44,399 nt of DNA. It comes from a virus. This document shows positions 1 to 44,399 of this stretch, in pieces (the stretch's first letter is position 1; each line of letters opens with the position of its first letter). A model generated the notes under the pieces. That model was not told where the DNA came from and ran no database searches. It saw only the letters and a program-made list of their open reading frames with translations. The position numbers and the translations under genes were made by a program. The DNA lies in the IMG/VR virus record IMGVR_UViG_3300028197_000030, positions 1 through 44,399 of that record. One strand, given 5' to 3'.

Positions 1-1
1 G

Positions 2-451
2 ACACCACCAAGCAGAAAGAGCTGCTACAACTTCCGAGTGACGGAGATCAATCGTGTTCTTGACGGTGATACTATCGATGTCACTATTGACCTCGGGTTT
101 GATTTATACAAGAAGGAAAGAGTTAGAGTTGCTGGAGTTGATACGCCAGAGAAGAGAACGAGAAATCTAGAGGAGAAAGCACTTGGAATCGACGCAACAA
201 ACTGGCTCAAAAAGAAACTCGAAGGCACGTTGGCTGGTGATGATGAGTTGTCTGTTAGGACTGAACTTGTTGGTGGCACTGGGAAATACGGCCGTCTTCT
301 GGGTTGGCTTTACATTGGGGACGACAGTGTGTCCCTTAACGAGCAAATGATTACAGAAGGATATGCTCACGCATATGATGGTGGCACTAAAGATATGAAT
401 CTTGAAGCACTTCGTGTTATTCGTAGAGAACATGGTACGCTTGTTGAATAA
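2..451 (+). CDS. Thermonuclease-like (SNase family) protein, 5' end cut off by window
   Basis: The protein resembles staphylococcal nuclease, a Ca-dependent phosphodiesterase. The core motifs are present: DGDTIDV (the metal-binding Asp region), RVRVAGVDTPE (the Arg plus Asp-Thr-Pro-Glu catalytic block) and GKYGRLLGWLYI (the second catalytic Arg). The frame is open to the left edge with no stop. A GTG at 38 could serve as a start, but homologues usually have a few residues before that point and the frame reads YNFR just upstream, so the true start probably lies outside the window. Such proteins are common in T4-like cyanophages; a role in host DNA breakdown is inferred. Confidence 0.85.
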   Translation, partial: TPPSRKSCYNFRVTEINRVLDGDTIDVTIDLGFDLYKKERVRVAGVDTPEKRTRNLEEKALGIDATNWLKKKLEGTLAGDDELSVRTELVGGTGKYGRLLGWLYIGDDSVSLNEQMITEGYAHAYDGGTKDMNLEALRVIRREHGTLVE

Positions 452-485
452 ATTATAAAGAAATAATAGGGATCCTATACATCTC

Positions 486-514
486 TTGACATTTGCCATC
501 CGACCTCCTATAAT
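486..514 (+). promoter_or_regulatory. Consensus sigma-70 promoter upstream of tRNA-Ser
   Basis: TTGACA at 486-491 and TATAAT at 509-514 are separated by exactly 17 bases. Both hexamers match the bacterial consensus perfectly. Transcription would start near 521 and run into tRNA-Ser and the following small genes. This is a host-polymerase (early) type promoter. Confidence 0.88.
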
Positions 515-531
515 ATGGGGGTTCAATCAAT

Positions 532-618
532 GGAAGAGTGGTCGAGTGGTTTATGGCTCTGGTCTTGAAAACCAGCGTGCCTGCAAGGGCACCGGAGGTT
601 CGAATCCTCTCTCTTCCG
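532..618 (+). tRNA. tRNA-Ser (anticodon TGA)
   Basis: A seven-pair acceptor stem (GGAAGAG with CTCTTCC), an anticodon stem CTGGT/ACCAG with loop CTTGAAA, a long variable arm and a T arm with TTCGAAT support a class II serine tRNA. CCA is not encoded. It begins 18 bases after a perfect promoter. Confidence 0.95.
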
Positions 619-636
619 TTTTTTACAACTGCACAT

Positions 637-810
637 ATGAAAATTAATCTGTGGTATTGTCAAAGTATAAAAAATTGGAGATGGACATTAACTGATGATG
701 TCACATATTCAATGCAAGAATCTGGTCAACAACCATTTTTACGAGATGCAATGAATGATGTTGCTACTACAGTTGAATATATTTTGGAATGTGATCAAGA
801 TACGTTATGA
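637..810 (+). CDS. Small conserved cyanophage protein, unknown function
   Basis: This encodes 57 residues starting at the first ATG after tRNA-Ser. It is rich in Trp and acidic residues (WRWTLTDDV near the N terminus, ECDQDTL at the C terminus). No domain is recognised. Its stop overlaps the start of the next gene (ATGA), which suggests translational coupling. Similar short proteins occur in early regions of cyanomyoviruses, but no function can be read from the sequence. Confidence 0.6.
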   Translation: MKINLWYCQSIKNWRWTLTDDVTYSMQESGQQPFLRDAMNDVATTVEYILECDQDTL

Positions 811-956
811 AAATGTGGGAGACAAAATGTGTTGAGTGTGGTAAAATGTTTCCAGCTAATCAATGCCCTCAGGTTGGATGCTATGTCCAGTCCGAGAAAA
901 GATACAAAAATTCGTTATGTAAACCTTGTTGGGTATTGCATGTTAAGGGGAATTAA
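807..956 (+). CDS. Small Cys-rich protein (possible zinc ribbon) ending inside tRNA-Ala
   Basis: The 49-residue protein has six cysteines in three pairs: CVEC at 8-11, CPQVGC at 20-25 and CKPC at 38-41. This suggests metal binding, perhaps a zinc ribbon. The ATG overlaps the previous stop (ATGA). The stop codon TAA at 954-956 is formed by nucleotides 8-10 of tRNA-Ala, so the gene and the tRNA overlap by 10 bases. No specific family is recognised. Confidence 0.65.
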   Translation: MKMWETKCVECGKMFPANQCPQVGCYVQSEKRYKNSLCKPCWVLHVKGN

Positions 957-1019
957 CTCAGCTGGTAGAGTGCCTGCTTTGCAAGCAGGATGTCAGGAGT
1001 TCGAGTCTCCTATTCTCCA
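947..1019 (+). tRNA. tRNA-Ala (anticodon TGC)
   Basis: The acceptor stem GGGGAAT pairs with ATTCTCC (one G-U). The anticodon stem CCTGC/GCAGG encloses the loop TTTGCAA. The T arm contains TTCGAGT and the discriminator base is A, without encoded CCA. Its first ten bases overlap the end of the upstream Cys-rich gene. Confidence 0.95.
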
Positions 1020-1045
1020 TTTCCTCAATTGAGGACTTAAATTTT

Positions 1046-1639
1046 ATGAGGACTATGATTAAAACAATTTTAGGTGCTAGTATTTTTGCGGGTGCTATTG
1101 TAACTACACCTAATATAAACCAAAACTCGCCTAATACTGTATCAGAACCAATTAAAATTCCTGTAGTTCAATATGAAGCTTCATGGAAATGTCCTAGTTG
1201 TTCTGATTCTGAAAAATATGTTCTTGTACAACTTCAAGAACGAACAAAAATTTCTGATAAGAATGCTCTTGCCACACTGATGGGAAACATCAAGCAGGAG
1301 AGTAAGTTCATCTCTAACATCTGTGAGGGTGGTGCCCGCGTCTCCTACACTGAGTGTACGAGTGGTGGGTATGGTTTGATCCAGTGGACTTCTATTGGAC
1401 GTTATAAAGCTCTTGGTAACTTTTGTGCCAGGTTCTCTTGTGACCCATCTTCACTTGAAGGTCAAACTCGTTACATGATTAACGAACCAATCTTCCAACG
1501 TGTCCTCCCTGAGTTTGAAGGTCATGGAGACACCATTCCTCAGTACATGACACATGCATACTACTGGTTGGGATGGGGCATTAAAGGTAACCGAGAGGTT
1601 TATGCATATGATTACAAATCTAAAATGATACTAGTATGA
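1046..1639 (+). CDS. Tail-lysozyme-type protein with hydrophobic N terminus
   Basis: The protein has 197 residues. Residues 4-20 form a hydrophobic segment that could be a signal peptide or anchor. Residues 78-120 match the phage tail lysozyme family (Phage_lysozyme2): GNIKQESKF, with candidate catalytic Glu85, followed by GGYGLIQWTSIGRY. Such domains cleave peptidoglycan glycan strands. An exported, cell-wall-acting enzyme is inferred, perhaps in lysis. ATG1046 follows GAGGA at a long spacing; ATG1055 is an alternative with AGGA very close. The stop overlaps the next start (ATGA). It sits in an early tRNA-rich block, not with tail genes, which argues for a function other than virion entry. 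Confidence 0.75.
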   Translation: MRTMIKTILGASIFAGAIVTTPNINQNSPNTVSEPIKIPVVQYEASWKCPSCSDSEKYVLVQLQERTKISDKNALATLMGNIKQESKFISNICEGGARVSYTECTSGGYGLIQWTSIGRYKALGNFCARFSCDPSSLEGQTRYMINEPIFQRVLPEFEGHGDTIPQYMTHAYYWLGWGIKGNREVYAYDYKSKMILV

Positions 1640-1863
1640 TTTTAAGAAACAATGAAGATTGGCGTTATAGTAATGATCGTATGGAGTTGAGACAAAAAAT
1701 TTATCAACTTTTACTGACCAGATTTGGTTCTCAAATTAACGATAATGGAGAACCAATATATAGTATGCAGTCAATAACAGAGTGCTCCCATGATTGGGTA
1801 TCACAGGGAAATGTAAAGACTGACGGAATAATTAAATATTTTAAAGCATACTATGCCGGATAA
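1636..1863 (+). CDS. Hypothetical small protein
   Basis: This 75-residue protein overlaps the lysozyme-type gene by four bases (ATGA) and the next gene by eleven. It is a soluble, mixed-charge protein with several Tyr and Trp residues and one Cys (TECSHDW). No family is recognised. The tight overlaps on both sides support it as a real member of the operon. Confidence 0.6.
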   Translation: MILRNNEDWRYSNDRMELRQKIYQLLLTRFGSQINDNGEPIYSMQSITECSHDWVSQGNVKTDGIIKYFKAYYAG

Positions 1864-2053
1864 AAAATATCAATTTGGTGGACTTGACAGACATCCTGTT
1901 AATATACTAAGATTGATTAGTGAACTTGAGGGATCTTCTCAACTCCTCAAGTACATGGGATTTAAAGACGATATGGAAACGCTTGACACAATGAAGAAAA
2001 TATACTATAGTATGTACTTCAAACTCAAACGAGAACAAAATAAGACTCAGTAG
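1853..2053 (+). CDS. Hypothetical small protein ending inside tRNA-Arg
   Basis: The 66-residue protein is helical and charged, with a Lys/Arg-rich C terminus (FKLKREQNKTQ). Its TAG stop at 2051-2053 is formed by nucleotides 8-10 of tRNA-Arg, the same arrangement as the Cys-rich gene with tRNA-Ala. The start overlaps the previous gene. No domain is recognised. Confidence 0.6.
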   Translation: MPDKKYQFGGLDRHPVNILRLISELEGSSQLLKYMGFKDDMETLDTMKKIYYSMYFKLKREQNKTQ

Positions 2054-2116
2054 CTCAGTGGACAGAGCAACTGCCTTCTAAGCAGTCGGTCGTTGGTTCG
2101 ACCCCAACCTGAGTCG
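2044..2116 (+). tRNA. tRNA-Arg (anticodon TCT)
   Basis: The acceptor GACTCAG pairs with CTGAGTC. The anticodon arm ACTGC-CTTCTAA-GCAGT gives TCT, reading AGA and AGG. The T stem is GTTGG/CCAAC. The first ten bases overlap the end of the upstream gene. Codon AGA is frequent in this phage's virion genes, a plausible reason to carry it. Confidence 0.95.
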
Positions 2117-2138
2117 TTGGTCTTTCTAGACCTTTTAA

Positions 2139-2210
2139 TCCTTCTTAGCTCAGCGGTAGAGCGAGCGACTGTTAATCGCTTGGTCCCTGGTTCGAATCCA
2201 GGAGAGGGAG
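2139..2210 (+). tRNA. tRNA-Asn (anticodon GTT)
   Basis: The acceptor TCCTTCT pairs with AGAGGGA. The anticodon arm AGCGA-CTGTTAA-TCGCT and T arm CCTGG-TTCGAAT-CCAGG are complete. Confidence 0.94.
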
Positions 2211-2212
2211 TT

Positions 2213-2294
2213 GGGTAGGTGTCCGAGTGGTTAATGGAGGTGGACTGTAAATCCACTGGCTCTGCCTACGTTGGTTCAAATCCAACCCTGCCCA
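2213..2294 (+). tRNA. tRNA-Tyr (anticodon GTA)
   Basis: The acceptor GGGTAGG pairs with CCTGCCC. The anticodon arm TGGA-CTGTAAA-TCCA gives GTA, and there is a long variable arm as expected for bacterial tRNA-Tyr. It starts three bases after tRNA-Asn, so the transcript must be processed to separate them. Confidence 0.94.
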
Positions 2295-2297
2295 TAC

Positions 2298-2369
2298 GCT
2301 CGAATAGCTCAGAGGTAGAGCACCTCCTTTACACGGAGATTGTCGGGGGTTCGATCCCCTCTTCGAGCA
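2298..2369 (+). tRNA. tRNA-Val (anticodon TAC)
   Basis: The acceptor GCTCGAA pairs perfectly with TTCGAGC. The anticodon arm CTCC-TTTACAC-GGAG gives TAC. The T stem is GGGGG/CCCCT with loop TTCGATC. It follows tRNA-Tyr by three bases. Confidence 0.94.
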
Positions 2370-2386
2370 TTAGTATCTTTTATACT

Positions 2387-2644
2387 ATGAATAAACAAAA
2401 AATTAAAGATCAACTACAAGAAATTAAAATAGAACTCGCATACATGAGGGGGTTACTTGTAAATGTTAGTAATCAGATGCAAGAGTTGCGGGAAGCAACT
2501 GGAGTCACATCCAACAAAACTGAAAAGTTGTCAATGCCCAAACTTTACGAGCATCCGTGGTACAAATATAAGCGGGAACAACTTGTCATTGATAGAAATT
2601 GTGACGGGCCCATCACAAAACCAAAAGAAGATATCAACCTTTAG
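2387..2644 (+). CDS. Hypothetical coiled-coil protein overlapping the next gene out of frame
   Basis: The predicted product has 85 residues. The first 40 residues look like a charged amphipathic helix (KIKDQLQEIKIELAYMRGLL). The last 182 bases are shared, in another frame, with the zinc-binding-type protein that starts at 2463. That protein is the better supported of the two, so this frame may be a short real gene whose 3' part is overprinted, or a chance frame. No family is recognised. Confidence 0.4.
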   Translation: MNKQKIKDQLQEIKIELAYMRGLLVNVSNQMQELREATGVTSNKTEKLSMPKLYEHPWYKYKREQLVIDRNCDGPITKPKEDINL

Positions 2645-2717
2645 TGAATCAGATCTTCATTATCAAGAACAAAGAAGACAACGAAAAGTTAAACGAATTA
2701 ATTTTGAGGAAAGGTGA
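2463..2717 (+). CDS. Small putative zinc-binding protein conserved in cyanophages
   Basis: The 84-residue protein starts with CKSCGKQLESHP and continues with SCQCPN, giving four cysteines (CxxC plus CxC) that could hold one zinc. A basic stretch at the C terminus (YQEQRRQRKVKRINFEER) could contact nucleic acid. From memory, the pattern of Cys-rich N terminus plus RRxRKVK-type tail recurs in T4-like phages; function is unknown. The stop overlaps the following ATG (TGATG). Confidence 0.72.
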   Translation: MLVIRCKSCGKQLESHPTKLKSCQCPNFTSIRGTNISGNNLSLIEIVTGPSQNQKKISTFSESDLHYQEQRRQRKVKRINFEER

Positions 2718-2914
2718 TGATTAACTTGGATGCTCGTTATCATGAATATTTACACACTAATAAATGCTTTACTATTGATGGAGCATGTGAAAAAGTGGTT
2801 GCATATGGGTGGACAGATAATGGTGTTGATATAAATGGATATTATGTATTGACAAAAAATTATAAATTGTACTATAATCTCAGTGAAAAATTTGAACGAA
2901 TCGAAAAAAATTAA
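2717..2914 (+). CDS. Hypothetical small protein upstream of talC
   Basis: The 65-residue protein starts at ATG2717, which overlaps the previous stop and lies just after the strong ribosome-binding sequence GAGGAAAGG; an in-frame GTG at 2714 is less likely. It contains many Tyr residues and ends directly against the talC start. No domain is recognised. It is probably cotranscribed with talC. Confidence 0.62.
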   Translation: MINLDARYHEYLHTNKCFTIDGACEKVVAYGWTDNGVDINGYYVLTKNYKLYYNLSEKFERIEKN

Positions 2915-3559
2915 ATGAAAATCTTTCTTGACACTGCCAACTACAACGAAATTGCTGATCGCTATGCTACTGGTCTTGTAGACGGTATCACTACCAATCC
3001 AACGTTGGTTCGTAAATCCGGTGTAAACTATCTTGACTTTATTAAAACATTATCATTTGATTTTTCATTTGAAAGTATCTCTGCTGAAGTTGATGGAGAT
3101 ACTTCTGATGAGATGATTGCTAATGCTCAAAAATTTATAGAAGTAGGACCTAATGTTACGATCAAACTTCCACTTACTCGTGAAGGTTTAGTAGCATGCA
3201 AATCCCTTACTGATGATGGTATTGAAACTAACGTTACATTGTGCTTCAGTGCTGCTCAAGCAGTGATGGCAGCGAAGGCAGGTGCCACATACATCTCACC
3301 CTTTGTAGGACGCATGAACGACAACTCACTCAGTGGTGTTGAACTTGTTCGTGCTATCTCTGGACTCTACTGTTCTCAGGGAGTACGTACCAGGATCCTT
3401 GCTGCCAGTTTGAGAGATGTTCATCATGTCTCACGTTGCTTCATGTATGGTGCTAGTGTATGTACGTTGCCACCAGCTGTGTTTGACAAAATGTATAACC
3501 ATGTGCTGACCGATTCTGGTCTGTCGATTTTTAAAAAAGATTTTAAAGAAATTACTTGA
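2915..3559 (+). CDS. talC: Transaldolase-like protein TalC
   Basis: The 214-residue protein matches the short TalC/MipB class of transaldolases. It has DGITTNPTL (residues 23-31), the Schiff-base lysine in TIKLP (Lys84), NVTLCFS, and YISPFVGRM near 145. Transaldolase exchanges a dihydroxyacetone unit between sugar phosphates in the pentose phosphate pathway. In cyanophages talC is a known auxiliary metabolic gene thought to steer host carbon toward NADPH and ribose for nucleotides, which fits the CP12-like and purine genes in this window. The ATG follows the previous stop with no gap. The TGA stop lies inside the -35 box of the next promoter. Confidence 0.95.
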   Translation: MKIFLDTANYNEIADRYATGLVDGITTNPTLVRKSGVNYLDFIKTLSFDFSFESISAEVDGDTSDEMIANAQKFIEVGPNVTIKLPLTREGLVACKSLTDDGIETNVTLCFSAAQAVMAAKAGATYISPFVGRMNDNSLSGVELVRAISGLYCSQGVRTRILAASLRDVHHVSRCFMYGASVCTLPPAVFDKMYNHVLTDSGLSIFKKDFKEIT

Positions 3560-3584
3560 CCATTTACTTCTCCGGTGGTATAAT
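3556..3584 (+). promoter_or_regulatory. Sigma-70 promoter upstream of tRNA-Pro
   Basis: TTGACC at 3556-3561 and TATAAT at 3579-3584 have a 17-base spacer. The talC stop codon TGA (3557-3559) is part of the -35 box. It should drive tRNA-Pro, the antitoxin-like gene and probably the following tRNAs. Confidence 0.85.
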
Positions 3585-3596
3585 ACTGGAGTCCTA

Positions 3597-3670
3597 CGGG
3601 GTGTAGCGCAGCTTGGTAGCGCGCCTGCTTTGGGAGCAGGATGTCGCAGGTTCAAATCCTGTCACCCCGA
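3597..3670 (+). tRNA. tRNA-Pro (anticodon TGG)
   Basis: The acceptor CGGGGTG pairs with CACCCCG. The anticodon arm CCTGC-TTTGGGA-GCAGG gives TGG. The T arm has TTCAAAT. It starts 12 bases after the -10 box. Confidence 0.95.
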
Positions 3671-3688
3671 TTGTTTTTATTTAAACCT

Positions 3689-3862
3689 ATGGAAATTTTT
3701 ACCATCAAAGAATATCAAGAACGTTGGGATGAATTAATAGAACGAGTGGAAAATGGAGAGACACTCGGTATTGTAAATGAAGATGGTAAAGCAGCAGTTC
3801 TAATGCCAGTTAAAGATGATACTATACAAATATACACGGACTTAAATAATGAAGCTCAGTAA
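3689..3862 (+). CDS. Phd/YefM-like antitoxin, no toxin partner visible
   Basis: The 57-residue protein resembles the N-terminal DNA-binding half of Phd/YefM antitoxins: MEIFTIKEYQERWDELIERV (beta strand, then helix), then NGETLGIVNEDGKAAVLMPV, the usual two strands with a Gly turn. Antitoxins of this family bind operator DNA and neutralise RelE/Doc-type toxins through a C-terminal tail, which is short here. No toxin gene lies on either side, only tRNAs. It may counter a host toxin or act as a repressor; both ideas are inference. Confidence 0.7.
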   Translation: MEIFTIKEYQERWDELIERVENGETLGIVNEDGKAAVLMPVKDDTIQIYTDLNNEAQ

Positions 3863-3872
3863 CCTATCATCT

Positions 3873-3944
3873 GGGACTATCGCATATTGGTTAATGCCCA
3901 CTGCTTATAACGGTGTGAACCGGGTTCAATTCCCGGTAGTCCTA
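3873..3944 (+). tRNA. tRNA-Ile (anticodon TAT)
   Basis: The acceptor GGGACTA pairs with TAGTCCT (first pair G-U). The D stem is GCAT/ATGC. The anticodon arm CACTG-CTTATAA-CGGTG (one G-U) has anticodon TAT, and the T arm is CCGGG-TTCAATT-CCCGG. A TAT anticodon reads AUA directly; bacteria normally read AUA with a CAT anticodon modified to lysidine, so this tRNA is unusual. Confidence 0.82.
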
Positions 3945-3947
3945 TTT

Positions 3948-4020
3948 GCTTCCTTAGCAATCTGGTGAATGCAGCAAACTCATAATTTGCCTAAGGTGAG
4001 TTCGATCCTCACAGGAAGCA
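3948..4020 (+). tRNA. tRNA with anticodon CAT (Met, or lysidine-type Ile)
   Basis: The acceptor GCTTCCT pairs with AGGAAGC, and the anticodon arm GCAAA-CTCATAA-TTTGC gives CAT. The T arm is GTGAG-TTCGATC-CTCAC. The D stem is short (GCA/TGC). The first acceptor pair is G-C, so initiator identity is unlikely. Elongator Met is the simplest reading, but a lysidine-modified Ile tRNA cannot be excluded by eye. Confidence 0.85.
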
Positions 4021-4054
4021 TGTCCTTATTGGACAACCTAAATATTTCAACCCT

Positions 4055-4126
4055 GCCATTCTAGCTCAGTGGTAGAGCAGGGCTTTTGTAAAGCTCAGGT
4101 CGCAGGTTCAAATCCTGTGAATGGCT
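4055..4126 (+). tRNA. tRNA-Thr (anticodon TGT)
   Basis: The acceptor GCCATTC pairs with GAATGGC. The anticodon arm GGGCT-TTTGTAA-AGCTC gives TGT. The T arm is GCAGG-TTCAAAT-CCTGT. A CTAAATA motif at 4038-4044 just upstream resembles a weak late promoter. Confidence 0.94.
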
Positions 4127-4361
4127 TAGTCTCGGGATGACTTAAAAAACGCCCTGGTCGGGATGGTCAATTGACCCTCGGGTTTCTAGTTTATCCTTAA
4201 AAACTAGTGGTGCGGGTGCTTCGTTGCCGCCTGGTTTCTATATTCCAGTTAAAGATGTAGTGGTGGATCCAAACGACCCCTTCCGTGTGGTTGATTTCCT
4301 GTTTACAACTAAAACTAAAACAGGTGGCGAGCCTGCTCTGGGGGATGACTCCCCCTTCCTC
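4127..4361 (+). other. Structured inter-tRNA spacer with protein-like open frame
   Basis: This 235-base spacer between tRNA-Thr and tRNA-Leu is GC-richer than its neighbours. It holds a perfect 12-base palindrome at 4165-4176, a 7-bp hairpin at 4186-4207 (CTAGTTT/AAACTAG), another at 4298-4324 (CCTGTTT/AAACAGG) and a GC hairpin at 4340-4355. One plus-strand frame is open from 4146 and reads protein-like (YIPVKDVVVDPNDPFRVV), but it has no ATG and runs through tRNA-Leu. The spacer could be a structured RNA or the remnant of a transferred gene; no gene is called. Confidence 0.4.
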
Positions 4362-4443
4362 GCACGTATGGCGGAATCGGTAGACGCGCTGGTTTTAGGT
4401 ACCAGTGGGGCAACCCGTGAAGGTTCAAGTCCTTTTACGTGCA
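4362..4443 (+). tRNA. tRNA-Leu (anticodon TAG)
   Basis: The acceptor GCACGTA pairs perfectly with TACGTGC. The anticodon arm CTGGT-TTTAGGT-ACCAG gives TAG, and a variable arm (GGGGCAACCC) marks a class II tRNA. The discriminator is A, as in leucine tRNAs. Confidence 0.95.
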
Positions 4444-4461
4444 TTACTATTTTAAATTTTT

Positions 4462-5136
4462 ATGAAAAAACTATTACTTTCCATTATTGGGTGTGCGGCA
4501 CTTAGTGGTTCTGCCTTCGCAGAACCACTTAAAGAATCCGAATACTTTACTAATCATTCTATGGGATGTATGCTTCTCCAGGAATGTACAGATGGAATCA
4601 AAGAAGTCACTAATCTTTTGGATATTTCTGGTCAGTATCCCAATACTGATTCTTTTTATCCTATTGCTAATGAGTTCAACTCAATGCTCTCTTCCCTTAA
4701 CACAATCGGAGTTAAGGTGTTTTTAGCAGATGAAAAATATTTTCCTGTAGGACATCGTGGTGTTTATCACACTGTAGGAAATAACTTCTTCTTGAACAAG
4801 ACATTTATGAGTCGTCCTGGTGTACTCATGAGTGTAATGCGTCATGAAGGATGGCACGCTGCACAAGATTGTATGGCAGGAACGATTGATAACTCACTCA
4901 TTGCTATTATTATGCCCGAAGATTCAGTTCCTATGTTGTGGCAAGAGATGGTAAAGCGGACATATATGATGCAACCATCTGCAATTCCATGGGAGAAGGA
5001 AGCAATGTGGGCAGGTAAGACTGAAAACATGACAATGAATGCTCTTGCATCATGTGCTCGTGGTACAATGTGGGCGGACTATGAACCGACACCAATGACC
5101 CGTGAATGGCTTATGAAGAATGGTTATATCGATTGA
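4462..5136 (+). CDS. Secreted protein with HExxH motif (putative metalloprotease)
   Basis: The 224-residue protein has a clear signal peptide: KK, a hydrophobic core and AFA cleavage after residue 20. HEGWH at residues 128-132 fits the zinc-binding HExxH motif of metalloproteases, with the Trp-flanked Cys137 close by. Mature Cys residues (36, 42, 137 and one in ASCARG) could form disulfides, which fits a periplasmic location. Periplasmic proteolysis or envelope remodelling is inferred; the third zinc ligand cannot be assigned by eye. The TGA stop is part of the -35 box of the next promoter. Confidence 0.7.
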   Translation: MKKLLLSIIGCAALSGSAFAEPLKESEYFTNHSMGCMLLQECTDGIKEVTNLLDISGQYPNTDSFYPIANEFNSMLSSLNTIGVKVFLADEKYFPVGHRGVYHTVGNNFFLNKTFMSRPGVLMSVMRHEGWHAAQDCMAGTIDNSLIAIIMPEDSVPMLWQEMVKRTYMMQPSAIPWEKEAMWAGKTENMTMNALASCARGTMWADYEPTPMTREWLMKNGYID

Positions 5137-5161
5137 CAGATGACCCAAAATCCTCTATAAT
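5133..5161 (+). promoter_or_regulatory. Consensus sigma-70 promoter overlapping the HExxH gene stop
   Basis: TTGACA at 5133-5138 and TATAAT at 5156-5161 have a 17-base spacer; both match the consensus. The upstream stop TGA (5134-5136) is inside the -35 box. It drives the small gene at 5184 and tRNA-Gly. Confidence 0.9.
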
Positions 5162-5183
5162 AGATATGTTCAGAAAGAATTCA

Positions 5184-5417
5184 ATGACAACTAAAGTTAA
5201 CTGGTCACATGAGTATTCAAAACAGCGCAAAGATCGTATGCAAGATGCAATCGATGATTATCTCAACGATGATAAAGTATCAGCACGACAAACGTATGAA
5301 GAGATGCTATCTGGCATCGATGATGTGATTAACTATCACAAGATAAGTATGGAACGTGCAGTTGAGTTAAAATCTCTTATGTTAGGACATCGTGAAATAG
5401 ATTTCATTCAGGAGTAA
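5184..5417 (+). CDS. Hypothetical small helical protein
   Basis: The product has 77 residues if it starts at ATG5184, which follows AGAAAG. An in-frame ATG at 5166 lies only 5 bases beyond the -10 box and so upstream of the probable transcript start; it is rejected. The protein is charged and mostly helical (MQDAIDDYLNDDKVSARQTY). No family is recognised. It ends 8 bases before tRNA-Gly. Confidence 0.62.
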   Translation: MTTKVNWSHEYSKQRKDRMQDAIDDYLNDDKVSARQTYEEMLSGIDDVINYHKISMERAVELKSLMLGHREIDFIQE

Positions 5418-5425
5418 CCCTCCTC

Positions 5426-5497
5426 GCGGGTATAGTTCAGTGGTAGAACGCGATCTTTCCAAGTTCGATGTCGCAGGTTCGAATCCTGTTACCCGCT
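5426..5497 (+). tRNA. tRNA-Gly (anticodon TCC)
   Basis: The acceptor GCGGGTA pairs with TACCCGC. The T arm is GCAGG-TTCGAAT-CCTGT. The anticodon arm CGATC-TTTCCAA-GTTCG carries one T-T mismatch but gives TCC. The mismatch is the only irregularity. Confidence 0.9.
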
Positions 5498-5510
5498 TCG
5501 GGAAACCGTA

Positions 5511-5605
5511 AGGTTCTCTCCGTATATATACTTATGCGTAATACATATTACGTAGTATAACAGAACCAGTCGAGGTTCTTAACATCTGCGGGTATCCATT
5601 CCGCA
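5511..5605 (+). promoter_or_regulatory. Leader with competing hairpins before the porin-like gene
   Basis: AGGTTCT occurs twice, at 5511-5517 and 5573-5579, and its complement AGAACC at 5562-5567 can pair with either copy. Pairing with the first copy encloses an inner hairpin CGTAATA/TATTACG (5537-5552); pairing with the second forms a short hairpin. A third hairpin TGCGG/CCGCA (5587-5605) sits just before the gene start region. This looks like a switchable 5' leader; no T-run terminator is attached, so control of translation or RNA stability is more likely. Confidence 0.45.
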
Positions 5606-5626
5606 AGTAAACTAAAGGTATTAAAA

Positions 5627-5998
5627 ATGATTAAAACTGTATTCGCAGCAACTGCTGCTCTGTCTGTCTCTGCTGGCGCTGCATTCGCTGGACCCTATGT
5701 TAACGTAGAAGCTAATTCTGGGTTCACCGGATCTGACTACAACGGCACCACGACAGACCTCCACGTGGGCTACGAAGGTCCTATTGGTGAGTCTGCATCT
5801 TACTATGTCCAAGCTGGTGCTAGTGTTGTTTCACCCGACGGCAGTGAATCAGATACTGTCCCCTCCGGTAAAGCAGGTATTGGTCTTGGATTGACTGACG
5901 CTCTTGCTGCATATGGTGAAGTCTCCTTCGTTGGTAGTGGTGACGCTGACATCGATCGTGGCTATGGAACTAAGTTGGGTCTTAAGTATTCTTTCTGA
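5627..5998 (+). CDS. Porin-like outer-membrane beta-barrel protein
   Basis: The 123-residue protein has a signal peptide cleaved after Ala21 (AFA|GPYVN). Alternating hydrophobic strands rich in Gly, Tyr and Ser follow, ending in LGLKYSF with the C-terminal Phe typical of outer-membrane barrels. It is too short for a full porin, suggesting an 8-strand or smaller barrel. A role in the host outer membrane is inferred. A structured leader precedes it and an intrinsic terminator follows at 6033-6059. Confidence 0.72.
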   Translation: MIKTVFAATAALSVSAGAAFAGPYVNVEANSGFTGSDYNGTTTDLHVGYEGPIGESASYYVQAGASVVSPDGSESDTVPSGKAGIGLGLTDALAAYGEVSFVGSGDADIDRGYGTKLGLKYSF

Positions 5999-6032
5999 TA
6001 CTGTAGACACATAAACATCTAGATGTTATACT

Positions 6033-6059
6033 GGGGGTGCGACGGCATCCCCTTTTTTT
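6033..6059 (+). terminator. Intrinsic terminator after the porin-like gene
   Basis: GGGGGTGC pairs with GCATCCCC (one G-U) around the loop GACG, followed by seven T residues at 6053-6059. A perfect palindrome AACATCTAGATGTT (6014-6027) lies just before it. The T tract touches the ATG of the next gene. Confidence 0.9.
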
Positions 6060-6266
6060 ATGAAATTTTTTCTAAAAACTCTAACGAATCCAGGGGTGAT
6101 GATCTTTCTCATGATGGGAGGAACGTTAGCATTCATAGGGATAGTCCATAACGATGCTCACCTTAGAATGACCAAAGATGCAGATGCTTATGTGAGACAG
6201 TGGTGCAGATCATCACCAGAAAACAAAAAGACCTGTATCAGCTATGGTGGAAACATGGATTATTGA
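6060..6266 (+). CDS. Small single-span membrane protein
   Basis: The product is 68 residues from ATG6060, with one hydrophobic segment (about residues 13-28: VMIFLMMGGTLAFIGIV) and a polar tail holding two Cys. The ATG directly follows the terminator T tract and has no ribosome-binding site. A start at GTG6096 or ATG6099, after AGGGG, would keep the membrane segment and may be the real one. It is expressed only by readthrough or from an unseen promoter. Function is unknown. Confidence 0.5.
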   Translation: MKFFLKTLTNPGVMIFLMMGGTLAFIGIVHNDAHLRMTKDADAYVRQWCRSSPENKKTCISYGGNMDY

Positions 6267-6267
6267 C

Positions 6268-6296
6268 TTGACAAAGATTTAGATTTCCTATATACT
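6268..6296 (+). promoter_or_regulatory. Sigma-70 promoter for hli
   Basis: TTGACA at 6268-6273 and TATACT at 6291-6296 are 17 bases apart. It begins two bases after the previous stop and 28 bases before the hli start. Confidence 0.87.
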
Positions 6297-6323
6297 ATGT
6301 AAAGAAACATTACGGAGTGTATC

Positions 6324-6542
6324 ATGACTGTAACAACTGAAGACGGTGGACGTACAAACATGTATGCTACTGAACCAAGAATGTATATCTCAGAGACTGA
6401 CGCAGATCGTTATGGTGCTGAAACTTACGCTGAAAAAGCAGAGAAGTTAAATGGACGCACTGCTATGCTTGGATTTGTTGCTGCTGTTGTCTCTTATGCT
6501 TTCAGTGGTAGCGTATTCTTTTTTGGTGCGTTCGGATTTTGA
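6324..6542 (+). CDS. hli: High-light-inducible protein (Hli)
   Basis: The 72-residue protein carries the Hli chlorophyll-binding signature with Glu40 followed by LNGRTAMLGF (residues 42-51), leading into one membrane helix (to about residue 70). Hli proteins bind chlorophyll and carotenoid at photosystem II and protect against excess light. In cyanophages they help sustain photosynthesis while the phage replicates. ATG6324 follows ACGGAG and a near-consensus promoter. It stands as a single-gene unit. Confidence 0.95.
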   Translation: MTVTTEDGGRTNMYATEPRMYISETDADRYGAETYAEKAEKLNGRTAMLGFVAAVVSYAFSGSVFFFGAFGF

Positions 6543-6551
6543 TACATAGTA

Positions 6552-6580
6552 TTGTATTTTTTGTAATGCTATGATATAGT
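6552..6580 (+). promoter_or_regulatory. Probable sigma-70 promoter for the ferredoxin gene
   Basis: TTGTAT at 6552-6557 and TATAGT at 6575-6580 have a 17-base spacer, 27 bases before the ferredoxin start. Each hexamer deviates from consensus, so it should be weaker than the hli promoter. Confidence 0.62.
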
Positions 6581-6606
6581 ACTGCAAAGACTTTTACTTA
6601 ACTACT

Positions 6607-6900
6607 ATGGCTTCATATAAAGTTACTTTCCAAACCAACGACGGAGATCAAACCGTTGAGTGTTTAGACGATCAGTATTTACTAGACGCAGCTGATGAAG
6701 CTGGTATTGACCTTCCATATTCATGTCGAGCTGGTGCTTGTTCTACCTGTGCTGGTAAAATTGTTTCTGGTACTGTAGATCAATCTGATCAATCCTTTCT
6801 AGATGATGATCAACTTGAAGCCGGGTTTGTTCTTACCTGTGTCGCATATCCTACAAGTGATGTGGTTGTCCAGTCAGAACAAGAAGAGGCACTTTATTAA
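6607..6900 (+). CDS. petF: Plant-type [2Fe-2S] ferredoxin
   Basis: The 97-residue protein has the four cluster ligands Cys40, Cys45, Cys48 (CRAGACSTC) and Cys78, with the usual acidic surface. It is full length for a photosynthetic ferredoxin, which accepts electrons from photosystem I. Cyanophage ferredoxins may redirect electrons to reductases such as ribonucleotide reductase or bilin reductases; which partner is used cannot be told here. The stop TAA overlaps the next ATG. Confidence 0.95.
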
Positions 6901-7061
6901 TGACAAATCCTAATGCTCTCTATGAGGACATGCAAAAATTGGATGACCTGTATGAAGAACTTCTATGGCATCCAGACGACGAGTTACAATTCTCTCATGA
7001 TGGAGAGAAAATTATTATCACTAACAAAACTTTGAAACTCAATGGAACCTTCTCTACTTGA
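6900..7061 (+). CDS. Hypothetical acidic mini-protein
   Basis: The 53-residue protein starts at an ATG overlapping the ferredoxin stop (TAATG) and ends inside the next gene. It is acidic and helical in the first half (LYEDMQKLDDLYEE), followed by a short Lys-containing beta-like segment (EKIIITNKTLKLNG). The start-stop overlap with ferredoxin supports coupling. No family is recognised. Confidence 0.6.
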   Translation: MTNPNALYEDMQKLDDLYEELLWHPDDELQFSHDGEKIIITNKTLKLNGTFST

Positions 7062-7269
7062 AGTCCTCACATATTATGTGATCGGTGGTGCTCTTATCAT
7101 TGGACCACCCGCAATCTTCCTGATCATTGCTATGATGGGAGCTATCCAAAATACGAAAGGTCGTATGGTTGGATACAAAGACCACAAAGAATATGGTGAC
7201 AGTTCTATCTACGAGAACGCACCAACAGATCAAACAAAATTCTATCTCACACTAGGAGAAAATTCATGA
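7042..7269 (+). CDS. Small membrane protein next to the mini-Hli gene
   Basis: The 75-residue protein has a long N-terminal hydrophobic segment (about residues 8-34, YYVIGGALIIGPPAIFLIIA) and a polar tail (QNTKGRMVGYKDHKEYG). The start overlaps the previous gene by 20 bases and the stop overlaps the mini-Hli ATG (ATGA). It recalls small photosystem or NDH-1 subunits in size and topology, but no match is claimed. A thylakoid role is inferred from the neighbours only. Confidence 0.65.
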   Translation: MEPSLLEVLTYYVIGGALIIGPPAIFLIIAMMGAIQNTKGRMVGYKDHKEYGDSSIYENAPTDQTKFYLTLGENS

Positions 7270-7373
7270 ACGAAAACGCAGAACGTATTAATGGTTGGGC
7301 AGCAATGCTCGGTGTGATCGCAGCAATTGGTGCTTATGCTCTTACCGGACAAATCATTCCAGGAGTATGGTGA
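7266..7373 (+). CDS. hli: Short high-light-inducible protein
   Basis: The 35-residue protein keeps the Hli core: Glu6, then INGWAAMLG (residues 8-16), then one membrane helix ending TGQIIPGVW. It is about half the length of the upstream Hli and lacks the N-terminal extension, as do the shortest cyanobacterial Hli proteins. The ATG overlaps the previous stop and the stop overlaps the next start (TGATG). It probably binds chlorophyll near photosystem II. Confidence 0.88.
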   Translation: MNENAERINGWAAMLGVIAAIGAYALTGQIIPGVW

Positions 7374-7495
7374 TGTTATTGTTAGCAACATGTCTAGTAG
7401 GTGCTTTCATTATAGAAAGTATGTTTCGTGATGATGCTGACGATGACCAAGGTCCCGGTGGTGGTATGATGGTTCCAGCAACAGCTGGAGCGTGA
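7373..7495 (+). CDS. Membrane mini-protein with acidic and Gly-rich tail
   Basis: The 40-residue protein has an N-terminal hydrophobic segment (LLLATCLVGAFIIESMF) followed by RDDADDDQGPGGGMM. It starts inside TGATG with AGGAG 11 bases upstream. Translational coupling to the mini-Hli suggests a related membrane role. No family is assigned. Confidence 0.65.
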   Translation: MLLLATCLVGAFIIESMFRDDADDDQGPGGGMMVPATAGA

Positions 7496-7511
7496 GGAAT
7501 TACTGACAATA

Positions 7512-7543
7512 TTGAGTAAAAATACTTAAATTAATACTAAATA
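7512..7543 (+). promoter_or_regulatory. Putative composite early/late promoter
   Basis: TTGAGT at 7512-7517 and TACTAA at 7535-7540 are 17 bases apart, and CTAAATA at 7537-7543, a T4-like late motif, overlaps the -10 element. Either element could serve the mini-gene at 7562. Neither alone is a perfect match. Confidence 0.45.
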
Positions 7544-7561
7544 ATTTTTTGCCTTATTATC

Positions 7562-7648
7562 ATGGCATTGATTTCACTAGCATCAATTCTATTCCTTACG
7601 TTTGTTGGAGCAGCAATGCTTACCCAAAACGGAGACGAGACCCCATAG
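7562..7648 (+). CDS. Putative 28-residue membrane peptide
   Basis: The frame encodes one hydrophobic span (LISLASILFLTFVGAAML) with a polar end (TQNGDETP). Its last codons form the left arm of the terminator at 7639-7660. There is no clear ribosome-binding site. It resembles the short subunits of photosystems in topology only. It is plausible but unproven. Confidence 0.45.
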   Translation: MALISLASILFLTFVGAAMLTQNGDETP

Positions 7649-7660
7649 GGGTCTTTTTTT
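7639..7660 (+). terminator. Intrinsic terminator before psbA
   Basis: GACCCC (7639-7644) pairs with GGGGTC (7648-7653) around ATA, followed by seven T residues (7654-7660). It closes the hli/ferredoxin transcript and isolates psbA, whose promoter starts 11 bases later. Confidence 0.88.
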
Positions 7661-7670
7661 GTTTAGCCCC

Positions 7671-7704
7671 TTGACAAGCCATTAAAACTCTGATATGATA
7701 AATA
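7671..7704 (+). promoter_or_regulatory. psbA promoter, sigma-70 with overlapping late motif
   Basis: TTGACA at 7671-7676 and TATGAT at 7694-7699 have a 17-base spacer. GATAAATA at 7697-7704, one base off the T4 late consensus TATAAATA, overlaps the -10 box. This could allow both early and late expression of psbA. Confidence 0.8.
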
Positions 7705-7713
7705 GATCAACGG

Positions 7714-7847
7714 GTTAAGGAACCAACACATTCCTTAACAAGTCGTAACACCCCTCAAACCAAGACCTCTAGGGTGTATAAAAACGTCTTTAATACCTGA
7801 TGCTGAGGGTGCATCGGGAATAGTAAAACCATCATCTCCCTGATGAT
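7714..7847 (+). promoter_or_regulatory. Structured psbA 5' leader
   Basis: The roughly 165-base untranslated leader holds three hairpins: a 9-bp stem GTTAAGGAA/TTCCTTAAC (7714-7739), ACACCC/GGGTGT (7748-7777) and ATCATC/GATGAT (7831-7847), the last ending 21 bases before the ATG. psbA has no Shine-Dalgarno sequence, so the leader may control RNA stability or translation; host psbA leaders have such roles. Confidence 0.5.
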
Positions 7848-7868
7848 CTTACTTTTTAGTTCAAAACA

Positions 7869-8951
7869 ATGGCTTCAACTCTTTCAAGACAACAACAATC
7901 TACCTCTCCGTGGAATGATTTCTGCGATTGGGTAACATCAACTAACAACCGTTTATATGTTGGTTGGTTCGGTGTACTGATGATTCCTACGTTGCTTGCT
8001 GCAACTATCTGTTTCATCGTTGCTTTCGTAGCAGCACCTCCCGTCGATATTGACGGCATCCGCGAACCAGTTGCTGGTTCACTTATGTATGGAAACAACA
8101 TCATCTCCGGTGCAGTTGTTCCTTCTTCAAATGCAATTGGACTTCACTTCTACCCAATCTGGGAAGCTGCATCACTCGATGAGTGGTTGTATAACGGTGG
8201 TCCATTCCAACTAGTAGTCTTCCACTTCCTCATCGGTATCTATGCATACATGGGACGTGAATGGGAACTCTCATACCGTTTAGGTATGCGTCCATGGATC
8301 TGTGTTGCATACTCTGCACCAGTCGCTGCTGCGAGTGCAGTATTCCTAGTCTATCCTTTCGGTCAGGGTTCGTTCTCTGATGCAATGCCACTTGGCATCT
8401 CTGGTACATTTAACTACATGCTTGTATTCCAAGCAGAACATAACATCTTGATGCATCCCTTCCACATGTTGGGTGTCGCAGGTGTCTTCGGTGGTTCACT
8501 GTTCAGTGCAATGCACGGTTCTTTGGTTACATCTTCACTCGTCCGTGAGACGACTGAAACTGAGTCACAGAACTATGGTTACAAGTTCGGTCAAGAAGAA
8601 GAGACATACAACATCGTTGCCGCTCACGGTTACTTTGGTCGTTTGATCTTCCAATACGCTTCATTCAACAACTCACGTTCACTTCACTTCTTCCTTGCCG
8701 CATGGCCGGTTGTAGGTATCTGGTTCACCGCACTTGGTGTATCCACGATGGCATTCAACTTGAACGGTTTCAACTTCAACCAGTCCATCCTTGATGGTCA
8801 GGGTCGTGTGTTGAACACCTGGGCAGACGTACTGAACCGTGCAGGTTTGGGTATGGAAGTTATGCATGAAAGAAATGCACACAACTTCCCACTTGACCTG
8901 GCAGCTGCTGAGTCAACTCCTGTTGCACTTATTGCACCTTCTGTTGGTTGA
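7869..8951 (+). CDS. psbA: Photosystem II reaction centre protein D1
   Basis: The 360-residue protein is a full-length D1. It has the conserved first helix ([10 protein letters not shown]), the manganese and quinone regions, [14 protein letters not shown] around the P680 and non-heme iron ligands, and the C-terminal DLA processing site near residue 345. Residue 131 (130 in standard numbering) is Glu (GREWELSYR), the form associated with high-light D1 variants. D1 is the rapidly turned-over core subunit of photosystem II; phage copies keep electron flow going during infection. The gene is uninterrupted, with no intron. It has its own promoter, leader and terminator. Confidence 0.98.
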
Positions 8952-8971
8952 TATGACTCCTGGTAGTATTC

Positions 8972-9003
8972 ACCCCATCACATTACATGTGGTGGGGTTT
9001 TTT
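8972..9003 (+). terminator. Strong intrinsic terminator after psbA
   Basis: A 12-bp stem, ACCCCATCACAT with ATGTGGTGGGGT (one T-G pair), closes the loop TAC and runs into six T residues. It ends the psbA transcript, so psbA and psbD are separate units. Confidence 0.93.
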
Positions 9004-9019
9004 ATAAGTATTTTAACTC

Positions 9020-9049
9020 TTGTAGTACCAATACTTTGTGTGGTATTAT
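9020..9049 (+). promoter_or_regulatory. Probable sigma-70 promoter for the psbD unit
   Basis: TTGTAG at 9020-9025 and TATTAT at 9044-9049 have an 18-base spacer. It is placed between the psbA terminator and the next gene, and would also transcribe psbD and the doxX chain. It is moderate in match. Confidence 0.58.
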
Positions 9050-9089
9050 TATGAATGATTCAAATTTGGTTAAAAAGGAAGAACCTAAC

Positions 9090-9521
9090 ATGATTGGAAA
9101 ACTTGATCCAGAAGAAAACGTTATGAAAAATATTCCTCTTAGGGATATTCCTAATCATGACTGGACACAAAACAAAGATGAATATTTTGCTTGGGAAGAT
9201 AACGGAATCATGGATCGCATTCAAGATTTTATTGATAATCTTGGTTGGGAATCTTCAGACAACATCGTGGTTGAAATTGGTGGTACTCAAGTGAGTGGTG
9301 TTGATGTTGGTGAAGAGTATAATAAGAAGTGGCAATCACCTCTTGGTACTCGTAAATACAATAAAGATGCATTCATTGTTGTCAAAAATCTTTCACGAGA
9401 TCTTTTTGAACCATCTAAACCAATGGAATCGTTCAATCCTCATCACACTTTTGATAACGAATATAATAAGAACGTCAAGGAAATAGATGATCAAAATGGA
9501 TATGACACCTACAGTAAGTAA
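9090..9521 (+). CDS. Hypothetical protein between psbA and psbD
   Basis: The product is 143 residues from ATG9090, preceded by AAGGAAG at a good distance. An upstream in-frame ATG at 9051 lies one base after a -10 box and so before the likely transcript start. The protein is soluble and acidic with several Trp (NHDWTQNKDEYFAWED) and ends in a polar tail. No domain is recognised. The next gene begins within its last 35 bases. Confidence 0.65.
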   Translation: MIGKLDPEENVMKNIPLRDIPNHDWTQNKDEYFAWEDNGIMDRIQDFIDNLGWESSDNIVVEIGGTQVSGVDVGEEYNKKWQSPLGTRKYNKDAFIVVKNLSRDLFEPSKPMESFNPHHTFDNEYNKNVKEIDDQNGYDTYSK

Positions 9522-9720
9522 AGACTTAATCTGGTTTGAACAAACTTCAGATAAAATTTATGATAGACACATGTATAAACTTGTGTATACTAATAAAAAA
9601 TCAATCATAGTAGATTCGTGGGAACAACTTAGGGTTGAGTGGTTTAATGCTCCATCCAAATTTAGATCTCACGTTGACGTTATAGATTGCAAAAGTAAAA
9701 ACAATCAAGGATTTAAATAA
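9487..9720 (+). CDS. Hypothetical small protein upstream of psbD
   Basis: The 77-residue protein starts after AAGGA (9477-9481), overlapping the previous gene by 35 bases, and ends two bases before psbD. It contains Trp and Tyr residues in a mixed helix and strand pattern ([20 protein letters not shown]). No family is recognised. Position implies cotranscription with psbD. Confidence 0.62.
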
Positions 9721-9722
9721 TC

Positions 9723-10778
9723 ATGGTAGCATCAACATTACAACAACAAAGGAGGGGATGGTTTGACATACTCGACGACTGGCTCAAGCGGGATCGTTTC
9801 GTTTTTGTTGGCTGGTCTGGACTTCTTCTTCTACCCACTGCTTATCTCGCTATTGGGGGTTGGCTTACTGGTACGACTTTCGCAACGAGCTGGTATACCC
9901 ACGGTCTCGCTAGTTCCTATCTTGAGGGTGCAAACTTTCTTACAGCAGCAGTTTCGACTCCAGCTGACGCTATGGGTCATTCTCTTCTTCTTCTCTGGGG
10001 TCCTGAGGCTCAGGGCAGTTTCGTCCGTTGGATCCAACTTGGGGGACTCTGGAATTTTGTGGCACTCCACGGAGCCTTTGCTCTCATTGGTTTCATGCTT
10101 CGACAGTTTGAACTTTCTAGGTTAATTGGTATCCGTCCTTACAATGCTATTGCGTTTTCTGGTCCTATCGCTGTATTTGTCAGTGTCTTTCTTCTTTATC
10201 CATTGGGCCAGTCTTCATGGTTCTTTGCTCCCTCCTTTGGGGTAGCAGCAATCTTTAGATTCCTGTTGTTCCTTCAGGGTTTCCACAACTGGACCCTCAA
10301 CCCCTTCCATATGATGGGAGTTGCAGGTATCCTTGGTGGCGCATTACTATCTGCTATTCATGGAGTCACAGTTGAAAACACATTGTATGAAGATGGGGAT
10401 CAAGCAAACACCTTTAAGGGATTTGATTCAACACAAGAGGAGGAGACTTATTCTATGGTCACTGCAAACCGCTTCTGGTCGCAGATCTTCGGCATTGCGT
10501 TTTCTAACAAGCGTTGGCTTCATTTCTTCATGTTGTTTGTGCCTGTTATGGGTCTATGGACATCCTCTATTGGCATTATTGGTCTTGCTCTCAATCTTCG
10601 TGCTTACGATTTCGTGAGTCAGGAGATTCGTGCAGCAGAAGATCCTGAGTTTGAGACATTCTATACAAAGAATATCCTACTCAATGAAGGTCTTCGTGCA
10701 TGGTTAGCACCTGCTGATCAACCTCATGAAAATTTCATCTTCCCAGAAGAAGTACTGCCAAGAGGCAACGCATTGTGA
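9723..10778 (+). CDS. psbD: Photosystem II reaction centre protein D2
   Basis: The 351-residue protein is full-length D2: [21 protein letters not shown] at the first helix, [20 protein letters not shown] with the iron and chlorophyll ligands, and the conserved C terminus [11 protein letters not shown]. It pairs with D1 to hold P680, pheophytins and quinones. Carrying both psbA and psbD lets the phage renew the whole heterodimer. No ribosome-binding site is clear. The final TGA overlaps the GTG start of the DoxX gene (GTGA), so the two are translationally linked. Confidence 0.98.
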
Positions 10779-11185
10779 TTCAATCATTAGGATTCTTGTT
10801 ACTTCGTTTGTCAATAGGCATCATGCTTATTCATCATGGATACGAAAAACTAGACAGCATTGAAAACTTTGCTGATGCTTTTGTGAGACCACTTCATATT
10901 CCATTTCCAATAACAATGTCATACCTGGCATCGTTCTCTGAGATCTTTGGAAGTTGGTTGGTTATCTTTGGACTCGGCACTCGTCTGGGTGCCTTGGCAA
11001 TCTTAGGTACTGTTTCCTTCGGAATATATCATGCCATTGTGACATCAGGTTTCAATATCTACCTTCTTGAATTACTTGTATTGTATTGGGGAGGTTGTGC
11101 CTGTATTATTCTCAATGGTGGGGGTAATTTCTCAATAGATCATCTCATAAAACGACAACTAACCTTTACCCTTAATAAGACATGA
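10775..11185 (+). CDS. DoxX-family membrane protein
   Basis: The 136-residue protein has four hydrophobic segments and the DoxX opening pattern ([19 protein letters not shown]), followed by [26 protein letters not shown] in the second and third segments. It starts at GTG10775, overlapping the psbD stop. DoxX proteins are small membrane proteins linked to thiol and redox stress; an exact role is not settled. Being coupled to psbD suggests a photosynthetic-membrane or redox-protective function. The stop overlaps the next ATG. Confidence 0.82.
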
Positions 11186-11427
11186 TCAAATCACTATTCA
11201 GTATTATGTTTGCTGCTCTAATGTGGGTACAAGTCCCACAGTGGAGTGATGATTGGTCTAAGTGTGCAGTAGATGTACCAGACACAGCATGTCATTGGTA
11301 CATCACAGCACCCGATAGCACTATGGGTGAAGGATTTAGTTGGGCGAATGCCCCTTGGTTCAGTGCTGAAGGTCTCCTAGATATTGGAGAGCTTCACAAC
11401 ACAGTTCAATCTCTGCAGGAAGCATGA
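11182..11427 (+). CDS. Putative exported Trp-rich protein
   Basis: The 81-residue protein has a hydrophobic N terminus ([15 protein letters not shown]) that looks like a signal peptide, followed by a Trp-rich region with two cysteines in CAVDVPDTAC, which could form a disulfide. It overlaps the DoxX stop by four bases and the next gene by four. Periplasmic or lumenal location is inferred. No family is recognised. Confidence 0.68.
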   Translation: MIKSLFSIMFAALMWVQVPQWSDDWSKCAVDVPDTACHWYITAPDSTMGEGFSWANAPWFSAEGLLDIGELHNTVQSLQEA

Positions 11428-11636
11428 TGAATAGTTTTGAAGTCATGTTATACTTTATATGCTTCGCTCTCATTGCTGGCGGTGCCTTCGCTATGATGTG
11501 GGCTAACATTCAATCTATTAACATAGAGATGAGGACTCCTCCCAAACCAAAACATCCTGAGGCACCACAAGCAGGTGAAGAGTTGATGTATGTAGATCTA
11601 TCCAGAGAAAAACTGGAAGACATATACAATAAATAA
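11424..11636 (+). CDS. Small single-span membrane protein
   Basis: The 70-residue protein has one hydrophobic span (residues 7-28: VMLYFICFALIAGGAFAMMW), a Pro-rich hinge (PPKPKHPEAPQ) and a charged C terminus. It is the last gene in the psbD-doxX overlap chain; ATG11424 or ATG11427 can start it. Function is unknown. Confidence 0.66.
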   Translation: MMNSFEVMLYFICFALIAGGAFAMMWANIQSINIEMRTPPKPKHPEAPQAGEELMYVDLSREKLEDIYNK

Positions 11637-11654
11637 AACAAATCTAAAATTATT

Positions 11655-11876
11655 ATGTCTATCACTCTCCGTTTTAAAATCTTAGATGCACTTCGTTCTG
11701 ATGCTCAAGGTAATATTTCCAAAGCAAAAGCAAACATTGAAGTTTATCTAGAGAATCCTGTAGGTATTGGCGAGCACCCTGATGTGCTTGCTGCTATTCA
11801 GAGTCAATTAGATATCATCGCTCATGAAGAAGAACGTATCGAAGTTATCGATAAACACTTCAGTGAACCTTTCTAG
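11655..11876 (+). CDS. Conserved hypothetical helical protein
   Basis: The 73-residue protein is mostly helical (TLRFKILDALRSDAQGNISK) with NPVGIGEHPDVLAAI in the middle. This combination recurs in T4-like cyanophages as far as I recall, without assigned function. It begins 18 bases after the previous gene. The cysteine-rich mini-gene at 11863 starts within its last codons. Confidence 0.68.
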   Translation: MSITLRFKILDALRSDAQGNISKAKANIEVYLENPVGIGEHPDVLAAIQSQLDIIAHEEERIEVIDKHFSEPF

Positions 11877-11937
11877 AGGATGTTGTGGTGCTGGGTGTCC
11901 AGACTGTCCATTCAGACCTAAACCAACTCCTAATTAG
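11863..11937 (+). CDS. 24-residue cysteine-rich peptide (CCGxGCxxCPF type)
   Basis: From GTG11863 the frame reads VNLSRGCCGAGCPDCPFRPK and ends PTPN. The dense Cys motif CCGAGCPDC matches a small bacterial family of very short proteins built on RGCCGxGCxxCP(F/Y), possibly metal-binding. The start overlaps the previous gene by 14 bases. The stop lies inside a long hairpin. A non-ATG start and small size make this tentative, but the motif is unlikely by chance. Confidence 0.55.
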   Translation: MNLSRGCCGAGCPDCPFRPKPTPN

Positions 11938-11962
11938 TAATAAATTAGGAGTTAATTAGGAG
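11925..11962 (+). repeat. 11-bp inverted repeat with an extra direct copy of one arm
   Basis: AACTCCTAATT (11925-11935) pairs with AATTAGGAGTT (11943-11953) over a 7-base loop. A second copy AATTAGGAG follows at 11954-11962, so the left arm has two possible partners. The hairpin covers the stop of the Cys-rich peptide. No T run follows directly. Confidence 0.75.
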
Positions 11963-11965
11963 ATG

Positions 11966-12005
11966 ACCACCTCCTAGACCATTCTCTTGACGGGGGTGGT
12001 TTTTT
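11966..12005 (+). terminator. Intrinsic terminator with a long loop, containing a promoter
   Basis: ACCACCTCC (11966-11974) pairs with GGGGGTGGT (11992-12000; one T-G), a 9-bp stem, followed by six T residues. The 17-base loop contains most of the -35 box of the next promoter. It ends the psbD-doxX unit. Confidence 0.75.
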
Positions 12006-12015
12006 ATTGTATAAT
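11987..12015 (+). promoter_or_regulatory. Sigma-70 promoter for the purine operon
   Basis: TTGACG at 11987-11992 and TATAAT at 12010-12015 have a 17-base spacer. The spacer is the descending arm and T tract of the terminator. The likely start point, near 12022, coincides with the first ATG, so the first mRNA may be leaderless. Confidence 0.83.
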
Positions 12016-12021
12016 AGCCTT

Positions 12022-12210
12022 ATGACAAACACACCTATGGATAAAATCGATACGCAGGGAATGAGTCTTCCTGGTAGATCAAAGAAACCTAGTAGTTATG
12101 ATCCTATGCCAGTAAAACATCGTACAATCTTCACACCAGAAGAACGTAGAGAATTAAAAGATATTGTTAACGAAGCACTTGATGAGAGATGGAACGAGCA
12201 TGAAGTTTAA
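12022..12210 (+). CDS. Hypothetical small protein at the head of the purine operon
   Basis: The product has 62 residues from ATG12022, which sits 7 bases after the -10 box; ATG12037 is an alternative. The N-terminal half is polar and likely disordered (Pro and Ser rich), and the C-terminal half is helical (TPEERRELKDIVNEALDERW). It overlaps purS by 11 bases. No family is recognised. Confidence 0.62.
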   Translation: MTNTPMDKIDTQGMSLPGRSKKPSSYDPMPVKHRTIFTPEERRELKDIVNEALDERWNEHEV

Positions 12211-12475
12211 AGCATTAGTATTCATCCGTCTACGATCACAGGTTGATGACTCTCCTGGCAATGCCGTGAGAGATGCCTGTAAGCGATTGTCTGAGTTAGA
12301 CATCAAGAAACTTAGACTTGGTAAGGTAGTTGATGTTTGGTTGGAAGCAGAGACTAGAGAGTATGCTGAGAAGGAACTTGAAATGCTATCTGATAGATTC
12401 CTTGCCAATACAGTCATGGAAGACTGGGACTATGAACTGACTGAGATTGAAACTTTCCCACCAGGTATTGAATAA
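12200..12475 (+). CDS. purS: Phosphoribosylformylglycinamidine synthase subunit PurS
   Basis: The 91-residue protein fits PurS: GNAVRDACKRL in the first helix, IKKLRLGKVVDVWLEAE in the middle and LANTVMEDWDYELTEIE near the end. PurS is the small scaffold subunit that, with PurL and PurQ, converts FGAR to FGAM in purine synthesis. purL and purQ are not in this window. The start chosen, ATG12200, gives the usual PurS N terminus (MKFKALVFIRL). The stop overlaps the next start (TAATG). Confidence 0.88.
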   Translation: MKFKALVFIRLRSQVDDSPGNAVRDACKRLSELDIKKLRLGKVVDVWLEAETREYAEKELEMLSDRFLANTVMEDWDYELTEIETFPPGIE

Positions 12476-12669
12476 TGGATGATTTTAACACACCAGGATC
12501 AAATAAGTCTTGGATGGATGATGGATTCAAGAAGTATGCTGCTGAATGGCAACTCAATAATATTGAGAAACTATTGGATGCTAAGGTAGAACGTTGTCGT
12601 GTATACGACAGCAACACCAGAGATGAAATATATAATAAAATTACTATTACATACAAGGAGGATGGTTGA
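12475..12669 (+). CDS. Hypothetical small protein between purS and purC
   Basis: The 64-residue protein is polar and acidic at the N terminus (MDDFNTPGSNKSWMDDGF), then helical and basic. It overlaps purS and purC through shared start-stop codons, so it is translated as part of the operon. No family is recognised. Confidence 0.65.
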   Translation: MDDFNTPGSNKSWMDDGFKKYAAEWQLNNIEKLLDAKVERCRVYDSNTRDEIYNKITITYKEDG

Positions 12670-13367
12670 TGGAAGTAATTATTGAAGGCAAGGTCAAAAC
12701 TGTATATGCAGGTGATGATGCACAGCAAGTCATCATTGAGTATCATGACAAGGTAACAGCTGGTAATGGTGAGATGGTTGACCATCCACTAGGTAAGGGA
12801 TCCCTCTGTTGTAGCATCTCATCTATTATCTTTGAGAAACTTTCCAAAGAACATATACCAACTCATTATATTAATATGGTTGGTGCTAATAAGATGATCT
12901 GTAGAAAGGTAGACATCGTTCCACTAGAAGTTATTTGTAGGAACCGTGCTGCTGGATCTATTGTTCGCGAGACAACACTACAGGAAGGTTACTCACTACC
13001 ACATCCTATTGTTGAGTTCTTCCTGAAGGATGATAGCAAGCATGATCCTCTGCTGACAAGAGATCGTGTGCGTCTGATGGGATATAATCCAGATCCTTTT
13101 ATTGAGATGACCCTACGGATTAATGATTACCTCCGGCAGATGTTCTACATTATGGGGATTGATTTGGTTGACTTCAAGATTGAGTATGGTTATGATGCTC
13201 ATGGTGATTTGTATCTTGCTGATGAGATTAGTCCTGATAGTATGAGACTCTGGAAGATTGGTAGTGATGAAAGATTTGATAAGGATCTATTCAGAAAAGA
13301 TGAAGGTGATATTGTTCCTGCTTATCGTGAGATCCTTGACAGACTTCAACCACTTGCTATTCAATGA
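12669..13367 (+). CDS. purC: SAICAR synthetase PurC
   Basis: The 232-residue protein is full length for PurC. It has the N-terminal GKVKTVYAGDD nucleotide loop, RNRAAGSIVR (residues 91-100), DFKIEYG (168-174) and DEISPDS (185-191), the conserved substrate and Mg sites. It joins aspartate to CAIR, step 8 (classical numbering) of purine synthesis. ATG12669 overlaps the previous stop and follows AAGGAGG, a strong ribosome-binding site. Purine genes in cyanophages are thought to boost ATP and GTP supply for phage DNA. Confidence 0.96.
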   Translation: MEVIIEGKVKTVYAGDDAQQVIIEYHDKVTAGNGEMVDHPLGKGSLCCSISSIIFEKLSKEHIPTHYINMVGANKMICRKVDIVPLEVICRNRAAGSIVRETTLQEGYSLPHPIVEFFLKDDSKHDPLLTRDRVRLMGYNPDPFIEMTLRINDYLRQMFYIMGIDLVDFKIEYGYDAHGDLYLADEISPDSMRLWKIGSDERFDKDLFRKDEGDIVPAYREILDRLQPLAIQ

Positions 13368-13633
13368 AACATCACATCCCTGATGAGATTAAGAAGAATG
13401 GTTTTGCTTGCTTCACTAGTTTGAATCAAGCAGAGCGAGCAGTTGTTATGTTTGGTGATGAAGCATATCGTAAATCACTAGATCTTGACAACGATGATGC
13501 TCCCTGTTGGAAGATACCAAGTGGAGAATCAACAACCTTTGTTGGTTGGAACCCTATGTGTGTCCCTACCATGGAATACATTGTATGGAAACTAAAGAAC
13601 CGTGAACAAATTATCAAAGGAGAAATTCACTAA
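13364..13633 (+). CDS. Hypothetical protein between purC and purM
   Basis: The 89-residue protein overlaps purC by four bases and purM by one. It reads as a small mixed fold with several Trp and Cys (DAPCWKIPSGES, PMCVPTMEYIVWKLKN). No purine-pathway domain is recognised. The tight spacing suggests regulated coexpression with purC and purM. Confidence 0.66.
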   Translation: MKHHIPDEIKKNGFACFTSLNQAERAVVMFGDEAYRKSLDLDNDDAPCWKIPSGESTTFVGWNPMCVPTMEYIVWKLKNREQIIKGEIH

Positions 13634-14568
13634 TGGACTACAAGACTTCTGGTGTTGACATTCAAAGGGGCAGATCCTTTGTAGAGTATATCAAAGCACT
13701 ATCGCCTGGTATTGGCGGGTTCAGTGGAATGATGGAAGTGCCATCAGGATATGAGAAACCTGTTCTAGTATCCGGTGCTGATGGTGTCGGAACTAAAATT
13801 AACATTTGTAGGATTGCTGATGATTACACCACTATTGGTCAGGATCTCGTTGCTATGTGCGTCAATGACGTTATATGTTCTGGTGCTAAACCATTATATT
13901 TTCTAGATTATATTTCTACCAAAACACTTGATGGTAACGTCAGTGATATTGTTCACGGGATTAATACTGGTTGTATGATGGCTGGAATGCAATTACTAGG
14001 TGGTGAAACAGCAGAACATTTTAGAACAAATGATTACGATCTTGCTGGTTTCTGTACTGGTATTGTAGAGAAGAATCAGATTGTTGACGGTATCAACATC
14101 CAAGCAGGTGATGTAGTCATTGGTATCGAGAGTAGTGGACTTCACAGTAATGGATACACACTCATCAATGATATGCTCTGGAGAAATTATATTTACTATA
14201 AGGAGATGCCAGAATTACTGAGACCAACCACCATCTATGCTCGTCTAATCCAGTATCTGTTGGATGAAGTTCCTATCCTAGGCATGGCACACATCACAGG
14301 TGGAGGATTACCTGAGAACCTCCCCCGATGTCTTCCATCAGGTCTGAAAGTTAATATTGACTATGGTGCTTGGGAGAGACCAGAACTCTTTAATAAGATC
14401 CAGCAGGCAGGAGACATTGCCGAGGAAGAGATGCGTAATGTATTCAATCTTGGTATTGGATTCTGTTTAGTTATACCATGGGAATCGGCAGAACTAACTT
14501 TAGATTTGATTGCTGGCGCATCATATGGTATGAAATCTTGGATCATTGGTGAAGTTGAAAATAATTAG
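13633..14568 (+). CDS. purM: AIR synthetase PurM
   Basis: The 311-residue protein is PurM, which closes the imidazole ring of FGAM to form AIR. It has SGADGVGTK (residues 48-55, the ATP-binding loop), LVAMCVNDVICSGA, LLGGETAEH and HITGGGLPENLPR. It is slightly shorter than typical bacterial PurM (about 345). Its product passes through PurE/K to PurC, so PurS, PurM and PurC cover consecutive parts of the pathway. Confidence 0.96.
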   Translation: MDYKTSGVDIQRGRSFVEYIKALSPGIGGFSGMMEVPSGYEKPVLVSGADGVGTKINICRIADDYTTIGQDLVAMCVNDVICSGAKPLYFLDYISTKTLDGNVSDIVHGINTGCMMAGMQLLGGETAEHFRTNDYDLAGFCTGIVEKNQIVDGINIQAGDVVIGIESSGLHSNGYTLINDMLWRNYIYYKEMPELLRPTTIYARLIQYLLDEVPILGMAHITGGGLPENLPRCLPSGLKVNIDYGAWERPELFNKIQQAGDIAEEEMRNVFNLGIGFCLVIPWESAELTLDLIAGASYGMKSWIIGEVENN

Positions 14569-14603
14569 CTTTTGTGTTACACTTGTAAAAATGCTTTAAA
14601 ATT

Positions 14604-14804
14604 ATGACTGAAGAAAATTTAATTGTTGATGTAGAAGCTGAAGAGGTGATTGATGCCCCGGTCGAACCAGTAGAACCTAAAATGTCTTATCGTGAAAGGA
14701 TCACCATGGAACGTCAACGAGCAACAACACTAAATAAAATGCTTAAAGATTATCGTCGAAAGATGAAAAATCCTTTAACCGCTGTGAAAAAAATGTCCAG
14801 TTAG
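14604..14804 (+). CDS. Hypothetical acidic/basic small protein
   Basis: The 66-residue protein is split in charge: an acidic N-terminal half (VDVEAEEVIDAPVEPVEP) and a basic helical C-terminal half (YRERITMERQRATTLNKMLK). The half with Lys/Arg could bind nucleic acid; this is inference. A weak promoter-like pair (TTGTGT, 17 bases, TTTAAA) lies at 14572-14600. No family is recognised. Confidence 0.62.
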   Translation: MTEENLIVDVEAEEVIDAPVEPVEPKMSYRERITMERQRATTLNKMLKDYRRKMKNPLTAVKKMSS

Positions 14805-14815
14805 GAGACTAATAA

Positions 14816-15052
14816 ATGCAAGCAGTAGTTTACACAAAACAAAATTGTCAGTGGTGTGATAGAGTTAAGTATCTATTGAATCATTTAAAAATTGAATACT
14901 TAGAATATAAGTATGAACAAGATTTTACTAAGTCTCAATTTTATGCTGAGTTTGGAGAAGGAGCTACTTTTCCACAGGTATCAATTGGAACAACTCACAT
15001 AGGTGGGTGTAAAGAAACACTTCATTATTTGCAGGAACAAGAATTGTTATGA
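14816..15052 (+). CDS. nrdC: Glutaredoxin (NrdC-like)
   Basis: The 78-residue protein has the glutaredoxin active site CQWC (residues 11-14), the cis-Pro segment TFPQV (51-55) and the GGC end (63-65). It probably supplies electrons to phage ribonucleotide reductase, as T4 NrdC does. It is preceded by AGGAG. The stop overlaps the next start (ATGA). Confidence 0.9.
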   Translation: MQAVVYTKQNCQWCDRVKYLLNHLKIEYLEYKYEQDFTKSQFYAEFGEGATFPQVSIGTTHIGGCKETLHYLQEQELL

Positions 15053-15756
15053 CTGGCACTGATACTATCTGTCAATTTGTCGATACTATTGTCGATGAGT
15101 ATATAACTACAAAGAAAAAAATTCGAGTTGATTTTTTTAAGTACCTTCAGTCCGAAGACATTGATAGGAAATCTATCAATGAATATACTTCTGATAGAAT
15201 TCATTTTATTACAGAAGTAATTGATGAGGTAGAAGGTGCTTTGAATGGAGATAAAATTTTATCAGAAGCTTATAGTTGTTATAAAACATCCGAGTTAAGA
15301 GAACTTAAATCTTTACTTGATAGATTTGTAAGTGATGTAGAAAAATATAAAAATTCTAAGAGGATAACCAGGCGCAAGAAAGTAAAAAGTCCTGATCAGA
15401 TGACTAGGGCCTTGAATTTAATTGACAAGCCTGTTATAATAGAAGGTGAAAAATACAACCCGATCCCTAAGGTTGAAATCATTGATGCTAAATCAGTATT
15501 TTTGATTAACGTTAAGACAAATGAATTGCTTTTTCTATCTGGAAAAAAACTTTCCTGTTCTGGTGCAAAAATTGTAAATTATGATGAAAGTATTTCTGGT
15601 ATGAAAAAGATAAAACAGATTAATGAAACTATCAAATCTGTATTATCTTGTAATAACATTACATGTTCAACAACTTTTAACAATTTTCCTAATAAAGTTA
15701 AGTCAGTTCCCAAAACTGTATCTCCAAATTATTTTTTAATTCGAGTAATTAAATGA
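15049..15756 (+). CDS. Conserved hypothetical cyanophage protein
   Basis: The 235-residue protein has a helical N-terminal half (to about residue 110), a basic patch (KRITRRKKVKSP), then a beta-rich C-terminal domain (VFLINVKTNELLFLSGKKL). The basic linker and position between glutaredoxin and RNase H hint at a nucleic-acid role, but no known family is recognised. It overlaps both neighbours by four bases. Confidence 0.68.
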   Translation: MTGTDTICQFVDTIVDEYITTKKKIRVDFFKYLQSEDIDRKSINEYTSDRIHFITEVIDEVEGALNGDKILSEAYSCYKTSELRELKSLLDRFVSDVEKYKNSKRITRRKKVKSPDQMTRALNLIDKPVIIEGEKYNPIPKVEIIDAKSVFLINVKTNELLFLSGKKLSCSGAKIVNYDESISGMKKIKQINETIKSVLSCNNITCSTTFNNFPNKVKSVPKTVSPNYFLIRVIK

Positions 15757-15938
15757 CCAACATTCCCGATAAGTATCTAAATACTAACGTAAGGGCTATG
15801 TTAAATGGAGGTACTAAAGAGGAACCAGAACCAGAACCAAAATACGTTTTCCTGTTAGATAAACTTATTTCTTGTTTCAAGAATGAGTATCGTCTGGAAG
15901 TTAAACTTTCTCATAAAAAAGAAAAGGAAGTATCATGA
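15753..15938 (+). CDS. Hypothetical small protein
   Basis: The 61-residue protein contains a short acidic Glu-Pro repeat (EEPEPEPK) followed by a helical basic segment. Four-base overlaps with both neighbours (ATGA) mark it as part of the operon. No function can be read. Confidence 0.62.
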   Translation: MTNIPDKYLNTNVRAMLNGGTKEEPEPEPKYVFLLDKLISCFKNEYRLEVKLSHKKEKEVS

Positions 15939-16165
15939 CAGAAGTAACAATGGTAGTACTAAGTGTTTTGTTTTGTCTCGTTGGTGGTGGTCTTGGATTT
16001 ATTTTCGGGTGGTTTTCTAATGAATATTACACATCGTTTATGGAAGCAACAGTTTCTGCAAACATGAATATTCATCCAGAGATGCTTGATAACCAAGGAC
16101 ACATAATTCAAGAAGAACTTTTAAGTATTAGATTTTTAGAGGAGGAGGAACTCGACCAGGATTAA
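15935..16165 (+). CDS. Small membrane protein upstream of RNase H
   Basis: The 76-residue protein has one N-terminal membrane segment (MVVLSVLFCLVGGGLGFIFG) and a long acidic tail ending EEEELDQD. It overlaps the previous gene and ends two bases before rnh. No family is recognised. Confidence 0.64.
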   Translation: MTEVTMVVLSVLFCLVGGGLGFIFGWFSNEYYTSFMEATVSANMNIHPEMLDNQGHIIQEELLSIRFLEEEELDQD

Positions 16166-16167
16166 TC

Positions 16168-17022
16168 ATGATTTTAGTTGACATGAACCAATGTATGATC
16201 AGTAATCTGATGATGCAATTGAAAACTAGTAATGGACTTGATGAAAATCTAGTTCGACATATGGTCTTAAATTCTTTAAGACACTACAGAAAAACTTTTG
16301 GTACTGAATATGGCGAACTAGTACTTTGTTATGATTCAAAATTTTATTGGAGGAAAAAAGAGTTTCCTTTTTATAAACAGAATCGTAAAAAAGATAGAGA
16401 AAAATCTTCACATGATTGGAATGCAATTTTTGAATGCTTGAATAAAATTAGAGATGAAATCAGAACTTACTTTCCATATGTTGTAATGGATGTTTATGGT
16501 GCTGAAGCAGATGATATTATCAGTGTCCTTATCAAACATAATTCTGATCAGGATACACCAGATAAAGTTCTGATTCTCTCTGGTGATAAAGATTTTCTCC
16601 AACTTAGTAAGTACTCTTTTGTATCTCAATACAATCCTATCCAAAAGAAATATGTTACTTTAGATAACCCTAAAGAATATCTAATGGAACATATTATCAA
16701 GGGGGATCGTAGTGATGGTATTCCAAACTTCTTATCTGATGATGATACATTTGTATCTGGTAAGAGACAAAAACCTATCAATAAGAAAAATTTGGTAAAG
16801 TGGATTACTGCTGATCCAAAGAGTTTTTGCACAGACGTTCAACTAAAAAATTATGAACGTAATAAAAAACTAATTGACTTAAGTTGCATTCCAGAAGACA
16901 TTCAAGTAGAAATTGTCCAAGAATTTAAACGGTTAAATAGTACTGTGAAGAGAGGAGTTACATTAGAGTACTTCTTAAAAAACAAACTGACTACACTATT
17001 AAATGATATAGAGGATTTTTAA
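16168..17022 (+). CDS. rnh: T4-type RNase H (5'-3' FEN-like exonuclease)
   Basis: The 284-residue protein matches T4 Rnh, a flap-endonuclease-family enzyme that removes RNA primers during lagging-strand synthesis. The acidic metal sites are visible: VDMN at the start (Asp5), YDSKFYWRK (Asp56), GAEADD (111-116), SGDKDFLQL (138-146) and GDRSDGIPN (179-187). Length is close to the T4 protein (305). Its partner gp32 lies about 5 kb downstream, as in T4 where rnh, 33, 59 and 32 are clustered. Confidence 0.92.
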   Translation: MILVDMNQCMISNLMMQLKTSNGLDENLVRHMVLNSLRHYRKTFGTEYGELVLCYDSKFYWRKKEFPFYKQNRKKDREKSSHDWNAIFECLNKIRDEIRTYFPYVVMDVYGAEADDIISVLIKHNSDQDTPDKVLILSGDKDFLQLSKYSFVSQYNPIQKKYVTLDNPKEYLMEHIIKGDRSDGIPNFLSDDDTFVSGKRQKPINKKNLVKWITADPKSFCTDVQLKNYERNKKLIDLSCIPEDIQVEIVQEFKRLNSTVKRGVTLEYFLKNKLTTLLNDIEDF

Positions 17023-17024
17023 CT

Positions 17025-17477
17025 ATGGCTGAACTACCTGTAGAAAAACTATTGATCTCTGAAGTTCTTCAAAAGATTTCAAACGCTAAAACTAAAAAAG
17101 AAAAAATTAACCTACTCAAAAAGTATAAGAGCCCTGCTCTACAATCTATTCTTATTTGGGGATATGATGAGAGTGTACAGAGTATGCTCCCAGTTGGTGA
17201 CGTTCCATACACTCCCAACGACAGTCCAGAGGGCACAGAACATACACTGCTTTATCATGAGTATAAAAAATTATACCACTTCGTTAAGGGCGGTAACGAT
17301 AAACTTGCTAAGGGTCGTAGAGAAATGATGTTTATCCAATTGTTGGAAGGACTTCATGAAACTGAATCTAAAGTTGTATGCCTTACTAAAGATAAGCAAC
17401 TTAGTAAAAGGTATAAAATTACTAAAGCATGTATTTCGGAAGCGTACCCAGAAATTCAATGGGGAAATAGATCTTAA
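17025..17477 (+). CDS. Conserved T4-like phage protein (DUF6433-like)
   Basis: The 150-residue protein is basic and helical (SNAKTKKEKINLLKKYKSP), with GGNDKLAKGRREMMFIQLLE in the second half. It resembles a family of unknown function that sits next to RNase H in T4-like cyanophages. In T4 the neighbour in this position is dsbA, a DNA-binding late-transcription protein; whether this is its counterpart is not known. Confidence 0.68.
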   Translation: MAELPVEKLLISEVLQKISNAKTKKEKINLLKKYKSPALQSILIWGYDESVQSMLPVGDVPYTPNDSPEGTEHTLLYHEYKKLYHFVKGGNDKLAKGRREMMFIQLLEGLHETESKVVCLTKDKQLSKRYKITKACISEAYPEIQWGNRS

Positions 17478-17483
17478 AAATAT

Positions 17484-17786
17484 ATGATACTATCAAGCAC
17501 TGATGTAAGCAACTTCAAATCAGTTTATTCAGTTACAGTTATTCATGCCAACTGTGAACCCTCATCTGCTGAAGACAAAAGTCTCCCAAGAAATTCATAC
17601 TTAATAACATGTGACAATGGGACAGAAGTGTGGTATGATATAGTCATGGGATTCACCGTAGACATCTTCAATGCTTATTATGATAAGTATGGTAATGTCA
17701 TGAAATCTATGACGTGGACTACTGGATCAGTGATTCCTCATCTATGGGGGTATACTGCAAAGGAAGAATCTAAACAAAAAAAATAA
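17484..17786 (+). CDS. Hypothetical protein upstream of thyX
   Basis: The 100-residue protein is beta-rich with a polar Lys tail. A pattern like YLITCDNGTEVWYDIVMG suggests a small globular domain. It is two bases upstream of thyX and likely cotranscribed. No family is recognised. Confidence 0.62.
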   Translation: MILSSTDVSNFKSVYSVTVIHANCEPSSAEDKSLPRNSYLITCDNGTEVWYDIVMGFTVDIFNAYYDKYGNVMKSMTWTTGSVIPHLWGYTAKEESKQKK

Positions 17787-17788
17787 CT

Positions 17789-18427
17789 ATGATTGCACAA
17801 TTAATTTCAGTAACACCTGATGCTGAAAAGACTATGGCATATATTGCTAGAGTCTCCAATCCATCTAATCAAAATAATGAAAAGTATGCAGGTCTACTTG
17901 CATACTGTATCAAACACAATCATTGGTCTGTGTTTGAACAGTCTTCCATGACTCTTGAAATCGAAACTACTCGGGCAATTGCTGCCCAAATATTACGTCA
18001 TAGGAGTTTCACATTTCAAGAGTTTTCTCAACGGTATGCTGACAGTTCTATGTTAGCAAATACAATTTCTTTGCCTGAGTTACGTCGTCAGGACACTAAA
18101 AACCGTCAGAATTCTGTAAATGATCTTGACCCATTTGTAGTTCAGAAACTTGAGATGCAAATGCAAACTCTATTCAGTTCTTCTATGGCATTATATCAAC
18201 AAATGCTAGAGGTTGGTGTTGCAAAAGAGTGTGCAAGAAATGTGCTTCCATTGTGTGTAGGAACAAAAATTTATATGACAGGATCTTGCCGTTCTTGGAT
18301 CCATTATATTAACCTAAGGTCTTCTAATGGTACTCAGAAAGAACACATGCAAGTTGCTGAATCATGTAGACAAATTTTCATTGAACAATTTCCAACTGTA
18401 TCTGAAGCTCTTAATTGGTCTAATTAA
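17789..18427 (+). CDS. thyX: Flavin-dependent thymidylate synthase ThyX
   Basis: The 212-residue protein has the ThyX signature RHRX7S (Arg70-His71-Arg72 to Ser80; RHRSFTFQEFSQRY) and the conserved CGSWR-like segment GSCRSWIHYINLRS. ThyX makes dTMP from dUMP using FAD, NADPH and methylenetetrahydrofolate, without DHFR. It supplies dTTP for phage DNA and fits the glutaredoxin and purine genes nearby. Confidence 0.95.
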   Translation: MIAQLISVTPDAEKTMAYIARVSNPSNQNNEKYAGLLAYCIKHNHWSVFEQSSMTLEIETTRAIAAQILRHRSFTFQEFSQRYADSSMLANTISLPELRRQDTKNRQNSVNDLDPFVVQKLEMQMQTLFSSSMALYQQMLEVGVAKECARNVLPLCVGTKIYMTGSCRSWIHYINLRSSNGTQKEHMQVAESCRQIFIEQFPTVSEALNWSN

Positions 18428-18429
18428 TT

Positions 18430-18948
18430 ATGAACATTTTTGTGACTGACGAATCCCCATCAAAATCTGCTGCTGTCCTACCAGACAAGCACATTGTCAA
18501 GATGCCCTTAGAGTGCTGTCAGATGCTCTCTATCGTTGCCTCCGACAAATGGGGTCATGGATATGGAACCTTGCCTAAGTCAGATGGAACCCCTTACAAG
18601 ACCGAGAAGGGTGCATTCAGGAACCATCCATGTACGGTATGGGCAAATGAGACTGTAGCAAATGCTAGATGGTTGATTACGCATGGTCTTGCATTATGCG
18701 AAGAGTATTCTAATAGGTATGGAAAGATTCATTCATGTCTTCATACTCTTGCACATGCAAATAAAATCTTTCCATTAGATGCTATTCATTTGTCTGAACT
18801 TACTCCGTTCGTTCGTGCAATGCCTGATGAATTTAAACTTGACACAAGCATTGATACTATTACTGCTTACAAAATGTACATTAGCAGCAAACCTTGGGTT
18901 GCATCTAATTATCTTCGTCTACCAAAACGTAAACCTAACTGGGTCTAA
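18430..18948 (+). CDS. Conserved phage protein, function not assigned
   Basis: The 172-residue protein opens MNIFVTDESPSKSAAVLPDK and continues KHIVKMPLECCQMLS and NHPCTVWANETVANARWL. This pattern of conserved His, Lys, Cys and Trp recurs in many marine phages. A link to DNA-repair glycosylases has crossed my mind for this family but cannot be supported by eye. It sits two bases after thyX and before phoH. Confidence 0.72.
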   Translation: MNIFVTDESPSKSAAVLPDKHIVKMPLECCQMLSIVASDKWGHGYGTLPKSDGTPYKTEKGAFRNHPCTVWANETVANARWLITHGLALCEEYSNRYGKIHSCLHTLAHANKIFPLDAIHLSELTPFVRAMPDEFKLDTSIDTITAYKMYISSKPWVASNYLRLPKRKPNWV

Positions 18949-18950
18949 TT

Positions 18951-19190
18951 ATGCCAACTTATCCAATAATAAATAAAACCACGGGAGAGAAAAAAGAACT
19001 CTCTATGTCAGTGAACGAATATGTTTCATGGAAGGATGACAATCCTGATTGGGATAAAGACTGGTCAGTAGGTTGTGCTTCTTCTGTTAGTGAAGTAGGT
19101 GACTGGAGAAATAGAGTTCCCGGAGATCTCCAAAGGAAAATTAACAACATTAAAAAGGGACATTATGGATCTACAATTCAGGGATTTTAA
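18951..19190 (+). CDS. Conserved hypothetical small protein
   Basis: The 79-residue protein begins MPTYPIINKTTGEKKELSMS and contains WKDDNPDWDKDWS, a Trp/Asp motif seen in small T4-like cyanophage proteins. The MPTY opening resembles FmdB-type zinc ribbons, but the CxxC pairs are missing (only one Cys). It lies two bases after the previous gene and two before phoH. Confidence 0.66.
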   Translation: MPTYPIINKTTGEKKELSMSVNEYVSWKDDNPDWDKDWSVGCASSVSEVGDWRNRVPGDLQRKINNIKKGHYGSTIQGF

Positions 19191-19192
19191 GT

Positions 19193-19945
19193 ATGCCAAG
19201 ATCTAGAAAGAAACTAACACCCGATATTAAAGGTATGTCTGCTAAGCAGATGAAAAGGAAAAAACCAATCGACAGTAACATGTTGGTTAATATCGAACCT
19301 TTAACTCCTGCTCAAGAAAAAGTTTTTGAATTTTGGAATAACAATCAAAATCTTTTTATGTATGGTGCAGCTGGTACAGGTAAAACATTTGTTGCTTTGT
19401 ATCTTGCTCTTAAAGAAGTATTAAAAGAAGAAACTCCATACGACAAAGTTTATATAGTTCGTTCTTTAGTATCAACTAGAGAGATTGGATTCCTTCCTGG
19501 TGATCATGAAGATAAGTCTTCCCTATATCAAATACCATATAAGAATATGGTTAAGTATATGTTTGAGATGCCGGACGACAATTCTTTTGAAATGCTTTAT
19601 GGTAATTTGAAAGCACAAGAAACTATTTCTTTCTGGTCTACTTCATTCATCCGTGGTACTACCTTAGATAAAGCTATAGTAATTGTTGATGAATGTCAGA
19701 ACTTAAATTTTCATGAACTAGATTCTATTATTACTCGTGTTGGCGAAGACACTAAGATTATTTTCTGTGGTGATGTACATCAGTCTGATTTAGTCAAGAC
19801 TAATGAACGGAATGGTATCCTAAACTTTATGAGTATCCTTCAGTTGATGGAAGAATTTGGTATGATTGAATTTGGTGTTGATGATATCGTTCGATCAGGA
19901 CTAATTCGTAGTTATCTTGTAAGTAAGATGAGTTTAGGATTTTAA
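19193..19945 (+). CDS. phoH: PhoH-like P-loop ATPase
   Basis: The 250-residue protein has Walker A GAAGTGKT (residues 58-65), the PhoH segment VSTREIGFLPGD (93-104) and Walker B VIVDECQN (163-170). PhoH is a predicted RNA-associated ATPase common in marine phages; its role in infection is not settled, with phosphate stress suggested by the host gene's name. An N-terminal basic stretch (SRKKLTP...) could bind RNA. The stop overlaps the next start. Confidence 0.94.
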   Translation: MPRSRKKLTPDIKGMSAKQMKRKKPIDSNMLVNIEPLTPAQEKVFEFWNNNQNLFMYGAAGTGKTFVALYLALKEVLKEETPYDKVYIVRSLVSTREIGFLPGDHEDKSSLYQIPYKNMVKYMFEMPDDNSFEMLYGNLKAQETISFWSTSFIRGTTLDKAIVIVDECQNLNFHELDSIITRVGEDTKIIFCGDVHQSDLVKTNERNGILNFMSILQLMEEFGMIEFGVDDIVRSGLIRSYLVSKMSLGF

Positions 19946-20607
19946 TGTTTAATCATGTGAAGATTGACTTACCTGATAAGTTGGAACGAGTAACTATTAA
20001 TGGTAAGAGATACTATAAGATACCTGGTGAAGATGATATTAAGCTAGTTTCAGTTACTACCGTGACTAGTTTTCAATCTGCTAAATCAATTAAAGCTTGG
20101 AGAGAAAGAGTTGGTGCGGAAGCAGCTAATCTTAAGACTAGACGTGCAACTAGTAGAGGTACTGATTACCATACATTAGTAGAACATCATCTAAAAAATG
20201 AAAAACTACCAACAGTTCAACCACTATCAGAATACTTATTTAAGTTTTCCAAAACTGAGTTGGGAAACATTGATAATATCTATGCTCTCGAAACTCCCCT
20301 ATATAGTAGGAAGTTAGGTATAGCTGGAACTGTTGATTGTATTGCAGAATACAATGGTGAACTTGCTGTTATAGATTTTAAAACCTCTGAAAAACCAAAA
20401 CCTGAGAAATGGATCGAAGGTTACTTTGTGCAAGCTGTTGCATATGCTTGCATGTTATATGAGTTAACTGGTATAATAACCAAGAAACTTGTCATCATAA
20501 TGTCCTGTGAAAATGGAGAATGCGTCGTCTATGAAAAGTATCACAAAAGCGAATACATTAGAAAACTTACTCAGTATATACGAGAGTGGAAGTTTGCTCA
20601 TGAATAA
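19945..20607 (+). CDS. PD-(D/E)XK nuclease (RecB/MGME1-like exonuclease)
   Basis: The 220-residue protein has nuclease motifs GTDYHTLVEHH (His76, Glu80), ALETPLYS (Glu116), AGTVDCIAE (Asp131) and LAVIDFKTS (Asp144, Lys146), the order of PD-(D/E)XK exonucleases of the RecB/MGME1 type. It likely degrades or processes DNA ends during phage replication. The N-terminal segment is beta-rich. The last eight bases overlap gp33. Confidence 0.88.
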   Translation: MFNHVKIDLPDKLERVTINGKRYYKIPGEDDIKLVSVTTVTSFQSAKSIKAWRERVGAEAANLKTRRATSRGTDYHTLVEHHLKNEKLPTVQPLSEYLFKFSKTELGNIDNIYALETPLYSRKLGIAGTVDCIAEYNGELAVIDFKTSEKPKPEKWIEGYFVQAVAYACMLYELTGIITKKLVIIMSCENGECVVYEKYHKSEYIRKLTQYIREWKFAHE

Positions 20608-20869
20608 AAGTAAAGAAGCTATCAATGAAGTTCTTGAAAAGAAGTTTATGACTTCTTCAAAGTTCTCAATGGAAATCGAAAGCATTGTAAAATCTAATAA
20701 TGGAGAACTCAATTATATTGAAGCTATTATTACTTTTTGTGAGGAGAATGAGATTGAGTTTGAATCAGTATCTAAACTACTATCTAAAACTTTAAAAGAA
20801 AAACTTAAGTATGATGCACAACGATTGTGTTTCATGAAAAAATCATCCAAGGCAAAACTTCCTATTTGA
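20600..20869 (+). CDS. 33: Gp33-like late transcription coactivator
   Basis: The 89-residue protein from ATG20600 has LEKKFMTSSKFSMEIESIVK, NGELNYIEAIITFCEENEIE and a conserved end LKYDAQRLCFMKKSSKAKLPI-type tail, which fits gp33 of cyanomyoviruses. T4 gp33 binds the RNA polymerase flap and links it to the sliding clamp for late promoters. Position before gp59 and gp32 is the same as in T4. The late promoters in the virion region would depend on it. Confidence 0.82.
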   Translation: MNKSKEAINEVLEKKFMTSSKFSMEIESIVKSNNGELNYIEAIITFCEENEIEFESVSKLLSKTLKEKLKYDAQRLCFMKKSSKAKLPI

Positions 20870-20870
20870 T

Positions 20871-21473
20871 ATGGATGGGTATGAGGTATACAAGATTTAC
20901 CTTGCTCTGAAATTACATTTTACTAAAGATAAATATAATTTTTTTACCTTTAATGGTAAGTCAAGAGCAAGTTTGTCTTCATTTGAAAAAAGAAATGATA
21001 GGTATTTCTTTAAAAAAATAGGAACAAAATTTGACAGACAAGAAGTTATAGAATTTTTTGTCTGTCATTTTATAAAAGATGGAAGTACCTGGATAGGTAA
21101 CATTTCCATACACAAATCAAAGACATACTCTGATTGGAAAAAAAAGATTCAAAGTATGTCTTTTAACTTTAGTCAAGAGATTGAATCTTTATTAGATTTA
21201 CATCCAGATTTTGATTCACTGTTTAGAATCGTTGACGGGCAACATCCAGTTCTATTAAAAGAACACTTGTCCGGAACTGTTTCATTAGAAACTATGGTTG
21301 TATTGAATCTGATTGTAAACTATATTCCCTACTTCACTAGTAATATTTCTGATCCGATTGTTTGGCCTGAGATTAGAAAGACTGTAGTGAAGTACGAACC
21401 ATTCCTATCTTTGGACAAGTCTAAATATAAAAGGATTCTGTTAAAGTTATGCAGTTCTTCGAAAACGATATAG
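20871..21473 (+). CDS. 59: Gp59-like DNA helicase loader
   Basis: The 200-residue protein aligns by eye with T4 gp59 (217 residues): GYEVYKIYLALKLHFTKDKY, then KRNDRYFFKKIGTKF, then WIGNIS, and SLETMVVLNLIVNYI with the same spacing. Gp59 loads the gp41 helicase onto forked DNA coated with gp32. It starts two bases after gp33. The next gene overlaps its last 25 bases. Confidence 0.88.
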   Translation: MDGYEVYKIYLALKLHFTKDKYNFFTFNGKSRASLSSFEKRNDRYFFKKIGTKFDRQEVIEFFVCHFIKDGSTWIGNISIHKSKTYSDWKKKIQSMSFNFSQEIESLLDLHPDFDSLFRIVDGQHPVLLKEHLSGTVSLETMVVLNLIVNYIPYFTSNISDPIVWPEIRKTVVKYEPFLSLDKSKYKRILLKLCSSSKTI

Positions 21474-21781
21474 TTCGTACTGAAGCAGCAGAAATGATGC
21501 AACTATACGAGGACATTACAGACCTTATGATGTCTGTAAAAATTAAAACTACTGAGGGCATGAAAAAATACTTGGTTAAGTTATCTCGTATGATTGAATT
21601 GCAAGAGATGATTTATTTTCGTGCTCGTTATTCCAGTCAAGAAGATGCACAAGAGTTTGTCAACTTTTTAAAACTATCATTCCCACTGGTTTCGATAGAA
21701 GGTGAAACAGATGTCACTGAGGCGTTTAGTCGGATGAGAACAGACATCGATAATATGATGAGCTTATTGCCCCTTGACTAA
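21449..21781 (+). CDS. DUF1825-like cyanobacterial-type protein
   Basis: The 110-residue helical protein reads MQFFENDIVRTEAAEMMQLY at the start, resembling a short cyanobacterial family of unknown function (DUF1825: FFxxxIVxxEAxxxxxxY). Its presence in a phage suggests host origin. It overlaps gp59 by 25 bases and its final codons form the -35 box of the gp32 promoter. Function is unknown. Confidence 0.68.
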   Translation: MQFFENDIVRTEAAEMMQLYEDITDLMMSVKIKTTEGMKKYLVKLSRMIELQEMIYFRARYSSQEDAQEFVNFLKLSFPLVSIEGETDVTEAFSRMRTDIDNMMSLLPLD

Positions 21782-21802
21782 CCCCTCTCCATCTGGTATA
21801 AT
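21774..21802 (+). promoter_or_regulatory. Sigma-70 promoter for gp32
   Basis: TTGACT at 21774-21779 and TATAAT at 21797-21802 have a 17-base spacer. It lies across the end of the DUF1825-like gene. A GTGGT/ACCAC hairpin (about 21810-21824) follows in the gp32 leader, which could be an autoregulation site as in T4. Confidence 0.85.
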
Positions 21803-21856
21803 TACTAGGTGGTCAAAACCACAAAGGCCAAATACTTACAAATACGGAGAACACAC

Positions 21857-22804
21857 ATGTCATTTGCTGCACTCAAGAAAAATTCTAATTCATCATTTGA
21901 GAAACTGACTCGCGAACTTGAAAAGGTTGCTAGTAGTCAACAAAGTTCATCTAATGATGATCGTTTCTGGAAACCAGAACTGGATAAGTCTAGTAATGGT
22001 TATGCAGTTATTCGATTCCTACCCGCACCTGATGGTGAAGATCTTCCATGGGCTAAGTTGTTTAGTCATGCATTCCAAGGTACAGGTGGATGGTATATCG
22101 AGAACTCGTTGACTACGATTAACAAGTCTGATCCTGTTGGTGAAATGAATCGTGAACTGTGGAACAGTGGTCGTGATTCAGATAAAGAAATTGCACGTAA
22201 ACAGAAACGCAAACTGTCATACTACAGCAACATCTATGTTGTCCGTGATCCTCTCCATCCTGAGAATGAAGGTAAAGTATTCCTATTCAAGTTTGGTAAG
22301 AAGATCTATGATAAAATCATTGGTGCTATGCAACCAGAGTTTGAAGATGAAACTCCAATCAATCCATATGATTTCTGGGCAGGTGCTGACTTCAAATTGA
22401 AGATTAAGAAAGTTGCAGGTTACTGGAACTATGATTCTTCTGAGTTTGCATCTGTATCTACTCTTGGTGGGTTTGATGATGATCAACTAGAAGAGATCTA
22501 TGCTAAGACTAACTCTCTTGTTGCTTTCACTGAACTGTCAAACTTCAAAACGTATGAAGAACTTCAGAAACGTTTGACTACAGTTTTGAATACTAAAAAG
22601 CAACCTCGGGTTGACATGGAGACTGAAGAGAATGAATCTTTCGGAGACATGTCTGAGGGTCGTGGATTTAATTCACCAGACATTACTGCTTCTCGTGCTC
22701 CTGTACCAGAACCAGTTCGTGAGGAAATTAAACCTCGCGAGTCCAGTAAAGATGAAGAAGATGCACTGAGTTTCTTTGCAAATCTTGCACAGTTTGATGA
22801 TTAA
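21857..22804 (+). CDS. 32: Gp32 single-stranded DNA-binding protein
   Basis: The product has 315 residues from ATG21857, which follows CGGAGA; the upstream in-frame start codon at 21809 lies in the leader. It matches T4 gp32 in GGWYIEN, KRKLSYYSNIYVVRDP and GKVFLFKFGKKIYDKI, then an acidic C-terminal tail. Gp32 coats ssDNA and organises replication, recombination and repair. The T4 zinc-binding cysteines are absent: the whole protein has no Cys. It is transcribed from its own promoter and closed by a strong terminator. Confidence 0.94.
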   Translation: MSFAALKKNSNSSFEKLTRELEKVASSQQSSSNDDRFWKPELDKSSNGYAVIRFLPAPDGEDLPWAKLFSHAFQGTGGWYIENSLTTINKSDPVGEMNRELWNSGRDSDKEIARKQKRKLSYYSNIYVVRDPLHPENEGKVFLFKFGKKIYDKIIGAMQPEFEDETPINPYDFWAGADFKLKIKKVAGYWNYDSSEFASVSTLGGFDDDQLEEIYAKTNSLVAFTELSNFKTYEELQKRLTTVLNTKKQPRVDMETEENESFGDMSEGRGFNSPDITASRAPVPEPVREEIKPRESSKDEEDALSFFANLAQFDD

Positions 22805-22810
22805 TAAGAA

Positions 22811-22835
22811 GGGGGTCCTAAGACCCCCTTTTTTT
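22811..22835 (+). terminator. Terminator after gp32, possibly bidirectional
   Basis: GGGGGTC (22811-22817) pairs with GACCCCC (22822-22828) around CTAA, followed by seven T residues. The T tract reaches into the stop codon of the converging gp53 gene. Read on the minus strand the hairpin is followed by TTCTTATT, a weaker T run, so it may also stop the gp53 transcript. Confidence 0.93.
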
Positions 22836-23610
22836 ATACCTTTTCTGAAATTCTATATCCTTCGTCAGTTATTTTATATTGTGTATCGTAAGCTAATAAA
22901 GATTCAATCTCAGATTCCATAAGTTTAGCAGCAGATTTAGTTGGAAGATAAATTATTCTTTTTAATTCATTTAATTCATATTCATATTCTCTATTTGTAA
23001 TCTTTGTTAAGTTTTGTGCTGCGGTAATAGTTTTATTAATTATTGATGATTCAATAATCATATTTGCTTTAGGATTAGGATCGCCGTTTGATAATTTCTT
23101 TGGTTCATATTCTGCTTTATGTAAATATGTGAAAGACCATGAATTATATTCATTTGATTCTGCATTAAAGATTTTAGGATAGTAATTACTTGTATTTTGT
23201 TCAGTAGAGTTAGTAAATAATTCAACTACAACACCACCTTCTAAAACAATATTTCCATAACTATCTTTTATCTCATTGGTTTCCCAGTGTCTTGGTTTAT
23301 CTATTTCAGTTCCATATTTTGCAAGTATATAATTATCTAATTCATCACTATCCACAGGCCATTCTGTATTCATGTTTGTTATATTGTTCAATAATAAAAT
23401 TGTCCAAAAAAATCTTGGATCATTATAAGCTTTAAATGAAAGTGAATCAGGTCTTTCTCCGGGTAGAATTGTGTACTCTTTAGCTGAAGAATATACTGCA
23501 TTAAAACTATCTCTTGCTCTTACTCTGCGAAATAAATTTTTAGATAGTTTAACTTTACCAGATACTTTAAAGTCTGGATATAGAAAATTTGGTGTAGATT
23601 CAAATAACAT
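22834..23610 (-). CDS. 53: Gp53-like baseplate wedge protein
   Basis: The 258-residue protein resembles T4 gp53: an N terminus with YPDFKVSGKVKLSKNLFRRV, then YTILPGERPDSLSFKAYNDPRFFWTILLLNN, where the tail-protein (LysM-like) pattern is clear. Gp53 joins wedges in the baseplate. It is on the minus strand and ends at the gp32 terminator. The start overlaps the end of gp48 by one base. Confidence 0.88.
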   Translation of the reverse strand: MLFESTPNFLYPDFKVSGKVKLSKNLFRRVRARDSFNAVYSSAKEYTILPGERPDSLSFKAYNDPRFFWTILLLNNITNMNTEWPVDSDELDNYILAKYGTEIDKPRHWETNEIKDSYGNIVLEGGVVVELFTNSTEQNTSNYYPKIFNAESNEYNSWSFTYLHKAEYEPKKLSNGDPNPKANMIIESSIINKTITAAQNLTKITNREYEYELNELKRIIYLPTKSAAKLMESEIESLLAYDTQYKITDEGYRISEKV

Positions 23611-24626
23611 TAGAAACCTCTATTGAAAACATCTTCATTTGTAATAATAGACATTTCACCAAATGACATTGTTAGGTTGTATGCAATTGGTTGAGGTTTT
23701 CCATCCATCATTCTAGTGGCCCATACACCATCTGGTGTATATTGTACTGAAATATTTTTACATACACATTGTTTTAATTTTGGTAGAGATTCTATGTCAT
23801 TACCCATATACTTCCATTTTAAGTTAAAAATATTTGGTACAGTTAACCACCTTTCTGTGTCTTGGTCACCCTCTGCTCCTAGGGATACTCCATCTTTAGT
23901 TTGTAAATCTGGAGAAAGTATATCGGCTAAACCTGGACCTAGTTGCTGATCTCTAAGAAAACTATTAGAGAATCCTGGCATTACATTTGAACGTAGCACT
24001 TTTATTATTCTTTTAATTGATCTTTGTTCTCTTTCATTCCTAGGAACAAGTTTCCAATTAAAATCAAACTGTCTCAATCCAACACCCTGGAATACTTGCT
24101 GCATATATGGGTTAGCAATTTTACCAGCAACATTTTGAGCTAAAGCATTTGGATCAACACCAATTTTATTCAACATGTTTTTAATTACACCCGCCTTGAT
24201 TGCGCTAGCAGCTAGTTGTATTGCCTCCGTTGCATTGTCAGAGTCGCCACCGATAGCATTGTTAATTGCCTCAGCACCAAACCTTCCTATTGCTCCAACT
24301 GATTGATCGGACCATTGTGGACCATCTGTATAAGAAATATTGTCTGGTATTGGTAGTAATATTTTACCTAATGATGATGTAGTAGTTGTTTTACTATTAA
24401 AATATTCTTTTGATGGAGTGCCTGCTGTAGATGATTCACCACTAGATGTCTCTTGTGGCGCAACATTATCTTGAACTTGTTTGCTGGGTCTAAGTTTTCT
24501 TATACTTCTTTCTTCAAATTGTAACATCTCCATTTCTAGATAGTCAAATTTTTCAGATATATTAGCTGGCCAATATAAATCACCGCCGCTGACATTATTT
24601 TTATAATTTTTACTTACTGCGGTCAT
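23610..24626 (-). CDS. 48: Gp48-like baseplate tail tube cap
   Basis: The 338-residue protein has an N-terminal hydrophilic region and a C-terminal domain with FDFNWKLVPRNEREQRSIKRI and VPNIFNLKWKYMG, typical of T4 gp48, the cap on which the tail tube starts. It is followed directly by gp53 on the same strand. No clear late promoter is visible upstream on the minus strand. These two genes form the only minus-strand block in the window. Confidence 0.87.
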   Translation of the reverse strand: MTAVSKNYKNNVSGGDLYWPANISEKFDYLEMEMLQFEERSIRKLRPSKQVQDNVAPQETSSGESSTAGTPSKEYFNSKTTTTSSLGKILLPIPDNISYTDGPQWSDQSVGAIGRFGAEAINNAIGGDSDNATEAIQLAASAIKAGVIKNMLNKIGVDPNALAQNVAGKIANPYMQQVFQGVGLRQFDFNWKLVPRNEREQRSIKRIIKVLRSNVMPGFSNSFLRDQQLGPGLADILSPDLQTKDGVSLGAEGDQDTERWLTVPNIFNLKWKYMGNDIESLPKLKQCVCKNISVQYTPDGVWATRMMDGKPQPIAYNLTMSFGEMSIITNEDVFNRGF

Positions 24627-24631
24627 AAATA
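24624..24631 (+). promoter_or_regulatory. Late promoter motif before gp4
   Basis: CATAAATA differs from the T4 late consensus TATAAATA at the first base. It overlaps the start of the divergent gp48 gene and lies 27 bases before the gp4 ATG. Confidence 0.62.
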
Positions 24632-24658
24632 TTTCTATGATTATCCCTATAGCTATAT

Positions 24659-25096
24659 ATGAACACTTTGAAGGGAAAATACATTCCCAAAAATCCTGCT
24701 AAGTATAGAGGTGATTACCGTAATGTTATTTATAGATCTTCATGGGAATTAAAATTCATGAAGTACTGTGATGGTAATCCTAGTATACTTGAGTGGGGTA
24801 GTGAAGAGATTGTAATACCTTACAGATCTCCGCTTGATAATAAAGTTCATAGATATTTTGTTGACTTTCATATAAAAGTCAAAGACATGAATGGAAACAT
24901 TCAAAAGTATTTGATTGAAGTTAAACCAAAGAAACAGACTAGAGAACCTAAGGTTCAACAGAGGATGACTAAAAAATATATCTATGAAGTTACTGAGTAT
25001 GCCAAAAACCAAGCTAAATGGACAGCGGCAAAAGAGTTTTGTGATGATAGGAATTATAAATTTATGTTAATCACAGAAGACGAACTCAAAGTATGA
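24659..25096 (+). CDS. 4: Gp4-like head completion protein
   Basis: The 145-residue protein matches T4 gp4 (50/65): GKYIPKNPAKYRGDYRNVIYRSSWELK, then EIVIPYRSPLDNKVHRYFVDF and YLIEVKPKKQTREP. The spread of conserved Glu, Asp and Lys (EW...VDF...EVKPK) fits an endonuclease fold (PD-(D/E)XK). It closes and trims filled heads before tail joining. The stop overlaps the next start. Confidence 0.92.
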   Translation: MNTLKGKYIPKNPAKYRGDYRNVIYRSSWELKFMKYCDGNPSILEWGSEEIVIPYRSPLDNKVHRYFVDFHIKVKDMNGNIQKYLIEVKPKKQTREPKVQQRMTKKYIYEVTEYAKNQAKWTAAKEFCDDRNYKFMLITEDELKV

Positions 25097-25599
25097 GTAT
25101 CTTTCAAGAGATAAGAGAACTAGCTGGTAACGAACCAAGATCATATTCTTGGTATCGTGATGCAGTAAGAATGAAATTTCAATCAGGTGATCTGTATTCA
25201 GATATGTCTGAGATGGAGGAGTCTATGATACCGACTCCGGGTGAACTTTATATGTTTGAATACAAGGCAACATATGCTGCAAAGTTGAAATTCTATGATG
25301 AGTTTCCACTTGTATATGTTCTGAGTACAGGTACAAAATTTTTTGGTGCCAACTTACATTATTTAAGACATAGATCTAGGATGAATATAATATTAGGATT
25401 AGAAAATGGTAGAGCTAGGTTCCCCAAACAATGTTATCATCATTATGTTGTAGCGGGACTAGAAACACCTCTTTATAAAATAAATAGAGAAGATTATAAA
25501 ACATCTATCTTCCTTCCTATTGAAAGTTTTGTCACTAGAAAGAATAATATGTATCAACAATATAGTAAATCAGCAGTCTGGGGAGAAACTTCACAATGA
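25093..25599 (+). CDS. Conserved virion-region protein, possible gp2-like DNA end protector
   Basis: The 168-residue protein has GELYMFEYKATYAAKLKFYD followed by FPLVYVLSTGTKFFGANLHYL, a pattern common to phage proteins near gp4. In T4 gene 2 (DNA end protector) is next to gene 4, so a gp2-like role is suggested by position; sequence evidence is weak. It overlaps both neighbours by four bases. Confidence 0.6.
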   Translation: MSIFQEIRELAGNEPRSYSWYRDAVRMKFQSGDLYSDMSEMEESMIPTPGELYMFEYKATYAAKLKFYDEFPLVYVLSTGTKFFGANLHYLRHRSRMNIILGLENGRARFPKQCYHHYVVAGLETPLYKINREDYKTSIFLPIESFVTRKNNMYQQYSKSAVWGETSQ

Positions 25600-26450
25600 G
25601 TAGAATATTTGGCGTAACGCCGATGTCGAACTATGCGACATTTAAAGAACAATTTAAAAGGTCTGGTTATAGTGCTAATAACTTCTATGATGTTATTATC
25701 GAACTAGATAGTAATCCAAAACTATTGAGACAACTCTCAAGAGATGAAGAATTTGATTTGCAACCATCAAAGAATTTACTTAGATTATATACTGATGAAG
25801 CTAGTATTCCTGGACTTCAAATTTCCACAGGTGATTATAGAATTACTAACACACCAAATTTAAAGTATGCTTATGGTGCAGTGTTTAGCGAAATGCAACT
25901 TTCTTTTATGATGGATGCAGACTCTAGAATTAAAAGTATATTTGATCTGTGGACTAATTGGATATATGGTTATGCAGATCAAGTTACAAGATTTCCTAAT
26001 CAAATTGAAAATATTTTTAGAACCCCAGCACCACAACAAAATTTTAGAGCAGCATATAGGGATGACTATACAGTTGATATATTGATCGTGAAGTATGAAA
26101 AATATATGAACGGTAAGAAAAATAGTATGAACCCAAATAATAAATCTCTTTCAATTCCGTTACGTGAAATAATACCAGATAGTCCAACTGAAAGAGGTAT
26201 AAGTGGCACTGGATTCTATAGATCAATACCAGTACATGCTGTGAAGTTATTTAATGCTTTCCCAAGTAATATTTCTTCTATGAGTCTTAGTAGAGAAGAA
26301 ACATCTATATCAAAATTATCAGTTGGTTTTGAATATGAAACTTATACAACTACAACATTTAATGATAACTCTACAATAAATTTCAGAGATCCTATAAATG
26401 GTGGCGGGGAATTAGATATTATAGATACCTTATTAGGAATTCTTTCATAA
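25596..26450 (+). CDS. Tail tube-like baseplate protein, probably gp54
   Basis: The 284-residue protein has a tube-like fold pattern: SGYSANNFYDVIIELDSN, then IPGLQISTGDYRITNTPNLK and KYAYGAVFSEMQLSFMMDAD, found in phage tail tube and tube initiator proteins. Position beside gp48 and gp53 fits gp54, the initiator under the gp48 cap. The identity as gp54 and not another tube paralogue rests on context. A late promoter follows it. Confidence 0.68.
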   Translation: MSRIFGVTPMSNYATFKEQFKRSGYSANNFYDVIIELDSNPKLLRQLSRDEEFDLQPSKNLLRLYTDEASIPGLQISTGDYRITNTPNLKYAYGAVFSEMQLSFMMDADSRIKSIFDLWTNWIYGYADQVTRFPNQIENIFRTPAPQQNFRAAYRDDYTVDILIVKYEKYMNGKKNSMNPNNKSLSIPLREIIPDSPTERGISGTGFYRSIPVHAVKLFNAFPSNISSMSLSREETSISKLSVGFEYETYTTTTFNDNSTINFRDPINGGGELDIIDTLLGILS

Positions 26451-26456
26451 CTAGTG

Positions 26457-26464
26457 TATAAATA
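26457..26464 (+). promoter_or_regulatory. Late promoter before gp26
   Basis: TATAAATA is an exact T4 late promoter. It lies 26 bases upstream of the gp26 start in the short gap after the tube-like gene. Confidence 0.85.
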
Positions 26465-26489
26465 CTTCAGATAGTATTCTACATTATTA

Positions 26490-27206
26490 ATGGCTTTACC
26501 AAAACTTTCTACCCCAACATATGAGTTGGAAATTCCATCTACTAAAAAGAAGATTAAATATAGACCTTTCCTAGTCAAAGAAGAAAAAATTCTTTTACTT
26601 GCTATGGAGACTGAAGATGAGAAACAGATGGCAAATGCAGTCAAAACTATTTTGACTAACTGCATTCAAACTCCAAGATTTAAAATTGATGATCTTGCTT
26701 TATTTGATATTGAATATATCTTTTTGAATATTAGGGGGAAATCAGTTGGAGAATCTGTAGATTTACAAGTCACATGTCCAGATGACAATGAAACTACAGT
26801 TGGTATAACTATCGATTTAGATGATATTAATGTTAGTAAGAGTGATGATCACACAAATATCTTAAAGATGGATGATACTATATCAGTTGTGATGAAGTAT
26901 CCAAGTATGGATTTATTCATTAAAAATAATATGTCTGATGATGCATCTGAAGTTGATGATATTTTTGAAATTGCATCTATGTGTATACATCAAATTGTAG
27001 ATGGTGAAGAAGTGTATGAAGCTTCAAATTCTTCTAAGAAAGAAATTAATGAATTTTTAGAAGGTATGGATACCCAACAATTCTTGAAGGTTCAGAGTTT
27101 CTTTGAGACTATGCCAAAATTATCACATACGGTTTCAGTCACCAATCCAAATACTAAAGTAAAAAGTGATGTAGTAATTGAGGGACTAGCAAGTTTTTTC
27201 TCATAG
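26490..27206 (+). CDS. 26: Gp26-like baseplate hub assembly protein
   Basis: The 238-residue protein resembles T4 gp26 (208 residues): LPKLSTPTYELEIPSTKKKI, then RPFLVKEEKILLLAMETEDE, then IFLNIRGKSVGE. Such proteins help assemble the hub. The last sense codons are AGT TTT TTC TCA before TAG. T TTT TTC is a classical -1 slippery site, and the -1 frame continues into the gp51 sequence. Two products are therefore expected: gp26 alone and a gp26-gp51 fusion. Confidence 0.88.
   Translation: MALPKLSTPTYELEIPSTKKKIKYRPFLVKEEKILLLAMETEDEKQMANAVKTILTNCIQTPRFKIDDLALFDIEYIFLNIRGKSVGESVDLQVTCPDDNETTVGITIDLDDINVSKSDDHTNILKMDDTISVVMKYPSMDLFIKNNMSDDASEVDDIFEIASMCIHQIVDGEEVYEASNSSKKEINEFLEGMDTQQFLKVQSFFETMPKLSHTVSVTNPNTKVKSDVVIEGLASFFS
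27194..27200 (+). promoter_or_regulatory. Probable -1 ribosomal frameshift site
   Basis: The heptamer T TTT TTC is in register (X XXY YYZ) with the gp26 frame, three codons before its stop is reached. A slip of -1 leads to CTC ATA GCC and on into gp51. A weak TCAT/ATGA pairing (27201-27219) follows; no strong hairpin is seen. Confidence 0.7.
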
Positions 27207-27385
27207 CCCTATCTCATGAAAGTCTTGAAAATTTCTACAAGGTTAATTTTTCATTGATGCAACACCATAAATATAGTTTAACTGAATTGGATAATATGAT
27301 TCCCTGGGAAAGGGAAATTTATGTAACTATGTTAGTGGAATATATTAAAGAAGAAAACGAACGTCAAAAGAAACAACAGAGTTAA
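27200..27385 (+). CDS. 51: Gp51-like baseplate hub chaperone, expressed as a -1 frameshift extension of gp26
   Basis: The frame reads LIALSHESLENFYKVNFSLM, then QHHKYSLTELDNMIPWEREI and VTMLVEYIKEENERQKKQQS, which fits the gp51 chaperone of cyanomyoviruses. The conserved part starts well upstream of its first in-frame ATG, and the frame is closed by a TGA at 27179, so no independent start can produce the whole domain. The start given here is the first codon after the proposed slip. The complete fusion would have about 298 residues (26490-27385). A C-terminal Lys/Glu helix ends the protein two bases before the next gene's ATG. Confidence 0.75.
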   Translation, partial: LIALSHESLENFYKVNFSLMQHHKYSLTELDNMIPWEREIYVTMLVEYIKEENERQKKQQS

Positions 27386-27386
27386 T

Positions 27387-29777
27387 ATGCCCGCACCAGC
27401 AGCTGCAGCAATAATACCCTTAATCAAAGGACTCTTAGCATCAAGTGCTAAGGGAGTCGTTGCTGGAGCAGGCCGCAGTGCTTTGATGACGGGTGTTAAA
27501 GCGGGAGCTAAGGGCGGATTAAGTCAAGGAATTAAATCAGGAGTAAGACAAGGCGCAAGAAACACCATGCGAGGTGGTGTAATGGGAGATGGTCGTAAAG
27601 ACAATCGTAGTGATGGATTAGTTAAACAAACAAATGACTCTGCTATTACTAGATCTGAGAATGGTGGTCTTGCTGTACAAGGTAGAACTATTAAAGAGGG
27701 CGGATATACTGCATCAGCAGGTCCAAAAAGTAAAAAATCTTTAGCGATTGTAAAAACTGGTCCAGCAAAAGATAACATATTAGGTTTACTGGAACAAATA
27801 AAGAAAACTGCAGATAATATTTTTGAGATTGAAGTAAAAGAATTAGATAATGATAATAAAGAATATAAAGATACTAAAAAAGAAAAAGAAAAGGAAAGAA
27901 AATTATTAGAAGCTGAAAAAAGAGATGAGGAAGAGGAAGATCAGGAAGCTAAAAAAGCAAAGAAAGGAAAAAGAAAATCAAATCCTGTAGTAAAAGCTGC
28001 AAAGAACGGCATTGGTAATATATTTAAATTTTTAATTGATCTCTTTAAAGATTTTGTTGTAATAAAAGTTCTGGATTGGATCGCAAATCCAAAAAATAAA
28101 GAGAAGGTACATCAATTAGTTAAGTTCATTGGAATGATACCAAAGATTTTTTCATTCTTGTGGGATCATTTTATTGGACCTTGGTCTAAGTTTGCAATGT
28201 CTTTGTTCGGAGGACAATTTAAAATACTAGGAGCTTTCTTTAATGTAATTAAAGATCTTCTTACACTCAAATGGTTGACGAATCCAGGCGAGTTCATGAA
28301 TACATTATTAGAAATTCCTAAAACTTTACTGAGTGTAATACCAGGAATTCTTGGGTCGTTATTAAACGCAATGACTTTCGGAGTGATCGGAAAGATTGGT
28401 GACTTAGTATCAGGATTATTTAATAGTCCATTGAAAGGAATTGATTTTGGTAACGTTGGTAGTCTTCTTGGAAATGCTGCAAATTTTGTCAAAGGATTGC
28501 TTGGTAATGCTTGGGGTGGTATTTCTGGTTTCTTTGGTGGTTTGTTTGGTCACGGTGTGGAACCAGATCCACCAAAGAAACCAGAACCAGAAACATCTCA
28601 GACACCTTCCCCACCCGCGCCTTCCCCACCCGCGCCTTCCCCTACAACTACTACACTTGGAGCATCTGGTGCTACTAGTAAACAACCAACTGTAGGAGCT
28701 AAAAAAGCAAAGACCTCAATTAAATCTTTAGATGCATCTCAGAAAAAGTTTGATAAGATGGTTGGTAACCAGGGAACTGGTGAGACGATTAAATTTAAAA
28801 ATGTTGGTAGTTTTGTAAGCGGGAAAAATTTCTTTGGTCAAGGTGAAGATAAGTATTTTGATCCTGAAGGAAATCCTCTCCAAAAAGAAGAATTTATGGC
28901 TACAATTTCCTCACAGAGGAAAAGATTTACCAAACTATCGGGGGATACAGAAACTGTTCCTGTAAAAACTGAAACAGATGGAAGTATGAGTGATCTTGCA
29001 GGAATGCAAAGGTCTATTAATGATGAGGAACGGGCCCTCGCTGGCGCTCGCGGCGGTGGTGGTAATCCATATGGTATGGAAGTAACTTCAACGATGGGAA
29101 ATAGGTCACTTACTTTATCTCCTGGTTTACATATGGGAATTGATATTAGTAATGGTAAATCTGGAGCACCACTTCAAGCGTTTACTGATGCAACTATTAC
29201 TGGTGTTGGTGTTGATTCTGGTTATGGTAACTGGGTTGCATGGACAGACACTACTGGTTTAGAAAACTTCTATGCTCATATGAAAGCACCATCTCCATAT
29301 AAAAATGGAGATAAAGTAAAGGCGGGAACTAAAATTGGTATTGTGGGGGATACTGGAAGAGGGACAGGACCACATTTACATTGGGAAGTTTCTGCAAAAC
29401 CAGGTGACACTGGTATGCCAAAGTCATCAGTTCGTTCTAGAATTAATCCTCTAACAAAGTATGCTCATACTGCACCATTTGGTGGATCAACAGCACCAGT
29501 TGAAGGGTCATCAACACCACCACCCCCGCCGAAACTTCCACCGCCTCCTGGATCTACTCCTCCAAATTTGGGATCAACTTCACCAAGAACAGGATCTAAT
29601 TTAGGTTCTGCACAACAGGAGAGTAGATCCTTATCTTCACCATCAACTCAACAAAAAACCCCTACTGTTATTAACAATTCATCATCTACTCAGTCTGTAT
29701 CAGAAAACAGTGAAGGATTTTCTGGTAGTATACTTCCTACTTCTGGGCTATGGTCAATTTACAGTTATCAGTTATAA
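27387..29777 (+). CDS. Large tail protein with M23 peptidase domain
   Basis: The 796-residue protein is modular. The N terminus is Ala/Gly-rich (1-110). A Lys/Glu coiled stretch follows (about 150-205), then a hydrophobic region (205-390) paralogous to the next protein (VLDWIANPKNKEK), a Pro-rich linker (406-418) and an M23 endopeptidase domain (about 560-700). The zinc ligands are His582 and Asp586 (HMGID) and HLHWE (663-667). A Pro-rich tail follows. M23 enzymes cut peptide bridges of peptidoglycan. Position among hub genes suggests a tail component for wall penetration. Confidence 0.82.
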   Translation: MPAPAAAAIIPLIKGLLASSAKGVVAGAGRSALMTGVKAGAKGGLSQGIKSGVRQGARNTMRGGVMGDGRKDNRSDGLVKQTNDSAITRSENGGLAVQGRTIKEGGYTASAGPKSKKSLAIVKTGPAKDNILGLLEQIKKTADNIFEIEVKELDNDNKEYKDTKKEKEKERKLLEAEKRDEEEEDQEAKKAKKGKRKSNPVVKAAKNGIGNIFKFLIDLFKDFVVIKVLDWIANPKNKEKVHQLVKFIGMIPKIFSFLWDHFIGPWSKFAMSLFGGQFKILGAFFNVIKDLLTLKWLTNPGEFMNTLLEIPKTLLSVIPGILGSLLNAMTFGVIGKIGDLVSGLFNSPLKGIDFGNVGSLLGNAANFVKGLLGNAWGGISGFFGGLFGHGVEPDPPKKPEPETSQTPSPPAPSPPAPSPTTTTLGASGATSKQPTVGAKKAKTSIKSLDASQKKFDKMVGNQGTGETIKFKNVGSFVSGKNFFGQGEDKYFDPEGNPLQKEEFMATISSQRKRFTKLSGDTETVPVKTETDGSMSDLAGMQRSINDEERALAGARGGGGNPYGMEVTSTMGNRSLTLSPGLHMGIDISNGKSGAPLQAFTDATITGVGVDSGYGNWVAWTDTTGLENFYAHMKAPSPYKNGDKVKAGTKIGIVGDTGRGTGPHLHWEVSAKPGDTGMPKSSVRSRINPLTKYAHTAPFGGSTAPVEGSSTPPPPPKLPPPPGSTPPNLGSTSPRTGSNLGSAQQESRSLSSPSTQQKTPTVINNSSSTQSVSENSEGFSGSILPTSGLWSIYSYQL
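28606..28642 (+). repeat. GC-rich 15-base direct repeat in the linker
   Basis: CTTCCCCACCCGCGC occurs twice in tandem (28606-28620, 28621-28635) with a partial third copy to 28642. It encodes PSPPAPSPPAPSP. It is far GC-richer than the surrounding AT-rich gene and might vary in copy number. Confidence 0.85.
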
Positions 29778-29781
29778 GTAA

Positions 29782-32085
29782 ATGTCAGATATTAACGTAA
29801 CAGCTCATGGTATAAATCCAGAAACAGGTGAATATCTTTCGCCATCGGAGAGAAAAGCCCTCTTTAAGAAGAGGAAGATGGGTTCTAAAATTAACACAGA
29901 TGTTTTCAAAAGTGGTGTTGTCTCTGGTGTTAGAGCAGCACAGAAGGTAAAACAAAAAGCAGAATCTGATGTTGGAGATTTTGTTGATCTCGAACGTGAG
30001 TTAAATAAACTAAATGATAAAGCTGCTGGAGATGGCGGAAAGGGTGGTGGTATTTCTGCTATTGTTCCGTTTTCTAATATATCTTCTGGTAATTCTGTAA
30101 AAGAACCTGTAGAAAAAGTAAGAGTTAACGTTGATGATGCACCACCAGAACAAGCTGAAGAATCAAAAGAATCTTTTAAGGATGCTCTTAAGAAGTTATT
30201 AGAAACTTTAAAAAAAGTAACTAGAATAAAATCAAAACAAAAAAAATCTTCTGGCAAAACTAAGAAGGTAAATGAGAAAGGTAAGACAGGAAAAAAGAAA
30301 GAACGAAAAACTTCTGGTAGAGATATATTTGGTATTGGTAGAAAAATTAAAGGTAAGGTATCAAAAACACTGGGGGATGTCTTTGGAATTTTTGGTGATA
30401 TTATAGCGTTTGCAGCTCTAAATTGGATTGCTGATCCGAAGAATAAGAAAATAGTAAAAGGCATTTTTGAATTTTTAGGACACGCTTTTAAATTTATTAA
30501 TTTCTTTGTAGGAGCATTTGTTGATAATGCAATGACTGGGTTGTCTCAACTTCTTGGACCTGATAGAAGTATGGGTGAGAGGTTTTTTGGTGCTCTCCGT
30601 TTAATAACAGGATTTTTTCTACTCAGATGGATTAAAAAACCATGGAAGGTAGTTAAGGATATAAAAAGAATTACTAAAGTATTCGGTAAGTTTAGTAAAT
30701 TTGTAAACAAAATTTTTAAAAAACCAATTCAGTTTATTCAAAATTTTGTTCAGAAAGCTTTAAATAAAACTATAGGTAAAGTTTTTAAAGGTGCTCTCTT
30801 TAAACCACTTAGAAGATTTATTATTCAGGTTGGCGGCAAGAGTTTAATTAAACTATTGGGAGCCGTTGGTAGAGGATTCGTAAAAATTATAAGTAGAGTT
30901 CCTTTCATTGGTGCTCTCTTAGAATTCTTTATGGATGTTTTCTTATTTAAAAAACCTCCTATGCGATCTGGATTTAAAGCTATTGGTGCCGCATTACTTG
31001 GTGCTGTTGGTATGATTGGTGGTCCAATAGGTTCTATTATTGGTGGATGGGTTGGTGGTGAAGCTGGCGGGTGGTTATATGATGCTTGGTTTGGTCAAGG
31101 TCATAACCCAGATGACCCGAAAGATGAAGATGGTAAAAAGAAATCTGAAAAAGATTCTGAAAGTGCAACACCAAAAATGATGTCTGAGAATGAATTCTAC
31201 AATACAAGAGTAGATGCAGATACAGACTCAAATTCATATGATCTTCTTTTGGGAGCAGATACATATGGAGAATATACGGCAAGATTTACATCACCAGGAC
31301 AACAAACTGCTACAACTATGGCAGATGGTGCTATTAATCAACAGGCATCTTTACTATTACGTAACTATGAAGGTTTAGAATTGAATGCATATCCTGATCC
31401 AGCTACAAAGGCTGAACCATATACAATTGGTATTGGTGCAACATATTATCCACCAGGATTTAGATTAGCAGGAAGACCGGGAAATAAAGTTGAACTAGGT
31501 GATACAATTACCGAAGCAGAAGCGTATGAAATTAAAAGATATCATGTAAACCAATTTGCTTCATCAGCAGAATCTAAGATTGGTTCTGGGACATGGAATA
31601 AACTACCAGCAGGTGTGAAGGTTGCTTTAATATCAAAAGCATTTAATTATGGAGAGGTTTATGATTCTGCCATACCTCTAATAGAATCTGGCGCTGATAC
31701 AGGAGACTTCTCTGATCTAGCAGGTTACTTTAGTAATAGATTAGCAAAACATAATAATGGTATAAACAGTTGGAGAAGAAATGATGAAGCATCTGTAATT
31801 CTAACTAACTCAAGTCCACGAGCTAATCTGGCATTTGGTGGGGGTTCTGGGATGGTAAGACCTAAACAATCTATTGCTAAATTAACAAAAATTCCAGTAA
31901 GGAATTCATCTATGCCATCAGATAGTAAGTCGTTTGCAATAGACGAAAAAATAAAATCTAATGGTGCAATGGAATTACCAATTGTCATAAACAACGTACA
32001 AGAAAATATAGCTAGATTCTCTATCACCACTTTGACTCTAAATAACAATAGGATGCCTGTCAATCAAGTCCTTAGTAGGTTATAA
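29782..32085 (+). CDS. Large tail protein with GH24 lysozyme domain
   Basis: The 767-residue protein shares the middle region of its neighbour (LNWIADPKNKKIVKGIFEFL, about residues 205-300). It adds a Lys/Glu-rich stretch (120-190) and a Gly-zipper hydrophobic part (GGPIGSIIGGWVGGEAGGWL). A T4-lysozyme-type domain (about 515-680) has catalytic Glu530 in RNYEG, then YTIGIGATYYP, and FNYGE. GH24 enzymes cleave the glycan strand. In T4 this activity sits inside gp5; here it is in a separate tail protein. Confidence 0.82.
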   Translation: MSDINVTAHGINPETGEYLSPSERKALFKKRKMGSKINTDVFKSGVVSGVRAAQKVKQKAESDVGDFVDLERELNKLNDKAAGDGGKGGGISAIVPFSNISSGNSVKEPVEKVRVNVDDAPPEQAEESKESFKDALKKLLETLKKVTRIKSKQKKSSGKTKKVNEKGKTGKKKERKTSGRDIFGIGRKIKGKVSKTLGDVFGIFGDIIAFAALNWIADPKNKKIVKGIFEFLGHAFKFINFFVGAFVDNAMTGLSQLLGPDRSMGERFFGALRLITGFFLLRWIKKPWKVVKDIKRITKVFGKFSKFVNKIFKKPIQFIQNFVQKALNKTIGKVFKGALFKPLRRFIIQVGGKSLIKLLGAVGRGFVKIISRVPFIGALLEFFMDVFLFKKPPMRSGFKAIGAALLGAVGMIGGPIGSIIGGWVGGEAGGWLYDAWFGQGHNPDDPKDEDGKKKSEKDSESATPKMMSENEFYNTRVDADTDSNSYDLLLGADTYGEYTARFTSPGQQTATTMADGAINQQASLLLRNYEGLELNAYPDPATKAEPYTIGIGATYYPPGFRLAGRPGNKVELGDTITEAEAYEIKRYHVNQFASSAESKIGSGTWNKLPAGVKVALISKAFNYGEVYDSAIPLIESGADTGDFSDLAGYFSNRLAKHNNGINSWRRNDEASVILTNSSPRANLAFGGGSGMVRPKQSIAKLTKIPVRNSSMPSDSKSFAIDEKIKSNGAMELPIVINNVQENIARFSITTLTLNNNRMPVNQVLSRL

Positions 32086-33416
32086 TGGCAAATCAATTTT
32101 CTGGTGATTTTAGTTTACAAGAAGTATATCTTTATAGTGTCTATAATACTCAAAAAATAGACATAAAAAAACTCGTCTTAGAAATAAATTTATTTGAAAG
32201 TGTTATGTCTTCTGCTTTGCAAGTAGAAATATTGATACAGGATATTGGGCAAAATTTAATTAGTACTTTACCAATAGTAGGACAAGAAAGAATTCAAATA
32301 AAAATTGGAAGTAGAGATAAAATATATGATTTAAACTATTATCTTTATAAAATAGATTCACGTACAATTATAGAAAAAGATCAGACATATATTATGCGTG
32401 GTGTTTCTATAGAAGCACTTAGAAATGAAAATTTTAGAATTTGTGAAAGAATAAATGGTGAAAAATCTGAAAATGTAATTGAAGATGTTCTGAGAAAAAA
32501 TAATTTTTCTAGTAAAAAAATACAAAAAGACAGTACAGTTTTTCCTTTTGATATGTATGTTCCTAATTGGAGAGTATTTGATTTCTTTAATTGGATGTCG
32601 ATTAGATCTATACCTGAGTATAAGAAAGATTCAATTGGATTTCTGTTTTATGAAACATTTGATGGGTATAACTTTAAATCTATTGATAAATTATTAGAGC
32701 AGAAAGAATATCCTTCAAGTAATATAAGTTACAAATATTCACAGGGAAATGTAAATACTATTTCTAATAATAATTCAGATAGATATAGAATTATGAATTT
32801 TAATTTTCCTAAAGTGTTTGACATCTATGATGATTTAAGAGCAGGTGCTTTCTGTCACCAGTCAATATATCTTGATCTTAATAGAGCAACTTATAGAGTG
32901 TTCAAATCAAACGCAGATGATTACTGGGATAAGAGTGCTCATTTAGAAAAAGCTAAACCATATCTGAGTAATGGTTTAGCTCAAATGTTAGACAGGGGAA
33001 GTAGATTTATCTATAGACCATCAACTATCAGCACATTTGGAGATTGGGATAATAATCAAAGTGATTCAGAGAAAGACAATATTGATGAAATAAACAAAAA
33101 CTTTGAGAAAGCCTTTTACAGATACTACTTTATGCAGTATAATACAATTGATGTATCTGTTCCAGGTGATTTAGAAAACAGAGCTGGTAATGTAATTAAG
33201 ATTGATTTACCAGATCCATCTAGTGCATCTGGAAATGGTGTTGGTCCTGATAAGAGGGCTAGCGGAAGATACTTAGTCACTTCCGTTAAGCATTCTATTC
33301 TAAATAGAAGTGAACTTCGTACAAAAATCACACTGTGTAGAGATTCTTTTGGAGGACCTCCACTATCTGATACAAAACGATCGGAAAATAGAACAAATTT
33401 AGACGGTACTAACTAA
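32085..33416 (+). CDS. Probable gp27-like baseplate hub protein
   Basis: The 443-residue protein is beta-rich with hub-type segments: LQEVYLYSVYNTQKIDIKKL, QVEILIQDIG, then DVSVPGDLENRAGNVIKIDLPD and SGRYLVTSVKHSI near the C terminus. The arrangement is that of the gp27/hub family, which holds the gp5 spike. It overlaps the previous gene by one base (TAATG) and lies upstream of gp5, separated only by the CP12-like gene. Identity is by pattern and context; T4 gp27 is 391 residues. Confidence 0.72.
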   Translation: MANQFSGDFSLQEVYLYSVYNTQKIDIKKLVLEINLFESVMSSALQVEILIQDIGQNLISTLPIVGQERIQIKIGSRDKIYDLNYYLYKIDSRTIIEKDQTYIMRGVSIEALRNENFRICERINGEKSENVIEDVLRKNNFSSKKIQKDSTVFPFDMYVPNWRVFDFFNWMSIRSIPEYKKDSIGFLFYETFDGYNFKSIDKLLEQKEYPSSNISYKYSQGNVNTISNNNSDRYRIMNFNFPKVFDIYDDLRAGAFCHQSIYLDLNRATYRVFKSNADDYWDKSAHLEKAKPYLSNGLAQMLDRGSRFIYRPSTISTFGDWDNNQSDSEKDNIDEINKNFEKAFYRYYFMQYNTIDVSVPGDLENRAGNVIKIDLPDPSSASGNGVGPDKRASGRYLVTSVKHSILNRSELRTKITLCRDSFGGPPLSDTKRSENRTNLDGTN

Positions 33417-33422
33417 ACAAAT

Positions 33423-33650
33423 ATGGAAAACATCGAACAACATATCGAGAAGGATAAAGAGATCCTTGACAATCCAATGACCTCCCCCAACCAGCGTCGT
33501 CATATAGAGGGAGAACTTCATGAGTTGGAAGTGTATGCTCATAATCATCGTAAAGAAATTAAGGCAGGAGATCATCATGATCCTTCTCCACTAGAACTGT
33601 TTTGTGAAATAGAACCAGAATCAGCTGAATGTCGTATCTATGAAGATTAA
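33423..33650 (+). CDS. CP12-like Calvin cycle inhibitor
   Basis: The 75-residue protein ends DPSPLELFCEIEPESAECRI, matching the C-terminal domain of CP12 with the redox Cys pair (Cys61, Cys70) that closes a loop in the dark. CP12 binds GAPDH and PRK and shuts down the Calvin cycle. The N-terminal Cys pair is missing, as in some cyanobacterial CP12 forms, and the central AWD-VEEL core is changed to ELHELEVYAH. The stop overlaps the gp5 start. Cyanophage CP12 is known; its place inside the baseplate block implies late expression. Confidence 0.78.
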   Translation: MENIEQHIEKDKEILDNPMTSPNQRRHIEGELHELEVYAHNHRKEIKAGDHHDPSPLELFCEIEPESAECRIYED

Positions 33651-36079
33651 TGTCAACATATAATCCTACAGAACCATCTACTAGTTTCCTAGGTAACGAT
33701 GATTTTAAATGGTGGTTGGGTACAGTAAAAAATTCTGATGACAGGGATGCAAAACTCGGTAGAGTTAAAGTAAACATCCTTGGATATCATAAACCAGGGG
33801 AGAAACCATCAAACCTTCCTTGGGCGGTTGTTTCTGCACCAACTACATCTGCAGGCGTTAATGGTGCTGGATCTGCTGGTTCTCAATTAAAAGCTGGAAG
33901 TTTTGTTATAGGATTTTTTCTTGATTATCCAGACTGTCAACAACCTATAGTACTAGGTTCACTTTTAAGTAAAATCAAACCAATCGTAGATCCTAGAAGT
34001 CAGGAGGCATTTGATTACTTCAGAGGTGTTGATAATGTTATTAATTCACAGAATGCATCTGAGAATGGAACACATGAAGCAGCAAATGCGGATCCAGAAA
34101 CTAGATCATCTACATCAGAAGCAGCTGCAGTAGCACCAGAATCTGTATCAAATCCATCTGGACAACTTAAAGGAGTTACTATTGCTGATGGAAAAAATGG
34201 TGTTAAAAAAACATTAAACTCCAACTTAACTTATGCAGTTACTGCGACTGCTACAGCAATCGCTCAAGCAAGAAAGGTATCTAAGGCATCAACAGAAACC
34301 ACAGTTGAACTGGATAAGGAAGATCAAACTATATTTGTATTATCAACTGAAGATTTTCCATCTAACGGTTGGCTTCAAATAGGTGAAGAAAAAGCTTCCT
34401 ATACTAATAAAGGAGAAGGAAAATTTGTTTCTGTTGTCAGAGGTGGAGATAAAACAACTTCAGTAGATCATGAAGTTGGAACTTCAGTCAAATTAATAAC
34501 TAAGAGTGAATATCTTGGAGTGGATACAGAAGGTAGCGAGAAGAAAGGAGAATTTTTAGGAACCTTCACAGACACACTACTTGATATTCAAGATTTGGTA
34601 GATAGAAATCTTGACATAATTAGAAATTCTATCACTGGTCTTGTCAATCAGATTAAAGCCTGGTTGATTGGTCAATCAACTCTTATTATGAATACTATTG
34701 GATTATCAGTTCCATCACCTGGACCTGGAGTTACTAAGATAATAACTGATGCTATCATGTTTATTATCCAACAAATTTCTTGTGAATTTGATGAGAATTT
34801 AATTGACAGTTTATTTGGTTTTATTGAAGATGCTATAAACGGTTTAAAAAATGCTGCATTAGATATTATTGATGCAGTAGAGTGTGTATTTGATGCAATC
34901 TTCCAAACAATTTTTAGTATCACTGATTTAGTAGAGCAGGTAATTTCAACTGTCAATGATATAGTATCAACTTTTAGTTCAATAGGACTAGAAAATCTCG
35001 GAGATTTTTCTCAACTAAATGTTACCAGTGTTCTAGATTTTATCTTCAGTATCTTAAGAATTGGTTGTTACAAAGATACTCCAGATCCGCACGCTATTAC
35101 GTTTGATTCTTGTGCAATTGGATTTGCTTTAGACTGTGGTGTTGGTGCTGGTAAAGGTATAGGTGCATCAATTACAGGAATTAAAGGTAAACTAAATCCA
35201 CAATACACCAGAATTTTAGGAGAGTTCTCTGAGACTGGTACTATGGTGATGATGGATGACACACCATACAATACCAGATTAGTAATTGAACATGGTCCAA
35301 GTAAATCTGGTATTCATATTTCAGATAATGGTGATGTAAGAATTACAAATTCTCAAAGAAAGACAGAAGTAGTTGTTAAAGATAATGATATTATTGTGCA
35401 TGGAAATGTTCATATGATGGTTGATGGCAATTACCATTTAAAAGTTGGTAAGGACTATCATTTAGAAGTTTTGGGTAACTACAACATGTCTGTTAACAAA
35501 CAAAGTTCTTTAACTTATTATGGAGAACATAAGACTATAAACAAAGGAGATGCTAGAATAGAAGCAACTGGTGGATTAGCATTAACAGCATCTAAACTTG
35601 GTCTCTCAGCATCTGGACAGTATGAATTGTGGTCACCAGTTGCTACTAATTGGGTGAATGAACTGAATAATTTTTGCATTGGCTCATTTAATATCGTCAC
35701 AACTTTTTATAATAAAAGTGTTTCTCTTAATAATTACTCTCAAATTGTAGGTAATAATATTTTAAATAGAATCGGTCTTAATTTTGAACTTGGTATTGGA
35801 ACATCAAATAAAACCCAACTAGGAAATGAACAAGACTGGTATGGTGGCACTTATAATGAGATTGGTACTGGTATATGGAGTGAAACTAAACTTGCAGCAG
35901 AAACAAACCAGACTCTTGGAGTAACATCACTTATAAAAGCATCGGCAAATTGGGAGTCTATTACTGGTGCTTCTTTCTCTCAAAGTACTGGATTAATGTC
36001 TTATGTTTCTAATGGACTCAGATATGATTCGGCCGATGCACTTAAAATAAATAGGTCAACTATTCATAGCACCAGTTGA
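33650..36079 (+). CDS. 5: Gp5-like baseplate hub spike (no lysozyme domain)
   Basis: The 809-residue protein has the gp5/VgrG OB-fold (about residues 20-110: KLGRVKVNILGYHKPGEK, then GSFVIGFFLDYPDCQQPIVL). A long middle region with Ile/Asp-rich helices follows, then a triple-stranded beta-helix segment (about 554-637) with repeated VxGNxxxxVxG units (IVHGNVHMMVDGNYHLKVG). It forms the needle that pierces the outer membrane. The lysozyme domain found inside T4 gp5 is missing. The TGA stop lies in the -35 box of the next promoter. Confidence 0.9.
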   Translation: MSTYNPTEPSTSFLGNDDFKWWLGTVKNSDDRDAKLGRVKVNILGYHKPGEKPSNLPWAVVSAPTTSAGVNGAGSAGSQLKAGSFVIGFFLDYPDCQQPIVLGSLLSKIKPIVDPRSQEAFDYFRGVDNVINSQNASENGTHEAANADPETRSSTSEAAAVAPESVSNPSGQLKGVTIADGKNGVKKTLNSNLTYAVTATATAIAQARKVSKASTETTVELDKEDQTIFVLSTEDFPSNGWLQIGEEKASYTNKGEGKFVSVVRGGDKTTSVDHEVGTSVKLITKSEYLGVDTEGSEKKGEFLGTFTDTLLDIQDLVDRNLDIIRNSITGLVNQIKAWLIGQSTLIMNTIGLSVPSPGPGVTKIITDAIMFIIQQISCEFDENLIDSLFGFIEDAINGLKNAALDIIDAVECVFDAIFQTIFSITDLVEQVISTVNDIVSTFSSIGLENLGDFSQLNVTSVLDFIFSILRIGCYKDTPDPHAITFDSCAIGFALDCGVGAGKGIGASITGIKGKLNPQYTRILGEFSETGTMVMMDDTPYNTRLVIEHGPSKSGIHISDNGDVRITNSQRKTEVVVKDNDIIVHGNVHMMVDGNYHLKVGKDYHLEVLGNYNMSVNKQSSLTYYGEHKTINKGDARIEATGGLALTASKLGLSASGQYELWSPVATNWVNELNNFCIGSFNIVTTFYNKSVSLNNYSQIVGNNILNRIGLNFELGIGTSNKTQLGNEQDWYGGTYNEIGTGIWSETKLAAETNQTLGVTSLIKASANWESITGASFSQSTGLMSYVSNGLRYDSADALKINRSTIHSTS

Positions 36080-36104
36080 CATCTGATTAGATTTATAGTA
36101 TACT
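36076..36104 (+). promoter_or_regulatory. Sigma-70 promoter overlapping the gp5 stop
   Basis: TTGACA at 36076-36081 and TATACT at 36099-36104 have a 17-base spacer. The gp5 TGA (36077-36079) is inside the -35 box. It drives the small gene at 36127. Confidence 0.87.
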
Positions 36105-36126
36105 GGTATCAAGATAGGAGCTCCTC

Positions 36127-36312
36127 ATGGACGTAAAACCAGAATCAACTTTACATTCAGTTAAAGTTAATATGCTAACAAGAGTCGTCACATTGATAGG
36201 CCATGATGGGGAGTCGGTGGATGTTGAAAACAATACTGCTAACGAATTTACTAAGATGTGTACCTTTATCAATGAATCTTTGTCTGATGATATGATAGAG
36301 TATACTTATTAA
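36127..36312 (+). CDS. Hypothetical small protein
   Basis: The 61-residue protein starts after AGGAG (36115-36119) and has a beta-rich middle (VVTLIGHDGESVDVEN) and acidic end. It is expressed from an early-type promoter within the virion region. No family is recognised. Confidence 0.66.
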   Translation: MDVKPESTLHSVKVNMLTRVVTLIGHDGESVDVENNTANEFTKMCTFINESLSDDMIEYTY

Positions 36313-36337
36313 TATCGCACGGAACACAGAGTATAAT
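36309..36337 (+). promoter_or_regulatory. Possible sigma-70 promoter before tRNA-Leu
   Basis: TATAAT at 36332-36337 is perfect. TTAATA at 36309-36314, 17 bases upstream, is a weak -35 box. It would transcribe the leader and tRNA-Leu(TAA). Confidence 0.55.
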
Positions 36338-36348
36338 GTATAGATAAG

Positions 36349-36435
36349 AGGTAAAAACCTCAGTGAAATCCCGACTTTGTTTACCAAAAAGTCGGTAAAA
36401 AAATCCCGGGCCAAATTTGACGTTAGGCCTTTTTC
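36349..36435 (+). promoter_or_regulatory. Hairpin-rich leader of tRNA-Leu
   Basis: GAGGT/ACCTC (36349-36362), CCGACTT/AAGTCGG (36371-36395) and a competing TTTACC/GGTAAA (36380-36399) can form. TCCCG (36404-36408) could pair with CGGGA at the tRNA 5' end (36435-36439). These may affect processing; no gene is present. Confidence 0.4.
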
Positions 36436-36520
36436 GGGACGGTGGTGGAATTGGTAGACACACCAGACTTAAAATCTGTCGAGCATTACGCTCATGAGGG
36501 TTCAAGTCCCTCTCGTCCTA
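36436..36520 (+). tRNA. tRNA-Leu (anticodon TAA)
   Basis: The acceptor GGGACGG pairs with TCGTCCT (G-U at both ends). The anticodon stem CAGA/TCTG with loop CTTAAAA gives TAA, and a long variable arm (CGAGCATTACGCTC) and T arm GAGGG-TTCAAGT-CCCTC are present. It stands apart from the main tRNA cluster, inside the virion region. Confidence 0.93.
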
Positions 36521-36563
36521 TTTTTTACTCCGTAATTATCCTGATTTACAACGGAAAATACTT

Positions 36564-36593
36564 GATAAATAAAGGGTTTTTCTTGTATAAATA
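36564..36593 (+). promoter_or_regulatory. Tandem late promoters for the giant structural gene
   Basis: TATAAATA (36586-36593) is an exact T4 late promoter, and GATAAATA (36564-36571) is a one-base variant 22 bases upstream. They precede the ATG at 36629, which follows CGGAGA. Confidence 0.85.
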
Positions 36594-36628
36594 AAATCAG
36601 GATATCAAAGCGCTCGGAGATAACACAC

Positions 36629-39600
36629 ATGGCTCTAACAAGAGTAACTTCAGGTGGAATTGCACCTGGAATTAGTATTAAATTTAATGCACAAAATGAA
36701 CCACAGATGTCAGGTAATTTACCTGCCCTCAGTTTTGAGGGGGATGATGATACTGGTATGTACCAGTCTGGTTCTAATGAAATTTCATTTGCAACAGGTG
36801 GTGTAAAAAGATTTACAATTGCATCTGACGGAAAATTAAAGACATATAGAGATTCATCTGATTCAGTTGGAACTGTTATTGGTGGTACAAATACAGATTT
36901 TGCTAATGCAAGAAATATTACCCTTTATGTTAATCAGGCTGACTTAAACGCATCTGATGATGAAGATAATGATGGTGGTAATTTAAATAAACCATTTAAA
37001 ACTATTGAAAGAGCGCTTCTAGAAGCGGCTAAAAGAAGTTATAAAGCAGATCCGGCTCCAATTAGTAGCGCAAATCTAGAGGCCGGAAAAACTTATATTA
37101 TTACATCTGCAGGAAACACCGATTTTACGAGCGTTGGTGCTTCATCAAATACTGCTAAGGTATCTTTTATTGCTACTGGAACCGCAACTGGAACCGGCAC
37201 AGCAACTCTTAATAATGATAAATTTGAAGCATTTACAGTTATGGTGCTTCCTGGTCAATATGAAATTGACAATAGACCAGGACTTGATATCCTAACCAAT
37301 CCACTAACTCAAAGTGTTGACGAAGACCCATCAGATGGAATTGCAGCAGCTGCAGGAAATCTATCTACCGGTTCATCTTGGAGATTCAACCCGAGAAATG
37401 GTGGTGTTATCGTACCTAGAGGAACCTCTATTGTAGGTTATGACTTAAGAAAAACTGTTATTAGACCAAAGTACGTTCCTGCACCTTTCTCAGTTGAAGG
37501 AAGTATTGAAGCAGATAGTTTCTCACTTCTCCAGATAGCATTTGACGGCGCTATCATGATCGAAAGAAATCGTGGTTATCTTATTGAGCAAGCAGAACTC
37601 GCAATGCTTGCTGGTCCAAACAATGGATTTGGTAGTTTAACTAATATTGAAAAAGCTGCATGTCGTCGTGACATTGGTTATTTCGTTGATGCAATTATTA
37701 AAGACTTGCGTACAGGTGGTAATGAACATACATTTGTCAACGCTGAAGCTTATGTCGATGGAAATGGTTATAGAAAAGAATTTTTAAACGCTGATGATTC
37801 TGATATTTCACAAGAGGTTCTCGATACTAGATTAGCTTTTGTTACAGCAACTGCTGCAATGAGAGATATCGTTAAGAGTCATGATGATGGTGCAACATAC
37901 TTCACTGAAATTTCTTCTAACAAAACCATCAACCGAGTTACATTTACACCTGGAGATGGTTTTGTAAGTAATGGTGATTGTAATAGTGTTGTAAATGCTG
38001 TTGCAATTCTTGGTAAAATGGCTGAAGATATTATTGCTAATCCAGATACTTATACTTCTATTAACACAACATATACTAAGATTGGTACTGGCGCTGGATC
38101 CATCACAATTCCTCTCAGAAAGACTCAGGGTGTATACAATCAGACTTCTATCTTTAAGGTAACTGGTGGTTGTTACTTCTGGCAAATGACATTTAAGGAT
38201 GCTGAGGATGCACCTTATAATAGTGTAAGTTTCAATTCCAGCGGTATTCCAACATTCACCAAAGCATCTAGTTATACAGGGTATTCTCACCACAGAGTTG
38301 TAGCATTTACGTATGCTGATCAAAGAAATACTGATGGTGAACTAAATCAGTATTATGCGAAGATTGATGCATGGCAAGGTAGATCTGGAGATATCTCTGA
38401 CGTAAGAACAGAGGAATTCCAGATTGTTGGTGATAGAAGTAAGAACTACACTATTGATACTGTAAACTCCTGTTCTCCATATATCTTCAACTGTTCGTTA
38501 CGTTCAGTATTTGGTTTATGTGGTATGCACACTGATGGTTATAAAGTTGCTGAAAACAGCTTTAAATCCATGGTTGTTGCACAGTTTACGGGCATTTCAC
38601 TTCAAAAAGATAGAGACGTATTTGTTTCACCAAAAGATTTTGAAGGTGATAGAGATAATACAGCATATAATGATGATGACCCAAACACATCGCAACCTCC
38701 AATCTTTGCAGATCCAGACGCTCAATATAAGACAGATTGTAGACACTTCCACATCAAGGCATCTAACGGTGGATTCATTCAGGTCGTTTCTGTTTTCGCA
38801 GTTGGTTACGCTGACCAGTTCTTAGCAGTATCTGGTGGCGATATGTCCATCACGAACTCTAACTCTAACTTCGGTCAAGTTTCACTACGTGCAAAAGGAT
38901 CTCAGTTCAGATCATTCACACCTTCTTCACAAGGTAGAATTACTGCACTTGTTCCACCTAGAGGTATTTCTGATAATGTTACTGATGTAACTTTCTATAA
39001 TATTTCTGCATCTAACACATGGAGTTATATCGGTGCTGTTGGTGAAGAATTATCTGACGAACTCAAGAGTTTGAGAGATGGTTACACTGAATCTGGAGGA
39101 TTTAGACTCTATCTAGAAACTGGTGCTACCACAGATGATGATATTCCAGAATTAGTTGTTGATAGTGAGAAATCTGATGGTACAATTGTAACAAAACGTT
39201 TCTTGAACTATGGTACTTCAGGTCAGTTTGCTTTATTCAGAGATTTTTACAATAAAGATGGTATATCACCAGATGCTAATAAAATTATTAACCTACCATT
39301 AGAATCTACTGGTGGTGAAAGTGATAGAACATTTAATATAAGACTTACTACAGCAACATCTACTTCAGATTTACCCACAAAGACTATTGGTGGTTCCACA
39401 GTTCAAGCTACCAAAAATAATGAAAGAATTGGATATTTTTGGGATCCCGCTGAAAAATGTGTATATCTAAAAGTAGATCATACATATAACGTAAGTAACG
39501 GATCTGATGCTTTCGTTAGTGAATTTATCTTTGATTCAAATTCAGAACAGTCATTTGAATTTGTGACAGCAATTGATCCAAATACTGGTATTACTACAAC

Positions 39601-42600
39601 CGAATTACAACAGGTAACTAAAAACCTCCTAAAATATAAGACTGGTTTCCCATCTAGTTTAATCGTTAAAAAATTCTCTGATACAAGAACATCACAACCA
39701 GGTGATCTTCTATGGAAAGTGGAATATACAATTCCTAAGTATCTTGCAAATAATGTAAATCCAAAGCCACCAGAAAAGAGATTTATTATCAAAGGAACTA
39801 GACCAGGCAATGGTGAATCAGATGTTCCATATAGTGATTATCGATTCATGATTTGGAATGTTGAAGAAGTTCAGGCCTGGGAAAAGAATACTAGAGATGG
39901 TGTTTATTATCTAACTGTGGTTAGAGCAGACGTTAACGAATTTGTTGATTATCAGATCCCATCAGGCGAAAGCGGTGCTGGAGACAACGTTGTTTCTATT
40001 ATTAAGAGAAGACCTCTTGGTATTAGTGTAGGCAATTCGTTCAGTTGTAAGACAATTGAAGCAGTAAATCTTTATGACAAAGAAACTCAACTTATTGGTA
40101 ACGTAAATTACCTATATCCATCAGTTAACGAAGAGGGCCCAACTTATGATATCAGAAAAATTTGGAACCCACCTCAATCAGACTCTAGAGTACTTGTAGA
40201 AGACATTGGTGCTGGAACTAGAATTAAAGATATTACAGTTCCAAACTATAAAAGATATCACACTTCTTCTGGAACCATTGCTACAGCTGAATGCCCGTTT
40301 AAGGATATTCCATCATTGACATCAATGACAGCTGAAGCTGTTCACAGACTGGTTCAATCATTAGACCTCAGATATGTAGTTGACAATGGATCAACGACCA
40401 CTATCTCAACAGCTAGAGTTTCTATTGCTCCAGTTAATACATGGGATAGTAGAATACTAAATTCAGGTGAAACAGGTGATGAGCATACATCATCATCTGC
40501 TCTAAACTTGTATAATTCAAACTGGAGATTTGGACAACCAGAAGTATTATCCAATGGAGTTATAACTCCAAGTGGACGTAAAGAAGTAGATTCTGAAAAA
40601 GTTACAAGTTACAACACATATGGTATCAATGCAGAAATTTTTGACAGAAGAATAGTTGTTTCTTCTCCTAATGCAGAAGGTGTAACAGGTACAAATATTA
40701 ATTCAAACGCATTACTTGCAAGTTCTTCTGTCAATGGAACTGGAACTCACACCGATGGCCTTACGTTTGCTCCAAAACTAAATCTATACAGACCATCTAT
40801 CTTACGTGCTTCTTCACATACTTGGGAATACATCGGTCTTGGTTCTGGTAACTATTCAACTGGTTTCCCAAATCTACAGACAAGAGTTCTTAAAATTTAC
40901 GAACAATTTATTGCACAGGGTTATGAAAATGGAGGTGGATTCATCGCTTCTTCCGGTACTAACTCTGCAGGTGACTTCTACATTGGTAACCAGGTAATTC
41001 AAGCAGGTGGTACAAGTACTGTTACATTAAACGTTCCAAAACTTCGTAAGTCTTCTGAGTCTAACTATTTGGATATTGAAAATATTGAGAACAGAATTTC
41101 TAACGCTGTTATTAACGTAACTGCATCCGCAGGTAGAAGTGCTTCTGCACAATCCGCACTTAAGGATCTTGCAAACTTCTTCAACATTGCTAAACTAACT
41201 GTTAGTGATAAAGCAAACATCAGTAATTTGATTATTGGTGAAAGACTCTTTATCGATAGAGCAGAAATTAACAATGCTGGTAACTTCCCAGAAGGTAATA
41301 CTAGTGCATATGGTTTCGTTAAGGGTGCTAAACCAGAGAAGACAGGTTTCATCTCAACTGACACCAACGACAAACTATATGTATCTCCTAAGTACCTAGA
41401 TGCTTGGAGAGTTAAGAGACAACTTATTTCTGCTCAAGCTGTTACACTTGATAACAACAGAGTTTATATTCAACCATATCTACAATCAGCATTGTCTGGT
41501 TATGCAACACAAGTCTCTGGTACAAACAGGTTCTTTAGATATGAAGGTCTAACATTTACTAACACTGCTGTAAATGGCGTAACAGTTTCAAGTATTAATG
41601 ATGCAATTGAATTGCAGATGGCAGAAACCGCCGGTATTGCTTCATTCGGTAAGATTGATATCCAGTTCAATATGACTGGTATTGCAATTCAAGATTACTA
41701 TGTAAGTGGTGGTAATAATGTTTACTTCAATACTGCAATAACTATTCCTCTATCATATGAATCCGTTGACTATACAACCAACAAGATTGTTATTTCTAGA
41801 AATCAAAATGGTCTAGGACTAATTGATTATCTCAAGAGTTATCTTGGTGATGGAACACATACTTCTATTATCAGAAACTTCCCACCAATTACAGCTGATG
41901 GTTCATTTGGTATAAGTGCAACAGAAAGTGATGTTAAGTATCTAAAAGCGAAACTACAAACCGATTTTGATGCGGGTTCATACCAAAACATTAATAAAGA
42001 TAATACTTCTGAATATAAAGATCTTACAGTCACTATCGCTACAGATGCAGAATATGATCAGTGGCCAGATAGAGGTTGTATCTCTCTAAGAGAATACGCG
42101 AAAAATGGTACATATTACATTGCAACTTATAAGTACTACAAAACAGGTTATGCTGGTACTATTGGAACATTTAAATTAGTAAGTAATTACGGCGCTGGTA
42201 CTAACGAGGCAGGTAAAGTACATAATTATACAACTACTTATAATAATGGATATCCAGGTGTAGATTCTGTAAACGTATTCTTTACTGGTGCAGATACACT
42301 GGCATTTGATGCTGACAGATGGGCGTCTGAATCACCATTTATTCCACCTCTAGATCCTACTAAAGGTGTTGTTGAGGAAGTTAATATTGAAGATGCTATT
42401 CTTTATAGAGTTCCTGAGAAAAAACTACCTCTTGCTATTTCCCTTGATGAAGATTACTTCGATCAAAGACTACCAAACCCATATAGTTCAAAAGCACTTG
42501 GTGTTAACATTCAAGAAAGAAATGAAGTTAAGAGATTTAGTCCTTTATTCTCCTTCTCTCAGTGTAGACAGTGGGCAGAAAATTCTGGATTTAATTCTAG

Positions 42601-44399
42601 TGATGAATTAGAATTGTTAATGAAACCAGGATATTACAAGTTGGATGGTACTAAATTCCCATGTTCATTAAAAATTAATGGTACTGGAGTTGCAAATTCA
42701 TCCGTATTTGCTGGTAAAGAACAAACTAGAACTTCTGCAGGAAGAATGGGTGGATATCTAGAGGATACCGTAAAGAGAGGTGATAGTGTTTACTTATATC
42801 GTACATTAGGATTTAGTGCTCAATATGGTGTAGGTAATGATGCAATCTACTCTGGTGTATCTGGTGGATTATCTGCAAATGGTTCAGTATCACTCAATAA
42901 TGTTCATATTATTGGTATTAACGAATCAATTACTAAAAACGAAATTCCAGATTCTATCTTTAGTGCTGATACTAAAACTCAGAATGCTAGAAGATTAGTT
43001 AGAAATGCATATTTCACGAAGAGAGATATTATTAAGACTACAGTTACCGGTAATGATGTTTCTGGTAGACCACTTGGTAATACAATTGGTACATCTGGTT
43101 TAAACGGTGCAGTTGAGTTGATGGTTAAAGCTTCAACTAATACTGGTGAATCTGGTCATTCAGCTATTGCATATCCTATTGTTAATAGTGGTGATATTAT
43201 TGAAAGTAACTTAAATGAATCTACATATGGTGAATTAAAATCTGCAAGTTTTGCTGATTGTAGATATTACTCAATCTCTATTGATGCAGCTCGTTTTACT
43301 GATGCAACAGGATCTGCTGCTACTGCTAATTCTAGAAGAAAATTTGATAGAATGAGAAAATATATTATTCCTGGTACTACAATGTACTGGTTGACGAATG
43401 CAGCAGATAAAGTTGTCGTTGATTCTGATTCTGCTGATGTTTCTAATCTTACTATGTCAACCAAGGTAGTTAGTGTCAGAAGACATTTACCTTCGACTAG
43501 TTTAGATTTTGATAACACTTCAGAGGAAAGACTTGAAATACTAGTTTCTGTTTATCAAACTGCTTCTGCTCAAACTGGTGGAAATAATGCTGCCTATACA
43601 AACTCTGTTGAAGATTTAAATCCAGGTGCTTGGACTGGAAACCTCAGAAAAATTGTATTTGAAAATGAAGATGGTGCAGAATACACTACATTAACTTTTA
43701 ACTGGGGACAAGAAGAAAGAAGAAAATATCTTCCAAAAGGTATTATGCATGAAGGTGGATATCAAGGACCAATTCTCAAGAGAGTCGTTACAGCTGTAAC
43801 TGGTAATGGTACATCTACTGAAACATTAGTTGTTGATAATTTTGAAGATATTTCAGTTGGTGATAGAGTAGTTTGGAGAGACGTTAATGGCGTTGATCAA
43901 TTAAATGGTTTTAGAGTTAAGACAATTGCAAAATCTCTTGCTAATGGTGGTTATCTCCTAACCCTATCTGACAAAATTCCAAATGCAGTTGTAATACCAG
44001 CTGCTGGTGTTCTATCATTTACTAAATTTAACGTTTTTGGAGATGAAATTTCTAAATTTGATATTCCAGAAATCTATGGTATCTTGACTGGTAAGGAAGG
44101 TTCTAATATTCTATTGGTCATCGATAGAAATCCAAATACTCGATATGATTCAAGTATTTCAATATACCCATTTGGATCAGGTGGATTTGGTAACAGTCCA
44201 ACTCAACTTATTCAACTTAAGGAAACCAATTCATATACCAGTGGTACTGATGGCAGAGAAAGAGCATCTGTAGAAGATAACTTACTCGCATTTAGTAAGC
44301 GTACAGCTTCTTATCAAAGAATTCGTGGTATTCCCGATAATAGATATATCTATCTTGATATTGCTCCAGAAGATTTTGCTGGTTCATCTGGTACACTTA
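36629..44399 (+). CDS. Giant virion structural protein, 3' end beyond the window
   Basis: The frame is open for at least 2590 codons to the right edge. It begins MALTRVTSGGIAPGISIKFN, with GDDDTGMYQSGSNEISFATG next, a pattern of phage tail-fibre-like N termini. Near residues 160-200 a small Gly/Thr repeat domain (FTSVGASSN, GTATGTGTATL) is seen, of a kind found in many phage structural proteins. The rest is beta-rich with many Gly, Ser and Thr. Similar giant proteins (such as VrlC of S-PM2) follow the baseplate genes in cyanomyoviruses; a tail or host-contact function is inferred. Late promoters lie upstream. Confidence 0.85.
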   Translation, partial: MALTRVTSGGIAPGISIKFNAQNEPQMSGNLPALSFEGDDDTGMYQSGSNEISFATGGVKRFTIASDGKLKTYRDSSDSVGTVIGGTNTDFANARNITLYVNQADLNASDDEDNDGGNLNKPFKTIERALLEAAKRSYKADPAPISSANLEAGKTYIITSAGNTDFTSVGASSNTAKVSFIATGTATGTGTATLNNDKFEAFTVMVLPGQYEIDNRPGLDILTNPLTQSVDEDPSDGIAAAAGNLSTGSSWRFNPRNGGVIVPRGTSIVGYDLRKTVIRPKYVPAPFSVEGSIEADSFSLLQIAFDGAIMIERNRGYLIEQAELAMLAGPNNGFGSLTNIEKAACRRDIGYFVDAIIKDLRTGGNEHTFVNAEAYVDGNGYRKEFLNADDSDISQEVLDTRLAFVTATAAMRDIVKSHDDGATYFTEISSNKTINRVTFTPGDGFVSNGDCNSVVNAVAILGKMAEDIIANPDTYTSINTTYTKIGTGAGSITIPLRKTQGVYNQTSIFKVTGGCYFWQMTFKDAEDAPYNSVSFNSSGIPTFTKASSYTGYSHHRVVAFTYADQRNTDGELNQYYAKIDAWQGRSGDISDVRTEEFQIVGDRSKNYTIDTVNSCSPYIFNCSLRSVFGLCGMHTDGYKVAENSFKSMVVAQFTGISLQKDRDVFVSPKDFEGDRDNTAYNDDDPNTSQPPIFADPDAQYKTDCRHFHIKASNGGFIQVVSVFAVGYADQFLAVSGGDMSITNSNSNFGQVSLRAKGSQFRSFTPSSQGRITALVPPRGISDNVTDVTFYNISASNTWSYIGAVGEELSDELKSLRDGYTESGGFRLYLETGATTDDDIPELVVDSEKSDGTIVTKRFLNYGTSGQFALFRDFYNKDGISPDANKIINLPLESTGGESDRTFNIRLTTATSTSDLPTKTIGGSTVQATKNNERIGYFWDPAEKCVYLKVDHTYNVSNGSDAFVSEFIFDSNSEQSFEFVTAIDPNTGITTTELQQVTKNLLKYKTGFPSSLIVKKFSDTRTSQPGDLLWKVEYTIPKYLANNVNPKPPEKRFIIKGTRPGNGESDVPYSDYRFMIWNVEEVQAWEKNTRDGVYYLTVVRADVNEFVDYQIPSGESGAGDNVVSIIKRRPLGISVGNSFSCKTIEAVNLYDKETQLIGNVNYLYPSVNEEGPTYDIRKIWNPPQSDSRVLVEDIGAGTRIKDITVPNYKRYHTSSGTIATAECPFKDIPSLTSMTAEAVHRLVQSLDLRYVVDNGSTTTISTARVSIAPVNTWDSRILNSGETGDEHTSSSALNLYNSNWRFGQPEVLSNGVITPSGRKEVDSEKVTSYNTYGINAEIFDRRIVVSSPNAEGVTGTNINSNALLASSSVNGTGTHTDGLTFAPKLNLYRPSILRASSHTWEYIGLGSGNYSTGFPNLQTRVLKIYEQFIAQGYENGGGFIASSGTNSAGDFYIGNQVIQAGGTSTVTLNVPKLRKSSESNYLDIENIENRISNAVINVTASAGRSASAQSALKDLANFFNIAKLTVSDKANISNLIIGERLFIDRAEINNAGNFPEGNTSAYGFVKGAKPEKTGFISTDTNDKLYVSPKYLDAWRVKRQLISAQAVTLDNNRVYIQPYLQSALSGYATQVSGTNRFFRYEGLTFTNTAVNGVTVSSINDAIELQMAETAGIASFGKIDIQFNMTGIAIQDYYVSGGNNVYFNTAITIPLSYESVDYTTNKIVISRNQNGLGLIDYLKSYLGDGTHTSIIRNFPPITADGSFGISATESDVKYLKAKLQTDFDAGSYQNINKDNTSEYKDLTVTIATDAEYDQWPDRGCISLREYAKNGTYYIATYKYYKTGYAGTIGTFKLVSNYGAGTNEAGKVHNYTTTYNNGYPGVDSVNVFFTGADTLAFDADRWASESPFIPPLDPTKGVVEEVNIEDAILYRVPEKKLPLAISLDEDYFDQRLPNPYSSKALGVNIQERNEVKRFSPLFSFSQCRQWAENSGFNSSDELELLMKPGYYKLDGTKFPCSLKINGTGVANSSVFAGKEQTRTSAGRMGGYLEDTVKRGDSVYLYRTLGFSAQYGVGNDAIYSGVSGGLSANGSVSLNNVHIIGINESITKNEIPDSIFSADTKTQNARRLVRNAYFTKRDIIKTTVTGNDVSGRPLGNTIGTSGLNGAVELMVKASTNTGESGHSAIAYPIVNSGDIIESNLNESTYGELKSASFADCRYYSISIDAARFTDATGSAATANSRRKFDRMRKYIIPGTTMYWLTNAADKVVVDSDSADVSNLTMSTKVVSVRRHLPSTSLDFDNTSEERLEILVSVYQTASAQTGGNNAAYTNSVEDLNPGAWTGNLRKIVFENEDGAEYTTLTFNWGQEERRKYLPKGIMHEGGYQGPILKRVVTAVTGNGTSTETLVVDNFEDISVGDRVVWRDVNGVDQLNGFRVKTIAKSLANGGYLLTLSDKIPNAVVIPAAGVLSFTKFNVFGDEISKFDIPEIYGILTGKEGSNILLVIDRNPNTRYDSSISIYPFGSGGFGNSPTQLIQLKETNSYTSGTDGRERASVEDNLLAFSKRTASYQRIRGIPDNRYIYLDIAPEDFAGSSGTL

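Follow-up and report, generated by a model that had tools for sequence, protein, structure and literature searches.

We analyzed a 44,399-nucleotide stretch of viral DNA (IMG/VR record IMGVR_UViG_3300028197_000030), hereafter the window. It carries psbA, encoding the photosystem II D1 protein, at positions 9723-10778 (phrog_182, 3.2e-176), which identifies the window as cyanophage DNA. The locus examined here contains a gene homologous to T4 gene 26, an overlapping reading frame related to gp51, and the following features:

25596..26450, + strand: tail-tube-like gene (gp54-like), upstream of gp26 (Phage_TTP_2, 3.1e-12; phrog_45 tail tube, 9.1e-27)
26490..27206, + strand: gp26, likely the short tail assembly chaperone (TAC-N), 238 aa (PF12322 T4_baseplate, 1.3e-72; phrog_150, 9.8e-80)
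27179..27181, + strand: TGA closing the -1 frame upstream (read from the sequence)
27180..27184, + strand: SD-like GAGGG, 9 nt 5' of the heptamer, a putative upstream stimulator
27182..27385, + strand: -1 frame ORF, gp51 or likely TAC-C (phrog_634, 4e-30; an HMM of such extensions matches the C-terminus of T4-type gp51)
27194..27200, + strand: slippery heptamer T TTT TTC (all 149 non-redundant loci have TTTTTTN in this register)
27204..27206, + strand: TAG, zero-frame stop of gp26 (read from the sequence)
27387..29777, + strand: protein of 796 aa with an M23 peptidase domain (Peptidase_M23, 3e-20), candidate tape measure or tail lysin

The gp26 gene ends in GCA AGT TTT TTC TCA TAG. Its T TTT TTC lies in the X XXY YYZ register, and a single codon (TCA) separates the heptamer from the TAG. 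The -1 ORF is bounded by the TGA at 27179 and by a TAA, ends at 27385, and belongs to PHROG 634, "baseplate hub assembly catalyst". No ATG, GTG or TTG was found in this frame ahead of the conserved core SHESLENFYKVNF, and the earliest usual start codons, TTG at 27254 and ATG at 27257, are both located 3' of it. These observations confirm the first-pass annotation, which had described a slippery run near the gp26 stop, an open gp51-like -1 frame, and a gp51 that no normal start could produce. The fusion predicted from a slip on the heptamer, with -1 reading from 27200, has 298 aa. PHROG 150 spans 282 positions and its final part matches the -1 extension, indicating that fused members are already present in that family. 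Beside gp26 in the 44 kb window there is only a 67-codon ORF with no start, and not a full-length gp51 (about 250 aa) that includes a gp26-like N-terminal domain. The gp26 of another IMG/VR contig (L001) is identical to that of the window.

The heptamer alone is weak evidence, since about 50 XXXYYYN motifs occur in frame in the 8315 codons of the window. To evaluate its conservation, we sampled loci from IMG/VR (80 + 80 + 80 + 1 + 2) and from GenBank records. The T run was found in 255 loci, which were reduced to 149 non-redundant ones by clustering at 90% gp26 identity; among the sampled loci it was missing only from four Ackermannviridae-type phages and from a broken record of a Menderavirus. 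A Vibrio query against viral contigs gave no confirmed relatives. The slip run was present in 84/84 relatives of the first set, and TTTTTTN occurs in frame near the gp26 stop in all 149 loci (last base C in 123, T in 21, A in 5). This conservation lifts the heptamer above chance. The -1 extension is open over 56-69 aa in 149/149, while the medians for frames 0 and +1 are 1 aa and 6 aa.

The codon 5' of the run encodes Ser, Asp, Asn, Ala or Thr, with T as third base throughout the 149 loci, and in five loci the second Phe codon has become Leu TTA with all six T preserved. Of the 154 further Phe-Phe pairs that these genes encode, just 3 are slippery, and the T run is unchanged throughout the gp26 tree. 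A naive codon-usage estimate put the probability of the run at 10^-52, which is too extreme because it ignores the shared ancestry of the sequences. Taken together, these data strongly support the proposal of the first-pass annotation that a -1 frameshift joins gp26 and gp51.

An alternative is that a sequencing error created the frame change, or that the extension is a decayed gene; homopolymer runs are error-prone. One case of this kind was seen in Menderavirus: the slip site of L263 (2245-2260) is one T shorter than that of the near-identical L262, which pushes gp26 into the +1 frame, and either an error in sequencing or a damaged copy probably explains this loss. However, 149 loci, from both isolates and metagenomes, share one frame relation, with the extension intact in every one. 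Since every assembly shows this run in this frame relation, sequencing error, which the annotation had named as a threat to its reading, is excluded, and error or decay as a whole has a negligible probability.

We then asked whether gp51 has its own start. It could be a separate small protein, translationally coupled to the gp26 stop, with the T run being incidental. An ATG just 3' of the gp26 stop is indeed present in 65/149 loci, and gp51 is annotated as a gene in GenBank records. The Ackermannviridae-type phages (L088, L091, L096, L097) also fit this explanation: they have no X XXY YYZ heptamer but carry a small gp51-like ORF directly 3' of gp26, joined by TAATG in three of the four (L097 is without it). 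Slippage is thus not the universal way of making the long form, and another route exists in these phages. On the other hand, 80/149 loci have no ATG, GTG or TTG among codons 1-7 of the extension, including the window clade, pf16, Melnitz, Mosig, Rhizobium LG08, S-CAM1, and the Aeromonas phages AS-yj, 65, phiAS5 and Aeh1. On the gp26 tree, the ATG switched between present and absent at least 10 times, and all 149 lineages have the heptamer, with or without this ATG. Where an ATG exists, it lacks the signal expected of a start: SD matches of at least 5 nt precede it in 0/65 loci and of 4 nt in 1/65, compared with matches of at least 4 nt before the start of gp26 itself in 101/142. In the 34 loci of the P-SSM2-like group, the ATG sits in the 5' arm of a hairpin stem. 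Finally, both domains form one polypeptide in T4, as described below. A separate gp51 start is thus disfavoured, and we regard this explanation as very improbable.

A combination of the two routes is easier to entertain, with the fusion made by frameshifting everywhere and a free gp51 domain made in addition where an ATG exists. The similarly placed ATG in 65/149 lineages speaks for it, but the missing SD does not, and some lineages may keep the ATG for the stem or for a Met residue. It is also inapplicable to the window, which has no such ATG. We consider this combination unlikely, though less so than a separate gp51 alone. The comparison of gp26/gp51 junctions that the first-pass annotation had suggested bore out the heptamer (149/149) and only partly the missing start. 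For the contrary evidence that it had listed, homologues with a gp51 start and no slippery site, the outcome was mixed: many relatives have an ATG, though one with no SD, and none of the 149 is without the slip site.

In the Aeromonas phages Aeh1 (L098, 2283-2456), 65 (L099, 2277-2444), phiAS5 (L100, 2262-2432) and AS-yj (L090, 4702-4873), T TTT TTC is kept and the gp51 extension is unannotated or annotated only as a fragment.

To search for elements that may stimulate the slip, we examined the sequences on both sides of the heptamer. Upstream, the relatives carry GGN, mostly after GA or AA, 8-10 nt before the heptamer. GG occupies this SD-like position in 148-149 of the 149 relatives, and the same bases encode a conserved Gly. 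SD matches of at least 5 nt were found upstream of the heptamer in 42% of loci versus 27% in synonymous resampling, a modest excess, given the conservation of the Gly codon itself. On the downstream side, the sequences have a lower folding energy than their synonymous resamplings (mean z -2.0, with 55% at p<=0.05), and the ATG-bearing class holds most of this signal (mean z -3.0 vs -1.2). An 11 bp stem located five bases 3' of the heptamer was found in the 34 P-SSM2-like loci. This fixed stem shows little covariation within the group and is therefore supported mainly by the comparison with synonymous resamplings. In the window, no downstream structure was convincing (z +0.6), and close relatives of the window differ in this respect. 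We rejected a hairpin common to all lineages, as the structure is strong in the P-SSM2-like group and absent in the window and in the Aeromonas phages.

In three marine loci (L109, L111 and L158) the heptamer is U UUU UUA, and a hairpin of 8 bp follows shortly 3'. The arms of this hairpin covary (GGACTCTC/GAGAGTCT, GGACTATC/GATAGTCT and GGACTTTC/GAAAGTCT).

The T4-type phages provided a reciprocal test. T4 gp26 (208 aa) and gp51 (249 aa) are encoded on opposite strands, and PF12322 matches both over their full length. We built an HMM from the -1 extensions alone and ran it against T4-type gp51 and gp26. It matched the C-terminal part of gp51, from about residue 199 to the C-terminus, in 7/7 phages (T4, Aeromonas phage 31, PhT2, SFHK24, phiP4-3, PEi26 and RB43; E 6e-11 to 1e-5), and gave no significant match to the T4-type gp26s. 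The two sets of matches indicate that T4-type gp51 is the same two-domain protein as the frameshift fusion. The T run was found in the gp26 of 0/6 T4-type phages with a full-length gp51, as expected if the latter makes slippage unnecessary; T4 gp26 has GAG TTC TTT GAG, which is not slippery. It was reported in 2010 that cyanophage and marine vibriophage gp51 is without the first ~200 residues, that cyanophage gp51 is about 20% of normal length, and that gp51 is missing from Aeh1 (PMC3037559). The frameshift arrangement accounts for both oddities, the shortness of gp51 in cyanophages and its apparent absence from Aeh1, where the extension is present though unannotated.

The first-pass annotation had assigned the fusion to baseplate hub assembly. 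Our data fit better with a short and a long chaperone that would escort the tape measure protein, and its analogy with lambda G/GT and P2 E/E' is strongly supported. As in lambda gpG/gpGT and P2 E/E+E', two adjacent ORFs overlap, a -1 slip would occur near the end of the first, and the long form consists of the N-terminal domain and a C-terminal extension. Three features of a frameshifted TAC are present: a second ORF in the -1 frame overlaps the gp26 3' end, a slippery sequence in the overlap is conserved (TTTTTTN, 149/149), and T4-type gp51 carries both parts as one protein within the family. The locus lies between a tube-like gene upstream and long genes downstream, for proteins of 796 and 767 aa, that are candidate tape measure genes. 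The shared N-terminal domain and this neighbourhood fit tail assembly chaperones. Unlike lambda and P2, the heptamer is T-rich here, and no sequence kinship to those systems was detectable in the searches made.

The 796 aa protein matches endolysin and tape-measure PHROG families, the latter through its peptidase domain. The adjoining protein of 767 aa (29782-32085) has an endolysin-like domain and is another candidate tape measure or tail lysin. The N-terminal halves of both match other PHROG families that are uncharacterised or labelled "endolysin".

A sequence search of the PDB returned nothing significant, and neither did a structural search with the AF2 model of gp26 (pLDDT 85). Among the matches listed in the structural search, the best probabilities were those of the HK97 TAC structure 2ob9 (0.47, E 1.4, rank 3) and of 3fgx (0.41, E >1). 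The predicted fold thus weakly recalls the HK97 TAC, a resemblance that is suggestive only. Overall, gp26/gp51 likely represent a short and a long tail assembly chaperone (TAC-N/TAC-NC) and not a special hub fusion, and "gp26" and "gp51" are the T4 names for these same two isoforms.

Based on these results, we propose that gp26 and "gp51" of the window would be one gene. The majority of ribosomes would stop at the TAG at 27204 and yield TAC-N of 238 aa. A minority would slip by -1 on T TTT TTC, where the P-site TTT and the A-site TTC would re-pair with TTT TTT, and would read on through CTC ATA GCC CTA to 27385, yielding the TAC-NC fusion of 298 aa with a junction of SFF-LIALSHESLENFYK. Both isoforms would serve tail assembly, where they would most likely hold the tape measure protein. 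We infer the slip itself, its rate and the tape measure binding; sequence comparison shows that the slip site, its frame relation and the extension are conserved, that the start codon is dispensable, and that T4 gp51 is the same two-domain protein encoded by a separate gene. The frameshift is very probably real, and we have high confidence in the reading of one gene with two chaperone isoforms that both act in tail assembly.

Frameshifting at this locus reportedly appears conserved in several T4-like groups, and T4 is said to use separate genes 26 and 51. The first-pass annotation had held the arrangement not to be established, which needs correction, as it has been reported computationally in T4-like phages from 2022 onward and the novelty here is limited. 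According to papers that cite their work, Vladimirov, Gautam and Davidson (2022, Virology 566:9-15) identified the TAC genes of T4-like phages, with the same logic of short and long isoforms as in the window. The PRFect paper (PMC10885494) refers to them on T4-like phages in which the short TAC and the fused long TAC have separate genes, and the phage Adele paper (PMC12846349, 2025) on poly-T signals for -1 shifts within the TAC-N genes of T4-like phages. The Vandenendeviridae/Andersonviridae TAC locus of phage Adele also has a T-rich slippery motif and a family-wide open -1 frame, though the motif is GTTTTT and the families differ from that of the window (PMC12846349). Compared with the T4-like TAC genes of 2022, we show that the gp51 start is absent here, map its loss over 149 lineages and examine the possible stimulators. 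What is new is the scale of the conservation, the clade-specific downstream hairpin (not in the window), the SD-like element located 9 nt 5' of the heptamer, and the reciprocal T4 test.

The gp51 extension occurs in 598 phage records, and all those inspected in detail either treat gp51 as a separate gene, label it a hypothetical protein or omit it; a large annotation class is thereby corrected. We find it somewhat probable that the slip site is fixed in T4-like phages while its helpers turn over: the P-SSM2-like 11 bp hairpin would contain the annotated gp51 start, the window lineage would shift with no clear downstream structure, the short cyanophage "gp51 gene" would not be a gene, and T4 would have escaped frameshifting by gene duplication. 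By domain content, T4 gp26 and gp51 are the same two proteins, although encoded by two genes on opposite strands and with TTC TTT instead of a slippery run in gp26. The same short and long chaperone pair would thus be made in two ways, by slippage or from duplicated genes.
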